Source of the DNA: a virus
Reading direction: 5' to 3' (one strand)
Virus record (IMG/VR): IMGVR_UViG_3300012030_000004
Coordinates: 1 to 63,839 of that record
DNA length: 63,839 nucleotides
The notes under the pieces are model-generated. The model was not told the origin of the DNA, searched no databases, and was given only the letters and a program-made list of their open reading frames with translations. Position 1 is the first letter of the stretch. The number at the start of each line of letters is the position of its first letter. Positions 1-63,839 of the stretch are shown piece after piece. Made by a program: the position numbers and the translations under genes.

Positions 1-541
1 AAGAGGTCAACCACGCTTCCTCAGTGCCTACAAATCCCTCAGCGACAGCTATCTCATATGCTGAGAGGCCTTCGTCTCCCTGAGGTCCCTCCGGACCTGT
101 CTCGCCTTGAGGTCCGGTGTCTCCTGTAGGACCCTGTGGACCCGCCTCACCTTGAGGACCTTCTGGACCAGTTTCACCCTGAGGACCAGTATCCCCCGTA
201 GGACCCTGTGGCCCTTCTGGGCCCGTCTCACCTTGGATACCCTGAGGACCTTCTGGACCAGTTTCACCCTGAGGCCCAGGGTCGCCCTCGGGGCCTTGCG
301 GACCTCCTGTAGGACCCTGTGGACCCGCCTCACCTTGAGGACCTTCTGGACCTGTCTCACCCTGGGGTCCGGTGTCTCCTGTAGGACCCTGTGGACCCGC
401 CTCACCTTGGATACCCTGAGGTCCCTGTGGCCCTGTGGCCCCCATAGCGGTGACCACTTCAATAACAGAAGTTTCCTCAGAGATAACCTCAACAATAACA
501 GAAGTTTCCTCAGAGATAACCTCAACAACTTCGTCAGACAC
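1..541 (-). CDS. Collagen-like tail fibre protein, 3' end cut by window edge
   Basis: Reads from a GTG at 541 leftward; 180 codons are visible and the gene runs off base 1. After a short acidic N-terminus with an 11-residue duplication ([11 protein letters not shown] twice) come about 40 Gly-X-Y triplets ([12 protein letters not shown] type), then [19 protein letters not shown]. That last motif commonly joins collagen blocks to the next module in phage fibres. The start overlaps the stop of the upstream LtfC-like gene by one base and has a GGGAGG ribosome site. A collagen triple helix implies a trimeric fibre, probably for host attachment (inference). Other reading frames through this low-complexity stretch also stay open but are artefacts. 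Confidence 0.85.
62..443 (-). repeat. Collagen Gly-X-Y repeat block
   Basis: Degenerate 9- and 18-bp repeats coding for Gly-X-Y triplets ([18 protein letters not shown]). Such blocks expand and contract by recombination, so fibre length probably varies between relatives. Confidence 0.85.
462..527 (-). repeat. 33-bp tandem duplication in fibre gene
   Basis: Two adjacent 33-bp copies (462-494 and 495-527) encode the repeated peptide [11 protein letters not shown] at the N-terminus of the collagen-like fibre protein. The duplication is in frame and adds eleven residues. Confidence 0.85.
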
Positions 542-951
542 TAGACCTCCCTAGTGACATCGTGGTCCACTGTGACTGTACCCCGGGCAAGGCGAATTTT
601 TGCGCCTGTGTCGGTTGTCAGCTCTACATCATAATAGCCAAAGTTATAAGCGTTCCAGGATTCTACCTCGGTGGTGTCGTGTGGGAGAATTACCCTCACA
701 TACCCGTCATCATCAAGCTCAATGCGGGGACCTGAAAGGTCAGTGCTGTCAAAGGTCACCCAAATGTCGCCCCCGACAGCCGATCTGATCTGAGCTTTCG
801 CACTCCAGCCATCCGTGGCCAGGGCGGGATACACCACGGGGTCTGAGCCCGACGCTTTGGTGCCATAGCGGAACGGGTTCGTCGTATCAGCACCTTGAGG
901 GATCACCCAATCCCGCTCCACCTTGGCGGTGTAGCCAGCGTTCGTAGCCAT
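541..951 (-). CDS. LtfC-like minor tail beta-sandwich protein
   Basis: 136 residues, ATG at 951 behind AGGAG. The pattern ([15 protein letters not shown] near the start, then [19 protein letters not shown], and a C-terminal GTVTVDHDV) is that of small beta-rich proteins encoded beside tail fibres in actinobacteriophages (LtfC/p132/Gp6-type). It is the first gene of the only leftward operon and is followed directly by the collagen-like fibre, which fits a fibre-attachment or fibre-capping role. A GGACGATAGTA element lies about 40 nt upstream on the same strand. Confidence 0.65.
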
Positions 952-988
952 GAATTTCTCCTGCGTGTGAAGGGACTGAGTCTCATTC

Positions 989-999
989 TACTATCGTCC
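989..999 (-). promoter_or_regulatory. GGACGATAGTA element upstream of leftward tail-fibre operon
   Basis: Exact copy of the dispersed GG(A/C)CGATAGTA element, read on the minus strand, the direction of the fibre genes. It lies about 40 nt before the ATG at 951. I propose it is the -10 element of a late promoter used by the phage sigma factor at 41495; an operator role is the alternative. Confidence 0.6.
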
Positions 1000-1270
1000 C
1001 GAGCCTATATGCTACACTCTACGTTACTCCTTGAGTGGGGGGCGCATCTACGGATGCTCCAGCCTCTCCCGAAGCGACGGTCGCCATACCTGAAGCCCCC
1101 CGGGATGTTGGTTGGGTCCTCGGACCACCAGAGACAACGGCGTCTCAACAGGTCACGAGCTACACCCGAGTCTGTTTTTCAGGCTGTGGGGGTAGGGGGG
1201 CCTGTCCAACATCCCTCGCTCTGGATCACCTCCCTGAACAGGGGGCGGGCGCGTACCCGGGATCCCCTCC

Positions 1271-1299
1271 TTGACAAACACCTCCTGATGGAGGAGGAT
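1271..1299 (+). promoter_or_regulatory. Possible rightward promoter
   Basis: TTGACA at 1271 is followed after 17 nt by GAGGAT, which matches the -10 consensus poorly. The region also overlaps the ribosome site of the gene at 1304, so this is a weak candidate. Confidence 0.25.
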
Positions 1300-1303
1300 T
1301 CTC

Positions 1304-1630
1304 TTGACGAACCAATCTGCTATCGAAAGGATGAATACTATGCACTCCGAAGCCCACCCCCTTGCTGGGAAGACCGTTCACCTCAAGGATCTTCGAGAGG
1401 ATCCCTCGGGCGAGACTCTTGCCAGCGATGTCTATCAGATTGAAGACTGGTGGGATCGTCTCACTGGAGGGTCTTGGATGGACGCCGCTGGCAACCCTGC
1501 CGCCTTGGGTTATGTCGTGCGGGCGGGCAGTGTCCACCTGCCTCTTGACAACGAGGTGGTTTATGGCAAGGTTGGGGCCTTTGGTCACCTTATGCACGTG
1601 TCTGAGCTTGGGTCGGAGGTTAACTCCTAG
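1304..1630 (+). CDS. Conserved phage protein of unknown function
   Basis: 108 residues from TTG at 1304, chosen because GGAGGAGG sits 6 nt upstream; ATGs at 1331 and 1340 are possible alternatives. Contains HLKDLREDPSGE, then WWDRLTGGSWMDAAGNPAALGY and a charged C-terminus. I have seen WWDRLTGGSWM-type proteins in other actinobacteriophages but know no function. First of a rightward series of short, tightly packed genes: its stop overlaps the next GTG. Confidence 0.75.
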   Translation: MTNQSAIERMNTMHSEAHPLAGKTVHLKDLREDPSGETLASDVYQIEDWWDRLTGGSWMDAAGNPAALGYVVRAGSVHLPLDNEVVYGKVGAFGHLMHVSELGSEVNS

Positions 1631-1887
1631 TGCCTAAGGATGAAGTTGAACTTGCTGAAGAGTTTATGGACAGAGTCCGAGCTGTCTACCGAGAAACCTT
1701 TGGGGGTATGCTCACGGAGTTTGTCTTGGTTTCTAAAAACATGGAGGAAGACGGATCCATGAACTCTTCTGTGTTTGCTCCTATCGAGCAGGATGTTACA
1801 ACCTCAGCCGGGTTGATGCGTCTGGGGTCGTTGACTGTTGACGAGTGGATGTTGGGTGTCTTGTCTGACATGGATGATGAGGATTAG
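1630..1887 (+). CDS. Small acidic hypothetical protein
   Basis: 85 residues, GTG at 1630 overlapping the previous stop by one base. Acidic, with an N-terminal predicted helix (ELAEEFMDRVRAVYRETFGG) and a very acidic end (SDMDDED). No family recognised. The translational coupling suggests it is made together with the 1304 gene. Confidence 0.7.
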   Translation: MPKDEVELAEEFMDRVRAVYRETFGGMLTEFVLVSKNMEEDGSMNSSVFAPIEQDVTTSAGLMRLGSLTVDEWMLGVLSDMDDED

Positions 1888-1896
1888 GAGAAGCTT

Positions 1897-2163
1897 ATGA
1901 GAAAGAAACCGGACGTGCTCGGGCAGGGAGAAGAGGTCAGGGTAACCCTGGAGGCCGCGATCCATTTGGAGTGGGACACTGGTGGGAGTTGGGAAAGCCC
2001 GGAGGTGGAGAACTACCTGGCCGTGCGAGGCGTGAAGGTCTTGTCAGTTGTTGGACGCGATCTCGGGAACTACCCCAGAGAACTTCTTGAGGACGTGGAC
2101 CCCGGCATGCTGGTATCAGAAGCCATTGTCCGCGCCATCCTCGACCGGGCGGAGGTTGAGTGA
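1897..2163 (+). CDS. Small hypothetical protein
   Basis: 88 residues, ATG at 1897 behind TAGGAGAAG. The order looks like beta-rich N-terminus (EEVRVTLEAAIHLEWDTGG) followed by a helical C-terminal half (LVSEAIVRAILDRAEVE). No domain recognised. Its stop overlaps the next ATG (TGATG). Confidence 0.7.
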   Translation: MRKKPDVLGQGEEVRVTLEAAIHLEWDTGGSWESPEVENYLAVRGVKVLSVVGRDLGNYPRELLEDVDPGMLVSEAIVRAILDRAEVE

Positions 2164-2309
2164 TGTCAGTTTGTGATCATGAGTGGTTTGTTGAGGGACC
2201 TGGGGTCTCAGCCTCTCAGCTCTTAATCGCCTGTGGTGTGTGCGGTGTGTTGGGCGAGGCTCAGGTCACTGCTATCCTTGAGGGGGACGAAGGAGAAGAC
2301 GATGACTGA
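2163..2309 (+). CDS. Tiny cysteine-containing protein
   Basis: 48 residues. ATG overlaps the preceding stop, with GGAGG just upstream, and the 3' end overlaps the peptidyl-tRNA hydrolase gene by 8 bases. Residues CDHEW near the start and a later CGVCG could form a small zinc site. The overlap at both ends supports it as a real gene, although it is short. Confidence 0.6.
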   Translation: MSVCDHEWFVEGPGVSASQLLIACGVCGVLGEAQVTAILEGDEGEDDD

Positions 2310-2616
2310 AGATAAGATCGTTATTTACATGAATGACTCTTTGGGAAAGCGATGGTCCCGGGGGAAGTACGCCGCACATGCGGTTCACGCCGCTCTTGAG
2401 GCTTTTGGGGTCCATCCGGGACTGCCCGTGGTGGTGTTGGGGTCCAAGCCCCGAGCCATCAAGCGTATGCGTGTGTTTATCCGTGATGAGGGACGCACTG
2501 AGCTGGAGCCTGGCACCCTGACCGCAGGTACTGACTATAACCCTCCTTCTTCCCGACCTCAAATTTGCAATGACCCCGACTGCCACTTCGACAGAGAGCA
2601 TCCTGAACATGACTGA
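2302..2616 (+). CDS. Peptidyl-tRNA hydrolase, Pth2 family-like
   Basis: 104 residues from ATG 2302 (AAGGAGAAGACG upstream). Starts with a beta strand (KIVIYMNDSLG), then RGKYAAHAVHAALEAFG, matching the Pth2 helix that carries the catalytic Lys and the conserved A-x-x-x-H-A-A pattern. Later IRDEGRTELEPGTLTAGTD matches the family's RDAGRTQIAPG..T signature. Pth2 enzymes cleave the ester between peptide and tRNA on drop-off peptidyl-tRNAs. The C-terminal tail with CNDPDCHFDREH may bind metal. A phage copy may keep tRNA supply up late in infection (inference). Confidence 0.75.
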   Translation: MTEDKIVIYMNDSLGKRWSRGKYAAHAVHAALEAFGVHPGLPVVVLGSKPRAIKRMRVFIRDEGRTELEPGTLTAGTDYNPPSSRPQICNDPDCHFDREHPEHD

Positions 2617-3262
2617 CCTTGATAGCTTGACTCTTCGAGCCAAAAGACGGAGACGAGAACTTGACCAGAAGTCTGGTGAGGCTCACGCTCTAGCAAGCTT
2701 GAAGACTAGAACCGAGGAAGAGATCGTTCACCTTAAGTCAGAGATTGTTGAACTGGAAAAAGTCTCGATGTTGCTCACTTCTATTGCAGAAGACCAGCAG
2801 TTTAAAGCTCAAGAGGCTATTGAGACTTTGGTTACCGAGGGTCTACAGACTATTTTTGATGACTCTCTGTCCTTCCATATTCTGCAAAAAGTTTCTGGAA
2901 AGTCGGCAACTGTGGAGTTTGTTATACGCACCACCACAGTTGAAGGCAGGGTCTTTGATACCTCGGTTCTCGACGCTAGAGGCGGTGGGCTGGCCGCTGT
3001 AGTGGGATTCCTACTTCGTCTTGTGGTTCTTTTGTTGAGACATGACCATGACAAAGATAACGTCCTGGTTCTGGACGAGACTTTTGCTCACGTTTCCGAC
3101 GAGTATCTTCCAGGTCTAGGAGAGTTTCTGCGTCAGCTGGTTGACAAGACAGGAGTTCAAGTTATCCTAGTTACCCACCAAAGCGAGTTCATGGAGTTTT
3201 CGGACAGAGTATATCGCTTTGCCCTCAAAGACGGTGTCACTCAAGTTCGAAAGGAGAAGTAG
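2609..3262 (+). CDS. SbcC/Rad50-like ATPase, C-terminal half
   Basis: 217 residues from ATG 2609, overlapping the previous gene (ATGACTGA). N-terminal coiled coil (residues about 5-60), then an ABC-type C-lobe: signature-like DARGGGLAAVVGFLLRL, Walker B VLVLDETFAHVS and an H-loop region VILVTHQSEF. There is no Walker A. The matching N-lobe with Walker A and a CPTC hook is encoded separately at 56600. Together they would make a complete Rad50/SbcC-type ATPase that handles DNA ends. No partner nuclease (SbcD/Mre11) is seen. An upstream in-frame ATG at 2570 is possible but overlaps the hydrolase gene more. Confidence 0.75.
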   Translation: MTDLDSLTLRAKRRRRELDQKSGEAHALASLKTRTEEEIVHLKSEIVELEKVSMLLTSIAEDQQFKAQEAIETLVTEGLQTIFDDSLSFHILQKVSGKSATVEFVIRTTTVEGRVFDTSVLDARGGGLAAVVGFLLRLVVLLLRHDHDKDNVLVLDETFAHVSDEYLPGLGEFLRQLVDKTGVQVILVTHQSEFMEFSDRVYRFALKDGVTQVRKEK

Positions 3263-3628
3263 GTGAGGCTATTAGTTACTGGCTCAAGAGAACCCTCTGA
3301 TCCTGGGTATGTCAGAGCCGCCCTTTTGTTAGTGGCTTCATTCCATCACCCTAACGTGACCTTAGTTCATGGAGGAGCGAGAGGTGTGGATACGCTCGCT
3401 GGGGAAGTAGCTAACGAGAAGCAATGGAAGGTGGAGCCTCATCCCGTGACCCCCGAAGACTTTTCTTTACACGGCAAAAGAGCCTACTTTCTGAGGAATA
3501 AGAAGATGGTTGACCTTGGAGCAGATCTGTGCTTTGCTTTCCCTCAAGGGGCTAGTCCCGGCACCCGTATGACCATAAGATTAGCCGAAGAGGCCGGAAT
3601 TGAGACGCGGGTGTTCGAGCTCCAGTGA
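3263..3628 (+). CDS. SLOG-family (DUF2493-like) nucleotide-binding protein
   Basis: 121 residues, GTG at 3263 abutting the previous stop, GGAGAAG upstream. Rossmann-like start MRLLVTGSRE, then LVHGGARGVDTLAGEVA and a later FPQGASPGTRMTIRLAEEAG. These are hallmarks of the SLOG/DprA-like fold of YspA/DUF2493 proteins, thought to bind nucleotides or nucleotide-derived ligands. Exact role unknown. Confidence 0.75.
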   Translation: MRLLVTGSREPSDPGYVRAALLLVASFHHPNVTLVHGGARGVDTLAGEVANEKQWKVEPHPVTPEDFSLHGKRAYFLRNKKMVDLGADLCFAFPQGASPGTRMTIRLAEEAGIETRVFELQ

Positions 3629-3637
3629 CCGATGGTA
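3627..3637 (+). promoter_or_regulatory. Variant GACCGATGGTA element
   Basis: Differs from the dispersed GG(A/C)CGATAGTA element at two positions (A for G at position 2, G for A at position 8) and is followed by ACC, as at 20739. It overlaps the stop of the SLOG gene and lies before the small gene at 3662. Weak evidence on its own. Confidence 0.3.
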
Positions 3638-3661
3638 ACCCAGAGGGCGAGGAGGAGAACT

Positions 3662-3883
3662 GTGAACTATCCGGATCTTCTCCTCGCACCTCGAAAAGTG
3701 CAGATGAAAGCCCAGACTTTTGGGATCCACGACTTCTGTGCGGCAACTCCGGATGAATCTTGCGCTAGATGCCCTCACCTTATCAAAATGGCTTATGACT
3801 GTTTTTATGGTCACATTACTGACCCAGAGGCTCTTCAGAGAGCCATACGCAACGACATTCGGAGTGAGGCTCGTAAAGGATGA
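3662..3883 (+). CDS. Small cysteine-rich hypothetical protein
   Basis: 73 residues if started at GTG 3662, chosen for the strong GGAGGAG site 4-6 nt upstream; an ATG at 3632 in the same frame would add ten residues. Contains CAATPDESCARCPHLIKMAYDC, whose four cysteines could bind zinc. Its stop overlaps the ATG of the clamp-loader gene, suggesting coupled translation. Confidence 0.65.
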   Translation: MNYPDLLLAPRKVQMKAQTFGIHDFCAATPDESCARCPHLIKMAYDCFYGHITDPEALQRAIRNDIRSEARKG

Positions 3884-4977
3884 ATGAATCTCTTTTCTTG
3901 AAGTATCGGCCCAAGGAGTTCACTGACTTAGTTGGGCAGGATCTCTCCTCTCTGGCCCTTCAGAGAATGATTGAGCTCAACAGAGTTCCCCAAGGATTAC
4001 TTTTTTCGGGGCCCTCAGGGACCGGGAAGACCTCAGCGGCTAGAATTCTTTCTCAGTCGTTTGGGGGGCAGGTAACAGAGATTGATGCCGCCTCTAATCG
4101 GGGCGTTGATCACGTTCGCTCGTTGATCGATTCCCTGCGATACATGTCCGGGTCTCAGGTTACCATCCTAGATGAAGCCCACAATCTTACCCGCGAGGCT
4201 TTCAATGCCTTCTTGAAGACCCTAGAGGAGCCCACCCCCGGGACCATTTTTCTCCTCCTTACTACTGAACCCCACAAAATTCCTGATAGTGTTAAGTCCA
4301 GGCTGATGGAATTTGAGTTTAGGCGAATCTCCTCATCAGAGACCCTGAATCTCTTGATGAAGGTCTCTTCTCTTGAGAATATTGAGGTTCCAGATTCTCT
4401 TCTTAAAGTGTTAGCTGGGGAGGCTCAGGGTAACCTTCGCTCAGCCTTGACTTCTCTGGAATTCATCCAGCTTTCGGGAATTACTTCGGTATCTGACTAT
4501 CTTGAGGTGAACGGAAAAACTGACTTTGCTCCTCAACTAGTCAAGTTGATGTGCTTTGGGGATTATGGCTCGATCCTTTTGGAGTTGGACAGTGTTCTCT
4601 CTACTGTGGCCTCTCCTTCAGTGATCTCCTCAGCCTTGCTTGAACTGTATCGAGATCTTCTGATTCTGAGGTCAGGCGGCTCACTCGACCGAGAAGGCTC
4701 TTCTTATGACATCCGCAAGGAGCTCTCGGTGGAGATTGACAGAGAGCGTCTTCTTTCTGTGGTGAAACTTATGTGGGATCTGAGAACTAAGTTGAGGGTG
4801 TCTGATGACCCTAGAGGGTCTTTGGAGATGGCAGTGATTCTCATGTCAGATGTACTTTCCCAAGGAAAACCTGAGCCTAAAGATACAACTGTGGTAGAAT
4901 CGAGTAAAGTCCCCCGACCCCAGAAAGTGTCAGACTCTTCCGAAAAGATGTCATTGCACGACATACAAATTTCTTGA
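3880..4977 (+). CDS. DnaX-like clamp-loader ATPase (gamma-type)
   Basis: 365 residues. Begins with MNESLFLKYRPKEFTDLVGQ, the classic DnaX N-terminus (YRPxxFxdlvGQ). Walker A GPSGTGKTS at about 44-52, IDAASNRGVD, Walker B-type TILDEAHN at about 94-101, and sensor/arginine-finger DSVKSRLMEFEF (SRL in place of SRC). The four-cysteine zinc module of bacterial DnaX is missing between Walker A and IDAAS. At this length it corresponds to gamma, not tau. It would load a sliding clamp together with the delta' (45005) and delta (45978) homologues encoded 40 kb away. Confidence 0.85.
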   Translation: MNESLFLKYRPKEFTDLVGQDLSSLALQRMIELNRVPQGLLFSGPSGTGKTSAARILSQSFGGQVTEIDAASNRGVDHVRSLIDSLRYMSGSQVTILDEAHNLTREAFNAFLKTLEEPTPGTIFLLLTTEPHKIPDSVKSRLMEFEFRRISSSETLNLLMKVSSLENIEVPDSLLKVLAGEAQGNLRSALTSLEFIQLSGITSVSDYLEVNGKTDFAPQLVKLMCFGDYGSILLELDSVLSTVASPSVISSALLELYRDLLILRSGGSLDREGSSYDIRKELSVEIDRERLLSVVKLMWDLRTKLRVSDDPRGSLEMAVILMSDVLSQGKPEPKDTTVVESSKVPRPQKVSDSSEKMSLHDIQIS

Positions 4978-4999
4978 GGCCTCTTACTAAGGAGAAGCT

Positions 5000-5935
5000 G
5001 TGTCTACTATTCTTGTCACCGGAGGTTCCGGGTTCATCGGGTCCCACACTGTTGAAAGACTTCTTCGGGACGGCCACGAAGTCATTTCTTTTTCTAGGTC
5101 AGTGAAGCCTGCTCCCAGGAAACAAGGACTTCGATCCTTCTTAGGGGATATTCGAGATGAGACATCAGTTTTTGAGGCTATGGCTCATTGTGACGGGTTC
5201 ATTCACCTGGCTGGCATTCTGGGCACCCAAGAGACCATTCAAAATCCGCGCCCTTCTGTAGACACTAATGTCCGAGGGGGCCTCAACGTCCTAGAAGCGG
5301 CGGCTAGATACAAGGTCCCCGGAGTAAACATTGCGGTTGGGAACCACTGGGAGCAAAACCCTTATTCAATATCTAAGTCTACCGTTGAGCGGTTCGCCAA
5401 GATGTATAATCAGTACCGAGGTACGAACGTAGCCGTTGTCCGAGCCTTGAACGCCTATGGCCCGGGGCAGTCTGTCGCCGCCCCTTATGGCACCTCTCAG
5501 GTACGCAAGATCATGCCAAGCTTCGTGATGCGGGCCCTCAGGGGAGACCCCATCGAGATCTATGGAAACGGGAGCCAGGTTATGGACATGATCTACGTCT
5601 CTGACGTGGCAGACATTTTGGTAGACGCTTTGTATTACACCAAGGCCGGAGGTGAGTCGGGGTCAGATTTCTATGAGCCCGCTACGGGTCTGGAAGCTGG
5701 TACCGGAGTTACCACCACAGTGTCTCAGATAGCCCGCTCTGTCTGTGAGGAAGTCGGGGTTGACTCTGGTAGAGCAATTCTACACGTTCCTATGAGAGAC
5801 GGCGAGAAGCCCAACTCTACCGTTCTTGGTGATCCGTCTACGTTATGGCCTGTGTATGGAGACTATCCTAAAGGTTTCATTTCATTAAAGGATGGTGTCA
5901 AGAGAACAGTGGAGTTTTACAAAAATGTCTACTAA
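5000..5935 (+). CDS. NAD-dependent sugar epimerase/dehydratase
   Basis: 311 residues from GTG 5000 (AAGGAGAAGCT upstream). Extended SDR fold: TGGSGFIGSHTVERLL is the NAD-binding glycine motif (GxxGxxG), FIHLAG follows, and the active site YxxxK is seen as YSISK at about 121-125. Resembles UDP-glucose 4-epimerase/UDP-glucuronate dehydratase relatives. Substrate unknown. The two glycosyltransferase genes that follow in the same operon suggest it makes a nucleotide sugar for decorating virion or host surface (inference). Confidence 0.85.
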   Translation: MSTILVTGGSGFIGSHTVERLLRDGHEVISFSRSVKPAPRKQGLRSFLGDIRDETSVFEAMAHCDGFIHLAGILGTQETIQNPRPSVDTNVRGGLNVLEAAARYKVPGVNIAVGNHWEQNPYSISKSTVERFAKMYNQYRGTNVAVVRALNAYGPGQSVAAPYGTSQVRKIMPSFVMRALRGDPIEIYGNGSQVMDMIYVSDVADILVDALYYTKAGGESGSDFYEPATGLEAGTGVTTTVSQIARSVCEEVGVDSGRAILHVPMRDGEKPNSTVLGDPSTLWPVYGDYPKGFISLKDGVKRTVEFYKNVY

Positions 5936-6614
5936 GATCATTCATCGCTTCTGGGCTGGCCCTAAAGAGATCCCAGAAGACTATGCAGAGTTTGGGTTCA
6001 TGTGGGACAAGATGAATCCGGACTGGGAAATCAAGATGTGGACTGAAGAAGACATCAAGGAATTTCCTACTCTGGGCAAGGTTTTCAACGACTTCTATCG
6101 TAGAGACGAGGGACGTCAGGGCATTGAGTTATATGTTCAGATGGCTGATGTAATGGGATATGCTCTCGTTCATAAATTCGGTGGAATGTATGTAAACTGC
6201 GACATCGAACCAATTAGGCCTCTCCCCGAACTCCCTAAGAAGGCTTGGGCTTCATACGAGAATGACATCAATGATGTGGTCAATGCTGTTATTGGAGCTC
6301 CCGCTCCCCGGAATGTCTTTTGGGGCCGTCTCCTGTCGAAGCTTCCAGCCCGCTATTTCTTGAACCCCACCGATGAGATGGTTCATACCACAGGTCCTGG
6401 GCTTTTGACGGACATGGCCCGACGCTTACCAGAAAGGATTCACGTCTTCCCCAAAGAGACTTTCAATCCTGTGCACTGGTCTAAGATCTCGCCAGGAGGA
6501 GATGCTAAAAGCTTCAGAGATTCTCTCCCTCCGGAAACTATAGGGGTGCATCACTGGGGACACAAAAAAGATGGAAGGACCAATTACATTGAATCCGCAA
6601 CCCAGCCGAAGTAG
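5925..6614 (+). CDS. Glycosyltransferase with DxD motif (OCH1/capsular sugar type)
   Basis: 229 residues from ATG 5925, which overlaps the epimerase stop and has GGAG upstream. Features of the DXD-sugar glycosyltransferase family: IPKIIH-like start (TKIIHRFWAG), MNPDWEIKMWTEEDI, and ADVMGYALVHKFGGMYVNCDIEP, where CDIE stands at the DxD metal/nucleotide-sugar site. C-terminal GVHHWGHKK is also typical. Likely transfers one hexose to a protein or glycan acceptor; the acceptor is unknown. Confidence 0.8.
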   Translation: MSTKIIHRFWAGPKEIPEDYAEFGFMWDKMNPDWEIKMWTEEDIKEFPTLGKVFNDFYRRDEGRQGIELYVQMADVMGYALVHKFGGMYVNCDIEPIRPLPELPKKAWASYENDINDVVNAVIGAPAPRNVFWGRLLSKLPARYFLNPTDEMVHTTGPGLLTDMARRLPERIHVFPKETFNPVHWSKISPGGDAKSFRDSLPPETIGVHHWGHKKDGRTNYIESATQPK

Positions 6615-7335
6615 AGCTGTAGCCTTCACCGCCTATGACAGGCCCGGGTATCTTCGGGAATCTCTGGAGTCCTGGCGGAAAGTTCGAGGGATGAATCGGT
6701 GGTACTTCTATCTCACTGTTGACCCTTCTGGGGAAACTCAGGAAGTAGTTGATCTCTTCACGCAGTTTGCCCGAGACATGAGACTTCCTGATTGTGTGGT
6801 GAAAGTTAATCCTAGAAGGTATGGGGTTCTTCATCACCCCTGGGCCTCTTTTGATCATCTCTTTAGTAACTTAGGAGTAGACCAGGTTCTTAGGGCGGAA
6901 GATGATCTTCTCGTTTCTGATGACATTCTAGAGATGTTTGAGTGGATTGACAACACCTACTCTGAAGACACGAGAGTCGCCTCTGGGCACTCCTATTCTG
7001 GGGCACTGGAGGGGGACCCCAGAATTATTTCCAAATCTACTCGTTTCGAGTCCCTTAATTGGTGCACTTGGAGAGATAGATGGAATGACTTTATGCGGGA
7101 CACATGGGATCATGATTACTCGACTTTCAATGGGGTCCCAGGAAGAGAGTCTGGGTGGGATTGGAATTTGAACACCAGAATTTATCCCAAGTTTGGTCTT
7201 CAGGCTGTCCGACCTCAGCTCAGTAGAACTCAGAACATTGGTCTTCAGGGAACCCACTCCACGCCTCAGAACTTTTCACAGAGCCCTTCTTTCAGGGAAG
7301 AGTATGGGGTAGTTTCTTACGCAGAAGGACGATAG
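6571..7335 (+). CDS. Glycosyltransferase, GT-A fold (GNT-I-like)
   Basis: 254 residues, ATG 6571, overlapping the preceding gene by 44 bases. Starts RAVAFTAYDRPGYLRESLES, the usual opening of GT-A enzymes. RAEDDLLVSDDILEMFEW gives the E-D-D metal site and resembles the GNT-I family. Later SLNWCTWRDRWNDF and a C-terminal block RTQNIGLQGTHST fit the same group. It ends just before the packaging operon. With the epimerase and the gene before it this forms a glycosylation cassette next to head genes. Confidence 0.75.
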   Translation: MEGPITLNPQPSRSRAVAFTAYDRPGYLRESLESWRKVRGMNRWYFYLTVDPSGETQEVVDLFTQFARDMRLPDCVVKVNPRRYGVLHHPWASFDHLFSNLGVDQVLRAEDDLLVSDDILEMFEWIDNTYSEDTRVASGHSYSGALEGDPRIISKSTRFESLNWCTWRDRWNDFMRDTWDHDYSTFNGVPGRESGWDWNLNTRIYPKFGLQAVRPQLSRTQNIGLQGTHSTPQNFSQSPSFREEYGVVSYAEGR

Positions 7336-7337
7336 TA
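7327..7337 (+). promoter_or_regulatory. GGACGATAGTA element at start of packaging operon
   Basis: Exact copy of the dispersed element. The ATG of the first packaging gene (7343) lies 7 nt after its GATAG core, the same distance as at 17859. If it is a -10 element, transcription would start at or beside the A of the ATG, giving a leaderless mRNA; indeed no ribosome site is well placed for this gene. Confidence 0.65.
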
Positions 7338-7342
7338 GCACT

Positions 7343-7795
7343 ATGTCAGATAGCGCAGATCGAAGAGACCTTCAGGTTGAGGATACCCTTGACCTGGCTT
7401 TTGACCTGCCACAGGAGTTTGAGGATGACCCTTACCTGTCCTCCCTGTATCGGGAAATCATTGCTCGGTTGAGGGTTGAGGCAAACGGCCTTCCTATGAA
7501 CACTGTTCAGACTCTTCTTCTAGAGCGCATTGCTTTCTTCTACATTAATCTAAAGAGGTCAGAGAGGTCTGAAGCTCTCAGCCCAACCAGACACAAGGAC
7601 TTAGTCTCGTTCTGGCTTAATATGACCTCAGAGTTCAACAAGCAGTTAGCCGCAGGACATGAGCAGTTAAGAGACGCTCTTCTGTTGTCTATCTCTAAGA
7701 TGGTAATGAGCAAGATTGATGAGATCGAGGACCAGGAAACCCGCCAGCAGTTGAGAATCCTTCTCTCTGAGGGATTCGCAGAGATGGGGCTCTGA
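7343..7795 (+). CDS. Possible small terminase subunit
   Basis: 150 residues, ATG 7343. Mostly helical and charged (LEVEDTLDLAFDLPQEFEDD, later LLLERIAFFYINLKRSERSE). It is the first gene of the packaging operon, two genes ahead of the large terminase, where the small subunit is usually found. I see no clear helix-turn-helix, so the name rests on position. No Shine-Dalgarno at a normal distance; probably translated leaderless. Confidence 0.45.
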   Translation: MSDSADRRDLQVEDTLDLAFDLPQEFEDDPYLSSLYREIIARLRVEANGLPMNTVQTLLLERIAFFYINLKRSERSEALSPTRHKDLVSFWLNMTSEFNKQLAAGHEQLRDALLLSISKMVMSKIDEIEDQETRQQLRILLSEGFAEMGL

Positions 7796-8499
7796 TGATG
7801 GACTCTGATGACAGAGATCTGATTGTTCTTTTAGCCAGTAGCTCTGCCAGCCTTGCCGTGGCCCCGGGCAACAAGGATAATTGGGTGGAGCGTGCTGGTC
7901 CTGGAGGTCAGGGCGGCGAGCTCCCCCGCTATGTCCGAAAGATCGCCAGAGGGATAATGAAGTCAGGGAAGAGCAAGTCTCAGGCTATTGCTATTGCTAT
8001 TAGCCGTATCAAGAGATGGGCCCGGGGCGGCGAGGATGTCAAGGCGGACACACGAATCAAGGCCGCAAAGGCGTTGGCAGAGTGGACCGCTCTAAAGGCC
8101 AAGAACAAGAGAAATCAGATCGTTAAAGCCTCAAACTCCGAGGGAGAGTATTTCATGCTCTCATACTCTGGTGAGTTTAATACTGACCTTGTTCGCAGAG
8201 CCTGGAATAAGTTCCAGTCTGATCTCAGCAAGAAAACCTTTTCTGGGGACACCCCTGAAGAGGACATTCCTGTTTTCTGGATTGTCGAGCTATGGACCTC
8301 TCATATCATTGTTGAAAAGTCTACTTATGGCGAATATGATCAGTCTGAGCACTTCAAGATCCCTTATACAGTAGAGGGTTCTCAGGTCAACTTCGGGGTT
8401 CCAGAACCAGTGAAGTCTGCCTATGTCCCCGTTGAGTCAGACTTGACCTCGAATGAGAAGATCTTACTTTCTGATTTGCTGACTTCTTCTAAGGAGTAG
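7795..8499 (+). CDS. Head-associated protein with KxxRAIAIA-type domain
   Basis: 234 residues, ATG at 7795 overlapping the previous stop. Residues about 27-105 hold NWVERAGPGGQGGELPRYVR, then GKSKSQAIAIAISRIKRWARG and KAAKALAEWTALKAK. This block (unstructured start, N-W-V-E-x-A-G, a helix with A-I-A-I-A, a basic helix and an A-x-A-x-W end) recurs in phage head and protease-associated proteins. The C-terminal half has no recognised family. Function unknown. Confidence 0.6.
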   Translation: MMDSDDRDLIVLLASSSASLAVAPGNKDNWVERAGPGGQGGELPRYVRKIARGIMKSGKSKSQAIAIAISRIKRWARGGEDVKADTRIKAAKALAEWTALKAKNKRNQIVKASNSEGEYFMLSYSGEFNTDLVRRAWNKFQSDLSKKTFSGDTPEEDIPVFWIVELWTSHIIVEKSTYGEYDQSEHFKIPYTVEGSQVNFGVPEPVKSAYVPVESDLTSNEKILLSDLLTSSKE

Positions 8500-8502
8500 C
8501 AT

Positions 8503-10362
8503 ATGAGAAGACTTTCGGATGAATTTCTCTTAGCTGGAGATGATCCTAACAGAAGCACTCTTAGTCAGGTCTTTGACGAGGAACCTGTCTCCCTAGACGT
8601 GTTTGTGCAGGATCAAAAGTTTCTTAATAACCCTCCCCTGTCGGACATCCAGTTTGAGCTTGTGCGTCATATTGAGCGTGTCTATCTTCCAGAGCTCTAC
8701 CCTGCCATGGCTGACGAATTCGGAGGCTACTGGGAGGACACCTTAGACACCCCGATGCGGAACCTTATCACCGCACAGTGGGGCAAGGGTGGCGGAAAGG
8801 ACATGACTGTTGGAGTGGCCTCTCTGAGAGTTGCCTACTTGCTGATGTGTCTGAAGTCTCCACAACAGCACTTTGGCATGACTTCCTCCAGCTCGATCCA
8901 CCTCCTCAACATTGCCGCTAACGCTCCGCAGGCCCACCGTGCTTTCTTCGTGCCTCTAACCCGAGCCGTGAAGAGAGGATGGTTTAAGGACCGAGCTGAG
9001 CCCAAGATGAACACCATCATCTATGACAAGAACATCGAGGCTATTTCGGGACACTCTGACGCTGAGGGCCAAGAGGGTTTGAACCTGATCCTCGGGGTTG
9101 CAGATGAGATCGATGCTTTCAAGGCTCGCAATGAGCTCGTAGGCGGCGGAAGGAAGGCTCGCGAGGCCTCCACTACCGCTGAGGGTATTTTGGAGATGCT
9201 TAAGACATCTGCGTCTACTCGGTTCCCTCAGACCTATAAGCGCGTGGCCATTTCCTACCCGCGCTACCTGGGATCCACGATCCAAAAGCTGACGGAAGAG
9301 GCCAAGGTCAATGTTGAGCGTTCTCCATCAACCTCGATCTATTTTGCCTCTGGTCCCTATGCCACCTGGGAAGTAAACCCTCTTCGTAAAGGCAAGCAAG
9401 AGTTTGCATCTGACTATGAAGAGGACCCAGTGGAAGCGGCGGCTAAGTATGAATGCAAGCCTGCCCGGGCCACTAACCCCTACTACCGAAACTTCTACAT
9501 CTTCAAGCAGGCTGTAGACAGGGATACGCAACCCCTTTCTGTAGGATATAAGCGACGCATGGTGGAATCCGAGGTTACCAAAGAGAAGACTTTGGGGTGG
9601 GAGCCGGTTTTCACTCTCTCTCCCGGCTTCAAGCCGATCCAGGGGGCTCGCTATGCTATGCACGGGGATCTCGCTATTTCAGGTGACCGTGCCGGAGTTG
9701 CGATGTCTCACATCTCTCACTATGAAGAGCGAGAAGAGGTTGTCGCTTCTGGAAAGGACGGAGAGCAAGTCACTCAGAAGACTTCAGTTCCTGTGATCCG
9801 CAATGACTTCACAGTGACGTTCGAGGCAGACTCCGGAGCTGAGCCTGCCCGAGAGATTCAAGTTCGGTGGGCCCGAGAGCTGGCTTTTGAGCTAGTTAAG
9901 CGTGGGTTCCCTATTGTGTCTTATACGTTTGACTCATTTCAATCAGCAGACAACATTCAGATCCTTCAACAGCACGGGATCCCTTCTGACAAGCTCAGTC
10001 CTGACCGAGACCAGAGCATTTGGCGGACCCTGAAAGATATTGCCTCCGAAGGAAGACTTCGAATGTCTTTTAATCAGTTGTTGCTCAACGAGCTTGAGGC
10101 CCTGTCTGTTTTCGGTAAGAAGGTAGACCACCCTCCTAACGGCAGTAAAGACGCCGCCGATGCTTTTGCTTGCTCCGTGGTGGGGGCCTTGGTCGCGGGG
10201 GGCGAAGAGGACCCTGACGGGACGATGGTAAACATGGGAGACACCATTTTTGAGGTCGGAGATGAGATACACTTAGCTGATGGGCTGGGTTCTCTTAGCC
10301 CGATAGGAATGGAGTCTATACTCTCTCTACCTTCTGGATTTGAGGAATACAGTAATGGCTAA
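8503..10362 (+). CDS. terL: Terminase large subunit
   Basis: 619 residues, ATG 8503. ATPase part: Walker A AQWGKGGGKDM at about 91-101 and Walker B LNLILGVADEID at about 193-204. Nuclease part: acidic residues in MHGDLAISGDRAG (Asp389), SYTFDSFQSADN (about 477) and SKDAADAFACSVV (about 555), the usual three positions of the RNase H-like cutting domain. It pumps DNA into the prohead and cuts at packaging ends. The portal gene overlaps its last codons. Confidence 0.92.
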   Translation: MRRLSDEFLLAGDDPNRSTLSQVFDEEPVSLDVFVQDQKFLNNPPLSDIQFELVRHIERVYLPELYPAMADEFGGYWEDTLDTPMRNLITAQWGKGGGKDMTVGVASLRVAYLLMCLKSPQQHFGMTSSSSIHLLNIAANAPQAHRAFFVPLTRAVKRGWFKDRAEPKMNTIIYDKNIEAISGHSDAEGQEGLNLILGVADEIDAFKARNELVGGGRKAREASTTAEGILEMLKTSASTRFPQTYKRVAISYPRYLGSTIQKLTEEAKVNVERSPSTSIYFASGPYATWEVNPLRKGKQEFASDYEEDPVEAAAKYECKPARATNPYYRNFYIFKQAVDRDTQPLSVGYKRRMVESEVTKEKTLGWEPVFTLSPGFKPIQGARYAMHGDLAISGDRAGVAMSHISHYEEREEVVASGKDGEQVTQKTSVPVIRNDFTVTFEADSGAEPAREIQVRWARELAFELVKRGFPIVSYTFDSFQSADNIQILQQHGIPSDKLSPDRDQSIWRTLKDIASEGRLRMSFNQLLLNELEALSVFGKKVDHPPNGSKDAADAFACSVVGALVAGGEEDPDGTMVNMGDTIFEVGDEIHLADGLGSLSPIGMESILSLPSGFEEYSNG

Positions 10363-11833
10363 TACCAACCGAGCTCGTGGTGGAATGAGCGAGCCTGTTA
10401 AGATTGATGAGTCTAGGTATGACATCACTTTTGGTGTTGATGCCCAGCTTCCTTTCTCTACCCCATACTCCCCTACCACGATCCGGCCCCCTAAGCTTCG
10501 GGACGATACCCTCTATGAGGTCTCTCCTCTTGACTATGACCATAATGGGCCAACTATTCGCGAGCTTGAAATCATGCGAATGCGTGATGGCCAGGCCCAG
10601 GCTCTTCACCGCCTTCTCACTCTTCCTATTCGGTCTTCGCTCAAGACCTCTTCTATCGTCCCCGCAGAGGGAGGAGAGAAAGAGGCGAAGTTCATTGAGG
10701 ATGTCTTCTATACCTCCCCATCTAACGGGGGAATGAGCGTCCCCTTCTCCCGTGTTATGGCTCAAATCCTTGAGGGGCTGTTCACCGGGTTCTCTGCTTT
10801 CGAGAAGGTCTTTTGGAAGCCCAAGCAGGGACCTCTGAAGGGTAAGATCGCCCTGAAGAAGTTGGCGTACCGCCCTTGCTCTACTGTTACGTTTGTGACG
10901 GACGACCATGGAGGTTTCGCAGGGTTCCGTCAGAGGGTTTGGAAGGGGCCACACCAGATTGACGTGTTCATTGAGCCCAAGTACGCGATGTACTACGCCG
11001 CCCAAGAGGAGCTTAGGAAGTTCTATGGAGTAAGCTTCTTCAACGCCGCCTTCTACCACTATGACAAGAAGTCCAAGCTCTACTACACAGGCCATCTTGC
11101 CGGTCAGCGTTCTGCTGTAGGAACTCGCCTTGGTACAGTGCCTCCGGGAGCTTCGAGGTCTCAGAAGGAAGAATTCTCTAGAGCTCTGGCTAATATGTCT
11201 CTCGCTCAGTATCTGGCAATCCCTGAGGGGTTCGAGGTTGAGGTTCTCAAGGAGGGTGGGAACTTTGATTACCTTGATCTAATTAACCACCACAATTCTC
11301 AGATGTCCAAGAGTGTGTTGGCTAACTTCTTTGACAAGGATCAGGGGAGTGGATCCTCTGGAGGCTCGGCAATAAGCTTTGCCGAACCCGGGGATGACAT
11401 GTTCGTTTTGATGCTCAAGGCAATTATGGACGACATTGCCGATGCCATCAACAACTTCTTGATTCCTCAGCTAATTGAGCTCAACTTTTCTAAGGGTAGA
11501 TACCCCCAGTTCACGTGGGGAACTCTTACTGACGCTCAGAAGGAGGCCATCAGTGCCACCTTTGATAAGCTCGCCACTGCTGGCCAGTCTCTTGCCATTA
11601 CCCCTGAGTTCATGCGATCTCTTGAGGAGACCATGGCAGATGAGATGGGTCTTGATGTAGACTATACTGAGGTAGAAGCCCGGGAGCAGGAAGAGCAAGC
11701 GATGGCAGAAGCTCAGTTTGCTCTTGAGCAGGGTGAAGACCCTCAAGGGGGAGACCCTGAAGCTCCCCCCATAGACCCAGAAGCTGACGCTGAAGCTCTC
11801 GCAGAACTCGAAGCTCAAGCTCTAGCCGTTTAA
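10355..11833 (+). CDS. Portal protein
   Basis: 492 residues from ATG 10355 (TGAGGA 8 nt upstream); a TTG at 10340 is a weaker alternative. Sequence features of the DUF935/SPP1-like portal group: ELEIMRMRDGQAQALHRLLT, then a long core with VLANFFDKDQGSGSSGG and a helical stem region (FVLMLKAIMDDIADAINNFL). A Glu/Ala-rich acidic tail ends the protein. Directly follows terL. Forms the dodecameric vertex ring through which DNA is packaged. Confidence 0.88.
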   Translation: MANTNRARGGMSEPVKIDESRYDITFGVDAQLPFSTPYSPTTIRPPKLRDDTLYEVSPLDYDHNGPTIRELEIMRMRDGQAQALHRLLTLPIRSSLKTSSIVPAEGGEKEAKFIEDVFYTSPSNGGMSVPFSRVMAQILEGLFTGFSAFEKVFWKPKQGPLKGKIALKKLAYRPCSTVTFVTDDHGGFAGFRQRVWKGPHQIDVFIEPKYAMYYAAQEELRKFYGVSFFNAAFYHYDKKSKLYYTGHLAGQRSAVGTRLGTVPPGASRSQKEEFSRALANMSLAQYLAIPEGFEVEVLKEGGNFDYLDLINHHNSQMSKSVLANFFDKDQGSGSSGGSAISFAEPGDDMFVLMLKAIMDDIADAINNFLIPQLIELNFSKGRYPQFTWGTLTDAQKEAISATFDKLATAGQSLAITPEFMRSLEETMADEMGLDVDYTEVEAREQEEQAMAEAQFALEQGEDPQGGDPEAPPIDPEADAEALAELEAQALAV

Positions 11834-11846
11834 GGAGAAACATCTC

Positions 11847-12239
11847 ATGGCTCTCAATTCTTCTAGTGAGCGTAAGGTAGCCACCAAGGCGGGGGCTGAT
11901 TACTTCGGCAAGCCGGTGGGGTCTGTGATCACAGCCAATGATCGAATGACGGCCAAAAACCGCAGGGCTCCCGTGACCATGGACCGCCTGCGTTCTCTGC
12001 GACGTCAGTTTGTTCAGGCGAAGCGTGTCGGAAGTAAGCCCATCATGGCGGCGGTCAACAAGCAGTTCCAGGAAGAGATCCGCATCTTTTCAGATACGGG
12101 AGGCAGGGACATCAAGGGTATTCTGGACGAGATGGACGCCAATCTCACGGATGGAATGAAAGATTCTACTGAATTGAATGATACTGATGTTGAAGACGGG
12201 AACAAGGAAGAATCCCCCGAACAAGCGCCCGAAGACTAG
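11847..12239 (+). CDS. Small head-region protein
   Basis: 130 residues, ATG 11847, AAGGAGAAAC upstream. N-terminal KAGADYFGKPVGSVITAND resembles the EGARHFGQPVGTLITADM stretch at the start of the 1770-residue protein that follows, so both probably share a short binding motif for the same partner, perhaps capsid or portal (inference). C-terminus is acidic and probably disordered. Confidence 0.6.
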   Translation: MALNSSSERKVATKAGADYFGKPVGSVITANDRMTAKNRRAPVTMDRLRSLRRQFVQAKRVGSKPIMAAVNKQFQEEIRIFSDTGGRDIKGILDEMDANLTDGMKDSTELNDTDVEDGNKEESPEQAPED

Positions 12240-12253
12240 GCAATTTCCCTCAG

Positions 12254-12264
12254 GGACGATAGTA
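12254..12264 (+). promoter_or_regulatory. GGACGATAGTA element upstream of giant head protein
   Basis: Exact copy of the dispersed element in the 60-bp gap before the GTG at 12299. The gene has its own ribosome site (TAGGGAG), so here the proposed transcript would carry a leader of about 30 nt. Confidence 0.6.
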
Positions 12265-12298
12265 TCCACATCAGTAGAATCTTTTAGGGAGCCCTTCC

Positions 12299-15200
12299 GT
12301 GTCAGCACCTCTTGATGATCCCCAAGAGCTCGATGAGCTCGTTGCCTTAGCCGCCCGCAGGCTGAGGAACTTGGGCGGTAGCAAGAGTCGGGGAGGCCGC
12401 TATGTTCGAACTCCCGAGGGGGCCCGACACTTCGGCCAGCCTGTAGGTACTCTCATCACCGCTGACATGGAAGCGGCGGCTGAGAGGCGTTCCGGTACCA
12501 AGGCCCCAAAGAATGCTCTGTCTTACGCGAAGCCCAAGCCTCAGACATCGGCACCCGGCTCTCGTCCTTTTGCAATGGGGGATCCCAAGAAGGATGGGCC
12601 TCATGTAGTCCAGCCTGTAAACAATCAGCCCGGCAACTCTTCGAAGTCTCAGAGCGTGGCTTCCAAGAAGGCGTCCACTCCTAGAGATGTTAATGCAGAC
12701 AAGCCGAAGTTCGATGTTCCCACCAGGCTTAAGGAAACGCCATCTCTCCAGGGAGACAAGAAGTTTCGAGTAGGTAAGAAGGCTTACGATGCTCCAGAGG
12801 GTTCTCGCCTTATCAAGACCAAGGATGGTAAACTGGCTTATGTCATTGACCCCTCTGGTCGTCCCCACCTCTTCAATGAGCGTGGTGAGGTAGAGCTCTC
12901 CCTGGAAAATGAGAACCGTATTGCTCGACTGTTCACTGAAGACTTCTCTGAGGACGAAAAGTACTCTGTTGAGGAGTTTGAGGAAGGAGGCACTAACCTA
13001 GGTCAGGTTGGTGACTCTGTCCCCGGCCGGGATTGGCTAAAGAATACTGACCCCGGTTCTGTCATTTCTTTTGGCGAGGGGGAAAAGGTCCGCTGGAAGA
13101 AGGGCTCTGATGGAAACTGGCGTCGTGAGGAGGATGGAGACTCTGGCCCGCATTTTGAGTCTGAGGTTATGCCCTTTGACGAGAATACGAAGATCGAAGA
13201 AGTTCCCGAAGTCAGGTCCGACCAGGCCTTCGACCCAGCCATTGATGAAGTTGATGATACTGACCTTGATGAGCTGAACGCGGAAATAGAAGAGTCCATG
13301 GAGCGACTATCTCCTGAGGACCAAGATCTTGTTCGAGCCATGACATTCCAGATGCGCAGTATGGTCGCGGGTCGTTCCCTGGGATCTCCCGAGGGTGGGG
13401 ACCGATCTGAAAGCGAAGACACGCGACAGCCCTCTGTCGGGGGGCCAGTAGATCGAGAGACTCTCAGTTCATCTAAGCCGGGCACTACAGTGTCTGAGGA
13501 AGACCCTGTCGAGAACCGAAAGATTCGTTGGACGAAGAACGAGGATGGCAAGTGGTACACCCGAGGGTCTGACGAGGGGGTTGAGGATGACTACTTCGAT
13601 GAGTCCTCCTCTGCAACCTTTACGTCGGTCCCCGATTCCTCCCCCGAGGGTCAGTCAGATTCTCGGCCTGCTTCCGAGAGCTCCTCTTCTGCTGGGAAAG
13701 ACTCCACAGAATTCGTGCCTGGTGATTCAGAAGCCGGTACTACGGTCACTGTCCCGGAGGGGGATTCTGGCCGCGTCTTCGTGAAGGTAGGGGATAACCA
13801 GTGGGTCTCCCCCTCCCCCGATGGGTCCAATGTTGACAGCTTCACTGATGACGACATGAAGGATAGGGACGTAACTGTCCTGCCTTCCTCTGACAGGCGC
13901 GCCGCCTCCGGGAGGCGCATGGCAGAACGCCGTAGTCGTGAGGCTTCCCCTCTTCCCTCAGCTGAGTCGGTTGAAGCTAACCAGCGCGCCCGCCGCGAGG
14001 CTTCCGAAGAAGCTAGCCGTCGAGGTCGCGAGCTTATGAAGGCTGACGAGAGGCGCAGGGCTGATGAGGCTAGAAAGAACCCAGCTGAGGTCTCTGATTT
14101 GGATGGGGCTGGGGCCGGAGAATCCGTGACTGTGGTTGACCCTGACGGTTCTGTCAAGAGTTGGAAAAAGTCCGAGCAGACGGGCAATTGGCACGACTGG
14201 GACCGAGACAAGATCAGTCCTTTCTCCGAGGCGTTGAACGGCACGTCAGACAGAGAGAAGAGGGGCCTTTCTTCAGAAGAGCTTCTTGAGGAAAGTGAGG
14301 CTGTCTCCAAGCCCGCTTCCCGTCGAGGTCGGGGTACTTCGGAGGGAGAGAGTGCTCGCCCAACTCCCCAGCCTGACCCCAACAACCCCAATGATCTTTC
14401 CAACGCCGAAGAGGGCGATGTTGCCTATGCTCAGGATGAAGATGGCAACGACCGAGAGTTCTTGAAGTCTCCTAATGGATCTTGGATGTCTGCTCCTGAG
14501 GGTAAGGACACCTTTGAAGAGTGGTCTGATGATGAGTTGAGAGAGCTCGGTGGGGAGCTCGATCCTACTCGCACTTCTGTAGACTTCCCCAACGCTTACG
14601 GATCTCACACCAATCAGGTCCAGCCTAATGAGGAGGCCGCTCCTACTAGCCCTGAAGGTGCTGAGTCTTCTCCCCGCCCTCGGAGGAGGAGAGGGCGTAG
14701 AAAGTCCGTCCCTGGATTTGATGAAATAGATACGGGGGATTCAGGGGCTAATGACGAGCTCTTCGACCCTGACGCTGAGCCTCAGGATCTTCCTGAAGGA
14801 GAAGATGTCATCCCCAAGGCCAATGAGTTTGAAGAGGTTGACCAGCCGGGAGATGAGGCTCGTAAGCGCCCTGGAGGCAAGATGCCCCAGCGCAAGCCTT
14901 CGCCAGATCTTCCTGATACCGACACTCTCGGGAACCCTGATGGCTTCTCTCCCACTCCAGTGGGTGCCGAAAATCAGGAGTGGTCACTTCAGCCTAAGGA
15001 CACCATTACCCGTGAATGGTTCCGTAACGCCCCTGCCGGTTCTCAGATCACTGCCCCCGATCCGACCTCTGCACGCGGAGAGTCCATCTGGGAGAAGGAT
15101 CTCAACGGAGAGTGGAACCGAGTTGTCGGTCGTGCCGGTCACTTCAGTCCGCGCTCAACTGGTGGGGCCGGTAACGAGGGCCCGGGTCACAACTTCAACA

Positions 15201-17611
15201 TTTTCGAGCCCGATGGGTCCCTTTCTGAGGAGTTCGGGGATTACAAGGTTGGTAAGTCGGGAGACGATTCTTATCGACCAGAGTTTATTCCAAATCGGTA
15301 TAACAGGATCATTGCTCGTGAAGCTGACCTCGATGCCATGTTGGAGAATGACGGCAATGTAGTTGTTGTTCACGACCCCTCGAACAGCATTCGAGTCAAT
15401 AACGTCACGAAGAACCTCACTGTTGTGTCGAAAGACGGCAAGTGGTTTGGAGTTACTTCGGACGGTCTTGAGTTCATTGGAACCACCCAAGAAGTCGGAT
15501 TTGATAAGGGTCACCTTTTTAAGGCCCCCGGAGACGACTACACCGATGTCATTCCTCCGGATCTCAAGAACTTCAGGCACCCTGGAATGTCTCCAACTTC
15601 CGTTTATCACGGGCGGGACATTGAAGTAGGAGAGTTCCCCACGGGGGCTATTGTCTATAGAGTTCGAACCGATAAGGAATCTAACACCACCGGAGAAAAG
15701 CTTTACGCTTACCGACAGATCGGTCCCGGTCAGTGGGTGGGAAATGAGTTTGGTGAGGGATCTATATACTCTACTGAGCGCCTGAACACTACTCTCGGAG
15801 GGGAGTTCTTTGTGGATGACTCTCCAAGGATCTTGGAGAGGTACAACGCAAGATTGGATGAGTACGGTCGTCCTCTATACCACCACCTGGACGATCCTGA
15901 CATCTCTCCACAGTTCCACCCCGAGGCTGACCTCCCTGAGGCTCTCGACTACAGTGCTGGTGAGACCATTGCTCGGTTCTCGCACATCCTTGAGCACCCT
16001 GAAGGTACTGTACTTCGAGTACGGGGTACCAGTGTTACCCCTGATGTGTATATCCGTCGTGAGTCTGACGGGTGGCATGAGATGAATGGTCCTGATTCTG
16101 TATCTCCTCGTGTTTCTTCTCTCGGTGAGTACACAGATGCGTTCTCGGACCCGAACCGGGGGATTTCCTTCGTTTCCTTCGGGGGTTCGTATGATGACTC
16201 GTTCCAGGGGGTTGACCTCTATCCTGGAGGTCCTTCGGTTTCAGCTGGGGACGTTAGATCTGTCATCGACGCCTTAGACAGCTACAGTGGCCCTCACGTG
16301 GCCTCCGCCTTGCGCCCCCTTGAGGGGTCCGGTAATCCGATTCTTGATGCAGATACACTGGCGGTTCTCCAGTCGAGGGCCGCTAGAGCTTTCCCCAACA
16401 ATGACCGAAAGCGTCAGCTTTCCAACTACCTTCGTCAGCAGTTGGGCGAAACCCCACAAGATATTCAAACTCGGGACTCTTCTGTCCCCCGAATTGCTTT
16501 CGGGGACCCGCAAGGAAGAAGAGTATCCGGTAGCAATGGACTGAACGGAATGCAGGTTTCGGCTGAGGAGCTTGACGAGGCTATCACTATCTTGGAAGAG
16601 ACTCGCCTTTCCACAGCTAAGCGTGCCTTGATGGAGGCTGACAGTCCCCTGAGCTCTCTAGATCCCAACAAGGTGCTAGAGTATAGGAATGGGGGGCCCA
16701 TCTCGGTTCCCGAGGGAGAGAAGCCTTCTGAGTACAAGAAGCGTAAGTTCGTGGACTACTTGAAGGCGACCAGAGCATCTTTCGAAGATATGGAAGAGCC
16801 TACTCCGACTCCTGAGCCTACTCCAACCCCTGAGTCCGCTCCGACTCCTGAGCCTACTCCAACCCCTGAGTCCGCTCCGACTCCTGAGACCACTCCCGCT
16901 CCTGAGGTAACGGAGGACCGAAGCCCCGGACCCTCTTCTGTTTCTCCTGAGAGGCAGGCATTGAATTCTGCTGTTGCTTCCGCCCTCAATGCCAGAGAAC
17001 TGAGGGATGCTCTTTCAGCCAGGTTCCCTGGGGTGGAGATCAAGGGCCTTGACTCTCAGAGGTCTGACGTCTTCCCTGACTTCAAGGCTAAGGCAGTTCA
17101 CTTCGCTGAACAGTCGAGCGATTTCGAGTTCGGAGACCTTCGAAGCATCTCCCTTTCAGTTCACAGTTCTGGGAAGAAGTCCCACGCTGGGGGGTGGGTG
17201 CAGTTCAGCTACTATGGGAGAGGGAACAAGATTACGCTCAACGCGGGGGCCCACTTCACCCAGTATGATTTTGACGGAATGTTAAATGATGGCGATTTCC
17301 GAGCACCCAGAGGGGCAGATGTTCATCAGTACACAGCCACCCACGAAATGGGTCACCTCCTGCACACAAACTTTGGTCCCGAGGAGGCTAATGCCCTCAG
17401 CGCACGGGTCCAGGCTGTCCTCAGAGAAGACAACAGTGTGGTCAATGGGGATGTAACCCGTGAAGGTCTGATTTCTAAATATGCCGCTTCTAACGTTTAT
17501 GAGATGGTGGCGGAAGCTTTTGCCATGACCCGTCTTTATCCGGACATAGCGTCTAGAATTGAGAAGAGAATCCATGATTTGCTCATGGAAATGTATGAGA
17601 GGAATTCGTAG
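12299..17611 (+). CDS. Giant multi-repeat head-region protein with C-terminal HExxH metalloprotease-like domain
   Basis: 1770 residues, GTG 12299. N-terminus has EGARHFGQPVGTLITADM, shared with the preceding small protein. Residues about 240-1330 hold roughly nine degenerate beta repeats, each with a pattern like G-x-x-V...W-x-K...D-G-x-W (examples IRWTKNEDGKWY, SIWEKDLNGEWNR, YAYRQIGPGQWVG), separated by charged low-complexity linkers. A Pro-Thr-Glu linker (about 1500-1535) leads to a C-terminal domain with ATHEMGHLLHT (HExxH, His1682/Glu1683/His1686) and a downstream VYEMVAEAFAMTRL that may supply the third zinc ligand. Lying between portal and scaffold genes, it is probably a minor capsid or internal protein; the zincin-like domain could process head proteins or act in the host after ejection (both inference). 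Confidence 0.7.
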   Translation: MSAPLDDPQELDELVALAARRLRNLGGSKSRGGRYVRTPEGARHFGQPVGTLITADMEAAAERRSGTKAPKNALSYAKPKPQTSAPGSRPFAMGDPKKDGPHVVQPVNNQPGNSSKSQSVASKKASTPRDVNADKPKFDVPTRLKETPSLQGDKKFRVGKKAYDAPEGSRLIKTKDGKLAYVIDPSGRPHLFNERGEVELSLENENRIARLFTEDFSEDEKYSVEEFEEGGTNLGQVGDSVPGRDWLKNTDPGSVISFGEGEKVRWKKGSDGNWRREEDGDSGPHFESEVMPFDENTKIEEVPEVRSDQAFDPAIDEVDDTDLDELNAEIEESMERLSPEDQDLVRAMTFQMRSMVAGRSLGSPEGGDRSESEDTRQPSVGGPVDRETLSSSKPGTTVSEEDPVENRKIRWTKNEDGKWYTRGSDEGVEDDYFDESSSATFTSVPDSSPEGQSDSRPASESSSSAGKDSTEFVPGDSEAGTTVTVPEGDSGRVFVKVGDNQWVSPSPDGSNVDSFTDDDMKDRDVTVLPSSDRRAASGRRMAERRSREASPLPSAESVEANQRARREASEEASRRGRELMKADERRRADEARKNPAEVSDLDGAGAGESVTVVDPDGSVKSWKKSEQTGNWHDWDRDKISPFSEALNGTSDREKRGLSSEELLEESEAVSKPASRRGRGTSEGESARPTPQPDPNNPNDLSNAEEGDVAYAQDEDGNDREFLKSPNGSWMSAPEGKDTFEEWSDDELRELGGELDPTRTSVDFPNAYGSHTNQVQPNEEAAPTSPEGAESSPRPRRRRGRRKSVPGFDEIDTGDSGANDELFDPDAEPQDLPEGEDVIPKANEFEEVDQPGDEARKRPGGKMPQRKPSPDLPDTDTLGNPDGFSPTPVGAENQEWSLQPKDTITREWFRNAPAGSQITAPDPTSARGESIWEKDLNGEWNRVVGRAGHFSPRSTGGAGNEGPGHNFNIFEPDGSLSEEFGDYKVGKSGDDSYRPEFIPNRYNRIIAREADLDAMLENDGNVVVVHDPSNSIRVNNVTKNLTVVSKDGKWFGVTSDGLEFIGTTQEVGFDKGHLFKAPGDDYTDVIPPDLKNFRHPGMSPTSVYHGRDIEVGEFPTGAIVYRVRTDKESNTTGEKLYAYRQIGPGQWVGNEFGEGSIYSTERLNTTLGGEFFVDDSPRILERYNARLDEYGRPLYHHLDDPDISPQFHPEADLPEALDYSAGETIARFSHILEHPEGTVLRVRGTSVTPDVYIRRESDGWHEMNGPDSVSPRVSSLGEYTDAFSDPNRGISFVSFGGSYDDSFQGVDLYPGGPSVSAGDVRSVIDALDSYSGPHVASALRPLEGSGNPILDADTLAVLQSRAARAFPNNDRKRQLSNYLRQQLGETPQDIQTRDSSVPRIAFGDPQGRRVSGSNGLNGMQVSAEELDEAITILEETRLSTAKRALMEADSPLSSLDPNKVLEYRNGGPISVPEGEKPSEYKKRKFVDYLKATRASFEDMEEPTPTPEPTPTPESAPTPEPTPTPESAPTPETTPAPEVTEDRSPGPSSVSPERQALNSAVASALNARELRDALSARFPGVEIKGLDSQRSDVFPDFKAKAVHFAEQSSDFEFGDLRSISLSVHSSGKKSHAGGWVQFSYYGRGNKITLNAGAHFTQYDFDGMLNDGDFRAPRGADVHQYTATHEMGHLLHTNFGPEEANALSARVQAVLREDNSVVNGDVTREGLISKYAASNVYEMVAEAFAMTRLYPDIASRIEKRIHDLLMEMYERNS
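16796..16902 (+). repeat. Pro-Thr-Glu coding tandem repeat (36-bp unit)
   Basis: Near-identical 36-bp units encode alternating Pro-Thr-Pro-Glu and Ser-Ala-Pro-Thr residues. They form the flexible linker ahead of the HExxH domain of the giant protein. Confidence 0.8.
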
Positions 17612-17833
17612 ATGTTTAACCCACACTATTTAATGACTAGAGAAGACATTGAAGAACTAGTTGATGAGACCGTAGAGGAAGGTTTTATTTCTTTAGGGCC
17701 CTGGCCGAAAGAATTGATGGAAAAGTTGGCTTCTCTTCTCAATGAAGACATTACCCGGGACGAAGTTTTGTCTTATGCCGATCAAGTTTTAGTGGGTAAG
17801 CCTCTCTCCTCTTTGCCCAGCCCTTTGCTCTAA
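17612..17833 (+). CDS. Small helical protein, unknown function
   Basis: 73 residues, ATG 17612 immediately after the giant gene's stop; an in-frame ATG at 17633 is also possible. Acidic helices (REDIEELVDETVEEGF, ELMEKLASLLNEDITRDEV). No family recognised. It sits between a structural gene and a late-element site, and its stop is followed within 10 bp by that element. Confidence 0.6.
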   Translation: MFNPHYLMTREDIEELVDETVEEGFISLGPWPKELMEKLASLLNEDITRDEVLSYADQVLVGKPLSSLPSPLL

Positions 17834-17842
17834 AGGCTTTCT

Positions 17843-17853
17843 GGCCGATAGTA
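17843..17853 (+). promoter_or_regulatory. GGCCGATAGTA element at start of scaffold/protease gene
   Basis: Exact copy of the dispersed element, containing GCCGATAG, one base from the FliA-type -10 consensus GCCGATAA. The ATG at 17859 follows its GATAG core after 7 nt and has no ribosome site, which fits a promoter giving a leaderless mRNA. Confidence 0.65.
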
Positions 17854-17858
17854 GACCC

Positions 17859-18953
17859 ATGAACACTTTTGCCATTGTTCCCTCAAGTTCGGATAGTGAC
17901 GGGTTTGTCGAGCTATCTAGAACGAAGAAGGGGAGACTCTTTGAGAAGCACATCCTCAGCTATGGGGACCTTCTTTATAACGGGCGAAAGATCACTATTG
18001 ACGATGAATTTTATCAAACTCTAGAGCGTAACTTCAAGAACAATGTTTGCGGGATTGTACAGATTCCCAAGGTTGACGACAAGAACCGTCACACCGAAGA
18101 TCCTGACCGTAACATAGGTGAGGTCATTGGCCTTTCCCAAAGAGAAGGCAAGATCTACGCTCAGCTTGATGCAAGAAACGAAGCAGACGCCGATAAGCTA
18201 GGTAAGACCCTTTTGGGGGCCTCTGCTCTTTTCCACACTGATTACTTGGACACTAGAACCCAAGAACGTGTGGGACCTACTCTAGTTCATGTGGCAGTAA
18301 CAAATCGGCCTTATGTAAATGAGCTGGATGACTACCAGGAAATCCTACTTTCTGGAATGGCCGATGGTAACGACGAAGCTGTTTTACTTACAGCCGCCCC
18401 TAAGGAGAATACCCCTATGCAACTCGATGATCTTCTTGCCACATTGAAGGCAGACCATAACATCGATGTCCCTGCGCTTCAAGAAGCCGCAGGAAAGGTT
18501 GACAAGGCTGTAGCTTTGACTGCCCGAATTCAGCAGGACCTCTCTGACGCGGGGTTCATTGCTCTTTCTGACACTGACGACGGACTCGCTTCCGCTGAAG
18601 AACTTTCTTCGGTCATTGAGGAGGCGGGAGCTCAGGTTGTTTCTTTGACTGCTCAGGTTGAAGAAATGCAAACTGCCACCGCCCGCAAGGAAGCAGAGTC
18701 TAAGGTTCAGAAGCTAGTTGACGATGCCTTCATTCTTGAGGACAAGTTTGACGCTTATGTCAAGCTCGCCATGAACGACCCCGAGACTTTCGAGGAGATC
18801 GTTCCAGATTCCGCACTTGTCTCCCTCTCTGACGAGCAGGGCAGTGAGCAAGAAGAGGAAGACCCCGATCCCACCGAACTAGAAGCTGAGGACGAGGACG
18901 TGGCAGTTGAGCGTATTACTTCCTACCCAGGCTTCAACTTCGCTTCCGCATAA
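17859..18953 (+). CDS. Prohead protease fused to scaffold (Mu I-like)
   Basis: 364 residues, ATG 17859, apparently leaderless. N-terminal half (about 1-165) resembles capsid maturation proteases of the Mu I type: EKHILSYGDLLYNGRKITID, IVQIPKV, GEVIGLSQREGKIYAQLDAR, SALFHTDYLD, and THVAVTNRP-like LVHVAVTNRPYVNEL. The C-terminal half is helical and coiled (about 230-300) with a very acidic tail and a final short ordered end, as in scaffolding proteins. Position before decoration and capsid genes agrees. Catalytic residues are not certain by eye. Confidence 0.7.
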   Translation: MNTFAIVPSSSDSDGFVELSRTKKGRLFEKHILSYGDLLYNGRKITIDDEFYQTLERNFKNNVCGIVQIPKVDDKNRHTEDPDRNIGEVIGLSQREGKIYAQLDARNEADADKLGKTLLGASALFHTDYLDTRTQERVGPTLVHVAVTNRPYVNELDDYQEILLSGMADGNDEAVLLTAAPKENTPMQLDDLLATLKADHNIDVPALQEAAGKVDKAVALTARIQQDLSDAGFIALSDTDDGLASAEELSSVIEEAGAQVVSLTAQVEEMQTATARKEAESKVQKLVDDAFILEDKFDAYVKLAMNDPETFEEIVPDSALVSLSDEQGSEQEEEDPDPTELEAEDEDVAVERITSYPGFNFASA

Positions 18954-18987
18954 GCGCATCAGCACCCGATAGGAGACAGTAACGACC

Positions 18988-19386
18988 ATGGCAGAATATG
19001 TAGGCAACACCAGCCCTCAGCCTCAGTTCAATGGAGCGCTTGAGTTTAACCTCAATGAAGAGCTTCTCTACTCGACTAAGGATGGGTACGTCCAGAAGGG
19101 CGTTTCCCTTAAGTCCGGTCAGGGAGTCCTTCCTCTTGGTACTTTCCTTAAGAAGGATAGCGGTACCAACTACTACGTCAAGGCCGATGATGCCGCTGAC
19201 GTTGTGGGAGTCCTTCGACAGACCACCGATACTGGAACCGACGCCGCCGCCAGTGCTTGGCAGGCCAACATTCTTTTCGGTGGAACCCTGAAGCACGCTC
19301 ACGTTTCGAACGCCAACTCTGGAGTCACTCTAGGTGACGTTCTCAACGCACAAGTTAATGAAGTGGTTGGATTCTTCCGCTTCTAA
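18988..19386 (+). CDS. Head decoration protein (gpD-like)
   Basis: 132 residues, ATG 18988 with TAGGAGACAG upstream. Small, beta-rich, with VLPLGTFLKKDSGTNYYV and ADVVGVLRQTTDTG and Gly/Ala-rich turns, as in lambda gpD-type head stabilisers. Lies between scaffold and major capsid genes, the standard position. Would bind the expanded capsid lattice as trimers. Confidence 0.7.
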   Translation: MAEYVGNTSPQPQFNGALEFNLNEELLYSTKDGYVQKGVSLKSGQGVLPLGTFLKKDSGTNYYVKADDAADVVGVLRQTTDTGTDAAASAWQANILFGGTLKHAHVSNANSGVTLGDVLNAQVNEVVGFFRF

Positions 19387-19572
19387 GTTTCACAGTCGGG
19401 ATGCTGAAGGTGAAGCTCGGACGTTTACTCCGAGCTGATCCTTGAGTCGCTCAACGAGAACTCAATAAGGCCAGCCAAGTGACCACTCTAGCGGTGGGGT
19501 GCAGGCCGGGCATCAAGTTTGATGTCGCTGATCCTGATGTAAGTATAGGCAACGACCAAAAGGAGACATACG
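19387..19572 (+). other. Structured intergenic leader of the capsid gene
   Basis: 186 bp without an open frame. Holds a perfect 8-bp hairpin (19414-19421 with 19429-19436, 7-nt loop) and a second small one (19442-19446 with 19450-19454). No T run follows, so this is not a typical terminator. It may tune capsid mRNA level or stability. The ribosome site AAGGAGA lies just before the GTG at 19573. Confidence 0.45.
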
Positions 19573-20625
19573 GTGCCTGACATTTCGATTCTACAGCCCA
19601 CAGTGCTGAGACGAGTGGTCGAGAAGTTCACGGCCCCTGAGAAGATGACCATGCTCAACATGGTTCCTCAGTCTCAGCACCCATTCCCCTCTGCTCAGTG
19701 GGAAGTCGTCCAGGGGTCGCGTGCTATTGCTCGTCCTAACATCCCCAACTCTGAGGCAAACATTGTTCCTCAGCGTGGTCGAGCTTCTCAGAGCCACACC
19801 TTCATCTACCTTCGAGAGAAGAAGATCTTCACTCCTACCACGCTTCTGTGGATGCGTAAGGTAGCTGAGAGCACTGGCGACCTTGCGGTTCTTCAGAACG
19901 CTGAACAGCATGTAACCCGCGAGATTGAGGACCTCAGCTCTCGTGCGGACAACTTCGCTGAGTGGGCTCTCTGGCAGTCCTTGACTGGTACCCTCCAGTA
20001 TGACAACCCAGAGACCGGCGTCATCGCTGACGTTGACTACATGATTCCTACCGCGCACAAGCCTACTCCTGGCACCGGCTGGGACTCGGCCGGACCTACT
20101 TCTATCGTGGATGACATCCGCGCGTGGAAGAAGTTGATTCGACGTAACGGTATGGTTGAGCCCACTGATGCTTTCGTGACAGAGGCAACTCTGACGAAGA
20201 TCTTCAATTCCTTCGTCACCGCAGGAAGCTCTGCCGGGGGACTTCTGTCCGACCGCATGAAGGACGAGTACTACACTACTGGTGTTCTCCCCGGCTTCAT
20301 GAAGATGAACTGGCGGATCCAGGAGTCCACCTATGACGGGGCGGATGCTACTTACTCAAGCACTTCTCTCCGCTACCCCAGCGAGGACACTCCATTCCTC
20401 GCTGAGGATGCTCTAGTCATGGGTAACTTCAGTGCCAACCGTCCCATTGAGCTCATGGTTGGACCCACTGCCGACCTTGAGGCCCCCAAGAACTACACCG
20501 GCAAGTTCGTGAAGACTTGGCAGGAGAAGGACCCCTCGGGCCGACAGGCTCTGCTTGAGTGGAACATCATGCCAGTTATCACTCGACCCGAGCAGTTCGT
20601 CTACGTGGCTGACGTTACGGCCTAA
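19573..20625 (+). CDS. Major capsid protein (lambda gpE-like)
   Basis: 350 residues, GTG 19573, AAGGAGACATAC upstream. Size, position after the decoration gene and motifs such as PQRGRASQSHTFIYLREKK, DAFVTEATLTKIFNSF and the C-terminal LLEWNIMPVITRPEQFVYV fit the phage major capsid protein E group. It assembles the icosahedral shell. A strong terminator follows 23 bp after the stop, suggesting separate control of this highly expressed gene. Confidence 0.85.
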   Translation: MPDISILQPTVLRRVVEKFTAPEKMTMLNMVPQSQHPFPSAQWEVVQGSRAIARPNIPNSEANIVPQRGRASQSHTFIYLREKKIFTPTTLLWMRKVAESTGDLAVLQNAEQHVTREIEDLSSRADNFAEWALWQSLTGTLQYDNPETGVIADVDYMIPTAHKPTPGTGWDSAGPTSIVDDIRAWKKLIRRNGMVEPTDAFVTEATLTKIFNSFVTAGSSAGGLLSDRMKDEYYTTGVLPGFMKMNWRIQESTYDGADATYSSTSLRYPSEDTPFLAEDALVMGNFSANRPIELMVGPTADLEAPKNYTGKFVKTWQEKDPSGRQALLEWNIMPVITRPEQFVYVADVTA

Positions 20626-20647
20626 GCCTAATTCCCTAGGCTCACTC

Positions 20648-20681
20648 AAGAAGCCCGGCTCCTTTTGGGGTCGGGCTTCTT
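20648..20681 (+). terminator. Rho-independent terminator after capsid gene
   Basis: Perfect 10-bp stem (20648-20657 with 20672-20681) with a TTTT-containing loop and a T-rich trailer (TGCTTTGTCT). Lies 23 bp after the major capsid stop. Confidence 0.85.
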
Positions 20682-20715
20682 GCTTTGTCTGAAAGGGCTC
20701 GAACCCTCTAATCCT

Positions 20716-20763
20716 AGGTTATAATAACTAGGAGAGCAGGCCGATGGTAACCATACAGTTACC
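20716..20763 (+). promoter_or_regulatory. Regulatory cluster: TATAAT in a dyad, variant late element, GGTAAC dyad
   Basis: TATAAT sits in an inverted repeat with arms GTTAT and ATAAC inside CCTA/TAGG. It is followed by GGCCGATGGTA (20739-20749, one base from the dispersed element), which overlaps a perfect inverted repeat GGTAAC-N6-GTTACC (20746-20763). No good -35 is seen. This looks like a promoter and operator region for the neck genes after the capsid terminator. Confidence 0.45.
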
Positions 20764-20787
20764 CTGACGATCATGAGGGAATGATTC

Positions 20788-21048
20788 TTGAGCTCACTAG
20801 AAGAAGCAGAAACGTCCCTGACCAGTCCCCCTCCCCCTGAGCCTTGTAGTGTTGGTGAGTGGGTCTCTAAACAGCGCGACTCTCTCCAGAAAGCCATCAG
20901 AGAGGCTGAGGAGATGGACCCCAAGAAGAAGACTTCAATGGCGATCTATGAGACGCTGAAGAAGCTTGAGGGAGTGGATCCCTTCCCGGTCAAATACAAC
21001 CAGTACCGCAAGCATAGGGTGAGGAAGTGTGGTTGCTATGAGTCCTGA
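20788..21048 (+). CDS. Small basic/helical protein of head region
   Basis: 86 residues, TTG 20788 with GAGGGA about 8 nt upstream. Proline-rich start, central helices (VGEWVSKQRDSLQKAIREAE), and a basic end KYNQYRKHRVRKCGCYES. First gene after the capsid terminator, overlapping the next gene. The basic tail may touch nucleic acid. No family recognised. Confidence 0.55.
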   Translation: MSSLEEAETSLTSPPPPEPCSVGEWVSKQRDSLQKAIREAEEMDPKKKTSMAIYETLKKLEGVDPFPVKYNQYRKHRVRKCGCYES

Positions 21049-22315
21049 GGAAGAGTTGCTGAAAGAGCAGGAAGTCCCCGAAGAGGACGACTTCGAAGAC
21101 ATCAAGCCTCCCAAGCTGAAAGTAGACGCTTCTGCTGAAGAAGGGACGTTTGAAGGCTTTGCGTCTCCGAATCCTCTAGCTCCTGATGAGTATGAAGACG
21201 CTTTTCAGAAAGTCTATAAGCTAGCAGGTCTTGATCCCGAGCAATATCGAATTGTCGAAGATACTGTCCGCTTCTCGGTATGGCAACAGTCAGCTAAGCC
21301 CAAAGGGGCAAAGAAGCGCGACCTCGTCACCCTGTACTCTTATAGGGCCCGCTTCAGGAGAGTCTCTGCTGTTGATCGCAAGACCGAGAAGTTGGTCGCG
21401 GAGCTTGCTGAGAGCGCCCGTAAGCGGCGTAAGCTAGCCAAGAGAACTCCTGGGACGGGTCTTGGTCCACCTTGTTCCTATACAGCCCTTCCCTCAGACT
21501 GGCAATTCGGAAAGAACGAAGTTCGAGAGCAGGATCTGGCTCATGGGGCAACGGGGGTGGAACAGACTACATGGAGGATTGAGAGATTCCTCGATTCTTC
21601 GGCTAAGCGGATTAAGGACCTTCGCCGCTTGGGAAGAAACATTGAGAGCGTTTCAATTGGGTTCATGGGAGATCCTACAGAAAATATTGCTGACTCTTAT
21701 CCTAATCAAACTCATATCATTGAACTCAATTTGAATGATCAAATCATGAGGGCTTTGGATATGATGACTTTGGTCTGTGAAGAGCTATTGCCTCTATCCC
21801 AGGAAGATCCTAACGTCTTTGCTGTTCTGTGTAACCACGGACAGCTTGCACGCCGGGGAACAAAGACCAATGTGACAGATGATGCGGACAATGTCCAGAA
21901 TCTTTTGATGTCTTTGTTGAGGAATCGCATCATTGGCCCTTCGTTTCCAGGAACGAACTGGTACCTGCCAGAAGAGAAAATGATCACGACTCTTGATATT
22001 GCAGGTATCCCCGTGGCGTCGGCACACGGGCACAAGATCCCTAGTGGGGCTAATGGCGAGGCAAAGTGGCTTTCTGCTCAAACGGCGGCTCTCGCAGACA
22101 AGCGCGGTTTCAAGCCTAAGCTCTGGCTTACCGCCCACCGACACAGTCATGATGCAAAGGACTACGGCCCTTATCACCGTCTTCAGGCGGCTACTGCTGA
22201 TGGGGGATCTAAGCACTTCGAGGACGGCACTGGAACTTACTCCACCCCCGGAACTTCAGTCCTTGTCATAGGCCCGCACAATGAGCGTGGCTTCACCGAC
22301 TGGGAGCTCCTGTGA
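21038..22315 (+). CDS. Calcineurin-like metallophosphoesterase family protein
   Basis: 425 residues from ATG 21038; an in-frame GTG at 21029 is possible. After an acidic, probably disordered N-terminus comes a core with a spaced set resembling metallophosphoesterase metal ligands: ALPSDWQFGK (DxH position as DWQ), SIGFMGDPTEN (GD), FAVLCNHGQLARRG (GNHD position as CNHG), ASAHGHKIPSG (H) and WLTAHRHSHDAK (GHxH position). The missing first His suggests altered metal binding. Sits among head and neck genes, but a structural role is not evident. It could process DNA ends, nucleotides or phosphoproteins (inference). Confidence 0.6.
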   Translation: MSPEEELLKEQEVPEEDDFEDIKPPKLKVDASAEEGTFEGFASPNPLAPDEYEDAFQKVYKLAGLDPEQYRIVEDTVRFSVWQQSAKPKGAKKRDLVTLYSYRARFRRVSAVDRKTEKLVAELAESARKRRKLAKRTPGTGLGPPCSYTALPSDWQFGKNEVREQDLAHGATGVEQTTWRIERFLDSSAKRIKDLRRLGRNIESVSIGFMGDPTENIADSYPNQTHIIELNLNDQIMRALDMMTLVCEELLPLSQEDPNVFAVLCNHGQLARRGTKTNVTDDADNVQNLLMSLLRNRIIGPSFPGTNWYLPEEKMITTLDIAGIPVASAHGHKIPSGANGEAKWLSAQTAALADKRGFKPKLWLTAHRHSHDAKDYGPYHRLQAATADGGSKHFEDGTGTYSTPGTSVLVIGPHNERGFTDWELL

Positions 22316-22322
22316 CTTTGCA

Positions 22323-22333
22323 GGACGATAGTA
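22323..22333 (+). promoter_or_regulatory. GGACGATAGTA element before neck/tail genes
   Basis: Exact copy of the dispersed element, in the 46-bp gap between the phosphoesterase gene and the ATG at 22362. It starts 8 bp after the previous stop codon. Confidence 0.6.
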
Positions 22334-22361
22334 AAACTAGAGAATAGGAAGGTATCCCTCC

Positions 22362-22673
22362 ATGGCACGACGCAAAACCACGGACGCACCAGATCTTGGC
22401 ACAGTAATGGAAACCGCCGAAGAGTCCCAAAAGTCAGGAGAAACTAAGCCTGGAGTGATCAAGGTTTACTTCCTGCAAGATGGATTTACAGCTCTTGGAG
22501 AAGTTTGGTATAGAGGCCAAGACACTGAAGTTGTTGTAGGGTCAGAGGATTACGAAAAGACTAAAAATAGCCAGGGAGACTCCTGGTTAGATTTGATCTC
22601 TAATCCAGCGGCCCAGAAGAAGAAGTATGGGAAGGTCATGTTCTCGGAGAACATTGATGACTTGAATATCTAG
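22362..22673 (+). CDS. Small neck-region protein
   Basis: 103 residues, ATG 22362, AGGAAGG upstream. Charged N-terminus, then VIKVYFLQDGFTALGEVWYRGQDTEVVVG, a beta hairpin-like segment. First in a run of neck and tail-completion genes. No family recognised; possibly a head-tail joining component by position. Confidence 0.55.
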   Translation: MARRKTTDAPDLGTVMETAEESQKSGETKPGVIKVYFLQDGFTALGEVWYRGQDTEVVVGSEDYEKTKNSQGDSWLDLISNPAAQKKKYGKVMFSENIDDLNI

Positions 22674-22690
22674 AAAAAGGAACCTATTTC

Positions 22691-23215
22691 ATGGCAGAGT
22701 ATCCAGCCTTGGCCGTCAATGATTTGTCTGTGTTTTCGGGACGCCCAATCTCGGACTACCCAATGCCCTACTCATTGACTGCTCTGTCACAAGCGACTCT
22801 TCTTTTCAAGATTGCTTCTTGCCTTAAGACTTCTCTCCCTGATGATGAGATTTATATAGATCTGGCTAAACATGCGATTCTGTCTCTAGCTGACTACGCT
22901 GTTCTTTCTCAGCCCTACCAAAAGGCCGGAGCTAGCCCATTCAGTAGCGAGTCTATCGGGTCCTATTCATACTCTAAGATGGCCGCGAAGGCCCGGGCCG
23001 GACAAGAGCTGGGGGTCCCCTGGTTTGACTTGGCCATCCAAGAGATGGGCGTGTGTAATGAGAAAGATGATGCCTTCGCCTATGGGGGTATCGAGATGAT
23101 GGAACACGACGGAGTTCTGGTTGATGGAGCTAGTCAAGGAAACCAGAGATTTATCTCCCCCCAGGACCATCTTCTTGCGCAAAGCTATGGGGTTGACCCA
23201 GAAGATCTACATTAG
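22691..23215 (+). CDS. Head-to-tail adaptor-like protein
   Basis: 174 residues, ATG 22691, AAAAAGGAACC upstream. Mostly helical, with ATLLFKIASCLKTSLPDDEIYIDLAKHAILSLADYAV, as in adaptor proteins that sit on the portal (gp6/gp15-like). Position after the capsid and before stopper, gp10-like and terminator genes supports this. Called by order more than by sequence. Confidence 0.55.
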   Translation: MAEYPALAVNDLSVFSGRPISDYPMPYSLTALSQATLLFKIASCLKTSLPDDEIYIDLAKHAILSLADYAVLSQPYQKAGASPFSSESIGSYSYSKMAAKARAGQELGVPWFDLAIQEMGVCNEKDDAFAYGGIEMMEHDGVLVDGASQGNQRFISPQDHLLAQSYGVDPEDLH

Positions 23216-23224
23216 GAGAGGGAC

Positions 23225-23614
23225 ATGGATCATCTCTATCCCTCGGGAGTAGTTGTGGAGAGGCCTACCATTACTAATGTCAATGGTAGAGCTAGGAACA
23301 CTTACTCAGAGGTGTCGATACCCGGAGGGGGTCCTCTTAAGTGTCGTCTCGATCTCCAGTTTGTGCGTGTGGGAGACGTTCAGCCCGCGCTCGTGGCTGG
23401 CAGGGCCCCTGACCGCTACGGAATTATGTTCTGCTCGTCTTCTTCCCCTATCAAAGCGGGCGATAGGATTCGAACAGTTTCTGGCCCCGTCGATGGGATC
23501 TTCGAAATCAGGACCATTCCTGACATGGCCGTGGACTTTGCTTCCATGCACCACATTGAAGTTCAGGTGTGGGAGTCTCACCGAGACCTTGATGAACTCT
23601 GGCCTGGGGAGTGA
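23225..23614 (+). CDS. Head-tail stopper-like protein
   Basis: 129 residues, ATG 23225, AGGAGAGG upstream. Beta-rich: GVVVERPTITNVNGRARNTY, RTVSGPVDGIFEIRTIPD and HHIEVQVWE, the layout of SPP1 gp16/lambda FII-type closure proteins that carry a sugar- or antigen-like beta barrel. Lies second in the neck series. The product probably closes the portal channel after packaging. Confidence 0.6.
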   Translation: MDHLYPSGVVVERPTITNVNGRARNTYSEVSIPGGGPLKCRLDLQFVRVGDVQPALVAGRAPDRYGIMFCSSSSPIKAGDRIRTVSGPVDGIFEIRTIPDMAVDFASMHHIEVQVWESHRDLDELWPGE

Positions 23615-23616
23615 TT

Positions 23617-23988
23617 ATGATTCATATCACTAGCGACTTCTCGGCAATTGATCGTGAGATTGACCGAATAACTAATCGCCAGCCAACTCGAAAGATGAAG
23701 AGAAATCTTGATGCCGTGCTGGAGCTGGGTTTTGCTCAGACTCAAGCTGTGGTTCACGTAGAAACAGGTTCACTTAAGTCTTCCGGGAATTCTTCTTCAA
23801 AGAGTGACAGACTAACTAAGAGGTGGGAAGGAGAGATCCAGTATGGTGGTCCTTCCACCAGCATTAACAATCCAGTGGACTATGCCATCTATGAGAAGAG
23901 GCGGGATGGGGCGCACGATTTCTTTGCACCCCTTCATCTCCTCCACCCACTTTACGTCTCGGCTATCTTGAGAGGACTTGAGAAGTGA
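23617..23988 (+). CDS. HK97 gp10-like neck/tail-completion protein
   Basis: 123 residues from ATG 23617; a GTG at 23611 in the same frame overlaps the previous stop. The pattern IDREIDRITNRQPTRKMKRN, then HVETGSLKSSG and YAIYEKRRDGAHDFF fits the gp10/minor tail U-associated family (V..TG.L..S, then Y..Y.E.G). Third of the neck genes and directly before the tail terminator. Confidence 0.65.
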   Translation: MIHITSDFSAIDREIDRITNRQPTRKMKRNLDAVLELGFAQTQAVVHVETGSLKSSGNSSSKSDRLTKRWEGEIQYGGPSTSINNPVDYAIYEKRRDGAHDFFAPLHLLHPLYVSAILRGLEK

Positions 23989-24551
23989 GTAAGCTTTCCT
24001 TGGCCGCACGCAATATGCTGGTACAGACTCCCGAGGTTCAGAGCCTCGTCTCTAGCGGGTTGATCGCAAGTGACTCTGAATGGGACAATGGGTGGGTTTT
24101 TGACAATTACATCATTCCCAGAGCTCTTGATGACAAGTCATACACCACAGCGGTCGTTGTTTCAGAGCGTGTCTGGCAGGATCCTAATCCACACAATACG
24201 ATGAAGTTTCCCCTGCTGGAGGTCGATATTTGGGCGGCTCCTACGAGAGATAGTTCTGGTTCCATCATAGAGAGGGACGCCGACGACCTCATTGAGGAGG
24301 TAATGGCTGGGATAATGCCTTATTTCCACGCTATTGATCGAGGCGTCCCCGGCAGATCTGGAGACCCTCATATCTCCTACATGGGCTCACCCGGAGAGGT
24401 GAGATATTGGGGAACAGAAGATGAGATTCTCAATCATACAGGGGTTCCTATTTTCGACTCCACCCATATCAGCACAGAAGACTTCAGGGATGTTGAAGGC
24501 GGTAATGGGGTAAGGTACCGATCTTACCGCTTTGGCATCGAAACAGCTTAA
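23985..24551 (+). CDS. Tail terminator-like protein
   Basis: 188 residues, GTG 23985, overlapping the previous gene (GTGA). Alpha/beta composition with FPLLEVDIWAAPTRDSSG and a C-terminal VRYRSYRFGIETA resembles proteins that cap the tail tube (lambda gpU type). Order supports it: after the gp10-like gene and before the tail tube gene, with a glycosyltransferase and a zinc ribbon inserted between. Confidence 0.6.
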   Translation: MSKLSLAARNMLVQTPEVQSLVSSGLIASDSEWDNGWVFDNYIIPRALDDKSYTTAVVVSERVWQDPNPHNTMKFPLLEVDIWAAPTRDSSGSIIERDADDLIEEVMAGIMPYFHAIDRGVPGRSGDPHISYMGSPGEVRYWGTEDEILNHTGVPIFDSTHISTEDFRDVEGGNGVRYRSYRFGIETA

Positions 24552-24579
24552 TCCAATAACTCACAGAGGACTTGATCCC

Positions 24580-25704
24580 ATGAAAGTATTGCTAACAATC
24601 CCACTCTCTCGTTTTTCAGGTTATGGGAATGACGGAATTGGACTTACCCGAGCCTTAGTACGTGCGGGGGCAGATGTATATATCCGTCCGAAGGTGGTGC
24701 AGGCTCCCCTTCCTGCTGACATTGCCCAGCTTCTGACAAAGGGGCTTCGAGCCCCTTTCGATCTCACCATCACCCACTTGGACCCAGCGGCCTTACAGCT
24801 ACCCCCCGACACCCGCGCCTCCAGTAAGATCTGCATCGCCTGGAGCATGTGGGAGTACACAGACTTTAGCTTCATGAGAGGTCGATCTAAACTCCGCGAG
24901 AATCTGCGAGACTACGATGCTGTAGTTGGGTATGACGAGGTTACTAACGAGTGTTTCCGCCCTTATTATCGGGGTCCTATCCTGAAGCAACAAGGTGGAT
25001 ATGAGCCGGAAGGTTGGGAGTATTTAGAGCGGAATTGGAATTCGGAAGACTTCTATTTCTCCATGGTTGGGGCTCCCCTTTCTATCAGGAAGAATCCATT
25101 GTCTGCTGTGAAGGCATTTGGCGAACTCAAGAACGAGAACTCCGAGTTTGACAAACATGCTAGGTTGATGTTGAAAACTACCCCTGACGACAAAGGACTT
25201 AGCCCCAAGATGGAGGATGTGTATCCGGGTCTGAGGGTGTTCGCGGATACTTGGACCCCTGACATTCTCAAAGAGTTCTATCGGAACACCCACGTACTTC
25301 TGGCCCCCTCCCGGGGGGAAGGGAAGCACATGCCTTCTCTGGAGATCCAAAGCACTGGAGCTCCGGTCATCGCTACCAACTGGGGTGGCATGACTGAATG
25401 GCTTAGCCCTGAGTATTCCTACCCAGTGGACTACCGGCTGTCCCTTCAAGACCCTATCAACAAGTCTATGACTAACGCTGAAGTCTCGGTCCCTCATCTC
25501 AAAGAGCTTATGCTTCATGCGTTCCAGAATCGAGATGAAGTGAGGCACAAGGGGTTCGTAGCTTCGCAGATTATCCCTCAACTTTGCTCCTGGGAGAATG
25601 TTGTAGGTAGGTTGATGGGCAAATTGAGGGATCTCGAAGGTGGAGAGGAACTGTGGGCCCGTTACCAGATAGCTCTTTCGGAGGCTGAAGATGGAGACGA
25701 CTGA
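24580..25704 (+). CDS. Glycosyltransferase, GT-B (GT4-like)
   Basis: 374 residues from ATG 24580 (AGAGGA upstream). N-lobe opens KVLLTIPLSRFSGYGNDGIG, matching the G-x-G-x-G-x-x loop of GT-B enzymes; C-lobe has VLLAPSRGEGKHMPSLEIQSTGAPVIATNWGG, the classic G-E-G...E...S-G-x-P-V-I-A-T motif of GT4 members. The position between tail terminator and tail tube genes suggests it modifies a tail or capsid protein (inference). GT genes among structural genes are known from phages with glycosylated virions. Confidence 0.85.
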   Translation: MKVLLTIPLSRFSGYGNDGIGLTRALVRAGADVYIRPKVVQAPLPADIAQLLTKGLRAPFDLTITHLDPAALQLPPDTRASSKICIAWSMWEYTDFSFMRGRSKLRENLRDYDAVVGYDEVTNECFRPYYRGPILKQQGGYEPEGWEYLERNWNSEDFYFSMVGAPLSIRKNPLSAVKAFGELKNENSEFDKHARLMLKTTPDDKGLSPKMEDVYPGLRVFADTWTPDILKEFYRNTHVLLAPSRGEGKHMPSLEIQSTGAPVIATNWGGMTEWLSPEYSYPVDYRLSLQDPINKSMTNAEVSVPHLKELMLHAFQNRDEVRHKGFVASQIIPQLCSWENVVGRLMGKLRDLEGGEELWARYQIALSEAEDGDD

Positions 25705-25936
25705 AGTCCGCTGTCCTGTAGGCCCCCGAAGATTGTTCACTAAACTCCTTAGCGATGGAAAAAAACCTACCATCACCGCATCCAACCTAATTGAGTTTTC
25801 TTGCCCAGAGTGTAAGAAGCTTTTTAGGACGCAACACAATATCTATTGCTCTAGAGTTTTACACCGCTATGATTTAGCCGGAGAATTGGTTGAGTCAGTT
25901 CTTGAGGATGCTCAAGTTCGACCTCGTGGCCGATAG
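25691..25936 (+). CDS. Small zinc-ribbon protein
   Basis: 81 residues, ATG 25691 overlapping the end of the glycosyltransferase gene, GGAGG upstream. CPVGPRRLF near the start and SCPECKKLF with a later YCSRVLHRYD give four cysteines in ribbon spacing, somewhat like Com-type proteins. Function unknown. The late element at 25928 overlaps its 3' end. Confidence 0.6.
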   Translation: METTEVRCPVGPRRLFTKLLSDGKKPTITASNLIEFSCPECKKLFRTQHNIYCSRVLHRYDLAGELVESVLEDAQVRPRGR

Positions 25937-25938
25937 TA
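25928..25938 (+). promoter_or_regulatory. GGCCGATAGTA element before tail tube gene
   Basis: Exact copy of the dispersed element, overlapping the last codons of the zinc-ribbon gene and 54 bp before the tail tube GTG. As a -10 element it would give a leader of about 50 nt. Confidence 0.6.
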
Positions 25939-25991
25939 GAAATAGCCGCTGTAAAGCGCGTTTCATTTGACCTACCCTAAGGAGAAACACT

Positions 25992-26570
25992 GTGGCTACC
26001 AAGAACGTTGAGGGGTTTTCTATCTCTCACGCCGCGATTCTCGACGGCCAGACTGGACTTGAAGAAGAGTTCGGTGATCTGTATGGTATCCGCTCCGGTT
26101 CTCTAGAGCTTGATCAGGATAGCTACGACAACACTGGTGACGACGGAATCCTCAGTACCTGGTACTGGGCTAACAAAGTGAACGTCACCATTCAGTCTGG
26201 GTACATCCCGTTCCAGACCTGGTCTCTGATTTCCGGCTCGAAGGTTACCTCTTCCGGGTCGGGAGCTAGCGAGATTCTGGAAGCCCCCCTTTGGGAGCAG
26301 AGGCAGATGAACACTCAGCCTCGACCTATGCTTGTGCGAGTCCCTTCTAAGGACTCTGCGGGTGCGGTTCGCCTTCTGGACTTTATCCTGTTCAAGGTTC
26401 AGTTCCAGCCTTTCAGCTTCGACGGACCTTCTTACAAGGAAGGTCTTCTGGTTAACTACAATGGATCCGCCTTGTTCTCGGACACTGACCACGAAGGCAA
26501 CCAAGTAGTTGACTCTCAGACTGGGGATCCAACGACTGCCATTGGAAAGCTTATTTCCAAGGGAGTTTAA
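25992..26570 (+). CDS. Major tail (tube) protein
   Basis: 192 residues, GTG 25992, TAAGGAGAAACACT upstream. Beta-rich with ISHAAILDGQTGLEEEFGDLYGIRSGSLEL, VNVTIQSGYIPFQTWSLISG and FILFKVQFQPFSFDGPSYKEG, in the style of siphovirus tube subunits. Located before the tail assembly chaperones and tape measure, the standard place. Hexamers stack to form the tail tube. Confidence 0.8.
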   Translation: MATKNVEGFSISHAAILDGQTGLEEEFGDLYGIRSGSLELDQDSYDNTGDDGILSTWYWANKVNVTIQSGYIPFQTWSLISGSKVTSSGSGASEILEAPLWEQRQMNTQPRPMLVRVPSKDSAGAVRLLDFILFKVQFQPFSFDGPSYKEGLLVNYNGSALFSDTDHEGNQVVDSQTGDPTTAIGKLISKGV

Positions 26571-26622
26571 GTAGAACACGGAGCTAAGTTAGAGCTTCTT
26601 CAACAAATACAAGGAGAGTCGC

Positions 26623-27159
26623 GTGACGACCGCAGAAACAGATACAGATGCAATTGTAACCGAACCTCGTGCCCTCACACTAGAGAATGGCGTTGAGGTT
26701 CGAGTAGAACGAATTCGACTAAGACAGTTGATGAGGTTCTTGAAGATTCTCACTAGAGGTGCTGGAGGAGCCCTTAGCTCTCTCAGCCTTTCTGAGGACA
26801 GTTCTCAGGAAGAGTTTGCTACAAACATCTTAATGGCTACAATTCTTGCTTTCCCTGAGGCTGAGGATGAGTCGGTTGACTTCCTCACCTCCATGGTCTC
26901 CCCTGCTGGTCTTATCGAGGGCAAGAAGCTCTCTAAGGCTGAGATGGAGATCAACGACGGGAAGTACCAGGCTGTCATTGAGGCTCTACACAATCCAGAG
27001 TTGGATGACACTGTTGCCATCATCACAGCGATTGTTGAGGTCGAGGGGCCCCACATCCGTTCCTTGGGAAAACAACTAGCGACCCTGCTGAAGGCACAGA
27101 AGAAGTCAGAGGTCGCAAAGAAGCCCAACGCCTCCTCCAAGAAAACCTCGAACGCCTAG
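26623..27159 (+). CDS. Tail assembly chaperone, G-type (upstream product)
   Basis: 178 residues, GTG 26623, AAGGAGAGTC upstream. Acidic N-terminus, then ENGVEVRVERIRLRQLMRFLKIL and helices; basic Lys/Ser tail. It is the short product of a frameshifted pair ahead of the tape measure, like lambda gpG. It binds tape measure protein during tail assembly. Confidence 0.8.
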   Translation: MTTAETDTDAIVTEPRALTLENGVEVRVERIRLRQLMRFLKILTRGAGGALSSLSLSEDSSQEEFATNILMATILAFPEAEDESVDFLTSMVSPAGLIEGKKLSKAEMEINDGKYQAVIEALHNPELDDTVAIITAIVEVEGPHIRSLGKQLATLLKAQKKSEVAKKPNASSKKTSNA

Positions 27160-27545
27160 ACCCCCAGGGGCTCTTAGGAGGGTTCAGTGTTGCCTATGAC
27201 TTGGTTGCCGCAGAGTACGGATGGTCCGACGAGTACATCAATAACCTCCCGCTTGTTCGGCTTCATCAGATCGTTGCGGCAATCAGGACGAGAAAGTACT
27301 TTGAGTCCAGAGAAGAGGGACAACGCTTCTCCTGGTTGGCAAGGACGCTTGCTGCGTACGTTGCCGCTGGGTACATGGTCGAGGGAGATAACCCAGCCCT
27401 AGAGAAGGCTGGGACGATTGCCTATGACGACATTGAAGCCGCACTGCTTGGAGACCTACCTGAGAAAGAGGCAGAGAACAAGCCGGGTTCCTATGAGCGC
27501 CTACACATGCTCTTAGCCGGAGGCCCTAAGAGGGCGATTCAGTAG
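26623..27545 (+). CDS. Tail assembly chaperone GT fusion by -1 frameshift
   Basis: The reading frame of the downstream segment stays open from the heptamer G GGA AAA at 27066-27072, which is in correct phase (TTG GGA AAA in the G frame). A -1 slip there joins 150 codons of G to 157 codons ending at 27545 (about 307 residues), continuing GRKEAQRLLQENLERLDPQG and VAAEYGWSDEYINNLPLVRL. The segment at 27201-27545 has no ribosome site of its own. G:GT ratio usually controls tape-measure loading. Confidence 0.8.
27066..27072 (+). promoter_or_regulatory. Programmed -1 frameshift slippery site
   Basis: GGGAAAA, phased G GGA AAA, a close match to lambda's GGGAAAG. It lies about 90 bases before the G stop codon, leaving room for the T-domain frame to overlap. 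Confidence 0.8.
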
Positions 27546-27557
27546 TAAGGGGAGAGC

Positions 27558-30500
27558 ATGGAGAGAAACGAGACGAGGGTACTCTACAAAGCCCTTGCTG
27601 ACTTCTCGGCTCTTTCCAACGCCGCCCGAAAGGCCCGCAAGGAAATCGCGGACCTCAAGAAGGAAGAGCGGGATCTCAACCGAGAGTCTGCCCGAGGCTC
27701 TAATGGCGCTGATAATAGGAGGAAGAACGAAGGAAAGCTCATTCAAGAGCAGATTCATTCTCTTCGTCAGCTCAACAGAGAACTTCGTGACACCTCCACG
27801 TCTGTCAAGGGCTTCAAGTCCCGCTTGGATGAGTCAAACACATCCCTGAATAGGGTTGGTTCCTCCACCCAACGGACCACTGAGCATCACCGCAACTACC
27901 GGCGAGAAACAGACCGGACAAGCCTTGTTGTCGCTAAGCTGAGGACTCAGCTTGATGGACTAGCCAAGGGCTTCAACGCCCTTCGTAACTGGCGTCCTCG
28001 GCTGATTCCTCCTTTCATTGCGCTAGTTCCTATCGTGGGAGGTTTGCTGGCTCTTATTAATCCTTTGGTTGCGGGTATTGGAGCTTTGGGTGTTGCTACC
28101 TTTGGCTTCGCCTCTAGTTTGGTATCCCTGTCAGGAGCCGCCCTCTCGGTGATTCCGGGCTTGACGGCTATCCTTACCTTGGTGGCCTCTCTGAAGACCG
28201 CATTCGGTGGGATTGGAACCGTCTTCCAGCGCTACAACGCTATGAAGGAAGCCTCTGGCGGCGGAGGAGGCTCGGCCCAAGCTGAGCTAACCCGGGCGGA
28301 GGAGCTGGAGCGGGCGAACATTAGGTATGCCCGAGCGCTTGAGAATGTCCGCTGGGCTCAAGAGGACCTCAACAAAGCCCGCGAGGATTACATTCAGCTT
28401 CTTAAGGACTTAGAGAAGGCCGTCAACGACGCTTCTAAGGCCGAGGGCATAGCTCGGGACAACGCCCGATTTTCTCAGGAGTACGCCACCGAGATCGCCG
28501 GAGATCCGAACGTTTCCGAGGCTGATCAGGTTGCCGCCCAAGAGTACGCTGACTATCTCAAGGAGCAGGCGGAAGAGGCCCGCGAGATCCGCATTGAGAC
28601 TGAGAAGGAGCTCAAGGAAGCCGAGAGAGGCGGAGTAGACAATAATCGCCAGGTGATTCAGGCTCAGCGTCGTCTTGAGGATGCTACCTGGGCTGTTCGC
28701 GATGCCCAGTTAGCTCTCACCAACACTCAGAATGGAACTGCGGGAGCGGCCTCTGCCGCCGCCTCAGCTGAGGCCGCGTTCCGGAAGGCACTAGACAAGC
28801 TTTCTCCTTCTGCCCGCTCAGTGGTTGAGACCCTCATTGCTCTGAAGGAGGAGTGGGAGGATGTTCAGCGAACTGTTCAGGAGTCGTTCTTCAAGGAGAT
28901 TGTAGACGACGCTAAGTTGTTGTTCGATCTTCTTCCTAGCCTGACTATTCTCTTGAGTTCTGCCGCTGGAGCCGCAGGTAGAGTCACTTCTGACCTTCTT
29001 CAGCAAATCACCTCTGACGAGTGGCTCGAAGATATTGCGTCTATTGCTGGTCAGAACGTTGCCCTCATTGAAAACTATGGGGACGCGCTTGGAAGTATTC
29101 TTGACATCTTCAGGAATATCACTGTAGCGGCTGGCCCCTTCGCTGTGGCATTGAGTGAGACCGTTGCTGATGGATTGGCTAGTCTCAGTGAGATTACGGC
29201 AACTGCTCGTGACGATGGATCCCTAGCAGAGTGGCTAGAGACCGTTGCCGATAGACTTGGCATGTGGTGGAGAATCATCAAGAATATCGGGAAGACCCTC
29301 TTCAATTATGGAGCGGCTTCCGCTGAATTTGGTGAGTGGCTCACTGGTAGTTTTGAAGAACAAACAGAGCGCTGGTTAGAGGCTTCTGAAAGAGCTCGGG
29401 AGGAAGACTCCAGGTTCAAGCAGTATCTTGAGGACCTCAAGCCTCTACTCAGTGAGCTGGCAGATCTGGCAGGAGCTTTCTTCGGCTGGTTTGCTGGGGT
29501 CTCCGCTGACGAAGACAACATTCAGAACATGAAGGATCTCTCTGAGTTGTTGCGTACTGATCTCGGCCCCGCTCTAGGTGAGCTTCTGGATCTACTCGCG
29601 GACTCAGAAATAGGCGAGAAGCTGATTGGAGCCCTTACAGACCTTGTCGAGTTGATTATTGACTTCCTAGAAAAGGGAGGCCTAGAGGGATTCGAGGAGT
29701 TCTATTCTGTCCTCTCCAGCATTTTCAATTTCTTCTCTGATCTCATTGCACTAACCCCAGAACCTGTTCTAAAGACTCTAGCCGTCACCCTAGGTGCTCT
29801 CTCAGCTATGACCTTCCTTGGTCTTGGCCGCATACTGAGTCTGCTTAGCCTTGTCCTTGGTAAGAAGCTGGCAATGGGAGCGCTCACTAAGCTCCTAGGA
29901 GCTTTTGGTTTGCTTGGAGGAGCGGCCACTCCTGTTCGTCCCCCCGGAGCCCCTCCTGTTCGTCCCCCCGGAGCCCCTCCTATTCTTCCCCCCGGAGGGG
30001 GTTTGAAGCCCGGAAAGCCTGCTGGCGGAGGCGTTGGCGGTTTCTTCGGTCGAGTAGTCAAGAGTCCTGTCGGTAAGGCTGGGTTAGTTGGCCTTATAGC
30101 GACTGCTGCTACTGAGGGTCTTGCTACGTTAATTGAAGACGGAGAGGGTACCAAGAGAGATCTAGCGGCGGCTGCAATTCGGGGCGCTCTCCTGGGTATT
30201 CCGGGGCAGATTTTCTCTATTGCTAATAGCGACATCGACTTCCAAAAGATCTGGGATGAAGCTATCGAAGGAGGGGAAGAGTTCCTTGATTGGGTAAAGG
30301 ATCTCCCTCGTAGTATCGGTGTGCTTGTTGGAAATCTATGGAACGGTATCAAGTCCATAGGGTCTTGGCTTTCAGAGCAATGGGAAAAGTTCACCTCTTG
30401 GCTTTCGGAACTTCCTTTCAAGATTGGAGAATACGCCGGTAACGCCTGGAACCGTATGAAGGGCATTGGCTCATGGTTAGGGGAGCAATGGGAAAAGTTC

Positions 30501-31373
30501 ACCTCTTGGCTTTCGGAACTTCCTTTCAAGATTGGAGAATACGCCGGTAACGCCTGGAACCGTATGATGGGCATTGGCCCATGGTTAGGGGAGCAATGGG
30601 AAAAGTTCACCTCTTGGCTTTCGAACCTCCCCAGTGATATTTCAAAAACAGCTGGGAACGTTTGGCGCTTTATTCAGGGCATCGGGGGATGGCTCTCCCA
30701 GCGGTGGGTCGAGTTTGCTGGCTGGCTCACTAGACTCCCTGGGATGGTGAAGGCGCGAGCCGGAGACATCTGGAAGTCTATGAAGGGCATCGGGGGATGG
30801 CTGGGAGATCAGCTGGTTAGGATAAAGAACTGGTTCACAGCTCTTCCGAGAAGGATTAATGATTGGGCTAGTTCAGCCTGGGATGGTCTAAGCGGTTGGG
30901 CAAAGGAGATCTTTGGCGACTTCAAGGAAGGGTTTGACTCCACTCAACGGGGCGAGGGAAGAGGCAGTGTAAGAAACAACAGCACTGGTGGCTCAGTTCC
31001 TGGCTACGGAACCAACGATACAGTTCCTTCGATGCTTACCCCCGGAGAATTCGTCCTGAGGAAGTCGATTGTGAGGAAGATTGGAACTGATAACCTAAAC
31101 AGAGTAAACGCTGGCATCATGTCTTTGTCAGAGGCCATGAACAGCTCTACTTCTTCTCGCCCAGAATCTCAGCTCTCTTTCTTCCAGAATGGCGGAGAGG
31201 TAGGAAAGATGGTAGGATCTTCCCGGGCCTACAAGCCTACTTCCATGGGAACAACCATCGTGAACAACTACACCATGGAGAATGTCAACATCAACAACCC
31301 AGTAGGAGAGCCCTCCGAGGAGTCCATTATTCAATCTGGACAGGAACTGGCCTTTGTAAATGGATGGGTGTAA
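27558..31373 (+). CDS. Tape measure protein
   Basis: 1271 residues, ATG 27558, GGGGAGAGC upstream. N-terminal coiled coil (about 20-130), a hydrophobic block around 150-215 (FIALVPIVGGLLALINPLVA), further long helices (about 250-430), a second hydrophobic part with a Pro-Gly linker near 790-815 (RPPGAPPVRPPG), then three Trp-rich 36-residue repeats near 940-1025 (EQWEKFTSWLSELP). The C-terminus has TPGEFVLRKSIVRKIGTDNLN, a common tape-measure ending. Sets tail length and is ejected ahead of DNA. Confidence 0.92.
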   Translation: MERNETRVLYKALADFSALSNAARKARKEIADLKKEERDLNRESARGSNGADNRRKNEGKLIQEQIHSLRQLNRELRDTSTSVKGFKSRLDESNTSLNRVGSSTQRTTEHHRNYRRETDRTSLVVAKLRTQLDGLAKGFNALRNWRPRLIPPFIALVPIVGGLLALINPLVAGIGALGVATFGFASSLVSLSGAALSVIPGLTAILTLVASLKTAFGGIGTVFQRYNAMKEASGGGGGSAQAELTRAEELERANIRYARALENVRWAQEDLNKAREDYIQLLKDLEKAVNDASKAEGIARDNARFSQEYATEIAGDPNVSEADQVAAQEYADYLKEQAEEAREIRIETEKELKEAERGGVDNNRQVIQAQRRLEDATWAVRDAQLALTNTQNGTAGAASAAASAEAAFRKALDKLSPSARSVVETLIALKEEWEDVQRTVQESFFKEIVDDAKLLFDLLPSLTILLSSAAGAAGRVTSDLLQQITSDEWLEDIASIAGQNVALIENYGDALGSILDIFRNITVAAGPFAVALSETVADGLASLSEITATARDDGSLAEWLETVADRLGMWWRIIKNIGKTLFNYGAASAEFGEWLTGSFEEQTERWLEASERAREEDSRFKQYLEDLKPLLSELADLAGAFFGWFAGVSADEDNIQNMKDLSELLRTDLGPALGELLDLLADSEIGEKLIGALTDLVELIIDFLEKGGLEGFEEFYSVLSSIFNFFSDLIALTPEPVLKTLAVTLGALSAMTFLGLGRILSLLSLVLGKKLAMGALTKLLGAFGLLGGAATPVRPPGAPPVRPPGAPPILPPGGGLKPGKPAGGGVGGFFGRVVKSPVGKAGLVGLIATAATEGLATLIEDGEGTKRDLAAAAIRGALLGIPGQIFSIANSDIDFQKIWDEAIEGGEEFLDWVKDLPRSIGVLVGNLWNGIKSIGSWLSEQWEKFTSWLSELPFKIGEYAGNAWNRMKGIGSWLGEQWEKFTSWLSELPFKIGEYAGNAWNRMMGIGPWLGEQWEKFTSWLSNLPSDISKTAGNVWRFIQGIGGWLSQRWVEFAGWLTRLPGMVKARAGDIWKSMKGIGGWLGDQLVRIKNWFTALPRRINDWASSAWDGLSGWAKEIFGDFKEGFDSTQRGEGRGSVRNNSTGGSVPGYGTNDTVPSMLTPGEFVLRKSIVRKIGTDNLNRVNAGIMSLSEAMNSSTSSRPESQLSFFQNGGEVGKMVGSSRAYKPTSMGTTIVNNYTMENVNINNPVGEPSEESIIQSGQELAFVNGWV
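29931..29993 (+). repeat. 24-bp tandem repeat in tape measure
   Basis: Two identical 24-bp units (29931-29954, 29955-29978) and a diverged third encode VRPPGAPP in a proline-rich linker. Confidence 0.8.
30375..30630 (+). repeat. 108-bp tandem repeats in tape measure
   Basis: Period 108 bp (36 codons): units begin at 30375, 30483 and 30591. The first two are almost identical at DNA level and the third diverges after about 40 bp. Each encodes EQWEKFTSWLSELP followed by IGEYAGNAWNRM. The near-identity points to a recent duplication that would lengthen the tail. Confidence 0.85.
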
Positions 31374-31376
31374 CTC

Positions 31377-32186
31377 ATGGTAAATACTACACAGACCTAT
31401 TGGGAAGTGAACGGGGTCTCCCTCAACACTTACGCACACAACATCTCAACTCTAGGTGGAGGAAGGACGAATGTTCCTCTGACGAGAGGCTCGAATATTC
31501 TCGTCCCTTATCGCCGAGGTGAGGTCTACATTCCGAAGATCGCCACCTCTCGCGACATCACCTTGGCTATGTGGGTAGCTGGTGTTGATGCGGATGGCAA
31601 GCCTGAAGGGTCGTTTGAGGCCAGATGGCAGGACAACTTTGACACCCTCAGGAGATTGCTGTGGCGAGAGAATGAGACCGTTACGCTCACGAAGAGATTC
31701 TGGCGCAGGGTGCTGACTTCAGCCCCGGGTGACCCGGAGGTGTATGAGGACCAGATCGTGACAGCCTCCGCAGAAGCCGAATTTGTGAGGGGGTTGGAGC
31801 CTTCAATGTCAGCTCCGGGGTTGGCCCGCACTACGGTGACCTTCACACTTCCAGACCCGTTCTTCTATGGAGCAGAGGAGACCGTGGAGTTTTCCTCAGA
31901 CTCTGATACGATAGATGTGGCCGGGGACGTGCCAACGCAGAACATTGAAGTGGACCTAGGAGCCGGAGTCAGGATTGTGAACTCTTCTTATTCACCAACC
32001 CTATCGTTGAGAAGCAGTGTTGAGGCTTCTGTTGATGTTTTTAATAGAACTGTCTCTGGCCAGTCAGCGAACGCTCTCATCCAGTACTCCGGATCTGACA
32101 GCTGGTTCGAGCTCAATACCGGAGAAAATGACCTTGTTGTCACTGGTGGGGATGCCACCCTCCGCTACCGGCCTGCATACTTCTAA
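31377..32186 (+). CDS. Distal tail protein (Dit-like)
   Basis: 269 residues, ATG 31377 directly after the tape measure. WEVNGVSLNTYAHNISTLGG and VPYRRGEVYIPKIATSRDITLAMWVAG match the N-terminal hub domain of Dit proteins; the second half (TVTFTLPDPFFYGAEE, then ALIQYSGSDSWFELNTGENDL) is the galectin-like beta part. Forms the ring joining the tail tube to the tip. Confidence 0.8.
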   Translation: MVNTTQTYWEVNGVSLNTYAHNISTLGGGRTNVPLTRGSNILVPYRRGEVYIPKIATSRDITLAMWVAGVDADGKPEGSFEARWQDNFDTLRRLLWRENETVTLTKRFWRRVLTSAPGDPEVYEDQIVTASAEAEFVRGLEPSMSAPGLARTTVTFTLPDPFFYGAEETVEFSSDSDTIDVAGDVPTQNIEVDLGAGVRIVNSSYSPTLSLRSSVEASVDVFNRTVSGQSANALIQYSGSDSWFELNTGENDLVVTGGDATLRYRPAYF

Positions 32187-32197
32187 GGAGAACGACA

Positions 32198-32992
32198 GTG
32201 GCTTTATTGAATGAGCTTACTAGATCAAAGATCATGCTTAAACAGTTTGGCGGGGAAGACTACACTCCCACTGCCTCGTGGAAACTTGCCGCTGTCACTA
32301 GCGCCCCTGACGAGGAGGACGGCTCTGGTCTTGAAGAGCCTCTAGCTTCATCTTACGGTCGAGTCACTGTCCCTAACGACCTCACTACCTTTGAGCTGTC
32401 GCTAGAAGGAACTGAAGTGGTTAACTCTGAACAGTGGGTTTTCGGGCCAGCTACAGATGAATCCTGGGGTCCCATTTTGGGGATCGCCTTGTTTGATGCT
32501 TCCGATGAGTACATGGGGTACGCTCCTTTCTCTTCCCCTAGAATTGTCAACAAGAACGACCGGCTCTTAATAAAGCCAAAGTCATTTATTGTGGCTATGG
32601 AAACAACTCCCCTTTCCGTCTATGTAGAGGAAGCCCCTGTGCCTACGATCAAAACATCCCCTGACAACACTCGTTTCATTCTCTCCGTGGACGATGCAGG
32701 AGCAACGGTATGGACTGAAACTACCGCCTTTGGGCCTCCTACTTCTCCCACCTCCCTTACAGACACCGCTGGTGTTCTTTCTTGGACCGCATCTTCCGGC
32801 GACGGTGGCACTCCGATCAACTCATATACCGTATGGCACTACGACTCGGATAGTCTTCTTCAGAATTATGAGGTGCTTTCCTCCTCTGAGCTCTCGTACG
32901 AGATCCCCCTAGATGAAGTAGGGACCTTCTTTGTCACCGCCGAGAACATTGTAGGGGCCAGTGATCCTAGTAATGAAGTGATCGTTTCCTAA
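32198..32992 (+). CDS. Minor tail protein with fibronectin III-like domain
   Basis: 264 residues, GTG 32198, AAGGAGAACGAC upstream. The N-terminal half is beta-rich (FELSLEGTEVVNSEQWVFG). The C-terminal part, from PPTSPTSLTDTAGVLSWTAS to YTVWHYDSDS and FFVTAENIVGASDPSN, is a typical FN3 module. Such domains on tail proteins often bind surface sugars. Confidence 0.7.
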   Translation: MALLNELTRSKIMLKQFGGEDYTPTASWKLAAVTSAPDEEDGSGLEEPLASSYGRVTVPNDLTTFELSLEGTEVVNSEQWVFGPATDESWGPILGIALFDASDEYMGYAPFSSPRIVNKNDRLLIKPKSFIVAMETTPLSVYVEEAPVPTIKTSPDNTRFILSVDDAGATVWTETTAFGPPTSPTSLTDTAGVLSWTASSGDGGTPINSYTVWHYDSDSLLQNYEVLSSSELSYEIPLDEVGTFFVTAENIVGASDPSNEVIVS

Positions 32993-35724
32993 TGTCCTCT
33001 CTTCACTATGGCCTATCCACGGCAGAAACTCCGCCCAACCTGAAAGCCGCGTCGGCCTCAGTTCTTGGTCTCTCTTTTGGCGTTTCTGCTGAGGTTGAGT
33101 CAGCTCCGGCTTATGTTGTCAGTGCAGAGGACACCAATGGGCTTGAGTTCCGGGTCTATGACCCAACGGGATCTACTTTCTTAGGTTCTGTTGCTAAGAG
33201 GAGTGTTGCTAAGTGGTCTGATGAGTTGAATGGCAAGGGTTCCGGTACCCTTGAAATTAACCTCACTGACCCCGCTGTTCAGGCTAACCCTAAGATCATT
33301 GCTGATGACAATATCATCAAGGCCCGTTTTCTTGGGGAAGACAGGTTTGCTTGGAGGGTTAAGAACGGAAGCACTACCCTCATCAGTGAAAGAGAGACAG
33401 AGGACGATAAGTCCGAGTTGAGTGGGCCCGGAATCCTTTCCGTTCTATCAGAGGGAATTCTTCGCCCTGAGTACCCAATTTCTGGGGATCCTACACGAGA
33501 ATCTAGAGAACGTTACTTTGGCTACATGTCGAAGCATGACTCGGTTGAACTTACTAGTACTGTGGGCTGGATCGAAGAGGTCAATGAATTAACTTCTCCT
33601 TTGATTACGCAACTCACTGACTGGGAAATTATTCAAGGCTCTTCCGTGGTGACAAAGTCTCTGGGGCCCGCTTCGGTGGGGAGCTACTATGAATCTATGG
33701 AGTTCACATATAGCTCTTCCGGATCTACCGAAGTTGAATGTCGAGAGGCTTCCTCGGATGACATTTCTGTGAACCCGGGGGAGGTTCTTTCGGCGGGTCT
33801 TCTCTACTCTACCCTGCTAGGTGGGTCAGCTCGGGTAGGCTTGGAGTTTGATTCGGGTGGGTCTGTGTACGGGGATTGGTCGGTTACAGAAGCCGAATCC
33901 TCTTCTAATCTGAGTTTAGAGGGAGCTTTAGCTCCCGAAGGGAGTTCGTCTGCTCGCCTGGTCATTCAGCTCTCTTCAGATGAGCACGCTGATGGTAATG
34001 TTGTTTCCTTAAGTTCTCCAATTGTCAGTAGAACTGAGTCTGCTCTTTCCTTTTTCTCAGGCAATTCTGACACTACGGCCTCCTATTCACGAGAGTGGAC
34101 TGGGTCGGAGAATGACTCCACCTCCATTCGATATGAGCGAATGCTGGTCACCTCTGATCGTCAAGCCAGTTGGTATGACGAAGATGACTGGACCCGAGAT
34201 TTTGAGGCAATAAGGAAGCAAGACGCCAAAGGAGGGACAGGAGAGAATAGCCCTCCAGATTGGCCCGACCCCACAGCTTATTTGGTGTGGCCTTCAAAAC
34301 CAACACGGCCTTCGAACCCAGGCGCTGTTTATTGGAGGAATGAGTTCTATGCCACTGAGCGGATGAGCGTGTTCGTTCAGGCGGCGGCGGACAACCGAAT
34401 GCGTGTCTGGCTAGATGGAGCGGAAATTATCACGGCTGGGTTCAACGGCGACGCCACCGAAATCACTTCTTCTTGGGATGGGGTGATTTCTGAGGGTACT
34501 CATCTTCTCGCCGCAGAGACAACCAACTTTCAAAGCCCCACCCCGGGAGATAACTATGGGTGGTTCCTTTGCACTGTTATGAAGAAGATCTTGAATAAGC
34601 CTGTTGGTGTTGTAACGCATACCGACTCCTCTTGGTATGCCTACTACAAGGGAGACGCTAACGTTCCTTACAGGGACGAAGTCACTACAGGAACGAAGAC
34701 AGTCACAACCGAAAAGAAGGTCTCGGTTAAGTACAAGGTACGAAGTGGGGACACTCTAAGTGCTATTGGTCGTAAATACGGGGTCCCTTGGCGGAAGATC
34801 TATAAAGCCAACAAGAAAAAGATTGATGATCGGGCGGCTCGGAGTGGTCTCCCTAATAATGGCCCTGGGTGGTGGATCTTCCCCGGACAGATCCTAGTTA
34901 TCCCCGGAAAGTATAAGACCACAAGCTCAACGGCCTCGGTGCCCTCCACCAGCACTAAGCGTGTCTGGAGCGCGGGGGAGGCCTTGAGCACCAAGCGTCC
35001 CGGTTGGTACCCTCATCAGATTCTGGCCAAGGTTTTCTCTGAGGCGAAGAGTCGGGGAGTGCGCTCTTTAGCCTCTACCGAGTTGGGGTTCGCTTTCGGC
35101 TTTGACTCTGAAGGAGAGTCCTGGCCGACAGGACACGAAGAGGTCGTGGAGCGGTCCTTCCGCATCGCCTCCAGTGTGTATGAGGTCGCCCAGGAGCTTG
35201 TAGAGGGCGGGATTGACATTAGGATGGGCCCCGACCTTGTCTTGAGGGCCTACAACCAGCTCGGATCTTATCGAGGTATTGGGGTAGCCAGAGAAGATAG
35301 GTTCCACCTTCTAGATGTTGGGAACAGCACTCTCAAGTATAAGATCGGGCGCAGTACTGACCTCTACAACTCTCTTTTGATCGACACGGAACTTGGGTGG
35401 AGAAACTTTTCTACCCCCAACGGGGATGAGATCGGACTGTCTGAGGGAGGAGCCTCTCTGGGGGGGATGAACGCTGATAGGATTGCTCACGCAATTGGAG
35501 CCGAGCTTGAAGAGCTCTCTCGAAGGACAAAGACAGTTTCCACTACATTCAGGATTGTTCCCGGACGCCTCCCTTATGTCGATTTCGACCTAGGGGATAT
35601 TGTTGTCGGTCATGATGAACAAGGCAATGTATTCGATGCTAGAATTACAGCAATAGGCATTGAAGAGAAGAGTGAATATGACATTCGGTGTGAGGTTGAG
35701 GCCTCAGGAGAAGGTTTATCATGA
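32992..35724 (+). CDS. Large baseplate/tail-tip protein with PA14-like and LysM domains
   Basis: 910 residues, ATG 32992 overlapping the previous stop. The N-terminal block (FRVYDPTGSTFLGSVAKRSV ... SGTLEINLTD) resembles Gp37-like siphovirus tip proteins. A middle part has ATERMSVFVQAAADNRMRVWLDGAEIITAG, PA14-like. At about 582-645 lies a LysM module (VRSGDTLSAIGRKYGVPWRK ... FPGQILVIPGK), which binds peptidoglycan. The C-terminal third (about 670-905) returns to the tip fold. It probably contacts the cell wall during injection. Confidence 0.75.
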   Translation: MSSLHYGLSTAETPPNLKAASASVLGLSFGVSAEVESAPAYVVSAEDTNGLEFRVYDPTGSTFLGSVAKRSVAKWSDELNGKGSGTLEINLTDPAVQANPKIIADDNIIKARFLGEDRFAWRVKNGSTTLISERETEDDKSELSGPGILSVLSEGILRPEYPISGDPTRESRERYFGYMSKHDSVELTSTVGWIEEVNELTSPLITQLTDWEIIQGSSVVTKSLGPASVGSYYESMEFTYSSSGSTEVECREASSDDISVNPGEVLSAGLLYSTLLGGSARVGLEFDSGGSVYGDWSVTEAESSSNLSLEGALAPEGSSSARLVIQLSSDEHADGNVVSLSSPIVSRTESALSFFSGNSDTTASYSREWTGSENDSTSIRYERMLVTSDRQASWYDEDDWTRDFEAIRKQDAKGGTGENSPPDWPDPTAYLVWPSKPTRPSNPGAVYWRNEFYATERMSVFVQAAADNRMRVWLDGAEIITAGFNGDATEITSSWDGVISEGTHLLAAETTNFQSPTPGDNYGWFLCTVMKKILNKPVGVVTHTDSSWYAYYKGDANVPYRDEVTTGTKTVTTEKKVSVKYKVRSGDTLSAIGRKYGVPWRKIYKANKKKIDDRAARSGLPNNGPGWWIFPGQILVIPGKYKTTSSTASVPSTSTKRVWSAGEALSTKRPGWYPHQILAKVFSEAKSRGVRSLASTELGFAFGFDSEGESWPTGHEEVVERSFRIASSVYEVAQELVEGGIDIRMGPDLVLRAYNQLGSYRGIGVAREDRFHLLDVGNSTLKYKIGRSTDLYNSLLIDTELGWRNFSTPNGDEIGLSEGGASLGGMNADRIAHAIGAELEELSRRTKTVSTTFRIVPGRLPYVDFDLGDIVVGHDEQGNVFDARITAIGIEEKSEYDIRCEVEASGEGLS

Positions 35725-37280
35725 CAGCTAGAAGACCCCAACAGCCCACAGGAAACAGGTTAATCCGGGCCCAGCAATCTACTTTCGACGGGACCCTGGG
35801 AGGGCGGCTTAGATCCGCTCGTCCTGTGGACCGCCAGGCCCCCGCTGAGCGCCTAAGTACCTCTCAGAGTGCGGTCGGTGGAGGTCAGATCTATCACTCC
35901 GTTAATGTAGGTCGAGTAGGAGAGAACGACTTTCTCATTGACCGTAATGGAATGCCTTGGTGGCCAACATTATCCGGATGGACTAGACTCTTCTCCCACT
36001 GGGGGAACGCCTATCCTTTAGCAGATAACCCTCCCCCTTGGTTTTCGGGTAACGATCCTATGGTTATGTTTGGCCTAGACGTGGCGACAGTGACAGATCC
36101 GGATACGGGAGGAATGTCTACCAACTCAACCATGATTGGGTCAGGAGTCCGCATGAGCTCCTATGGGTCCATAGCGATGGGCCTTGTAGTTGAGGCGATG
36201 TGCAACGAAGGGGTGGTGGCCTTAGGAAACACTATTGGGTTGGGAGTAGAGAATCTACAGTCCTTCGACTCTAAAGGACGTCCCACCGCTACTCCGGGGA
36301 GTCGTGCAAATATTGTTGCTATCGGATCAGATCTAAAAGCTCTTAGATCGGTTAATCAAGCCATTCTGATTGGAGTAGGACACCGTTACGATGCTCTCGA
36401 TGACTCAGACGCGAGCGATGGTGTCTTTAGTATAGGAATGGCCAACTCTGTGCTAGGAGTTGCGAAAAATATCTTACAGCTAGGCACGAACAATCAGTTT
36501 GATAGTTCTAGTGGTGTCGGGCCTTCTGACCTTACCCAAATTGGAACTTCTAATGAGATTACTCTAACTGACAGCGCTATACCTAGAGATGTTCTTATGT
36601 TTGGTACGGGAAATACCTTAACCACGCAGGAAGATGACTGGAGAGAGAGCAGTCAAAGTTTTCTGATTGGAGTGGCGAACTCTACTGACTCCGGTAACTC
36701 TCTTGCTATTGGACTAGACAACAATATATCAAATGCTCATGGGGTTGTTGCTATAGGAACTAATTCTGACGTCACTGGGGCCCCTCAGTCTGTGGCTCTG
36801 GGGTTCAGCGTACTCATTGAAGGAACTTCAGAGTTCTCTGACTATTCTTCAGCGCAGGCTAGCTCAGCCAACGGGGGAAATGCTGTTGGGTTGGGAACAG
36901 CTATTGCTCTCAATAAGTACCAGACCATTGGGATCGGAACGGCCTTAGATCTTTCCGGGATTAAGTCTCACGTTCTAGGGAATGGTGTGGGGATCACAGG
37001 AGAAAGGTCTTGGGTGATTGGCTCCGACGTCTACCCGGCCCAAGACTATCTTCCGGACGGATGGGATCCTGTGGACGAGCTCCCTGCCAGCCCCCTGGCC
37101 GAGGACGAGTGGGGAGTCTTAGTAGGTCGAAGGGTCGAGATCAAAAGGTCTCCCCATACCATCCCTGATGTTTCTCCAGTGGGAGACGAGTCTACAGGCA
37201 TCATTCTTCATTCTCCTGACGGCTCATCCTTTGTTATCACTGTAGATAATGCCGGAACTTTGGCTACCACAGCTTTGTAG
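35721..37280 (+). CDS. Tail fibre/adhesin with YadA head-like repeats
   Basis: 519 residues, ATG 35721 overlapping the previous gene. From about residue 120 to 435 it carries short degenerate repeats of the form xxAIGxx, e.g. GSIAMGLVVEA, VVALGNTIGLG, NIVAIGSDLKAL, NSLAIGLDNNIS, GVVAIGTNSDVTG and QSVALGFS. This is the left-handed beta-roll pattern of YadA/Hia trimeric adhesin heads. The C-terminus has TGIILHSPDGSSFVITVDNAG. Likely a trimeric receptor-binding fibre. Confidence 0.7.
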   Translation: MTARRPQQPTGNRLIRAQQSTFDGTLGGRLRSARPVDRQAPAERLSTSQSAVGGGQIYHSVNVGRVGENDFLIDRNGMPWWPTLSGWTRLFSHWGNAYPLADNPPPWFSGNDPMVMFGLDVATVTDPDTGGMSTNSTMIGSGVRMSSYGSIAMGLVVEAMCNEGVVALGNTIGLGVENLQSFDSKGRPTATPGSRANIVAIGSDLKALRSVNQAILIGVGHRYDALDDSDASDGVFSIGMANSVLGVAKNILQLGTNNQFDSSSGVGPSDLTQIGTSNEITLTDSAIPRDVLMFGTGNTLTTQEDDWRESSQSFLIGVANSTDSGNSLAIGLDNNISNAHGVVAIGTNSDVTGAPQSVALGFSVLIEGTSEFSDYSSAQASSANGGNAVGLGTAIALNKYQTIGIGTALDLSGIKSHVLGNGVGITGERSWVIGSDVYPAQDYLPDGWDPVDELPASPLAEDEWGVLVGRRVEIKRSPHTIPDVSPVGDESTGIILHSPDGSSFVITVDNAGTLATTAL

Positions 37281-37288
37281 GAAATCTT

Positions 37289-38452
37289 ATGAAAAATTAC
37301 CCTTTATACGCTGTTATACCCTGTCACAATGATTGTGAGCTTTCTAATTGGGCAGTAAGAGCTTTACTTTTCTCTGAGGCAAAGTTTGAGAAAATTATTG
37401 TTGTTGCAGACAGATGTTTTAGCCATGTCAATTCTTGGAAGTATGATGAAGTCTCTGTTATTTTCCTGGAGGATAATTCCGAAGGAAAGTCCGGAGCCCT
37501 GAACAAAGCTTTAACTCTCCTCTCTCTCTCCAGTCCTTCTGGCTTTTACATTCTATTTTGCGATGCTGATACCGTCATAGATCTTAGTCAGGTTCGGTTT
37601 CTACAGTCGGAGATCTCTGCTTCAGGAGTCAAAGCAGTGATGGCTCAAGTCTCGATTCTGAGTTCTGACAGTCTTCTTGTTGGATTCCAGAGGCTAGAAC
37701 TACAAAACCAAATTTTGGACCATAAAAGAAATAGCTATCGGTCTGACATAATTACAGGCCAGGCTTCTATTGTGGACATGACAGAGGGCAGTTACTTTTT
37801 TGACAGTGGCTCTCTGGTAGAAGATCAAAGGCTCACCTATCAGCTGAGGGCTGAGTTTGGGGACGCTTCTTGCTTGGTCTCTCGCCACACGGGAGCAGTT
37901 ACGGATCCTATGACCTCTTGGAAAGGGTGGTGGGCCCAGCGCCGAAAATGGAACACGGGCTCTCTCAATGAGGTGCTCGCCCAGCCTTTCTCACTGACCA
38001 AGCGTTACTGGCGGCGTCTTTTTAGTACCCTCTTCGACTTGAGTTTGAGGACCTCGGTCCTTCTTGGGGTCATTCTCTTCCCAAGCTTTTGGTGGGTGGG
38101 TCTTCTCCTTGTGGCCGTTGGCATGGTAGTATCAACCCCCTGGGGCTCAGTAAGAGTTCGAAGTGACCACAGGCCCGTACTTTTGTGGGAGCTCTACCAA
38201 TGGGCTTTGTGGGCTAACCTGGGAGCCAGCTTGGTAAAACGAGGACAGCAGGGGTTATGGGAGAAGCAACGAGAAGCCGAGTCTAGGACGGGACAAAGTA
38301 GAGATCTCCTGGCCTCGATTGCGGGCTTGGGTCTGCTCTCCTTTGTTTCCTTGCTCCTGGCCCCTTTAACTATCCCTGTACTAGTTTTTAGACAGATCAA
38401 TCGATTAAGGAGAAAACAAGATGAATCTGGACATAAATTTAGAAACAGCTAA
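37289..38452 (+). CDS. Membrane-bound GT2 glycosyltransferase
   Basis: 387 residues, ATG 37289. GT-A N-lobe: YPLYAVIPCHND, then SGALNKAL and YILFCDADTVID (DxD). Later SLVEDQRLTYQL (ED catalytic position) and WWAQRRKWNTGS (Q-R-R-x-W), the hallmarks of processive GT2 enzymes such as hyaluronan synthase-like proteins. Hydrophobic segments around 255-285 and 345-370 anchor it in the membrane. Probably modifies a surface or lipid-linked glycan of the host; fourth glycosyltransferase in the window. Confidence 0.8.
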   Translation: MKNYPLYAVIPCHNDCELSNWAVRALLFSEAKFEKIIVVADRCFSHVNSWKYDEVSVIFLEDNSEGKSGALNKALTLLSLSSPSGFYILFCDADTVIDLSQVRFLQSEISASGVKAVMAQVSILSSDSLLVGFQRLELQNQILDHKRNSYRSDIITGQASIVDMTEGSYFFDSGSLVEDQRLTYQLRAEFGDASCLVSRHTGAVTDPMTSWKGWWAQRRKWNTGSLNEVLAQPFSLTKRYWRRLFSTLFDLSLRTSVLLGVILFPSFWWVGLLLVAVGMVVSTPWGSVRVRSDHRPVLLWELYQWALWANLGASLVKRGQQGLWEKQREAESRTGQSRDLLASIAGLGLLSFVSLLLAPLTIPVLVFRQINRLRRKQDESGHKFRNS

Positions 38453-38681
38453 GGCAATTATTGGAGAACAGCAGATTGCCCTCTCTCTTCTCAATAGAAA
38501 ACTCTCTACTGCCTATATCCCGAACGAGTTAGGTCAGTTGCTTCATGGGGCCTGCGGGGAAGTTGGTTTAACCCGATCTGGAGATGAATTTCTAAGGTGT
38601 TGCTCTTGCTTCCCTTCTTCTGATCAGGCCGATAGTAACCAAGAAGAGACTCCCGAAAAAGACACTTCTGATTTGTCCTAG
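38421..38681 (+). CDS. Small hypothetical protein between GT2 and lysis genes
   Basis: 86 residues, ATG 38421 inside the end of the GT2 gene, TAAGGAGAAAAC upstream. Helical start (ETAKAIIGEQQIALSLLNRK), then Cys-rich HGACGEV...RCCSC and an acidic tail. Its 3' end contains a copy of the late element. Function unknown. Confidence 0.6.
   Translation: MNLDINLETAKAIIGEQQIALSLLNRKLSTAYIPNELGQLLHGACGEVGLTRSGDEFLRCCSCFPSSDQADSNQEETPEKDTSDLS
38627..38637 (+). promoter_or_regulatory. GGCCGATAGTA element before lysis-type genes
   Basis: Exact copy of the dispersed element, inside the last codons of the 38421 gene and 90 bp before the membrane-protein gene at 38727. Position fits a promoter for the putative lysis cassette. 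Confidence 0.55.
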
Positions 38682-38726
38682 TGTCTGTATGGGTCACATT
38701 TTTACCGACCTTTAGGAGACAAGGAT

Positions 38727-39062
38727 ATGCAGGGATGGGACACATTTACGGCCTCAATTCCCGCAGACCAGGTTTCCTTCGGGGCACTGATCGGTTTTGT
38801 AGTGCTCAGTATCTTCCGAGGTTGGCTCGTACCGGGAAACCTTGCCAAAGACAGAATTCGAGATAAAGACACTCAGATCGAGTTAACCGCTCAGGAAAGA
38901 GATGACTGGAAAGCCGCGTACTACTCTAAGTCAGAGGAGTGCACGGAGTTGTCTCGCCAGAACGGAGAACTCATTGATGGTGGACGAACCACAAAATCTG
39001 TCCTTGAGGCCCTTAGAGCTCAAGCTACCCAAGGCCCACATACGGGGGGTCCAGATGTTTAA
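38727..39062 (+). CDS. Single-span membrane protein, possible holin
   Basis: 111 residues, ATG 38727, AGGAGACAAGGAT upstream. One hydrophobic segment (FGALIGFVVLSIFRGWLVPG, about 18-37) followed by a charged coiled tail (KDRIRDKDTQIELTAQERDD). This arrangement is common in actinobacteriophage holin-type proteins located after tail genes. No endolysin gene is nearby, so the lysis role is inferred from position. Confidence 0.5.
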   Translation: MQGWDTFTASIPADQVSFGALIGFVVLSIFRGWLVPGNLAKDRIRDKDTQIELTAQERDDWKAAYYSKSEECTELSRQNGELIDGGRTTKSVLEALRAQATQGPHTGGPDV

Positions 39063-39285
39063 GAGCTTTTTCAACAGAGCTTTACCGACTCACCCCTCCT
39101 CCAGTGGTCTCTCTACCGAAGAAAGCCGCGAAGAGGCTAAAAAGGCCTTTCTGTCTTCAGCTACTTCAGCCCTTCACACTAGGAGTAAGGCTGGCGAGGT
39201 CTCCTCTCTGACAAAGGACCTAGCTGAGCTCAAGCTCCAGAATAACTTTGCCAAGATGATCAATTCTTCAATAAGGAGGACTTAG
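39055..39285 (+). CDS. Small charged helical protein
   Basis: 76 residues, ATG 39055, overlapping the end of the previous gene. MFKSFFNRALPTHPSSS then charged helices (EESREEAKKAFLSSATSAL, LTKDLAELKLQNNFAKMI). No membrane segment. Sandwiched between two membrane-protein genes, so a lysis-related role is possible but not shown. Confidence 0.55.
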   Translation: MFKSFFNRALPTHPSSSGLSTEESREEAKKAFLSSATSALHTRSKAGEVSSLTKDLAELKLQNNFAKMINSSIRRT

Positions 39286-39286
39286 T

Positions 39287-39592
39287 ATGACTTGGGTGGA
39301 AATCCTCACCAGAGGGGCCGCTCTTTCAGCATTACTGGGAGCGGCCCTTTTTGTGGGGTTCTATTTCAAGAGATCCCCTTGGGACAGTAACCGGGTAGGT
39401 AGATCTCTAATGCTTTTTCTTACTTCTGTAGTGGCAATGCTCCTGGTCAGCACAGTGTCCCTGTTTACAGGCGGAGACATCTCTGGGTATGATTACCTCA
39501 GACTAGTTACTTATGGAGCTGTCAGCTACTCCATCTGGAATCTATTCTTTACCCTTGTCTCTATTCAGAACTCTCCCACACCTAAAAGGTAA
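39287..39592 (+). CDS. Three-span membrane protein, possible holin
   Basis: 101 residues, ATG 39287, AGGAGGAC upstream. Three predicted membrane segments: ALSALLGAALFVGFYF, LMLFLTSVVAMLLVSTVSLF and YGAVSYSIWNLFFTLVSI. Size, topology and place at the end of the structural region fit a class I holin. It ends the rightward late region. Confidence 0.55.
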   Translation: MTWVEILTRGAALSALLGAALFVGFYFKRSPWDSNRVGRSLMLFLTSVVAMLLVSTVSLFTGGDISGYDYLRLVTYGAVSYSIWNLFFTLVSIQNSPTPKR

Positions 39593-39622
39593 AAAACCCT
39601 AAATTAGTCGTTTCTCTCGTGA

Positions 39623-39628
39623 TATACT
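39623..39628 (+). promoter_or_regulatory. -10 element of a leaderless early-type promoter
   Basis: TATACT with the ATG of the next small gene 6 nt downstream and no ribosome site, as expected for a leaderless transcript. No clear -35 hexamer is seen. It marks the switch from late genes to the replication region. Confidence 0.45.
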
Positions 39629-39634
39629 TCTAGC

Positions 39635-39784
39635 ATGAGTGGATTAGATCTGGAGAAGGGTCTCTCGGAATTCCTTGAAAAAGCGAAAGCATCTTTTCTG
39701 GCCGACCCCGGGTATGCGGAAAAGATTGCTCAGCAGGCGGGGGCTCTGCGAGTTAGGCGAGAGCCCGAGAATGAGGTAGACTAG
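39635..39784 (+). CDS. Small hypothetical protein, probably leaderless
   Basis: 49 residues, ATG 39635. Helical: SGLDLEKGLSEFLEKAKASF, then DPGYAEKIAQQAGALRV and an acidic end. No Shine-Dalgarno; a TATACT -10 element ends 6 nt before the ATG. First gene of the replication block, ahead of the helicase gene. Confidence 0.6.
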   Translation: MSGLDLEKGLSEFLEKAKASFLADPGYAEKIAQQAGALRVRREPENEVD

Positions 39785-39807
39785 GCCCTTCAAGACTTGG
39801 AGGGTAA

Positions 39808-41493
39808 GTGCCTAAATTTGACGTCCGGGGGCTGACAGACCGCCACCGTGAAGAGCTCGCTTGGAAGATCCATGAGATGGATGACTTCAATCTTCCCGAG
39901 CTAAAGGCGTGGAACTACGAGCTCTGCCGCCAACACAGAAATGGCTGGGAAGAGCCCTATTGGGACCCAGATTCTCAGCAGGAGCGCCATCATCTGATCA
40001 TCACTCGACCCAAACCTGGGTGTCGCAAGTGTGGACTCAGATTTCGCAAGCATCAGCGAGTGGGAGTGGCCTGGTTATACCTCAAGAAGAGGGCCCTTCT
40101 CGCGGACACAATGGGTGCGGGGAAGACCACTACAGTTGGTGGTCTCATCGCCCTCCTCTTGGAAACAGGGGAACTACCCCAAAAGGGAAGAGTCATCATT
40201 GTGCCTCGGTCCCCGGCATTAATGCAGTGGTACACCGAGCTTCTCAGAATGATGCCTAATCTCAATGTGGTGGTGGCGACAGGAACAAAAACTCAGCGTT
40301 CTAATCTGTATGTTCAGAGTTGGGATGTTCTTCTTATCGGCCCCGAGATGATTAGAAATGACCAGGATGCCTTATCTAGATTCCCTCTAGCCGCCTTGGT
40401 AACAGACGACATCGACCCCCTACGAAATGACACCACAGACACTTCCATTTGCTTAGATTCTTTAGGTAGAAAAGCAGATAGATATGTCATTGTCTCTGGT
40501 ACTCCTCTTCAAAAGCGCCTCCCTGAGATCTACAACATTCTTGATGGTGTGGGTGGTGAAATGATCTTTGGATCATTAGATCAGTTCATGAGCCGCTACG
40601 TCCGAAGCGAGCTTGTCACTGAGTACAACGTCAAGGACCATCGCCAAGAGACCAAGAGAAAGATCGTAGGTTATCGAAACCTCAATGACCTGAAAAGGCG
40701 TATGGCTCCTCTGGTCCTTCGCCGGACGGCGGCTGACCTGGATGACATCACCCTACCCACTATCAACTCTGATGACATCTTCCTCAAGCTCTACCCCTCT
40801 CAGCAGAAGCGCTATGACGATCTCAGACGAGAAGTTGTTCGCCTCTTGAAGGAGGGAGGAGAGGAGATTGAGAAGCACGTCAACGCCTTGTCCAAGATTC
40901 ATTATGGAGCCGCGATTTGTGCAGGTCTCGCGGCTCTGGACGGGCCTGAGTTCGACGCCCCTGGAACCTCGGTGAAGTTGGACTGGATCATGGAGAAGAT
41001 CGGGGAAGACGGCGATCTCGGAGAAGAGAAGGTGGTCATCTTTGCTAACCTGAAGAACACCGTTCGGGCCTTGCAAGACCGCCTTCGCACAGAGGGTATC
41101 GGGTTTGTGACCGTGTGGGGTGAGGAGGCCAACAAGTCCAAGCGGGCAGAGTCTCAAGAGCGTTTTTGGCAGGATCCCAAGTGCCGTGTACTCATTGGAA
41201 CTCGGGCTATCGAGCAGTCACTTAACCTTCAGGTAGCTCGCCACCTCATCAATGTGGATATGATTCTCAACCCCGCGAGGATGGAGCAGTTGGCTGGTAG
41301 AATCAGAAGAGACGGCTCCGCTTATCAGCACGTTTTCGTTCACAACCTTTTGGCGGCAGATACCCAAGAACAGAGATATATGGCAATGATTGAGAGAGAA
41401 GCCGCCCTCTCTTCTCACGTTTGGGATGAGAACTCTGAGCTATTCAAGGCTCTCAGCCCCCTTGACCTTCTACATCTCATTAGTGGAGATTGA
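39808..41493 (+). CDS. SNF2-like superfamily 2 DNA helicase/translocase
   Basis: 561 residues, GTG 39808, GGAGGGTAA upstream. Includes a Cys pair (GCRKCG) and then RKHQRVGVAWLYLKKRALLADTMG (SNF2 motif Q and start of I), Walker A DTMGAGKTTT at about 100-109, motif II as TDDIDPL instead of DEAH, motif III VIVSGTPLQKR, and in the C-lobe VVIFANLKNTVRALQDRL, LIGTRAIEQSLNLQ and LAGRIRRDGS (motif VI). DNA translocase, likely in replication or recombination. The DDID motif II is unusual but keeps the metal-binding acid. Confidence 0.85.
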   Translation: MPKFDVRGLTDRHREELAWKIHEMDDFNLPELKAWNYELCRQHRNGWEEPYWDPDSQQERHHLIITRPKPGCRKCGLRFRKHQRVGVAWLYLKKRALLADTMGAGKTTTVGGLIALLLETGELPQKGRVIIVPRSPALMQWYTELLRMMPNLNVVVATGTKTQRSNLYVQSWDVLLIGPEMIRNDQDALSRFPLAALVTDDIDPLRNDTTDTSICLDSLGRKADRYVIVSGTPLQKRLPEIYNILDGVGGEMIFGSLDQFMSRYVRSELVTEYNVKDHRQETKRKIVGYRNLNDLKRRMAPLVLRRTAADLDDITLPTINSDDIFLKLYPSQQKRYDDLRREVVRLLKEGGEEIEKHVNALSKIHYGAAICAGLAALDGPEFDAPGTSVKLDWIMEKIGEDGDLGEEKVVIFANLKNTVRALQDRLRTEGIGFVTVWGEEANKSKRAESQERFWQDPKCRVLIGTRAIEQSLNLQVARHLINVDMILNPARMEQLAGRIRRDGSAYQHVFVHNLLAADTQEQRYMAMIEREAALSSHVWDENSELFKALSPLDLLHLISGD

Positions 41494-41494
41494 C

Positions 41495-42229
41495 ATGAAC
41501 CCACCCTTGAATGACACGCAGAGAAAACTTGTCGAAGATAACATCGACCTAGCCCGTCATCTTGCCCACACTTCGTGGAGGCGAATGACAGCTGGAGTGG
41601 AACTAGACGAAGTCCTCTCTGCCGCCTACCATGGGCTGACTATTGCCGCCCGTAACTACGACCCCATGGCCTTTGATAGATCCCAGGAGTCTATTGACAG
41701 CGGGGTGGCGTTCTCTTCCTACGCCAGGAGAAGGATTCTAGGGTCAATCCTGGACTGGCAAAGGTCTCAAGACCATGTCCCTAGAAGACAGCGCAAGGTC
41801 TATAAAGAGATTCAGGAACTTGGATACGAGTCGGGCGTGCCTTTAGAGACTATTTCTTCGAAGCTGGATCTTCCTCTAGAGAAAGTTAAGTCTATCATTT
41901 CTCGTGTGGAGAGTTCCCCGGTTTCTTTTGACAACCATATTCCTAATTCAGACGAGAACTCAGGAGGGGACTTAGGGTTCCAGGTCGAGGACCAGAATGA
42001 TTTGGAATCTTCTTCGTTGGTTAAGTTGATCTCTAAGACTATGACTGAGGCATGGGAATCTCTTCCTCATGAGCAAAGATTGATTGTGGCCCTTCGCTAC
42101 TATGCGGAAATTGACCTCTCTGCTATTGCCAGCCTGCTTGACTCCTCGTTGGAGTCCGTGCGCTCTTCCCATGCCCTGGCCGTGGAAGCCTTGCACCAAG
42201 CCATGCTGTCTGAAGTCTCGGGAGAATAG
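41495..42229 (+). CDS. Sigma-70 family RNA polymerase sigma factor, FliA/WhiG-like
   Basis: 244 residues from ATG 41495 (GGAG upstream), just after the helicase. Region 2: VEDNIDLARHLAHTSWRRM, LDEVLSAAYHGLTIAARNYD, and AFSSYARRRILGSILDWQRS followed by QDHVPRRQRK. That last stretch is close to the FliA/WhiG pattern F-S-x-Y-A-x-x-R-I-x-G-A-I-L-D-x-x-R-x-x-D-x-V-P-R. Region 3 (KEIQELGYESGVPLETISSK) and region 4 (LPHEQRLIVALRYYAEIDLS, then a helix-turn-helix) complete it. FliA-type factors use a GCCGATAA -10, so the GG(A/C)CGATAGTA sites in this phage are candidate targets. Made with replication genes, it would switch on late genes. Confidence 0.85.
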   Translation: MNPPLNDTQRKLVEDNIDLARHLAHTSWRRMTAGVELDEVLSAAYHGLTIAARNYDPMAFDRSQESIDSGVAFSSYARRRILGSILDWQRSQDHVPRRQRKVYKEIQELGYESGVPLETISSKLDLPLEKVKSIISRVESSPVSFDNHIPNSDENSGGDLGFQVEDQNDLESSSLVKLISKTMTEAWESLPHEQRLIVALRYYAEIDLSAIASLLDSSLESVRSSHALAVEALHQAMLSEVSGE

Positions 42230-42231
42230 CT

Positions 42232-43686
42232 ATGGCTGACCCTGTCGAGCACGCAGAGATTGTTCTCTCAGCCATCATCCCTGGACGTCAAGATCTTCTG
42301 GAGAAGGCTCTCACTCGCCTATCAGGTGAGCACTTTGTTGATCAAACTCACCGGACCCTGTTCCTCGTTTTGGAGAGGTACTATCACAGCACCGCGCAGG
42401 TCATTCCTCTCCACTATCTGGACGATCAGGTCTCGGGGAAGGGGGACCCCGCTAAGAGGGCTCTCTTCTTAGAGACCTATCAGACCCTTGAGTCTCGCTC
42501 GGTCTCCGATGCCGAGTTCATTTGGTCCACAGAGCAACTCCGTGAACTCGCGGCTCACCGGGCTACTGGTAACAGTCTGACGGAGGCAATGGGGATCCTC
42601 CGTCAAGGCAAGACTCTTTCTAACGGTGATACTCTCCGAGGGGCTGAAGATGCCCGCGATTTTCTGTTGTCTTCTCTGTCTCAAATCGATAAGGAGCTGA
42701 AGCTTCAGTCTGCCCCTGAGGGGGACATCAGAACTGAGACAGACGCATTGCTCGATGAGTATGCAGAGCGCAAACGTTCCTTGAAGGAGGGACGCTCCGA
42801 GGGAATCAGGTTCGGGATCCCCGAGCTAGACGCCAAGGTGGGCGGGATGCAGAATGGAGAGCTGATTCTTCTAGCGGGGTACTCCAGTGATGGAAAAACG
42901 AGCCTTGCGGTGCAGGCGGCTTGGAGTGCGGCCATTGAGCAGAAGAAGAACGTCGTTTTTCTGACGACTGAGACTCTCCGTCCTCAGGTGGCCCGCAAGG
43001 TTATCGCCCGCCACTCGAAGATGAGTCTTTTTGACCTCCCGATGGGTCTTAACACTCGTGACCTGAAGGCAGGAACTCTCTCTCCAGCCCATGAGGAGAA
43101 GTACACAGAGGTGGTCAGGGAGTTTGGGTCGAACCCAGAGTACGGGAAGGTGTATGTGGCTCAAGTTCCCCGAGGATCCTCCATTGCTTCCATTGAGCAG
43201 ACCCTCTACCGGGTCCAGCGTCAATTTCACATTGACTTTGTGGTTATGGACTACCTTGCCCTTCTCCGCTCGGATAGCAAGCGTCCGACGACTCGGGAAG
43301 AGCTGGCGGCGATCATGAAGGAAGCCAAACAGGTATCTACCACGTTTGATGATGGGCGCGGGGTTCCTTTCCTCTCCCCCTGGCAGGTCTCTCGGCTGTC
43401 TCGGGAGAACGCTGAGAAAATTGGAATGTACACCAGTGCGAGTCTTTCTGAGACTGCTGAGGCCACCAACTCAGCTGACGTGATCGTTTCTTTGTTGGCT
43501 CCTACCGACAACACTGATAGGCACGCTGAAGTGACGATGCAGGTGCTGAAGAACCGAGACGGGGAGACAGCTAACGGCATCATCGTTGAGGTAGATTACG
43601 CCACCAGCAGTTTCCGGGGGAGGAACTCCGTCCCCACCTCGTTTGGTGGGGGGTCCTCCCAAGGCGGTCTGGGGAGCCTACTTTAG
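42232..43686 (+). CDS. dnaB: Replicative DNA helicase, DnaB-like
   Basis: 484 residues, ATG 42232. N-terminal domain (HAEIVLSAIIPGRQDLLEKA ... HFVDQTHRTLFLVLERYY), then a RecA-type core with GIRFGIPELDAKVGGMQNGE, Walker A GYSSDGKTS at about 216-224, FLTTETLRPQVARKVIAR, Walker B DFVVMDYLALL, and SPWQVSRLSRENAEK (arginine-rich loop). Opens the replication fork; the zinc-finger primase-like protein at 44436 may be its partner. Confidence 0.88.
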   Translation: MADPVEHAEIVLSAIIPGRQDLLEKALTRLSGEHFVDQTHRTLFLVLERYYHSTAQVIPLHYLDDQVSGKGDPAKRALFLETYQTLESRSVSDAEFIWSTEQLRELAAHRATGNSLTEAMGILRQGKTLSNGDTLRGAEDARDFLLSSLSQIDKELKLQSAPEGDIRTETDALLDEYAERKRSLKEGRSEGIRFGIPELDAKVGGMQNGELILLAGYSSDGKTSLAVQAAWSAAIEQKKNVVFLTTETLRPQVARKVIARHSKMSLFDLPMGLNTRDLKAGTLSPAHEEKYTEVVREFGSNPEYGKVYVAQVPRGSSIASIEQTLYRVQRQFHIDFVVMDYLALLRSDSKRPTTREELAAIMKEAKQVSTTFDDGRGVPFLSPWQVSRLSRENAEKIGMYTSASLSETAEATNSADVIVSLLAPTDNTDRHAEVTMQVLKNRDGETANGIIVEVDYATSSFRGRNSVPTSFGGGSSQGGLGSLL

Positions 43687-43687
43687 C

Positions 43688-43716
43688 TTGACCCTTGGGG
43701 GTCTTGGTGGTAGAGT
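43688..43716 (+). promoter_or_regulatory. Sigma-70-type promoter
   Basis: TTGACC-17-TAGAGT between dnaB and the small membrane-protein gene. The transcript would start about 43723 and read through the primase and clamp-loader genes. Confidence 0.7.
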
Positions 43717-43741
43717 GGCCAGACACCGATAAGGAGATCAC

Positions 43742-43837
43742 ATGTCTAAGTTCTATGACAATTTCGACAAGATGTTCGTTACAGCCTGGGTTATATCTGT
43801 AATAGCTAGTCTCACGATGCTGGGAGTTGTTGTGTGA
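43742..43837 (+). CDS. 31-residue membrane peptide
   Basis: ATG 43742, behind AAGGAGATCAC and under a good promoter. Short charged N-terminus (MSKFYDNFDK) and one hydrophobic span (AWVISVIASLTMLGVVV). Too short for usual gene finders. Function unknown. Confidence 0.55.
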   Translation: MSKFYDNFDKMFVTAWVISVIASLTMLGVVV

Positions 43838-43877
43838 GACATTGTCACTCTCGTCACCCATTTCACAGGATAGTTCG

Positions 43878-44432
43878 ATGTCTAAAAAAGTGAAGCACGA
43901 GTCCTTTGAGGCCTGGGAACAGGAAGATGACGAGGGGTGCTTGATTTGCCCCCTTTGTCTGAAGAATAGGAATCACCCAGGTGATTGTGACTGCGGGTGT
44001 GAGCTCGCTCGAACCTATTGGTTTTCCAAAGACTTGGGTATTAAGGACGAACCCATCATCCCTTCTCTCTTCCGATACAGGCAAAGTGAGAATAGGGAGC
44101 AGGTTAGCCGGATAGCTGATGGAGCTAATCTTGTATCTAGTAAGACTCGCGGAGGGAAGCACCTTCCAATCATCGATCTTGACTTCCCTCACAGATACTT
44201 TCCTTCATCTACCCCTGGGCATGGGCATCTTTACCTCAATCGTCCTATCTCAAAGTGGCGTTGGTTGGTGCTGATGTGGGCCCTTCGCTACGCCAAGGTT
44301 CTCAACCGAGGGGGCTTCCTTTGGTCTCTGCGTAGAGGATCTAACTTTGCCCGTCTTCCCGGGTACTCCAAGGGTGAGTCGGAAGAAGTATTCCATTACA
44401 CATATGGGTGGTTCTTCAAGAGAAAGAGGTAG
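43878..44432 (+). CDS. Cysteine-rich protein upstream of primase
   Basis: 184 residues from ATG 43878, ACAGGA upstream. CLICPLCLKNRNHPGDCDCG near residues 20-40 offers several Cys/His ligands for zinc. The C-terminal half is aromatic and basic (WRWLVLMWALRYAKVLNRGG, ending FFKRKR). It abuts the primase zinc-finger gene, so a nucleic-acid role is likely, but no family is recognised. Confidence 0.6.
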   Translation: MSKKVKHESFEAWEQEDDEGCLICPLCLKNRNHPGDCDCGCELARTYWFSKDLGIKDEPIIPSLFRYRQSENREQVSRIADGANLVSSKTRGGKHLPIIDLDFPHRYFPSSTPGHGHLYLNRPISKWRWLVLMWALRYAKVLNRGGFLWSLRRGSNFARLPGYSKGESEEVFHYTYGWFFKRKR

Positions 44433-44435
44433 GCA

Positions 44436-45002
44436 ATGGCTGACATGAAGTTCTCTGAAAAGAGAGAGATCGCCAATAAGCTTATGTCTATCTTTGAGGC
44501 CTACACATTATCCTCTGGAATTTATGTGGGGGAGTTTGAATACGGGTCCCCTAAGATGTCCTGCCCGTTCACTGGAATCTATCATAATGACGCTCGTTCT
44601 TTTAGGATCTACCCACAGTCTAATAGTGCCTATTGTTTTGCTTGCTCCATCTACTATACCCCTGTCAAGCTCATCTCGATGTCTAAGGACCTATCTGACT
44701 CTGAGGCTGTAGAGTGGATTCTCGAACACAAAGGGTATGTTGAGCCGAACTTCGAAGATGTCTGGGACTCCATCACTTCTGATGACGACGAGGAGATGAC
44801 AACTTCTTATCTAGCAGAAGCTCTCAAAACTGCGTGTGCTAGGATGGATAATGACTGGAACCAAAAGCAATTTGAACCTGAAGTGTCTGGAATGCTGAAT
44901 CGTTGTTTATCGCTTCTTCCAAGGGTCCAGAATGCGCAGGACAGTGAGAAATGGTTAGGGGCCTCAAAGGTCGCCATGTCAAGAACCCTGAGAGGAGGTT
45001 AA
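44436..45002 (+). CDS. CHC2-type primase zinc-finger protein without catalytic domain
   Basis: 188 residues, ATG 44436. CPFTGIYHNDARSFRIYPQS followed by AYCFACSIYYTPVKLI reproduces the DnaG/T7 primase zinc fold (C-x-H..C-x-x-C: C at about 43, H, then CFAC), which reads DNA templates and delivers primers. The rest is helical and acidic; no TOPRIM catalytic domain is present here or elsewhere in the window. It may work with the host DnaG or with DnaB. Confidence 0.7.
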   Translation: MADMKFSEKREIANKLMSIFEAYTLSSGIYVGEFEYGSPKMSCPFTGIYHNDARSFRIYPQSNSAYCFACSIYYTPVKLISMSKDLSDSEAVEWILEHKGYVEPNFEDVWDSITSDDDEEMTTSYLAEALKTACARMDNDWNQKQFEPEVSGMLNRCLSLLPRVQNAQDSEKWLGASKVAMSRTLRGG

Positions 45003-45004
45003 CC

Positions 45005-45793
45005 TTGGTTATTGGTCATTCTGTTGTGGTTTCTGAACTTGAGGTAGACCTTCCTAGGGTGTCCCTTTTCTTGGGGCCGAAGTCTGTGGGAAAAACTACT
45101 GTCGCTCAACACCTCAAAGGATTCTACGGGGTCTCGGGCTCTGACTACCTCCATGTAGAACATCTTGATGCTGAGTCAGTGCAGAGAGTAGTAGGATTTG
45201 CTCGGACCCACCCCTCTAGAGATAAGAAGCTGATCGTCTTACAGATGGACGGCTCTTCGAGGATTACTCAAGATGCCCTACTCCTCACTTTAGAAGAGAC
45301 CCCGCCAGACGTTCACTTTATCTTGGTTTCCTCTGAGTCTCTTGTTCCTACCTTGAGCTCTAGAGCAAAGGTCTTTCATTTTCCCTTCCTTCAGGAGGAG
45401 GAAGTAGAAGAGGTGCTTCGAGAGGTTCTTTCTGATGCGGCAAATGTGTCCCGCTTGGCCAAAGCTTCTGGCGGGCAGATCTTTCGAGCCTTCACGGCTT
45501 CTAAGCTTTCAGAGAAGAGGTCTGAAGTTCTAAGAGCCCTGCACGCCTTCTACGCGAGGGATGCTACGATCTTGGAGAAGATAGCCCCCTCGTGGACTGC
45601 TGACCATACTTCCTTGCTGGAGATTTGGTGCCAGGAGCTCATCACAGGGAGATGGCGACTGTTCGAGCCAGCCGAAGCAGGACTATCTGACCGCAAGCTG
45701 GCGATCCGCCTCCTCATTGCCATTAGGTCGGGGATTCGACCCCGCTTAGTGGTGAGGTCTAGTATCATGGATGTATGGAGAGATTACATATGA
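45005..45793 (+). CDS. Clamp-loader delta'-like ATPase
   Basis: 262 residues from TTG 45005, chosen because GAGGAGG lies 6 nt upstream and the previous gene stops at 45002. LPRVSLFLGPKSVGKTT carries Walker A (about 24-32), LIVLQMDGSSRITQDALLLT replaces Walker B, and LEETPPDVHFILVSSESL and TLSSRAKVFHF (SRC position as SRA) follow the delta'/gamma pattern. C-terminal helical collar domain. Would join the DnaX-like (3880) and delta-like (45978) proteins. Confidence 0.78.
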   Translation: MVIGHSVVVSELEVDLPRVSLFLGPKSVGKTTVAQHLKGFYGVSGSDYLHVEHLDAESVQRVVGFARTHPSRDKKLIVLQMDGSSRITQDALLLTLEETPPDVHFILVSSESLVPTLSSRAKVFHFPFLQEEEVEEVLREVLSDAANVSRLAKASGGQIFRAFTASKLSEKRSEVLRALHAFYARDATILEKIAPSWTADHTSLLEIWCQELITGRWRLFEPAEAGLSDRKLAIRLLIAIRSGIRPRLVVRSSIMDVWRDYI

Positions 45794-45978
45794 GAACCTA
45801 CGAAGACTATGAACGAAATGGTCCTAGATTTGAAGCAAAATTTTCTAGCACCTGTACTATAGACCGGAGCCATAAGATCAGGAAGAAAGATACAGTGTCT
45901 CATGTGAGATTGAAGGAGAACCCTTTGATTCCTATTCAGGGTATTGCCTGTTCCTCCTGCATTATGTTCATGGACTGA
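45790..45978 (+). CDS. Small zinc-ribbon-like protein
   Basis: 62 residues, ATG 45790 overlapping the preceding stop (ATGA), GGAGAG upstream. RFEAKFSSTCTIDRSHKIRK then GIACSSC, giving C..H..C-x-x-C as in small zinc ribbons that start with F-x-A-x-F-x-S-x-C. Encoded between two clamp-loader genes; its role is unknown. Confidence 0.6.
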   Translation: MRTYEDYERNGPRFEAKFSSTCTIDRSHKIRKKDTVSHVRLKENPLIPIQGIACSSCIMFMD

Positions 45979-46946
45979 TGGCAACCTTCAGTCAGTGGTG
46001 GAAGAGTTTCTCCATTAAGGGAGAGGTGCGCCAACTCACGTGGGTATGTGGCTCAGAGTTGGTTCTAGTGGACGAGGTAGTGCGGTCTATACGAGAGTCT
46101 TTAGACCCTGACCCCTGGGATTACGTTCCTTTGAACGCCGAAGAGATGTCAGAGGATGAGATTTGGTCCAACATCCTTCAGTATCCAATCAGCGCAAGCC
46201 CTAGACTCGTTGTTGTGCGTGAGGCCCAATCCTTGAAAGACACGTCACGGATTACTGACCTTGTCAAGAAGAGACGACTCCTCCCTAACACTTATGTGAT
46301 CTTTGTCTCTTCAGACTCTTCCCTGCCGAAGGGAGAGGATGGAAAGGAAAGGGCGTCTCACGTCAAGGCATTCTCTGGTAAGGGTTATGTGATTGAATGC
46401 AAGCCCTTCACCCAAGCCACCGCTAAGTATGCCGTTTCTTGGGTTCAAGGAAAGAAGCAAATGCGATCCGGGGTGGCGGCCCACCTTTTGAGTCGAGCCA
46501 ATGGGGATCTCCGCCTCACTAGGGATCTTTGTCACAAGCTGGCTTTGTTCCCTCAGGAGCCCACAATGACCATGGTGAACGAACTGTTACGCGAGCACCC
46601 CCGGGACTCTCTCACCAACGCACTCCTGGCGCTGGATCGGAAGACTGCCCTCTTGGCTCTTGAGGTCCTGGATCCCGGCGACTACAGTGCGGTAATAGGC
46701 TCTCTTGATGCTAACTTGGAGTTGGCCGGTCTGGTCCATGATATGCTGGTAGCTCACAAGCCTACGGCGGAAATATCTAAGGCGGCGGGGAGTCGGAGAT
46801 TCCTTGTTCCGGACCTCCTTCCGGTGGCCCGCCACTATGGACCTAAGAGGCGAGCTTCGATCAGACGCTCGCTGGCAGAGGCTGATGAGGCTCTCCAGCG
46901 AGGAGAAAAAACAGCAATCCTGGAAAGTGTCATCACTTTCTGGTAA
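45978..46946 (+). CDS. Clamp-loader delta-like subunit (HolA-type)
   Basis: 322 residues, ATG 45978 overlapping the previous stop. SIKGEVRQLTWVCGSELVLV and VVRSIRESLDPDPWDYVPLN resemble the start of HolA (Y-l-l-x-G-x-E..l). ASPRLVVVREAQSLKDTSRI and RRLLPNTYVIFVSSDSSLP follow, then a helical half (AVSWVQGKKQMRSGVAAHLL, LSRANGDLRLTRDLCHKLAL). No Walker A, as expected: delta opens the clamp but does not hydrolyse ATP. Confidence 0.75.
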   Translation: MATFSQWWKSFSIKGEVRQLTWVCGSELVLVDEVVRSIRESLDPDPWDYVPLNAEEMSEDEIWSNILQYPISASPRLVVVREAQSLKDTSRITDLVKKRRLLPNTYVIFVSSDSSLPKGEDGKERASHVKAFSGKGYVIECKPFTQATAKYAVSWVQGKKQMRSGVAAHLLSRANGDLRLTRDLCHKLALFPQEPTMTMVNELLREHPRDSLTNALLALDRKTALLALEVLDPGDYSAVIGSLDANLELAGLVHDMLVAHKPTAEISKAAGSRRFLVPDLLPVARHYGPKRRASIRRSLAEADEALQRGEKTAILESVITFW

Positions 46947-46955
46947 GGAGTAATT

Positions 46956-47123
46956 ATGGAATGGCCACTCTTTTGGACAATCATCAGTCAGATTGTTCTT
47001 TCGCTATTGATTTTAGGATTTCCGGTGTCGATTATTCTATTCTTGTGCGCTTCGGCAATTAAGACAGGGTCTCAGTCCGGAAAGGACAAATTATCTTCCC
47101 AGGGGAACAGGATCGGTCGATGA
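46956..47123 (+). CDS. Small membrane protein
   Basis: 55 residues, ATG 46956, TAAGGAGTAATT upstream. A long hydrophobic stretch (WTIISQIVLSLLILGFPVSI and on) then a basic cytoplasmic tail ending GNRIGR. Its stop overlaps the DNA polymerase ATG (ATGA), so the two are translationally coupled. Function unknown. Confidence 0.6.
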   Translation: MEWPLFWTIISQIVLSLLILGFPVSIILFLCASAIKTGSQSGKDKLSSQGNRIGR

Positions 47124-49600
47124 CAGATTTCAACTATGGAGCTCTCCGAAGCGCGGCAGAGTTCGAAGAGTTCGTAGAAAGAATCCTTGAGGCAAAAAAG
47201 CCGTTCGGGTTTGACGTAGAGGCGGGGTATTTTGGGGACCCCCCAGAAAAAGACGTGGCTTTGAAGCCTTACCACCCCAACTGGCTCCTTGCCGGGTTCT
47301 CTTTTACCAACTCCGTTGAATGGGCACGCTATGTTCCGGTGGCTCACGATGCGGGGGACAATGTCGATGACCCCGTGAGGACAGCCAAAGCTCTGTGGAG
47401 GCTGTTAAATTCTGGACTTGGGGTTGCGCACAATGCCATGTACGAGCTCAATGCTTTGGGCCGATGGTTCCGAGAGACCCTTTCAAATGACCCCGAAGTC
47501 GGGGAAGATGTCATCGCCTCAAAAGGGTTCTTCCCTATCTTCTCGGATTCTATGATCGAGTCCTTCCTTGTGGCAGTCTACGACCCAATTCGAGTAGGGC
47601 AGAACTTGAAAGGGCTAACCAAGCACATCTTCAACCACCAGATGATCACTTTTGACGAGCTTTTTGAGGAGCTTGTTGCTTCTAAGAAGATCAAGACCTC
47701 TCAGAAGAGATTCAACATTCTTCCTCTCGACCTGAAAGTCGTCACATATGCCTGTGAGGACGCTCTCTGGTGTTTGGCTCTCCACCGTAAGCACCACCCC
47801 ATGCTGAAGGCAATGCCCGTTTATAACACGGTCTATCGAGCAGAAATCGCTCTTCTCCGGGTCGTGGCTGAGATGGAAAAGGAGGGGATTCTACTCAACT
47901 GGGGCGCTATATCCTCGAAAGCCCGTGAAGTCGAAGAGTTGAAGACTCTCATGAACGAAGAGATTCAGCAAGAGCTTTCAGACAGGCTTGGGGAGCTAGT
48001 CAATATCAACCTTGCATCAGTCCCTCAACTTTCAGAAATTCTGTTCAACCGCTTGGGATTGACTGTGACAGAGCGTAGCGAAAAGACCGGGAAGCCCAGT
48101 ACATCTGAGCCAGCCCTTCGGGCCATTGCTAAGGAAGATGTCATTGTTCAGAAGATCCTCCGCTACCGAGAGGTAAACAAACTTCTTGGAAGTTACTTGA
48201 AGAAATATGAGGAACAGCTCAACTACGCTGGAGATGGGAGAGCTTATCCCAACCATAAGCAGACTGGAACTGTCACCGGACGTTTCTCTGTTGACGGGGT
48301 GAGCTACCAGCAATGGCCTAAGCCCTATCACTATGAACTGAACTCGGGTAAGGTATTCGACTTAAACTTTCGAGACCTGCTTATTTCTCCTCCAGAGTAT
48401 CGAATTGTCGGGTTCGACTTTTCCCAAGTTGAGCTGAGAGTCCTCGCCGGGGTGGCCCAGGAGAGTGTGATGATTCGCGCCTTTGAGGAGGGAGAAGACA
48501 TTCACAAGGCTACGGCCTCCAAAATGCTTGGGCTCCCCCTAGAGGAGGTCGGACCCAAAGAGCGTCAGTTGGGTAAGACCATTAACTTCGCAGTGGTCTA
48601 TGGAAGTGGTTCCGATGGGCTCGCCAACCTCATTGGAAGTACAAAGGATGAGGCTCAGGAGAAGTTGAAGCAGTACTTTGAGGCTTTCCCTGGGATCCGG
48701 GGCTGGATGGACGAGCAAATCAGACTAGGTCATGAAAACGGCTACATCGAGAACTTCTTTGGACGCCGGATTAAGGTCTGGGAGTTCCTGGACAACCGAT
48801 CCTGGGTGGTAGCTAAGGGTGAGCGCTTCTGCGGTAACGCTCCCATCCAAGGTGGAGCCGGTGACTATTTGAAAATTGGCATGGTGCGCGTCCATAAGGC
48901 CATCCGGGACGCTGGGCTAGAAGATAAGGTCCGCATGATCGTAACTTTCCATGACGCCTTAGAGTTCTATGTCCATGACTCTGTCACTACCCAGGAAGTC
49001 ATCGACGTTGTGGGGCCCGCTGTGAGTTTCCCTCTCCCCGGAATGCCGGAAATTACGGCAGATTGGCACGAAGGGTATCAGTGGGGGACTCTCGCAGAGA
49101 TCTCCCTGGAGGATGGTGTCATTTCTCGATATGAGATCGGAACTACCCTCCCAGACGGGGAAAAGTTTGAATGGTCAGGGAGTGACCTTCACGATGTCCT
49201 GAACCCTTATTATTTCTGGAACCGAGAGTACTACGGTGAGACGTATCTTGATCGGGATTACTACCTGAGCAAGTATCCGCAAGGTAGGAATTTTCAGCCG
49301 AAGCCTCAGGAAGAGACAGTAGAGGAAGCCACTGAAGACGTTGAAGCCCCAGATAAGGCCGTTGTCACTATGCCGGACATGCCTCTCAGGAGTGCATGGG
49401 ACAAATTCAAGGGGTTCCTGTCTGAACGTCCCGGACAGACCGAGCTTACGGTGGTCACCCCAGAAGGGCCCGTGACCTTTGACGAGCGGTATGAGATCTC
49501 TCCTCAGGATCAGGGGAAGATCAATCTCATCCTGGGAGGAGCCTCTCTTTCGTTCCCTTCAGGCTCCACTGAAGACCTGTTTGAGGGGATGGAGCTGTGA
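47120..49600 (+). CDS. polA: Family A DNA polymerase with 3'-5' exonuclease and DnaE-like C-terminal extension
   Basis: 826 residues, ATG 47120. Exonuclease: FDVEA at about 31-35 (D-x-E) and later ACEDALWCLAL. Polymerase: motif A VGFDFSQVELRVLAG (Asp433), motif B RQLGKTINFAVVYGSG, motif C TFHDALEFYV (Asp612; the usual HDE is HDA). After an acidic linker, residues about 754-826 (LRSAWDKFKGFLSERPGQTE ... GPVTFDERYEISPQDQG ... LILGGASL) resemble the C-terminal domain of bacterial DnaE, which binds tau. The last residues include STEDLFEG, which may be a clamp-binding motif. Main replicative polymerase of the phage. Confidence 0.9.
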   Translation: MTDFNYGALRSAAEFEEFVERILEAKKPFGFDVEAGYFGDPPEKDVALKPYHPNWLLAGFSFTNSVEWARYVPVAHDAGDNVDDPVRTAKALWRLLNSGLGVAHNAMYELNALGRWFRETLSNDPEVGEDVIASKGFFPIFSDSMIESFLVAVYDPIRVGQNLKGLTKHIFNHQMITFDELFEELVASKKIKTSQKRFNILPLDLKVVTYACEDALWCLALHRKHHPMLKAMPVYNTVYRAEIALLRVVAEMEKEGILLNWGAISSKAREVEELKTLMNEEIQQELSDRLGELVNINLASVPQLSEILFNRLGLTVTERSEKTGKPSTSEPALRAIAKEDVIVQKILRYREVNKLLGSYLKKYEEQLNYAGDGRAYPNHKQTGTVTGRFSVDGVSYQQWPKPYHYELNSGKVFDLNFRDLLISPPEYRIVGFDFSQVELRVLAGVAQESVMIRAFEEGEDIHKATASKMLGLPLEEVGPKERQLGKTINFAVVYGSGSDGLANLIGSTKDEAQEKLKQYFEAFPGIRGWMDEQIRLGHENGYIENFFGRRIKVWEFLDNRSWVVAKGERFCGNAPIQGGAGDYLKIGMVRVHKAIRDAGLEDKVRMIVTFHDALEFYVHDSVTTQEVIDVVGPAVSFPLPGMPEITADWHEGYQWGTLAEISLEDGVISRYEIGTTLPDGEKFEWSGSDLHDVLNPYYFWNREYYGETYLDRDYYLSKYPQGRNFQPKPQEETVEEATEDVEAPDKAVVTMPDMPLRSAWDKFKGFLSERPGQTELTVVTPEGPVTFDERYEISPQDQGKINLILGGASLSFPSGSTEDLFEGMEL

Positions 49601-50130
49601 GTCTTTCCGCCTATGATCTCCCGTTTACGGAGCTTGAGTCAAAAGTCATTGACTGGGCCCAGGAGTGCCTAGAGCTTAGGCACGGGGAAGCCGGGGATCC
49701 CGAGGGGAAGCTACGAGAGCCTGACCCCTCTTCAGGAATATCCGGAGTCATGACCACACTTCGCCGGGTGCGCAGTCGCTCGGATCGAGTAGAAGAGTTT
49801 CTGGCTAAGGCAACTCAGGCCCGGGCCCGTGCCAGACGAGCCCGCGACGAGGCCGCGTTTGCATCAGAGATTGCTTATGATGAAGCGGCCCTCATTCGAG
49901 CGGCGCGTCGGCACCCCGACTTATTTTCTTCGGGCAAAGAGCGCCACGCGGAGGCTTCTACAGACTCTCTCAATGAGCGGAGAGATGCCCACCAGGCAAG
50001 GCGTCTCGTGTCTGTGACTGAGGAAGCCTATGACGTGATCACGCAAGTCCACTGGCAGTTGGACGCTATTCGCAAGGACCTGCGCGCCTCACTCCACGCC
50101 CTACAATTTGAGTCCGGATTGGAAAGATAG
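49597..50130 (+). CDS. Coiled-coil protein of recombination region
   Basis: 177 residues, GTG 49597 overlapping the polymerase stop. Ala/Arg/Glu-rich helices: RSRSDRVEEFLAKATQARAR and RARDEAAFASEIAYDEAALI are probably coiled coil. No family recognised. Codons are noticeably GC-rich in the central part. It lies between polA and the SSB-like gene; a role in DNA metabolism is likely only by position. Confidence 0.6.
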   Translation: MSLSAYDLPFTELESKVIDWAQECLELRHGEAGDPEGKLREPDPSSGISGVMTTLRRVRSRSDRVEEFLAKATQARARARRARDEAAFASEIAYDEAALIRAARRHPDLFSSGKERHAEASTDSLNERRDAHQARRLVSVTEEAYDVITQVHWQLDAIRKDLRASLHALQFESGLER

Positions 50131-50148
50131 CCCTGGGTATGCTAGAAT
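50119..50148 (+). promoter_or_regulatory. Sigma-70-type promoter for SSB-recA operon
   Basis: TTGGAA-18-TAGAAT in the 87-bp gap before the SSB-like gene. A short dyad (GTAGC CAA GCTAC, 50155-50167) overlaps the expected start of transcription and could bind a repressor or fold in the leader. Confidence 0.65.
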
Positions 50149-50217
50149 AGAGGGGTAGCCAAGCTACGCCGACACTATACAAAAAATCAAGCACTGAGAG
50201 AATAAGAGAGCGCAACT

Positions 50218-51114
50218 ATGCCAAGAGTAGAATTTGATGAAGCGAACAAGGTAGAAAAGGTCAGTTACGATTTTGAGCGTTTGAAGCTCGCCAAGGATGA
50301 GAAGGCCCGTCTGGCCGTTGTCGAGTCCCCACAGATGGAGTACCGACACACTATTGATGCTCCTAAGATTGTCAATGGTCAACCCGAGACTCACATGGTG
50401 GAGAACCCACGCACAAAGGAGAAGGTTGAAGACTACGCCCGTAGCTTCATCTCATCCCCTCTTTGCTCCGGGGATCCTGTCAAGCTCGCTGACACAGGAA
50501 TCGATGCAGAAAACTGTAGGGTATGCGCTTACGCCATGGAGCACTCTGATCGAGTGAAGCCGCCAATGCGGCGATATGCCATGCACGTCATTCGCTACAA
50601 GACGAAGCCTGGTTCATTTGAGATTGCTTCCCCTTTCTCCATTGAGCTTGTCGTGTGGGCTTTCACTGACAGGGTCTTCAACAAGCTCACTGACCTGAAG
50701 AAGGAGTGGGCAGACAACGGTGGGTTCAAGGCTCACGATCTCACCATCACCTGCACCAACGGAACGTTCCAGAACTATGAGTTCGGGATGTCTCCGGACG
50801 CCGCTTTTGCTAAGGATAACGAAACCAAGGCTCTGACCAAGGAAACCTATGAGAACAATCAGATTCCTGACTTGGCTCTCGCGTGTGGTTCCCGTAAGGA
50901 AGAGAACTGGATTGTTGATGATCTCAAGAAGGTCACCGAGGCTTGGGACGCTGTCAACGGCTCGCAGGATGTAGACAGCAGTGACTCAGCCTCCCTAGAT
51001 GAGGGAATCTCGGGTCTCATGGGAGACGATGAGGCACCAGCTGTGGCCGAGGAGTCTGAGACAAAGAAGGATTCTTCCGGAGAGACGACTAGCTTTGATG
51101 ATCTCTTCAGTTAA
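50218..51114 (+). CDS. Single-stranded DNA-binding protein-like (gp32 type)
   Basis: 298 residues, ATG 50218. Central Cys/His set (PLCSGDPVK ... CRVCAYAMEHSD) may bind zinc as in T4 gp32. Core strands RYAMHVIRYKTKPGSFEIAS and LTITCTNGTFQNYEFGM are OB-like. The C-terminus is strongly acidic and ends TTSFDDLFS, as in ssDNA-binding proteins that recruit partners through an acidic tip. First gene of a RuvC-RecA operon. The exact family is uncertain. Confidence 0.6.
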   Translation: MPRVEFDEANKVEKVSYDFERLKLAKDEKARLAVVESPQMEYRHTIDAPKIVNGQPETHMVENPRTKEKVEDYARSFISSPLCSGDPVKLADTGIDAENCRVCAYAMEHSDRVKPPMRRYAMHVIRYKTKPGSFEIASPFSIELVVWAFTDRVFNKLTDLKKEWADNGGFKAHDLTITCTNGTFQNYEFGMSPDAAFAKDNETKALTKETYENNQIPDLALACGSRKEENWIVDDLKKVTEAWDAVNGSQDVDSSDSASLDEGISGLMGDDEAPAVAEESETKKDSSGETTSFDDLFS

Positions 51115-51117
51115 TTC

Positions 51118-51693
51118 ATGATTCTCGGAATCGACCTGGCCGCTAGATTTTCGGCGGCAGTTGCTGTTGATGCTAGCGGCCAGGCCGTTTATCAGTTTGA
51201 TTCGTGGGGAATAGATTCTGACCAGTTTGCCCAAGTAACAGCGGCTTTCTGTGCGGTTCACAACCCTTCTGTTATTGCCATTGAGGATCTTCCTTATGGC
51301 CTATCCCGACAAGCTCAGATTAAGGCCCCACTTAGGGCTCAAGGGATGATGATTTCCCACCTAAGACTGGCGAAGGTCCTTGACCGGGCCTTTTTTATCG
51401 CTCCCGCTTCGTGGCAACGCGGCTTTGAAGGAGTTTGGAAAGGGAAAGCCCCTGGAGCCACCGAGGCGGCGGTCTCCCTAGGCTTTGTTGCTCCTGACCT
51501 ACTTGGGGAGTATGCTGACGATGTACCCCCTCTGGGCAAGGAGCACGCGAAGGAGAGGGCTAAAATCCGAGGTCAGCTAAAGAAGGCCTCTACTGACTAT
51601 AACGATGCGTTCTTGATAGCTGAGTGGGTAAGACGGGGCGTAGAAGCAGGAGACTTCCCCCGCTTGCAGGGCGTTCAGCCGGTGAACCTTTAA
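51118..51693 (+). CDS. RuvC-like Holliday junction resolvase
   Basis: 191 residues, ATG 51118. RNase H-like start MILGIDLAARFSAAVAVD (catalytic Asp5), VIAIEDLPYGLSRQAQIKAP (second acidic residue, Glu) and a final acidic pair in TDYNDAFLIAEW. These are the RuvC active-site positions. Cuts recombination and replication junctions, preparing concatemers for packaging. Encoded just before recA. Confidence 0.75.
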   Translation: MILGIDLAARFSAAVAVDASGQAVYQFDSWGIDSDQFAQVTAAFCAVHNPSVIAIEDLPYGLSRQAQIKAPLRAQGMMISHLRLAKVLDRAFFIAPASWQRGFEGVWKGKAPGATEAAVSLGFVAPDLLGEYADDVPPLGKEHAKERAKIRGQLKKASTDYNDAFLIAEWVRRGVEAGDFPRLQGVQPVNL

Positions 51694-51703
51694 GGAGTAA
51701 GAG

Positions 51704-52939
51704 ATGGCTACAACAAAAAAGCCTAGTTTGGCTCAAGTTCTAGCAGGAGCCCAGAAGAAATACGACATCAAGGCAGGAGCTATGAGCTCCATTGCCGAGG
51801 ATGTTCAGGTCATTCCTTCCAATGTGATTGCCCTCGATGCCGCTACTGGCGTGTGGGGATTGCCGCTTGGGCGTTCCGTTGAGCTCTATGGTCCCCCTAG
51901 CTGTGGGAAGACTACAGTTGCCCTACACACTGCCGCTGAGCTTCAGCGGATTATCAAGGAGGGGGGAGATCCTGAGCGAGGGATCAGCCCCACCGATAAG
52001 ATTGCCTACTTCGATTATGAGTACGCAATGGATCCTTCGTATTCCAGGACTTTAGGATTTGATCCTGACGATGAAGAGACTTGTGTCTTCGCTCAGCCGG
52101 ACTTCCTGGAGACCGGAGCTGATCTCATGATTGAGATGATCGAGAGTGGCGAAGTACGCTTGGTGATCATTGATTCAATTGCCGGTATGACGCCAAAGTC
52201 CATAGAAGAGAACTCGGTAGGTAAGAGTCTGCCCGCTGTTCAGGCAAAGCTCCTGACTACGCTTGGACAGAAGCTCAACCCGATTCTTGCCAAGAACAAT
52301 TGCCTTTTGATCTACCTGAACCACTCCAAGGAAGTCATGGCTATGGGGGGTTATGGGCCTCCCCAAACCTCCACTCCGGGCGGTAAGGCCGTCAAGTACT
52401 TTGCTTCTATGAGAGTTGAGTTCACTCCCCTGAAGAAGCATAAGAGTAAGTTCAAAGACCCTGTGACTCAGGAAGAGGTCGAGCTTCCGACCTCCACGGA
52501 CGTGAAGATCAACATCACTAAGAACAAGGTGGGCCCTCCGTTCAAGCGCGGGGTTGCCCGGGTTCGGTACGGTCGGGGCTTTGACAACTTCTGGACAGCT
52601 CTTCAGGCACTTCTCGCGGCCAAGAAGATTGTCTACAGCGCGGGGAGCTATTACTTTGACCGCTTCGATGAAGAGGACGCTGAGCAGGCCGCGCCCGCCT
52701 GGATGAACCGGGCCAAAACAGGCAAGAACTCAGAGCGTCCGGCTATTCGCGGAGAGGACAACGTCTTCAAGATGGGAGATGCCCACCCCGAGTGGCGAGC
52801 TTTCCTGATCGAGAGGGCGCGAGAGATCATCCACGCCAACCTGGAGGTCCTTGAGGAAGTTCAGGAAAATGAGGATGAAGAGGCTTCAGGACTTGACATT
52901 GAACCGGCGAGCGGGCAGACTAAGCGAGTCAGCCTTTAA
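51704..52939 (+). CDS. recA: RecA-like recombinase
   Basis: 411 residues, ATG 51704, TAAGGAGTAAGAG upstream. Walker A ELYGPPSCGKTT at about 62-71, Walker B RLVIIDSIAGMTPKS, L1/L2 region NHSKEVMAMGGYGPPQ ... STPGGKAVKYFASMR, matching RecA's TPGGxALKFYASxR. Strand exchange protein. The C-terminal part beyond about 300 is phage-specific (SAGSYYFDRFDEEDAEQ, acidic tail). Works with the SSB-like and RuvC-like neighbours. Confidence 0.88.
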   Translation: MATTKKPSLAQVLAGAQKKYDIKAGAMSSIAEDVQVIPSNVIALDAATGVWGLPLGRSVELYGPPSCGKTTVALHTAAELQRIIKEGGDPERGISPTDKIAYFDYEYAMDPSYSRTLGFDPDDEETCVFAQPDFLETGADLMIEMIESGEVRLVIIDSIAGMTPKSIEENSVGKSLPAVQAKLLTTLGQKLNPILAKNNCLLIYLNHSKEVMAMGGYGPPQTSTPGGKAVKYFASMRVEFTPLKKHKSKFKDPVTQEEVELPTSTDVKINITKNKVGPPFKRGVARVRYGRGFDNFWTALQALLAAKKIVYSAGSYYFDRFDEEDAEQAAPAWMNRAKTGKNSERPAIRGEDNVFKMGDAHPEWRAFLIERAREIIHANLEVLEEVQENEDEEASGLDIEPASGQTKRVSL

Positions 52940-52958
52940 CATCGACTAGGAGGCCCCT

Positions 52959-53192
52959 GTGGCTCAATCTTCAAGCTCAGCCCGTTCTAGCTCATCCGGA
53001 GGTATCGGATTTGCGGGGCTTCTGACTATTGCTTTTATCGTGCTCAAGCTTACAGGGGTTATCTCCTGGTCATGGTTGTGGGTACTTTCCCCTCTTTGGA
53101 TCAGCTTCGCTCTTGGCTTGCTTATCCTGACCATCTTTCTTATTTGCGTGTTGTTTTCGGCCATATTCTTGGGAGGTAGTAAGAAGTGGTAA
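52959..53192 (+). CDS. Small two-span membrane protein
   Basis: 77 residues, GTG 52959, TAGGAGGCCC upstream. Ser-rich start, then two hydrophobic spans (GFAGLLTIAFIVLKLTGVI and ISFALGLLILTIFLICVLFS) and a short basic end. No family recognised. Overlaps the next gene's start. Confidence 0.6.
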   Translation: MAQSSSSARSSSSGGIGFAGLLTIAFIVLKLTGVISWSWLWVLSPLWISFALGLLILTIFLICVLFSAIFLGGSKKW

Positions 53193-54430
53193 CCCTAGAG
53201 CAAGTAAAAGAAAACCTCATCACTGAGAATGAGGTAATGGAGCGTCTGGGAAAGTTAGAACCCTTAGGCTCCGTGGCTCTCACCAAAGACAGTAAGGTCA
53301 AGTTTGAAATCGACCCCGAGTGGAGCCTTGACGTAGACACGTTGGAAGACTCCGATCCCGTCAAGGTGCATCTCACTATCGACGGTCAAGAACGCCAGCT
53401 TTCGAAGGAAGCTTTCTTCCAGTCGGCTGTTAACATGGGTCTCCCGATGTCCACTGTGAAGCGCGTTCCTCACGACGCTGTACAGGGGTTCCTCAACAGG
53501 ACTTACAGAGACTCCGGGAAAGAGTACAACGTTCTCTCCGTAGATGGGCTCGCCTCTGCGTTCACTCCCCCCACCATCATCCCCTTCTCAAATCTTGAGC
53601 TGATGGAGCGTGTGCTGGGGTCTATTCGGTCAACCTACGGTTCAGACTCTGAGGTCTATGCTGATTTCAAGTTCAATCACTCGCTGACTCGAACCGATGT
53701 CCGCCTCATTGTTCCAGCCGAGTTCCGCAGAATGCAGGACACCCACATGGATGATGTTCCTCATGGGCAGGAAGATGATTGGGCCGCAGGGATCCACCTG
53801 TCCAACTCTCTCATTGGGAAGTCTCAGACGACTCTCCAGGCCTACATGTTCCGCTGGTGGTGCTCCAACGGGTGCACTACTAAGCTGGAGTCCGTAGGGA
53901 AGTGGGATCGACGCAGTAATGTTCACCGCACGGACGAGGTCTATCGGTGGGCCGCAGAGGCTGTCAATGAAGTTCTGGGTGGGATGGAAGAGCGCTTTGA
54001 CCAGGTTCAAGCCCTGACCTCTCTTGAGGTGCAGGACCCGGCCACTGCCCTGAATGAGGTCTTCGGTCACTACTCGTTACCTGCTCGTCAGCGCAACCGG
54101 ATCCTTGACACGGTCGTTTCCACGTCAGATCTGACAATGTATACGCTCATGCAGGCAGTGACAGAGGCGGCTAATGATCCTGCCCTATCTCCAGGGGACG
54201 TTAACCGACTCCTTCATGTAGGTGGAGACTTTGCAGGAGAGGGAGTCCTCGACCCTATCAAGGCTCGTGTCTTCCGTTCTGGTCAAATGGCTGGCCCTGA
54301 CGCTCCCAACCCCTTTGAGATCTCTACTAGGATCGAAGTAGGCAATCTTATCGGTGGGGCTGATCTCTCGCTCAGGATCTCCCCCCTCCTTGATAATCCG
54401 CTGAAGCTCAGCGGCAGTGTGAGGGACTGA
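53186..54430 (+). CDS. DUF932-like phage/plasmid protein
   Basis: 414 residues, GTG 53186, GGGAGG 9 nt upstream. LSKEAFFQSAVNMGLPMSTV, SVDGLASAFTPPTIIPFSNL, then AAGIHLSNSLIGKSQTTLQA and FRWWCSNGCTT match the order of DUF932 proteins (G..v.NS..G..s......R.vC.NG). Such proteins are common on phages and plasmids, next to recombination genes; their activity is not established. Confidence 0.6.
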   Translation: MVTLEQVKENLITENEVMERLGKLEPLGSVALTKDSKVKFEIDPEWSLDVDTLEDSDPVKVHLTIDGQERQLSKEAFFQSAVNMGLPMSTVKRVPHDAVQGFLNRTYRDSGKEYNVLSVDGLASAFTPPTIIPFSNLELMERVLGSIRSTYGSDSEVYADFKFNHSLTRTDVRLIVPAEFRRMQDTHMDDVPHGQEDDWAAGIHLSNSLIGKSQTTLQAYMFRWWCSNGCTTKLESVGKWDRRSNVHRTDEVYRWAAEAVNEVLGGMEERFDQVQALTSLEVQDPATALNEVFGHYSLPARQRNRILDTVVSTSDLTMYTLMQAVTEAANDPALSPGDVNRLLHVGGDFAGEGVLDPIKARVFRSGQMAGPDAPNPFEISTRIEVGNLIGGADLSLRISPLLDNPLKLSGSVRD

Positions 54431-55029
54431 TGAAATTCAAGCAGGTGAGACACCTCCTTTGGTGTGATTTGGAGACATCAAGCCTCCCAAAAAAGAATGA
54501 CTACTCCGGTGTTCATATTTTGGAAGTTGGAGTTATTCTTACTGATATGTCTCTCAATAAGTTGGGAGGATACAGTGAAGTAATCAAGATGACCGACGAG
54601 GCCGCTGACTCTCTGCGCAAAACCCCTGGAGTTTTGGAGATGCACAAGAGTAGCGGCCTCTTGAAGGACTGCGTCAATGCGACGATGACAGTCCCGGATG
54701 TTGAGTCTGAGATCCTGGCGTTGCTTGATGACAACAACGTCGAGGTCCAAGCGGTAGCCCTTGCAGGCTCGGGAGTGACAGCGTTCGATCATCCCGTGAT
54801 CAAGGAGCATATGCCTCTCCTTGCAGAGGCTCTGACGTACTTCAGTTATGACATTGGCTCTTTCCGCAGAATGTTCAAGCTTGTCAGTGGGGGAACGCCT
54901 ATCGTCAATCCCTCCAACCACAGTTATGGGCCGACCAAGAAGCATCGAGCTATGGAGGACATCAAGGCTCATCTGGAGGAGGCTGAGGAATACATGGAGG
55001 CTGTCAAAAAGCTCCTTCCTCCCTTCTAG
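54430..55029 (+). CDS. DEDDh exonuclease, oligoribonuclease-like
   Basis: 199 residues, ATG 54430 overlapping the previous stop. LLWCDLETSSLPKKNDYSGV (D-x-E), HILEVGVILTDMSLNKLGG, EMHKSSGLLKDCV, GSGVTAFDHPVIKEHMPLL (Asp) and KKHRAMEDIKAHLEEAEEYM (H..D) follow oligoribonuclease (Orn) motif by motif, including the M-H-x-x-S-G-L segment. Orn degrades very short RNAs to nucleotides. In a phage it could recycle host RNA; its presence with a Ro/Y RNA system is notable. Confidence 0.8.
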   Translation: MKFKQVRHLLWCDLETSSLPKKNDYSGVHILEVGVILTDMSLNKLGGYSEVIKMTDEAADSLRKTPGVLEMHKSSGLLKDCVNATMTVPDVESEILALLDDNNVEVQAVALAGSGVTAFDHPVIKEHMPLLAEALTYFSYDIGSFRRMFKLVSGGTPIVNPSNHSYGPTKKHRAMEDIKAHLEEAEEYMEAVKKLLPPF

Positions 55030-55040
55030 CCAGCAGAGGC

Positions 55041-55069
55041 TTGACAGGGGCTCACGGGGCGGGTAGAGT
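55041..55069 (+). promoter_or_regulatory. Sigma-70-type promoter
   Basis: TTGACA-17-TAGAGT, a near-ideal spacing, in the gap after the exonuclease gene. Start expected about 55076, 25 nt before the ATG at 55101. Same -10 as at 43711. Confidence 0.75.
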
Positions 55070-55100
55070 CAAGGGAACTGACTACAAAGAAAGGAACCTC

Positions 55101-55229
55101 ATGGCGCATAACCGAACGGATGTGGGTGGCATGTTTGAATGCACCACCCACGATTGTTTGGGACTGAACTGTTGGCATCACCTCGGAGACTCTGAGGAAA
55201 CAGATGAGGAAGGGCCCCTTCTTGATTGA
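55101..55229 (+). CDS. Small cysteine/histidine protein
   Basis: 42 residues, ATG 55101, AAAGGAACCTC upstream. GGMFECTTHDCLGLNCWHHL gives three Cys and three His in 20 residues, a likely metal site; acidic tail. First gene of a GroES-containing operon; overlaps the next gene. Confidence 0.6.
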   Translation: MAHNRTDVGGMFECTTHDCLGLNCWHHLGDSEETDEEGPLLD

Positions 55230-55854
55230 AGCAAAAGAGAGCCTTGCGAGGATCTCACGTTGGGCTAACGGAGATGTAGTGATCCCTGTTCCTTACATCC
55301 CTATCCCTCACTCCTTTAAGAGGAAGCGGAGATTGATGAAGGCGCGTGCTACAGCTAGGGACCGCCTTTCTTTGATGCAACAGCGAGAAGCCCGATACCA
55401 GGAAAGCCTGGCTGTTAATCCTGAGTTTAAGGACTGGTTCGCCTCTTTGAAGAAAAGGGAGCGAAGGGCCCTTTCGGTTGAGCCTCTAGGGGACTTCTAT
55501 GTGGGCCAGGCGCGAGCCTCTTACGATATAAGGATCCGCCAGTCCCGTTGGGCCCGGGCTAAAAGGAATGCCACAAACAGGTATGCTCAGCTCACTTCTT
55601 TCAGGAGTAATCAGGATCATGTCCTCTCTCAATTAAGGAGTGGTGCTTTCACCAACGAGAACTCCGAACTTGCTGTTGGTCAAACCTGGCACTCTAAGAG
55701 AGATAATAGAACTGTGCAGATTGTCTCTCTTGGAGAGAAAGTTCATGCGGTCTCCTCGGCTGGAAGAGGGACAACCATGTCTTATGACGGATTGAAGAAA
55801 AACTATCTACCCGAGGCCCAGACTCTGTCCGTGCCTCAAGTTTGGAGAAACTGA
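55204..55854 (+). CDS. Basic protein of unknown function
   Basis: 216 residues, ATG 55204, inside the end of the previous gene. Very basic helical middle (KRKRRLMKARATARDRLSLM, RIRQSRWARAKRNATNRYAQ), possibly RNA- or DNA-binding. C-terminal 55 residues (VGQTWHSKRDNRTVQIVSLG, later YDGLKKNYLP) look like a small beta domain found at the ends of phage proteins. No function known. Confidence 0.6.
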   Translation: MRKGPFLIEAKESLARISRWANGDVVIPVPYIPIPHSFKRKRRLMKARATARDRLSLMQQREARYQESLAVNPEFKDWFASLKKRERRALSVEPLGDFYVGQARASYDIRIRQSRWARAKRNATNRYAQLTSFRSNQDHVLSQLRSGAFTNENSELAVGQTWHSKRDNRTVQIVSLGEKVHAVSSAGRGTTMSYDGLKKNYLPEAQTLSVPQVWRN

Positions 55855-56123
55855 TGGCCATGAAAGCTTATGTGGATAAAGTCATTATCAGCCCCATTGA
55901 CCCAGAAGATGTCACTCCTTCAGGGCTTGTTCTGGCCCCAGCCAAAAAGCCCGTCCCAACCAGTGGAAGGGTCGTGTCCGTAGGTCCTAAGGGGGAGTGC
56001 CCAATGGACATTGAAGAGGGTCAAGTGGCGTTCTTCAAAGAATTCGCAGGAGCTGAAGTGGAGCGTGAAGGAGAGAAGTACTATATCCTTCACTACACGG
56101 ACCTGTTGGCGGTGGAGGCATGA
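55854..56123 (+). CDS. GroES-like co-chaperonin
   Basis: 89 residues from ATG 55854, which overlaps the previous stop and has GGAG 6 nt upstream. AYVDKVIISPIDPEDVTPSG is the GroES opening, with the mobile-loop position SGLVLAPAKKPVPTSG, then GRVVSVGPKG, EEGQVAFFKEFAGAEVEREG and a final YYILHYTDLLAVEA. All match GroES order and length (about 95). It would cap host GroEL, probably to fold a phage protein such as the capsid, as T4 gp31 does (known precedent). Confidence 0.85.
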   Translation: MAMKAYVDKVIISPIDPEDVTPSGLVLAPAKKPVPTSGRVVSVGPKGECPMDIEEGQVAFFKEFAGAEVEREGEKYYILHYTDLLAVEA

Positions 56124-56344
56124 GCAGAACAGACTTGGCCCAACAGTATGGACTTCCTGATGTCATGGAGGCCCAAGTGGAACTCCGCTTCCTCGGAGGG
56201 AGAAGAAATGAATGGGAAGTGGGGATCCATCAAGAATCTGACGAGCTAGAAGAAGTTCTACTGCGCGCCTATGCCACTGGAGGCACTCCAGAAGAAGCCT
56301 TCAAGAAAGCGCTCGTAGAGTATAAGGGTCTCCTCGACTTATGA
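56120..56344 (+). CDS. Small hypothetical protein
   Basis: 74 residues, ATG 56120 overlapping the GroES stop (ATGA). ELRFLGGRRNEWEVGIHQES then GGTPEEAFKKALVEYKGLL: one beta hairpin and a helix. No family recognised. Translationally coupled to both neighbours. Confidence 0.6.
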   Translation: MSRTDLAQQYGLPDVMEAQVELRFLGGRRNEWEVGIHQESDELEEVLLRAYATGGTPEEAFKKALVEYKGLLDL

Positions 56345-56607
56345 CCGAGAAGCTGTCCTTCACTCTTGCCCTCAGAGCTATCGAGGAGGTTGCGGAGGAA
56401 ATAGATCAGAAGCAAGATGTCATCTTAGATCTCAAAGAGAAGAGAGATGACATGATTCGTGATGCCCTGAAGGCGGAGATGCCCAAGACAGTCGTATCCC
56501 GCGCGGCGGGCCTGTCGGTGGAGCAGATCCGAAACATTGAAGGATACCGTTACTCCCGAGAGTCTCGCCGTAAGAAGCCAAAGAAGACAGGACCTGAACG
56601 TGATTGA
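56341..56607 (+). CDS. Small helix-turn-helix protein
   Basis: 88 residues, ATG 56341 overlapping the previous stop. Coiled N-terminal half (AIEEVAEEIDQKQDVILDLK), then AEMPKTVVSRAAGLSVEQIR, a probable helix-turn-helix, and a basic tail (RESRRKKPKKTGP). Possibly a DNA-binding regulator. It overlaps the SbcC N-half by 8 bases. Confidence 0.6.
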   Translation: MTEKLSFTLALRAIEEVAEEIDQKQDVILDLKEKRDDMIRDALKAEMPKTVVSRAAGLSVEQIRNIEGYRYSRESRRKKPKKTGPERD

Positions 56608-57535
56608 ACAGATTGAGATCAAGAATTTCCAGTCCCTTCAGTCTGTGTCGCTAGAGCTATCTCCCTTCACAGTTATTGTGGGACAGTCTTCTTCTGGTAA
56701 ATCCGCTTTCATTAGGTCCTTGTCTACCTTGATCTCCAATCGTCGGGGGACAGACTTCATTTCACACGGGACCACTACCTCCGTGATCACTGCTTCCCTT
56801 CCCCAAGGCAAAGTTTCGCTTTCCCGCTCCACTACTGCCTCAAAGAACAAGTACACGGTCATTCCTCCAGGAAAGGATCCAATAGCTTTCACTAAGTTGG
56901 GGGGAGACACACCCCCGGAAGTTTCATCCTTCATGAGGATGTCCCCCAAGGACAGCGTCACTCTGGCTCAACAGTTCGATAAGCCTTACCTTCTCGCAGA
57001 GCCTCCGGGCCAAGCGGCTCAAGCTCTGGGCTCGTTGACCAATGTCCACGTCATCTTTGACTCTGCTCGTGAGGCCAACCGACAGAGACTGTCAGCCTCA
57101 CAGAAACTCAAGACCCGCAGAGAAGACTTAGAGGGAGTAGAAGAAAAACTCACTCTTTTCACTGACCTTGATGGGTTGTTGGCTCACATTGATGTGGCCG
57201 AGGAATGGATCTCTAAGGCCACACGAGCTGAACAGAGGCTTTCTTCCCTCAATGGTCACATTGACACGCTCCGCTCTACTAAAGCCGCTCTTGTCCAGGC
57301 GCAGGCTGTTCTGGATAGGCATGTTCCTGATGACACTCGCATTGTAGAGCTGTCGTCGCGAAGGCAAGAACTGAACCGGCTGATCGGGGATCTTCGTCAG
57401 GCTTCTGCTCAAGTAAAGACCGCCGTCAGCGACCTCAAATCGGCTGAGGCTGAGATAGAATCTCTAGAGGTGGAGTACACCCGGGCCCTGCAAGACATGG
57501 GAACTTGCCCCACCTGCCTTCAAAAAGTCTCTTGA
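56600..57535 (+). CDS. SbcC/Rad50-like ATPase, N-terminal half with zinc-hook motif
   Basis: 311 residues from GTG 56600. IEQIEIKNFQSLQSVSLELS is the SMC/Rad50 opening and VGQSSSGKSAFIRSL the Walker A. A coiled coil runs from about 185 to 300 and the protein ends ALQDMGTCPTCLQKVS, a CxxC as in the zinc hook. It stops where a full SbcC would turn back, and the missing C-lobe is at 2609. The two chains could dock through the ATPase lobes. No SbcD gene seen. Confidence 0.75.
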   Translation: MIEQIEIKNFQSLQSVSLELSPFTVIVGQSSSGKSAFIRSLSTLISNRRGTDFISHGTTTSVITASLPQGKVSLSRSTTASKNKYTVIPPGKDPIAFTKLGGDTPPEVSSFMRMSPKDSVTLAQQFDKPYLLAEPPGQAAQALGSLTNVHVIFDSAREANRQRLSASQKLKTRREDLEGVEEKLTLFTDLDGLLAHIDVAEEWISKATRAEQRLSSLNGHIDTLRSTKAALVQAQAVLDRHVPDDTRIVELSSRRQELNRLIGDLRQASAQVKTAVSDLKSAEAEIESLEVEYTRALQDMGTCPTCLQKVS

Positions 57536-57560
57536 CAGGAGACGACTCTGCCACTGGGCT
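57532..57560 (+). promoter_or_regulatory. Possible promoter before SPFH gene
   Basis: TTGACA overlaps the previous stop; TGGGCT follows after 17 nt, a poor -10. A TACTAT at 57570 is better but has no matching -35. Weak candidate. Confidence 0.3.
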
Positions 57561-57590
57561 TCAGGCACCTACTATAGAAAGGATTCACCC

Positions 57591-58593
57591 ATGTTCGTAT
57601 TGGCATTGATTCTGATCCTTCTGGGAATTGCTGGGCTTTTTGTCTCCCTGGTGCTCCACAAGAAGGTCAAGAATATGATGAGCGCGGAGTCTTCGCGCTA
57701 CTTCAACTCCGATCTGGCAGACGCCAAGTTCGCTAAGAAAACGACTCTGGTCATCTCTTGCATCTTGGGGGCTGTTGGGCCCGTCGTCTTGTTCTTCAGC
57801 TCGTTTTATGTTCAGGATGCTGGTGAGGCAAAGGTTCAGGTTTCGTGGACTGGTGAGCTCATCGGACAGACTACTGAGGAGGGACTGCACTTCAAGGCCC
57901 CTTGGGTCAGTGTCCGTACCTTCGATGTCCGCAACAACATTGCTTCCTTCATTGATGGCGGGGGAGACCACTTATACGGGAGGCAAGGCCACCGGCCCTC
58001 AGATCACCTTCCAGGACCGTGATGGTGTGACGGGTAACCTCGATGTTGTCGTTCGATACTCAGTGGATCCCACCGCTGTATTGGAGATCTATCGAGAGTT
58101 TCAGACCCAGGAAGCCTTTGTTGATCGAGTGATTCTCCAGGGGGTCCGCGAAGAGGCCAGAAATGCTCCTGCTACTCGTGGGACTCTAGAGGTCTACAAC
58201 TCCCGAGCTCAGGTAGCTTTCGAGATCTCGGAGTCCTTGCGCGAGCGCTGGGCTGAGGAAGGTGTCATCGTTGAAGAGGTCACACTCCAGGAGATTCGCT
58301 ACAGCTCCGAAGTGACTGCCCGTTTTGATGACGCACAAGCGGCTCGGATTGCTGTGGACCGGGCTGAGGCTGAGCAGGAAGCGGCTTCGGTTGTTGCTGA
58401 CACCTTGGTGATTGAAGCACAGGGTGTGGCTGATGCGGCTGTGGTTGAGGCCCAGGGGCGGTCTGAGGCAAACGAGATCCTCTCCAGCTCCCTGACTGAG
58501 GAAATTCTTCTCCAACGCTACATCGACGCACTGAATGATGGTACAATCTATGTAGTCCCGGAGGGATCCACTCCCTTCATTGGGACCCGATAG
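57591..58593 (+). CDS. SPFH/prohibitin-like membrane protein, interrupted by a +1 frame change
   Basis: ATG 57591 opens a frame with two hydrophobic spans (FVLALILILLGIAGLFVSLV, then LVISCILGAVGPVVLFFSSF) and VSWTGELIGQTTEEGLHFKA. That frame ends at 58022, while the frame continuing the SPFH domain (TYTGGKATGPQITFQDRDG, DVVVRYSVDPTAVLEIYREF, a long Ala/Glu coiled coil) runs to 58593. The two join cleanly if one G is removed from the GGGGG at 57960-57964 (FIDGGETTYTGG). Either a sequencing error, a true mutation or a slip site. SPFH proteins form membrane rings; phage role unknown. A terminator follows. Confidence 0.7.
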
Positions 58594-58611
58594 GTTCTTA
58601 ACCGACGCACG

Positions 58612-58647
58612 GAAAGGGAGGGGTTCCACTTCGGGACCCTCCCTTTC
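58612..58647 (+). terminator. Rho-independent terminator after SPFH gene
   Basis: 11-bp perfect stem (58612-58622 with 58637-58647) of purine/pyrimidine-rich arms with a 14-nt loop, followed by TCAT. Ends the GroES-SPFH region. Confidence 0.75.
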
Positions 58648-58664
58648 TCATAGGAGATCACGTG

Positions 58665-58868
58665 ATGACACCCCAAGAGCGCTTTGATGCTTTGCTCAGT
58701 ATTCAAGCTCAGATGACTTCCCTCAGAGGAGAGATAGATTCCCTTTCGGACTCCGTCTCCGCTCTCTTATCAGAGAACGTCCCTCAGGCAGAGATTCCTG
58801 AGCCTACTGAGGCCACCCCAGACTGGGCTGAACATCCACTTGACGCGCAGGACCAGCACGACGGATGA
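58665..58868 (+). CDS. Small acidic coiled protein
   Basis: 67 residues from ATG 58665 (TAGGAGAT 8 nt upstream); a GTG at 58662 is equally possible. RFDALLSIQAQMTSLRGEID then an acidic Pro/Glu tail. Heptad pattern suggests a coiled coil. No family recognised. Confidence 0.55.
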   Translation: MTPQERFDALLSIQAQMTSLRGEIDSLSDSVSALLSENVPQAEIPEPTEATPDWAEHPLDAQDQHDG

Positions 58869-59158
58869 CTAAGACAGCTCAAGACTCCGAAGAGCCGGAA
58901 GACCCACGGATGGCCGCTTACCAGGCAATCCAGGACAACCTTACCACTTTGGGTAATATGTCTTCCTTGGCCATCGCTCGCCAGCTTCTGGACGCGGCCA
59001 CGTCTAAGCTTTCCAACACTGAGAAAGATGTGATCAGGCAGATACAGTTAGCTTCTATTTATGCTAATGTTGCCCAAGCGGAAATCCTCGGAAAGTCAAT
59101 TGACAATTTATCTGAGGCTATTTTTAAAAAGAGCTTAGACGAGGAAAAGACAGAATGA
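58865..59158 (+). CDS. Small helical hypothetical protein
   Basis: 97 residues, ATG 58865 overlapping the previous gene. Helices AAYQAIQDNLTTLGNMSSLA, ARQLLDAATSKLSNTEKDVI and an acidic end. No family recognised. The 3' end is AT-richer than its neighbours. Confidence 0.55.
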   Translation: MTKTAQDSEEPEDPRMAAYQAIQDNLTTLGNMSSLAIARQLLDAATSKLSNTEKDVIRQIQLASIYANVAQAEILGKSIDNLSEAIFKKSLDEEKTE

Positions 59159-59298
59159 AAACATTGAAAATCCTCTCATTTACTCTATTAGCTTTAGCCT
59201 CTTTTGGGGCTTTATCTGTCTTTCTCTTTTTACACTTGTTGGACCAGCAAATTAGAATGGAAGAAAGGCAAAAGCATGAATATAGATACCAGCAATAG
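59155..59298 (+). CDS. 47-residue membrane or secreted peptide
   Basis: ATG 59155 overlaps the previous stop. MKTLKILSFTLLALASFGAL is a positively charged start plus hydrophobic core, i.e. a signal anchor; the tail is charged (RMEERQKHEYRYQQ). AT-rich compared with the rest. Overlaps the kinase gene. Confidence 0.5.
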   Translation: MKTLKILSFTLLALASFGALSVFLFLHLLDQQIRMEERQKHEYRYQQ

Positions 59299-59875
59299 TC
59301 TAATTGGTCTCGGGGGTAGACTTCGATCAGGCAAAGACACTGTGGCTGACTACTTGGTGGAGAGCTATGGGTACCGGAAGATTGGTTTTTCGGATGCTCT
59401 CCATGAGATGCTTTTGGTGCTCAACCCCACGGTCAACCTCTCTTTCACCAAATCTTCTTACGCTGATCTCACAACCAAGCTGGGGTACACGGGCGCTAAG
59501 AAGATCCCCGAGGTCCGGAGACTACTTCAAGTGCTGGGCACCGAGGTGGGAAGGAACATGATTGATGAAGATCTGTGGGTCAATCAGGCCGAGAAGAAGA
59601 TTCGAGCTTCTTGGGATGAAGGGTTTCCGGTAGTCATTACTGGAGTTAGATTCCCTAATGAACTCAAGATGATCAGACTTCTGGAAGGCCGATCTGTCTG
59701 GGTCTCTCGTCCTTCTGTGGATGCTCAGACTTCTGCACATTCGTCAGAAAATACATTGCAGCCTGTTTACTTCAATTCCGTAATTCAGAATTCTGGGTCT
59801 CTAGATGATCTTTACGAAAACGTTGACGCCCTTCTTTACCAAAATAACCCCGAACTAAGAAAGTTAGACAATTGA
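59276..59875 (+). CDS. Deoxynucleoside monophosphate kinase
   Basis: 199 residues from ATG 59276, AAAGG upstream. P-loop LIGLGGRLRSGKDTVADYL at about 9-27 with the G-x-x-x-S-G-K-D-T pattern of T4 gp1-type dNMP kinases; YRKIGFSDALHEML follows (typical F-A/S-D-x-L), then RRLLQVLGTEVGRNMIDEDL and WDEGFPVVITGVRFPNE. Converts dNMPs to dNDPs for replication. It overlaps the thymidylate synthase gene. Confidence 0.82.
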   Translation: MNIDTSNSLIGLGGRLRSGKDTVADYLVESYGYRKIGFSDALHEMLLVLNPTVNLSFTKSSYADLTTKLGYTGAKKIPEVRRLLQVLGTEVGRNMIDEDLWVNQAEKKIRASWDEGFPVVITGVRFPNELKMIRLLEGRSVWVSRPSVDAQTSAHSSENTLQPVYFNSVIQNSGSLDDLYENVDALLYQNNPELRKLDN

Positions 59876-60576
59876 CAGAAATTCAGTTCTCAGATATTGC
59901 CGTAAATCTCATTGGCTCTATGGGATCTGACGCTTCTATTGTGCAGGCGGCTCGTGTTTCTCTTTCCGGAGAAAACGAGGTTGAAATGACCTCAAAGGAA
60001 GAGGGTCTTATCAATTATTTGATGAGAAATAAGCACGGGTCTCCCTTTGAACACACTACTCTCAAGTTCTATGTCAAAGCCCCCATCTTTGTGTTCCGTG
60101 AATTCCATAGACACAGGATCGGATTCAGTTACAATGAGATGAGTGGCCGATACACCAAGCTGAAACCAGAGTTCTATCTTCCTTCTTGGGATAGGCCTTT
60201 GATCAATGTGGGGACTAGTGCCTCCCCTGATTTTGCTCCTGGGGATGAGTACCTCGTCACCAAACTTCGAGAGACTCTCGCTTCTCAGTATCGAAGTGCT
60301 TGGAATGATTATGAAGAGCTTATTGCTATGGGGGTTGCCAACGAGGTAGCCAGGGTGCTCCTTCCTGTGGGAATCATGAGCCAGATGTATGTCACGTGTA
60401 ATGTTCGGTCCATGATGAGCTTCCTGTCTCTGCGCACCCAGGATGACCGCGCGGCTCATGTCTCGAAGCCTCAGCTGGAGATCCAGATGGTGGCTCGTCA
60501 GATGGAGGAGGCTTTTGCTGGGCTCTTCCCTGTCACCTACGCCAGCTACAACACCAACCAGCGTGTGGCTCCGTAG
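59872..60576 (+). CDS. thyX: Flavin-dependent thymidylate synthase
   Basis: 234 residues, TTG 59872 overlapping the kinase stop. Carries the ThyX motif RHRIGFSYNEMSGRY at about 80-94, preceded by SPFEHTTLKFYVKAPIFVFR, and a C-terminal RSMMSFLSLRTQDDRAAHVS with the FAD/dUMP-binding residues. Makes dTMP from dUMP using FAD and methylenetetrahydrofolate. With the kinase before it, this ensures thymidine nucleotides for phage DNA. Confidence 0.92.
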   Translation: MTEIQFSDIAVNLIGSMGSDASIVQAARVSLSGENEVEMTSKEEGLINYLMRNKHGSPFEHTTLKFYVKAPIFVFREFHRHRIGFSYNEMSGRYTKLKPEFYLPSWDRPLINVGTSASPDFAPGDEYLVTKLRETLASQYRSAWNDYEELIAMGVANEVARVLLPVGIMSQMYVTCNVRSMMSFLSLRTQDDRAAHVSKPQLEIQMVARQMEEAFAGLFPVTYASYNTNQRVAP

Positions 60577-60577
60577 A

Positions 60578-60588
60578 GGCCGATAGTA
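60578..60588 (+). promoter_or_regulatory. GGCCGATAGTA element upstream of Y RNA locus
   Basis: Exact copy of the dispersed element, 2 bp after the thyX stop and 29 bp before a sigma-70-type -35. The Y RNA locus therefore seems to have both an early/constitutive and a late-type promoter. Confidence 0.6.
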
Positions 60589-60616
60589 GAAAGTTCAAAA
60601 TTTTTGCCCTCTGAGC

Positions 60617-60645
60617 TTGACAAGGGCCCGGAGGGTCTGTAGTGT
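60617..60645 (+). promoter_or_regulatory. Sigma-70-type promoter of the Y RNA/Ro locus
   Basis: TTGACA-17-TAGTGT. Transcription would begin about 60652, just before Y1 (60674), and could run through Y1, Y2, Y3 and the Ro gene. Confidence 0.7.
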
Positions 60646-60673
60646 CATCAACATAACTTAACAGCGCGAGATT

Positions 60674-60757
60674 TACACGAGCCGAAGAGGCAGTCGGTTA
60701 TCATTCAAACTGAAATTATGCCCTCGGGCTATCCGACCCTCACCCCATGTTCGTGTG
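60674..60757 (+). ncRNA. Y RNA 1 (short form, no tRNA-like module)
   Basis: Lower stem 60675-60682 pairs with 60749-60756 (8 bp, one G-U). Then comes the conserved unpaired CGAA facing an ACCCCAU strand, a 4-bp helix (60687-60690 with 60738-60741), a CA bulge, a 5-bp helix (60693-60697 with 60733-60737) and the loop start UUAUC. This is the Ro-binding core of Y RNAs (human: CCGAAGG ... GAGUUAUC). The remaining loop holds only a small GCC/GGC hairpin. Stems match Y2 and Y3 in position but not in sequence. Confidence 0.85.
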
Positions 60758-60764
60758 TTTCTTA

Positions 60765-60875
60765 GAATGAGCCGAAGAGGCATCGGTTATCCCACTGAAA
60801 ATGAGAACCTGGCGGTTCGATTCCGTCATTAGTTGGAACAGGTTATTTTTCCGATCTTCACCCCCATGCTCATTC
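60765..60875 (+). ncRNA. Y RNA 2 (with a T-arm-like branch)
   Basis: Perfect 8-bp lower stem (60765-60772 with 60868-60875), unpaired CGAA facing ACCCCCAU, helix 60777-60780 with 60856-60859, one bulged C, helix 60782-60786 with 60851-60855, then GGUUAUC. The distal part forms an extended stem (60798-60802 with 60845-60849; 60806-60810 with 60840-60844) carrying a tRNA T-arm-like hairpin (60811-60827, 5-bp stem, 7-nt loop UUCGAUU). No D arm or acceptor is seen, so only part of a tRNA-like module is present. Confidence 0.85.
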
Positions 60876-60879
60876 ACTC

Positions 60880-60922
60880 GCCTCTCTTGGAGGTTCATCG
60901 GGTTCGACTCCCGATGGAGGCA
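60880..60922 (+). ncRNA. tRNA acceptor/T-arm minihelix between Y2 and Y3
   Basis: 6-bp acceptor-like helix (60880-60885 with 60916-60921, last pair U-G) stacked on a 6-bp T stem (60897-60902 with 60910-60915) with the 7-nt loop UUCGACU: 12 bp in total, the length of a tRNA acceptor/T stack. No D or anticodon arm; 11 nt link the strands. No CCA encoded. It could be a tRNA relic or a mark recognised by RNase P and RNase Z to separate Y2 from Y3 (inference). Confidence 0.5.
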
Positions 60923-60924
60923 CA

Positions 60925-61058
60925 AAAACTGAACCGAAGAAGTATTGGTTATCCATGCTAAGGAAGAGGTCACGGGTTCGAATCCCGTCATCAGACCTAG
61001 TCTGATGTAGCTCAGAGGCAGAGCGCTTAAACCCAATCTTCACCCCATGTTCAGTTTT
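60925..61058 (+). ncRNA. Y RNA 3 with circularly permuted tRNA-like module (YrlA-type)
   Basis: Perfect 10-bp lower stem (60925-60934 with 61049-61058), unpaired CGAA facing ACCCCAU, helix 60939-60942 with 61038-61041, bulged U, helix 60944-60948 with 61033-61037, then GGUUAUC: the Ro-binding core. The loop holds tRNA parts in permuted order: variable-like GAGGUC, T arm 60972-60988 (loop UUCGAAU), acceptor 3' strand 60989-60995, CCUAG, acceptor 5' strand 61001-61007 (7 perfect pairs), UA, and D arm 61010-61024 (GCUC/GAGC, loop AGAGGCA). A short CUUA/UAAG helix joins it to the Y stem where an anticodon arm would be. This is the layout of bacterial YrlA RNAs. Confidence 0.92.
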
Positions 61059-61060
61059 AC

Positions 61061-61085
61061 CACATGTTCAGAAATACTGAACCGA
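61061..61085 (+). other. Y-like hairpin/remnant just before the Ro gene
   Basis: CACATGTTCAG and ACTGAACCGA copy the 3' and 5' ends of Y3's lower stem in reversed order and form a 6-bp hairpin (61066-61071 with 61077-61082, loop AAAUA). It may be the scar of a lost fourth Y RNA, or a leader element that competes with Y3 pairing or is bound by Ro for self-control. Confidence 0.45.
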
Positions 61086-61103
61086 GAGAAAGGATGAACA
61101 CCT

Positions 61104-62723
61104 ATGGCTAACAATAGCCTCAAGTCCGTCACAACCCGACCCGGAATGACGGCCACTCCTCAGACGCAGAAGGCGGCTAAGGGGCAGAAGGAGAACAACG
61201 CAGGCGGCTACACGTTCACTGTCTCAGACATGGACCGAGCCAAGCGTTTCTTGATCCTTGGATCTGACTCGTCGTTCTACCAGAGCGGCCAGAAGCTCTC
61301 CAAGGACAACGCCAAGAACCTGATCAAGCTTGCGAAGTCTGACCGTGCCCAGGAGCTCACTGACCTGATTGTGGAGATCTCCACTCAGGGTCGTGCGGCC
61401 AAGCAGGACCCCGGTCTGTTTGCACTGGCCGTCGTGGCTTCCCATGGCGCGACTGAGGACAAGCAGTACGCTCTGTCCAAGCTCTCTCAGGTAGCCCGTA
61501 CCGGATCCTCGCTGTTCACGTTCATCACTTACGTGGAGCAGTTCCGAGGGTGGGGGCGTGCCCTGACCAAGGCGGTTTCTTCTTGGTACACGGAGAAGTC
61601 TGTGGACAAGCTCGCCTACCAGACGGTGAAGTACCGTCAGCGTGATGGCTGGACTCACCGGGACGTGTTCCGCAAGGCGCACCCTCAGAAGGGCAAGAAC
61701 GGAATCTCCGAAGGAGAGGATGCTCGTGCTTTTGAGGCGCTGGGTGAGTGGATTCTCCGAGGTGAGTTGTTGGAGAACACTCCTAAGCTTGTTCGCGGCT
61801 TCACGATGGCCCAGACTGCTTCTAAGTCTGAGCTTCCTGCTCTGATCAGGGAGTACGGACTGTCGTGGGAGATGCTTCCTACCGAGGCTCTGAACGACAA
61901 GAAGGTCTGGGAGACGTTGCTTCAGGGCAATGTTCCTCTCGGGGCCCTGTTGCGTCAGCTTCCTCGTTTGACGAAGCTCGGCATCGTCGCGCCTATGGGT
62001 GGAAAGACTGCTGAGATCGCCAAGAGGATCACTGATCCTGAGGAGCTCAAGCGTGCCCGTATCCACCCCTTGAACCTTCTGGTTGCCCAGAAGACCTACG
62101 GGGCGGGGCACAGCCTCCGGGGCAATTCCTCCTGGGCCCCCAACCAGAAGATCGTGGACGCTCTTGACAAGGCCTTCTACCTGTCCTTCAAGACGGTCGA
62201 GCCCGCTGGCAAGCGCACTCTGATTGGGTTGGATGTCTCCGGCTCGATGGGCTGGGCTTCAGTGGCCGGGGTTCCTCTCATGCCTTCCGAGGCAGGAGCG
62301 GCCCTTGCGTTGGTCATTGCCAACACGGAGCCTGAGGCGCACATCTTCGGATTTGCGGACACCTTCCGTGAGTTGGGCCTCTCCCCAGGGATGCGACTTG
62401 ACCAGGCCCTGCGGCAGACAAGTTTAAGGACGTTCGGAGGCACGGACTGTGCTCAGGCCATCGAGTACGCTCGTACTCACAAGTTGGAAGTGGACACGTT
62501 CCTTGTGATCACAGACAACGAAACCTACGGGGGTCGGAGTCACCCACACGAGGCCTTGCAGAGGTACCGTCGAGAGACTGGCATCGATGCGAAGCTCATC
62601 GTGCTGGCGACTACTGCTTCCGAGTTCAGCCTCGCGGATCCCAGTGATGGTGGGATGCTGGACATCGCTGGGTTCGACTCAGCAGTTCCTCAGCTGATCA
62701 ACGAGTTCTCTCGGGGACTCTGA
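61104..62723 (+). CDS. rsr: Ro60-like TROVE-domain RNA-binding protein (Rsr)
   Basis: 539 residues, the size of animal Ro60 and bacterial Rsr. ATG 61104 with GAAAGGA upstream. Residues about 35-365 are the TROVE HEAT-repeat ring: DMDRAKRFLILGSDSSFYQS, ALAVVASHGATEDKQYALSK, FTFITYVEQFRGWGRALTKA, WYTEKSVDKLAYQTVKYRQR and GWTHRDVFRKAHP, all hallmark Ro segments. Residues about 370-539 are a VWA domain with an intact MIDAS: DVSGSMG (Asp377), GGTDC (Thr447) and ITDNE (Asp471). Ro binds misfolded RNA 3' ends in its ring and Y RNA on its outer surface; in bacteria Y RNA tethers Ro to polynucleotide phosphorylase. Directly downstream of three Y RNAs. Confidence 0.95.
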   Translation: MANNSLKSVTTRPGMTATPQTQKAAKGQKENNAGGYTFTVSDMDRAKRFLILGSDSSFYQSGQKLSKDNAKNLIKLAKSDRAQELTDLIVEISTQGRAAKQDPGLFALAVVASHGATEDKQYALSKLSQVARTGSSLFTFITYVEQFRGWGRALTKAVSSWYTEKSVDKLAYQTVKYRQRDGWTHRDVFRKAHPQKGKNGISEGEDARAFEALGEWILRGELLENTPKLVRGFTMAQTASKSELPALIREYGLSWEMLPTEALNDKKVWETLLQGNVPLGALLRQLPRLTKLGIVAPMGGKTAEIAKRITDPEELKRARIHPLNLLVAQKTYGAGHSLRGNSSWAPNQKIVDALDKAFYLSFKTVEPAGKRTLIGLDVSGSMGWASVAGVPLMPSEAGAALALVIANTEPEAHIFGFADTFRELGLSPGMRLDQALRQTSLRTFGGTDCAQAIEYARTHKLEVDTFLVITDNETYGGRSHPHEALQRYRRETGIDAKLIVLATTASEFSLADPSDGGMLDIAGFDSAVPQLINEFSRGL

Positions 62724-62741
62724 GCTCAGCTTCTCCTAGCC

Positions 62742-62788
62742 AAGGCCGGGCGACAACAACTTCAGGGTTGCTTTTGTCGCCCGGCCTT
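62742..62788 (+). terminator. Long perfect hairpin after the Ro gene
   Basis: 15-bp perfect GC-rich stem (62742-62756 with 62774-62788) plus an inner CAAC/GTTG pair, 19 bp after the Ro stop. Only a short T run is present in the loop side and after the stem, but the structure is strong enough to act as a terminator or RNA-stabilising 3' end. Confidence 0.75.
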
Positions 62789-62801
62789 GCTACGCTAGGG
62801 C
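62774..62801 (+). promoter_or_regulatory. Possible promoter overlapping the hairpin
   Basis: TTGTCG-16-TAGGGC, starting inside the right arm of the terminator. Weak match, but the next gene (62833) must be transcribed past the terminator somehow. Confidence 0.3.
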
Positions 62802-62832
62802 CACGACTTACTAAAAAGAAAGGAAATTCACA

Positions 62833-63210
62833 ATGACTAAGACACTTCGAAAAGCACTCCAAGAGGCTGTCGCTGAGCGTGAAGCTGATTACCGTTACAA
62901 GGAACACTTTGCCAATTGCAGGTATCAAGACCAGGGAGAGCCTTCCTGTATTGTAGGTCTTGCTCTATCGAAGATGGGGGTATCTATCGATAAGCTGGCT
63001 GAAATGGATAATAACTGTGACGTTTTCTCAACCTCTGTTGATGCGTTGTGTTCTGCGGAATTGTTCCCAGTGGGGCTGAGCGGGGCTGAGGTACAAGCTT
63101 TGAGTGAGGCGCAAGCTTGCCAGGACCAAGGAGGGACCTGGGGCGAGGCCCTGAAGGCGTATGACCAATCTCTCAAGGCGTCGGAGGCCCTGGGGGCGGT
63201 GACCTCATGA
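62833..63210 (+). CDS. Conserved actinophage-type protein, unknown function
   Basis: 125 residues, ATG 62833, AAAGGAAATTCAC upstream. Begins with a helix (TKTLRKALQEAVAEREADYR), then FANCRYQDQGEPSCIVGLAL and SKMGVSIDKLAEMD. The C-x-Y...G-x-P-S-C-I-V-G signature is shared by many small actinobacteriophage proteins of unknown function. The cysteines may be paired or bind metal. Confidence 0.7.
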   Translation: MTKTLRKALQEAVAEREADYRYKEHFANCRYQDQGEPSCIVGLALSKMGVSIDKLAEMDNNCDVFSTSVDALCSAELFPVGLSGAEVQALSEAQACQDQGGTWGEALKAYDQSLKASEALGAVTS

Positions 63211-63839
63211 CCAACGACGAACAGGTGAAGAATGCAATTCATCGGACGCTTGAGGACGAGGCTGGTCCACTGCTTACCGTCACGGTAAATACAGACTTCG
63301 CAACACGGACCATCGACGCTTGGACATCCAGCATCATCGCCGCCATGCCCACACCCGTTGCGGGGCCTCAACAGGTGGAGACAGTGGAGCAGTTGGAAGC
63401 GTTGCCCTCAGGAACGTCAATCCAGAGCGGTGCGGGGGGTACCTACCAGGGCTTCGATCACCCCTGCGGTCGTCGGCTGTGGTTCATGTGCGGCGTTGAC
63501 ACTGGTGTCGAATCAGCGCGGCTAGTGTCGTGGAGTCCCGCGCCGTTCACCGTCCTGCTCCCCGCACTTCGCCCCGAGCCGACTGCTGACGAGTACACGC
63601 CCAGCATTCGGGACATTCGACGCGCCTGCATTCTTGACGGGTCAGCGATATGCGATGAGGCCGAGTTCGACCGCGCCATTGCCCGTATCAAGGCCGATGC
63701 CCTCCAAGCCTATGCCGACACTCTGGGCGTCAACGTGAACGACGAGGGCACCGAGTGGTGGCGGGGCTATCGACAGGCCCAGCGTGAGTTCATTCACAAG
63801 ACAATCGCCGAGGCTCAGAAGGAGAACCCCGATGGCTAA
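63207..63839 (+). CDS. Hypothetical protein at right edge, GC-rich
   Basis: 210 residues, ATG 63207 overlapping the previous stop; TAA ends at the last base. N-terminal AIHRTLEDEAGPLLTVTVNT; middle EQLEALPSGTSIQSGAGGTY; C-terminal WWRGYRQAQREFIHKTIAEA. Codons are visibly GC-richer than in upstream genes, suggesting a different origin. The final bases ATGGCTAA could also begin a next gene. Confidence 0.65.
   Translation: MTNDEQVKNAIHRTLEDEAGPLLTVTVNTDFATRTIDAWTSSIIAAMPTPVAGPQQVETVEQLEALPSGTSIQSGAGGTYQGFDHPCGRRLWFMCGVDTGVESARLVSWSPAPFTVLLPALRPEPTADEYTPSIRDIRRACILDGSAICDEAEFDRAIARIKADALQAYADTLGVNVNDEGTEWWRGYRQAQREFIHKTIAEAQKENPDG

What the first reader, a model, noticed from the sequence alone, without database searches (positions are those of the whole stretch)
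60951..61040. Y3 contains a circularly permuted tRNA
T arm, acceptor 3' strand, a CCUAG turn, acceptor 5' strand, U8-A9-like UA and a canonical D arm (GCUCAGAGGCAGAGC) follow one another, so the tRNA is opened at the anticodon and rejoined through the acceptor end. This matches the known YrlA tRNA mimic. In a phage it could bind host tRNA enzymes, PNPase or the ribosome, or be cut by RNase P at the acceptor.
Basis: partly seen in the sequence, partly recalled or inferred. Interest (0 to 1): 0.85.

Follow-up and report, generated by a model that had tools for sequence, protein, structure and literature searches.

The report
Phage Y RNA holding permuted tRNA
Next to its Ro60 gene this phage encodes a small RNA that carries a whole tRNA cut open and rejoined in a different place, apparently with its anticodon loop kept; tRNA-mimicking Y RNAs are known, but the kept and fast-changing anticodon looks new and can be tested.

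Summary
Y3 (60925-61058) is a Y RNA just upstream of a Ro60 gene (61104-62723). It contains T arm, acceptor 3' strand, CUA turn, acceptor 5' strand, UA and D arm in circularly permuted order. A covariance model of 39 related domains, window excluded, finds it as the only match in the window (85.5 bits, E 3e-21).

This is the known YrlA type of tRNA mimic, so the permutation is not new. Across 93 phage and 73 bacterial domains a 7-nt anticodon-like loop with U33 often sits at exact tRNA spacing, and outer anticodon-stem pairs covary using the strand after the D arm. So the break lies inside the anticodon stem (about 28|29). Loops follow the tRNA tendency 'G37 if G36' (25/31 versus 1/64), and 34-36 vary faster than other unpaired positions. 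A partial replicate agrees.

My open-access searches showed no description of this anticodon arm; the two key papers were not readable here. In Y3 itself its thermodynamic support is weak. Function (tether, decoy or bait) is inferred. New variant of a known kind.

The parts
60925..61058 (+). Y3: whole Y RNA (approximate ends); Ro-type stem 60925-60948 with 61033-61058
   Evidence: RNA fold, 0 of 200 shuffles fold as well; CCGAAG..GGTTATC Ro-type motif at 60934
60947..61032 (+). permuted tRNA domain as matched by model R1 (window not in the model)
   Evidence: 85.5 bits, E 3.2e-21, only match in window
60952..60954 (+). anticodon stem 5' strand, nt 29-31 (UCC)
   Evidence: pairs with 60962-60964; probability 0.48-0.55; class-wide 65 of 93 phage domains, shuffle 13.3 of 94
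60955..60961 (+). anticodon-like loop, nt 32-38: A-U33-GCU-A37-A38
   Evidence: 7 nt with U33 at tRNA spacing
60962..60966 (+). anticodon stem 3' strand, nt 39-43 (GGAAG)
   Evidence: 39-41 pair with 60952-60954; 42-43 with 61026-61027
60967..60971 (+). variable loop, nt 44-48 (AGGUC)
   Evidence: 5 nt, canonical length
60972..60988 (+). T arm, nt 49-65
60989..60996 (+). acceptor 3' strand, nt 66-72 plus C73
   Evidence: pairs with 61000-61007 at 0.93-0.97
60997..60999 (+). CUA turn joining the former 3' and 5' ends
   Evidence: Rfam YrlA consensus also has cua
61000..61007 (+). G-1 plus acceptor 5' strand, nt 1-7 (tRNA +1 would be 61001)
61008..61009 (+). U8-A9
   Evidence: read (the later descriptor requires the U, so its frequency there is not evidence)
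61010..61024 (+). D arm, nt 10-25 (loop AGAGGCA with GG)
61025..61027 (+). nt 26 (G) and anticodon stem 5' strand nt 27-28 (CU); U61028 could also take over pair 29-41
   Evidence: 27-43 and 28-42: 97.7% of cells paired in 44 rows, several pair types
60670..60763 (+). Y1: short Y RNA without tRNA body (approximate ends)
   Evidence: Ro-type motif at 60682; fold z -1.7, 8 of 200 shuffles as good; 7-nt loop hairpin 60701-60713
60765..60878 (+). Y2: Y RNA with a T arm (60811-60827) but no acceptor stem (approximate ends)
   Evidence: Ro-type motif at 60772; fold z -0.9, 26 of 200 shuffles as good; T arm read
61104..62723 (+). Ro60 gene, 539 aa (TROVE plus Ro60 vWA)
   Evidence: Pfam TROVE 4.3e-46, vWA_Ro60 4.7e-55

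Best explanation
Y3 is a phage Y RNA of the YrlA type. Its outer stem (60925-60948 with 61033-61058) is the Ro60-binding part, and the partner is the Ro60 made from the next gene. On that stem sits a complete but endless tRNA. The order is: Ro stem, nt 29-31, anticodon loop 32-38, nt 39-48, T arm, acceptor 3' strand, CUA turn, acceptor 5' strand, D arm, nt 26-28, back to the Ro stem. Because the former ends are fused and the new ends lie in the anticodon stem, it cannot be charged or used as a tRNA unless it is cut, yet it can show elbow, acceptor helix and an anticodon loop to proteins that recognise tRNA. Shown: sequence order, covariation, tRNA-like loop rules across the class. Inferred: Ro60 binding, tRNA-shaped folding, and use as a tether that brings a tRNA-binding partner (PNPase is the described one for YrlA) to Ro60.
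For: Ro60 gene directly downstream and three Ro-type motifs before it. At least one permuted domain in 74 of 104 phage and 58 of 80 bacterial Ro loci, copies of a contig not removed. Acceptor pairing tested without selecting for it: 82/98 and 65/100, against 9.7 and 9.2 shuffled. Anticodon arm, one real tRNA dropped: inner stem 65/93 phage and 41/73 bacterial (shuffle 13.3 of 94 and 10.1 of 73); U33 60/65 and 35/41; both outer pairs by the post-D strand 60/65 and 35/41, against 29.3 and 9.8 with partners dealt anew, and 3/65 and 0/41 by the upstream strand. 44-row alignment: covariation 0.632, shuffles 0.154, slides at most 0.138. G37 with G36 25/31, without 1/64, p 3e-16. Un-permuted sequences read as proper tRNAs 83/93 and 66/73, native order 0 and 0, chimeras 28.7 and 23.3, anticodon arm shuffled 42.4 and 36.1. 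New domains: 7-nt loop 25/51 (shuffle 7.2), outer pairs 23/25 (12.6), G37 with G36 5/5 versus 1/15.
Against: 28 of 93 phage, 32 of 73 bacterial and 26 of 51 further domains lack the strict anticodon arm. In bacteria a rival register, loop of 10 nt, also scores (27 of 73 against 35 of 73 for 7 nt). In Y3 the inner anticodon stem has probability only 0.48-0.55 and the outer pairs 0.01; forcing all of them costs 3.9 kcal/mol, under rules that ignore tertiary contacts and coaxial stacking. The exact break is uncertain: the post-D strand can also form 29-41 in 35/65 and 16/41. A32, as in Y3, is rare in the reference tRNAs (6 of 298) but occurs in 17 of 65 phage Y loops. A GCU triplet on a body with a short variable loop does not fit a real tRNA-Ser. 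No expression or binding data.
Confidence: 0.8

Rival explanations
1. Ordinary YrlA with only D, T and acceptor arms, opened at the anticodon. The 7-nt hairpin is a generic Y RNA loop next to the Ro motif and has nothing to do with anticodons.
For: A published description lists D, T and acceptor arms (PMC8394870, passages). Short Y RNAs without a tRNA body also show the 7-nt loop (73 hairpins, 45 with U at the second place, of 185 sites). Thermodynamic support in Y3 itself is weak. A large minority of domains lacks the arm.
Against: Canonical spacing to the T stem; covarying 27-43 and 28-42 pairs formed with the post-D strand; G36-G37 tendency, repeated in new domains and weakly in the short Y RNAs (3/8 versus 2/37, p 0.03); 45 of 95 loops identical to a reference tRNA loop (19 of 56 distinct; controls mean 11.7 and 11.0, maxima 19 and 21).
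Confidence: 0.13
2. A decoy or bait (a reading of function, compatible with the best explanation): the closed tRNA with a variable anticodon loop occupies or is cut by host tRNA-targeting nucleases, protecting phage and host tRNAs during infection.
For: 34-36 differ far more than other unpaired positions among similar RNAs (13/30 versus 42/321; 224/333 versus 840/3623); prophage pairs differing only, or almost only, at nt 35; phage tRNAs are proposed to be shaped by anticodon nucleases (PMC10264068, abstract and passages); a competitive-inhibitor role was suggested for Salmonella YrlA (PMC7790460, passages).
Against: Similar RNAs stand at bacterial Ro60 loci, so it is not a phage-only device (prophages among them not excluded). 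Fragments of Salmonella YrlA were not detected when the RecA-dependent nuclease acted. No nuclease partner identified. Variation could be drift in a tolerant triplet; rows are related and not independent.
Confidence: 0.25
3. A tRNA-array remnant: two neighbouring broken tRNA genes whose halves look like a permuted tRNA.
For: A T-arm minihelix and a T-arm-only Y2 lie beside it. Ordinary tRNA loci ring with the model, up to 52.8 bits and E 7e-12.
Against: Both acceptor strands pair 8 of 8; 85.5 bits against 52.8 for the best tRNA locus; Ro motif and outer stem; the layout recurs at Ro60 loci of phages and bacteria.
Confidence: 0.03
4. A precursor that RNase P and tRNA 3' enzymes open at the acceptor, giving a true acceptor end and a two-piece tRNA.
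For: Full 7-bp acceptor with T stem of 5 bp; CCA at the exact 74-76 place in 6 of 82 phage and 2 of 65 bacterial segments that pass the pairing test.
Against: Y3 has CUA, not CCA, and an extra C73:G-1 pair; many relatives have tri- or tetraloops.
Confidence: 0.06

Closest known systems
YrlA bacterial Y RNA (Rfam RF02553; structure 6CU1, Salmonella)
   Same: Permuted T arm - acceptor hairpin - UA - D arm, even the CUA turn of the consensus; Ro60 partner and Y stem as described in PMC8394870.
   Different: Y3 keeps an anticodon-like stem-loop and is open at about 28|29; 8-bp rather than the consensus 6-bp acceptor hairpin; scores 34.9 bits against a cut-off of 69. In 20 other Ro loci no RF02553 match reached that cut-off.
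Mycobacteriophage Ro60 loci (for example LinStu, Sparky)
   Same: Ro60 gene with the same permuted domain next to it: LinStu 73.8 bits, Sparky 82.8 (Sparky is in the model).
   Different: Other triplets and acceptor sequences. Chen et al. 2014 is recalled as reporting phage Y RNAs; not readable here, but PMC12282133 (passages) cites it for mycobacteriophages.
Circularly permuted tRNA genes of algae (recalled, not looked up)
   Same: Same kind of permutation with all arms kept.
   Different: Those mature into working tRNAs; here the product is held in a Y RNA with joined acceptor ends.
Phage tRNAs with altered anticodon loops (PMC10264068, abstract and passages)
   Same: Phage-borne, anticodon loops under apparent pressure.
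   Different: Those are ordinary tRNAs; Y3 has fused acceptor ends.

Membership tests
Y RNA (Ro60 partner) | gene next to a Ro60 ortholog | tested here: met
   Ro60 ORF starts 45 nt after the end of the Y3 outer stem
Y RNA (Ro60 partner) | long stem with conserved Ro-contact motif | tested here: met
   CCGAAG..GGTTATC in Y1, Y2, Y3; stem folds. That this motif is the Ro contact is recalled from vertebrate Y RNAs
Y RNA (Ro60 partner) | bound by Ro60 in cells | not testable with these tools
   needs pull-down
YrlA | permuted T arm - acceptor - D arm | tested here: met
YrlA | reaches the Rfam RF02553 gathering score (a model cut-off, not a biological trait) | tested here: not met
   34.9 of 69 bits; below cut-off the model also rings in 7 of 14 control genomes; no RF02553 match at cut-off in 20 Ro loci. 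Hence filed as YrlA-type, outside the Rfam model
YrlA | pseudouridine in T loop and dihydrouridine in D loop | not testable with these tools
   T loop UUCGAAU could carry it; the Y3 D loop AGAGGCA has no U, so dihydrouridine is not possible there
tRNA gene | linear cloverleaf | tested here: not met
   ARAGORN 0 in window
tRNA anticodon arm | 7-nt loop, U33, purine 37, G37 when G36 | tested here: met
   in the domains that have the arm; Y3 loop AUGCUAA fits except A32; stem support in Y3 alone is weak

The most novel reading that the evidence does not exclude
Phage and actinobacterial Ro60 particles display whole, endless tRNAs whose anticodons are kept decoding-like yet switch rapidly between relatives. 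They would be swappable tRNA baits that capture or jam enzymes that recognise anticodon loops (defence nucleases, toxins, modification enzymes), with short Y RNAs showing the anticodon stem-loop alone.
Probability: 0.25. Interest if true: 0.88.

Novelty: new variant of a known kind. Interest (0 to 1): 0.62.

Why it matters
In the review I could read, YrlA is a tRNA mimic with D, T and acceptor arms. If many actinobacterial and phage members also keep a variable, decoding-like anticodon loop, the question 'what does the tRNA mimic bind?' becomes testable: candidates are enzymes that read anticodon loops, not only PNPase. It would also link Ro60 to tRNA damage and phage defence, and it explains why a tRNA finder places doubtful tRNA genes in phage Ro loci.

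Tried and rejected
Chance: rejected. Tandem tRNA remnant: rejected, though 97 matches at E up to 1 in the 60 tRNA loci show that the model cross-reacts with tRNAs at lower scores. Opening between nt 26 and 27, with all five anticodon pairs in one hairpin, as I first thought: rejected, the upstream strand gives both outer pairs in 3/65 and 0/41. Promoter and terminator scan of 60500-61150: nothing on the + strand. Rfam at gathering score: nothing in the window. ARAGORN on un-permuted sequences is generous (about a third of chimeras are called), so I lean on pair statistics. 'Loops identical to reference tRNA loops' is only modest; that reference of 298 calls holds some genes more than once because its loci overlap. 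Match of triplet to tRNA body by isotype: not tested. Gene context was searched for 24 window proteins only: mostly replication, nucleotide and virion-type hits; no RNA ligase or RtcB among those 24.

Dropped rows: L004, L005 (copies of the window; L010 also in most scripts), domains with an identical core, one minus-strand domain, domains with under 60 nt upstream. L099 4426, a real tRNA-Arg, was still; it was left out, and the report gives one search counts where they exist. The descriptor requires U8 and GG in the D loop. The 44 rows of A2 were chosen for variable loop 5, inner anticodon stem and U33, so only helix 2 is free of selection there. In one search, 64 domains already seen were dropped; the loci come from the same collection, in part the same contigs, so it is a partial replicate.

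Full report
WHAT IS THERE. The window is an IMG/VR virus record of 63,839 bases. The 500 bases before its Ro60 gene (61104-62723; TROVE and Ro60 vWA domains) hold three copies of a Ro-type motif, CCGAAG..GGTTATC, at 60682, 60772 and 60934: Y1, Y2 and Y3. The T-loop-like pattern GGTTCRANNCC occurs six times in the window, three of them here; shuffles give 1.24 on average. The acceptor is the full seven pairs of a tRNA plus one. The Y3 stretch folds better than all of 200 shuffles; the tRNA part alone does not stand out as much (11 of 200 as good), nor do Y1 (8) and Y2 (26).

IS IT MORE THAN CHANCE. I collected Ro60 loci from named phages, IMG/VR contigs and bacterial genomes. A descriptor finds at least one permuted domain on the Ro60 strand in 74 of 104 phage and 58 of 80 bacterial loci, copies not removed. 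With only sequence motifs of the T loop and D-arm start as anchors, the stretch between them forms a hairpin of at least 5 bp, one mismatch allowed, in 82 of 98 phage and 65 of 100 bacterial segments; shuffled segments give 9.7 and 9.2. A covariance model of 39 domains without the window hits the window once, at 60947-61032, with 85.5 bits and E 3.2e-21. It also rings in ordinary tRNA loci (97 matches at E up to 1 in 60 loci), but at most with 52.8 bits. In six whole bacterial genomes the best hit, 66.7-92.3 bits, has the coordinates of the Ro locus. Of 20 named phage loci 9 score above 53 bits; 3 of those 9 are in the model, and in Sixama (L097) the domain lies downstream of Ro60.

THE ANTICODON ARM. 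Some relatives are called tRNA-Arg, -Thr or -Ile by ARAGORN because an anticodon-like hairpin stands before the T arm. In a table of loop length against variable-loop length the highest cell is 7 nt and 5 nt: 47 of 94 phage and 35 of 73 bacterial domains, shuffle 5.9 and 4.9; the next cells are 24 (7 nt, variable loop 4) in phages and 27 (10 nt, variable loop 5) in bacteria. Allowing a variable loop of 4 or 5 and dropping one real tRNA, the inner stem 29-31/39-41 is complete in 65/93 and 41/73 (shuffle 13.3 of 94 and 10.1 of 73). Of these, U33 is there in 60/65 and 35/41, A or G at 37 in 58/65 and 34/41. The outer pairs decide the topology: 27-43 and 28-42 both form with the strand after the D arm in 60/65 and 35/41 (29.3 and 9.8 with partners dealt anew), with the strand before the hairpin in only 3/65 and 0/41. 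So the chain is open at about 28|29 and the Ro stem enters there; since the post-D strand can also take pair 29-41 in 35/65 and 16/41, the junction may slide by a pair. In a 44-row alignment the two outer pairs, not used for selection, are 97.7% paired with AU, CG, GC and UA types; the whole structure has a covariation score of 0.632 against 0.154 in shuffles and at most 0.138 in slides. In Y3 alone, pair probabilities are 0.48-0.55 for the inner stem and 0.01 for the outer pairs, so the arm in Y3 rests on the class.

DECODING-LIKE LOOPS. Of 95 domains with inner stem and U33, G37 follows G36 in 25 of 31 and occurs in 1 of 64 without G36 (p 3e-16; distinct loops 14/20 and 1/36, p 9e-8). Reference tRNAs show the same tendency, 37/65 and 5/233. 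45 of 95 loops are identical to a reference tRNA loop, 19 of 56 distinct, against 11-12 in controls whose maxima are 19 and 21: modest. Rejoined in tRNA order, 83 of 93 phage and 66 of 73 bacterial domains are called proper tRNAs; none is in native order; chimeras 28.7 and 23.3; anticodon arm shuffled 42.4 and 36.1. The window sequence reads as tRNA-Ser(GCU), although its body has a short variable loop, unlike a tRNA-Ser. Y3's A32 is unusual: 6 of 298 reference calls, 17 of 65 phage Y loops.

REPLICATION. Two further viral scans gave 143 new locus ids and, after dropping 64 domains seen before, 51 new ones. Loop of 7 nt with complete inner stem 25/51 (shuffle 7.2; other loop lengths 3-12), U33 20/25, both outer pairs 23/25 (12.6), G37 with G36 5/5 and without 1/15 (p 4e-4). 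About half the new domains lack the strict arm, so it is frequent, not universal.

FAST-CHANGING TRIPLET. Among row pairs at least 85% identical elsewhere, 34-36 differ at 13 of 30 places, other unpaired positions at 42 of 321; at 75-85% identity 224/333 and 840/3623. Five Cellulomonas loci (L134, L136, L139, L143, L144) show CGA, CCU, GUG, GUC and GUU in nearly the same RNA; an Actinomycetales MAG (L133) has GUC. Scanning IMG/VR with fixed flanks and a free stretch 34-38 (17 contigs) shows RNAs that differ over about 160 nt only at nt 35 (UGU versus UCU, L263 against seven others), and further pairs with that change among four differences (L251 and L252 against L255). Rows are related, so these counts are not independent events.

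SHORT Y RNAS. At 185 Ro-motif sites without T loop or D-arm start, a 3-bp hairpin with 7-nt loop occurs 73 times, 45 with U second; other loop lengths from 4 to 10 give 24-48 and 5-15. Y1 of the window is one (loop UUCAAAC). This could mean that the anticodon stem-loop mimic is older or wider than the tRNA body, or that the loop is a general Y feature; the G36-G37 signal here is weak (3/8 versus 2/37, p 0.03).

HOW IT MAY WORK. Published YrlA work, seen here only through passages of PMC8394870, PMC7790460, PMC11472068 and PMC12282133, gives Ro60 on the stem and PNPase on the tRNA-like part, with tRNA-type modifications. Y3 most likely does the same with the phage's Ro60. The kept anticodon loop suggests a partner that reads anticodon loops. 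A bait for tRNA nucleases is attractive in a phage (compare PMC10264068) but unproven, and bacterial Ro loci have similar RNAs.

NOVELTY. Searches of the open-access library: YrlA + tRNA, Y RNA/anticodon/Ro60/YrlA/Rsr (15 of 40 papers listed), Y RNA + anticodon + permuted, bacterial Y RNA + anticodon, and broader ones. In the passages I read, none states an anticodon arm in a bacterial Y RNA; most listed papers were not opened. The library lacks the primary papers, so prior description cannot be excluded. Y RNAs mimicking tRNA in phages are known; I recall this from the abstract of Chen et al. 2014. After the recount two confidences were moved slightly (best explanation 0.82 to 0.80, ordinary-YrlA rival 0.12 to 0.13), because of the sliding junction and the 10-nt register.

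Noticed in passing
window 60792-60827: Y2 carries a tRNA-Phe-like loop CUGAAAA with a weak stem (two pairs) and a T arm (60811-60827), followed by AU-UA-GUUGGAAC: it looks like a YrlA that lost its acceptor hairpin and shrank its D arm.
   Followed up: partly
window 60880-60921: Between Y2 and Y3 lies a T-arm minihelix (GCCTC..T arm..GAGGC), like an unpermuted tRNA with D and anticodon arms deleted.
   Followed up: no
L095 976-1052 and L098 1140-1348: The annotated tRNA-Arg of phage Magritte and a pseudo 'tRNA-OTHER' of phage Trina overlap permuted domains; they are probably misread YrlA RNAs. 19 ARAGORN calls in the loci (copies included) overlap such domains; at least L099 4378-4451 is a real tRNA.
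   Followed up: partly
L001 1644, L022 1366, L024 1773, L032 1722, L048 1522, L095 1028; L161 2333, L172 68: CCA stands exactly at tRNA positions 74-76 inside the acceptor loop: 6 of 82 phage and 2 of 65 bacterial segments that pass the pairing test. Fits origin from tandem tRNA copies or opening by tRNA enzymes.
   Followed up: partly
L054, L062, L076, L095 upstream of Ro60: Several permuted domains in tandem in one locus, with different acceptors, D arms and triplets.
   Followed up: no
L030 1718, L037 1704, L042 1796, L109 2339: Some permuted domains have 3-bp D stems with GAGYGGCCYAA loops, which resemble class II tRNAs as I recall them.
   Followed up: no
window 60740-61036 minus strand: A 98-aa antisense ORF over Y2 and Y3 is probably spurious; its GFEPVTSS stretch is antisense T-arm sequence.
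   Followed up: no
L232 1429-1550, L190 1541-1668: Neighbouring ordinary tRNA genes score up to 52.8 bits with the permuted model: tandem tRNA duplication is a plausible source of YrlA.
   Followed up: no
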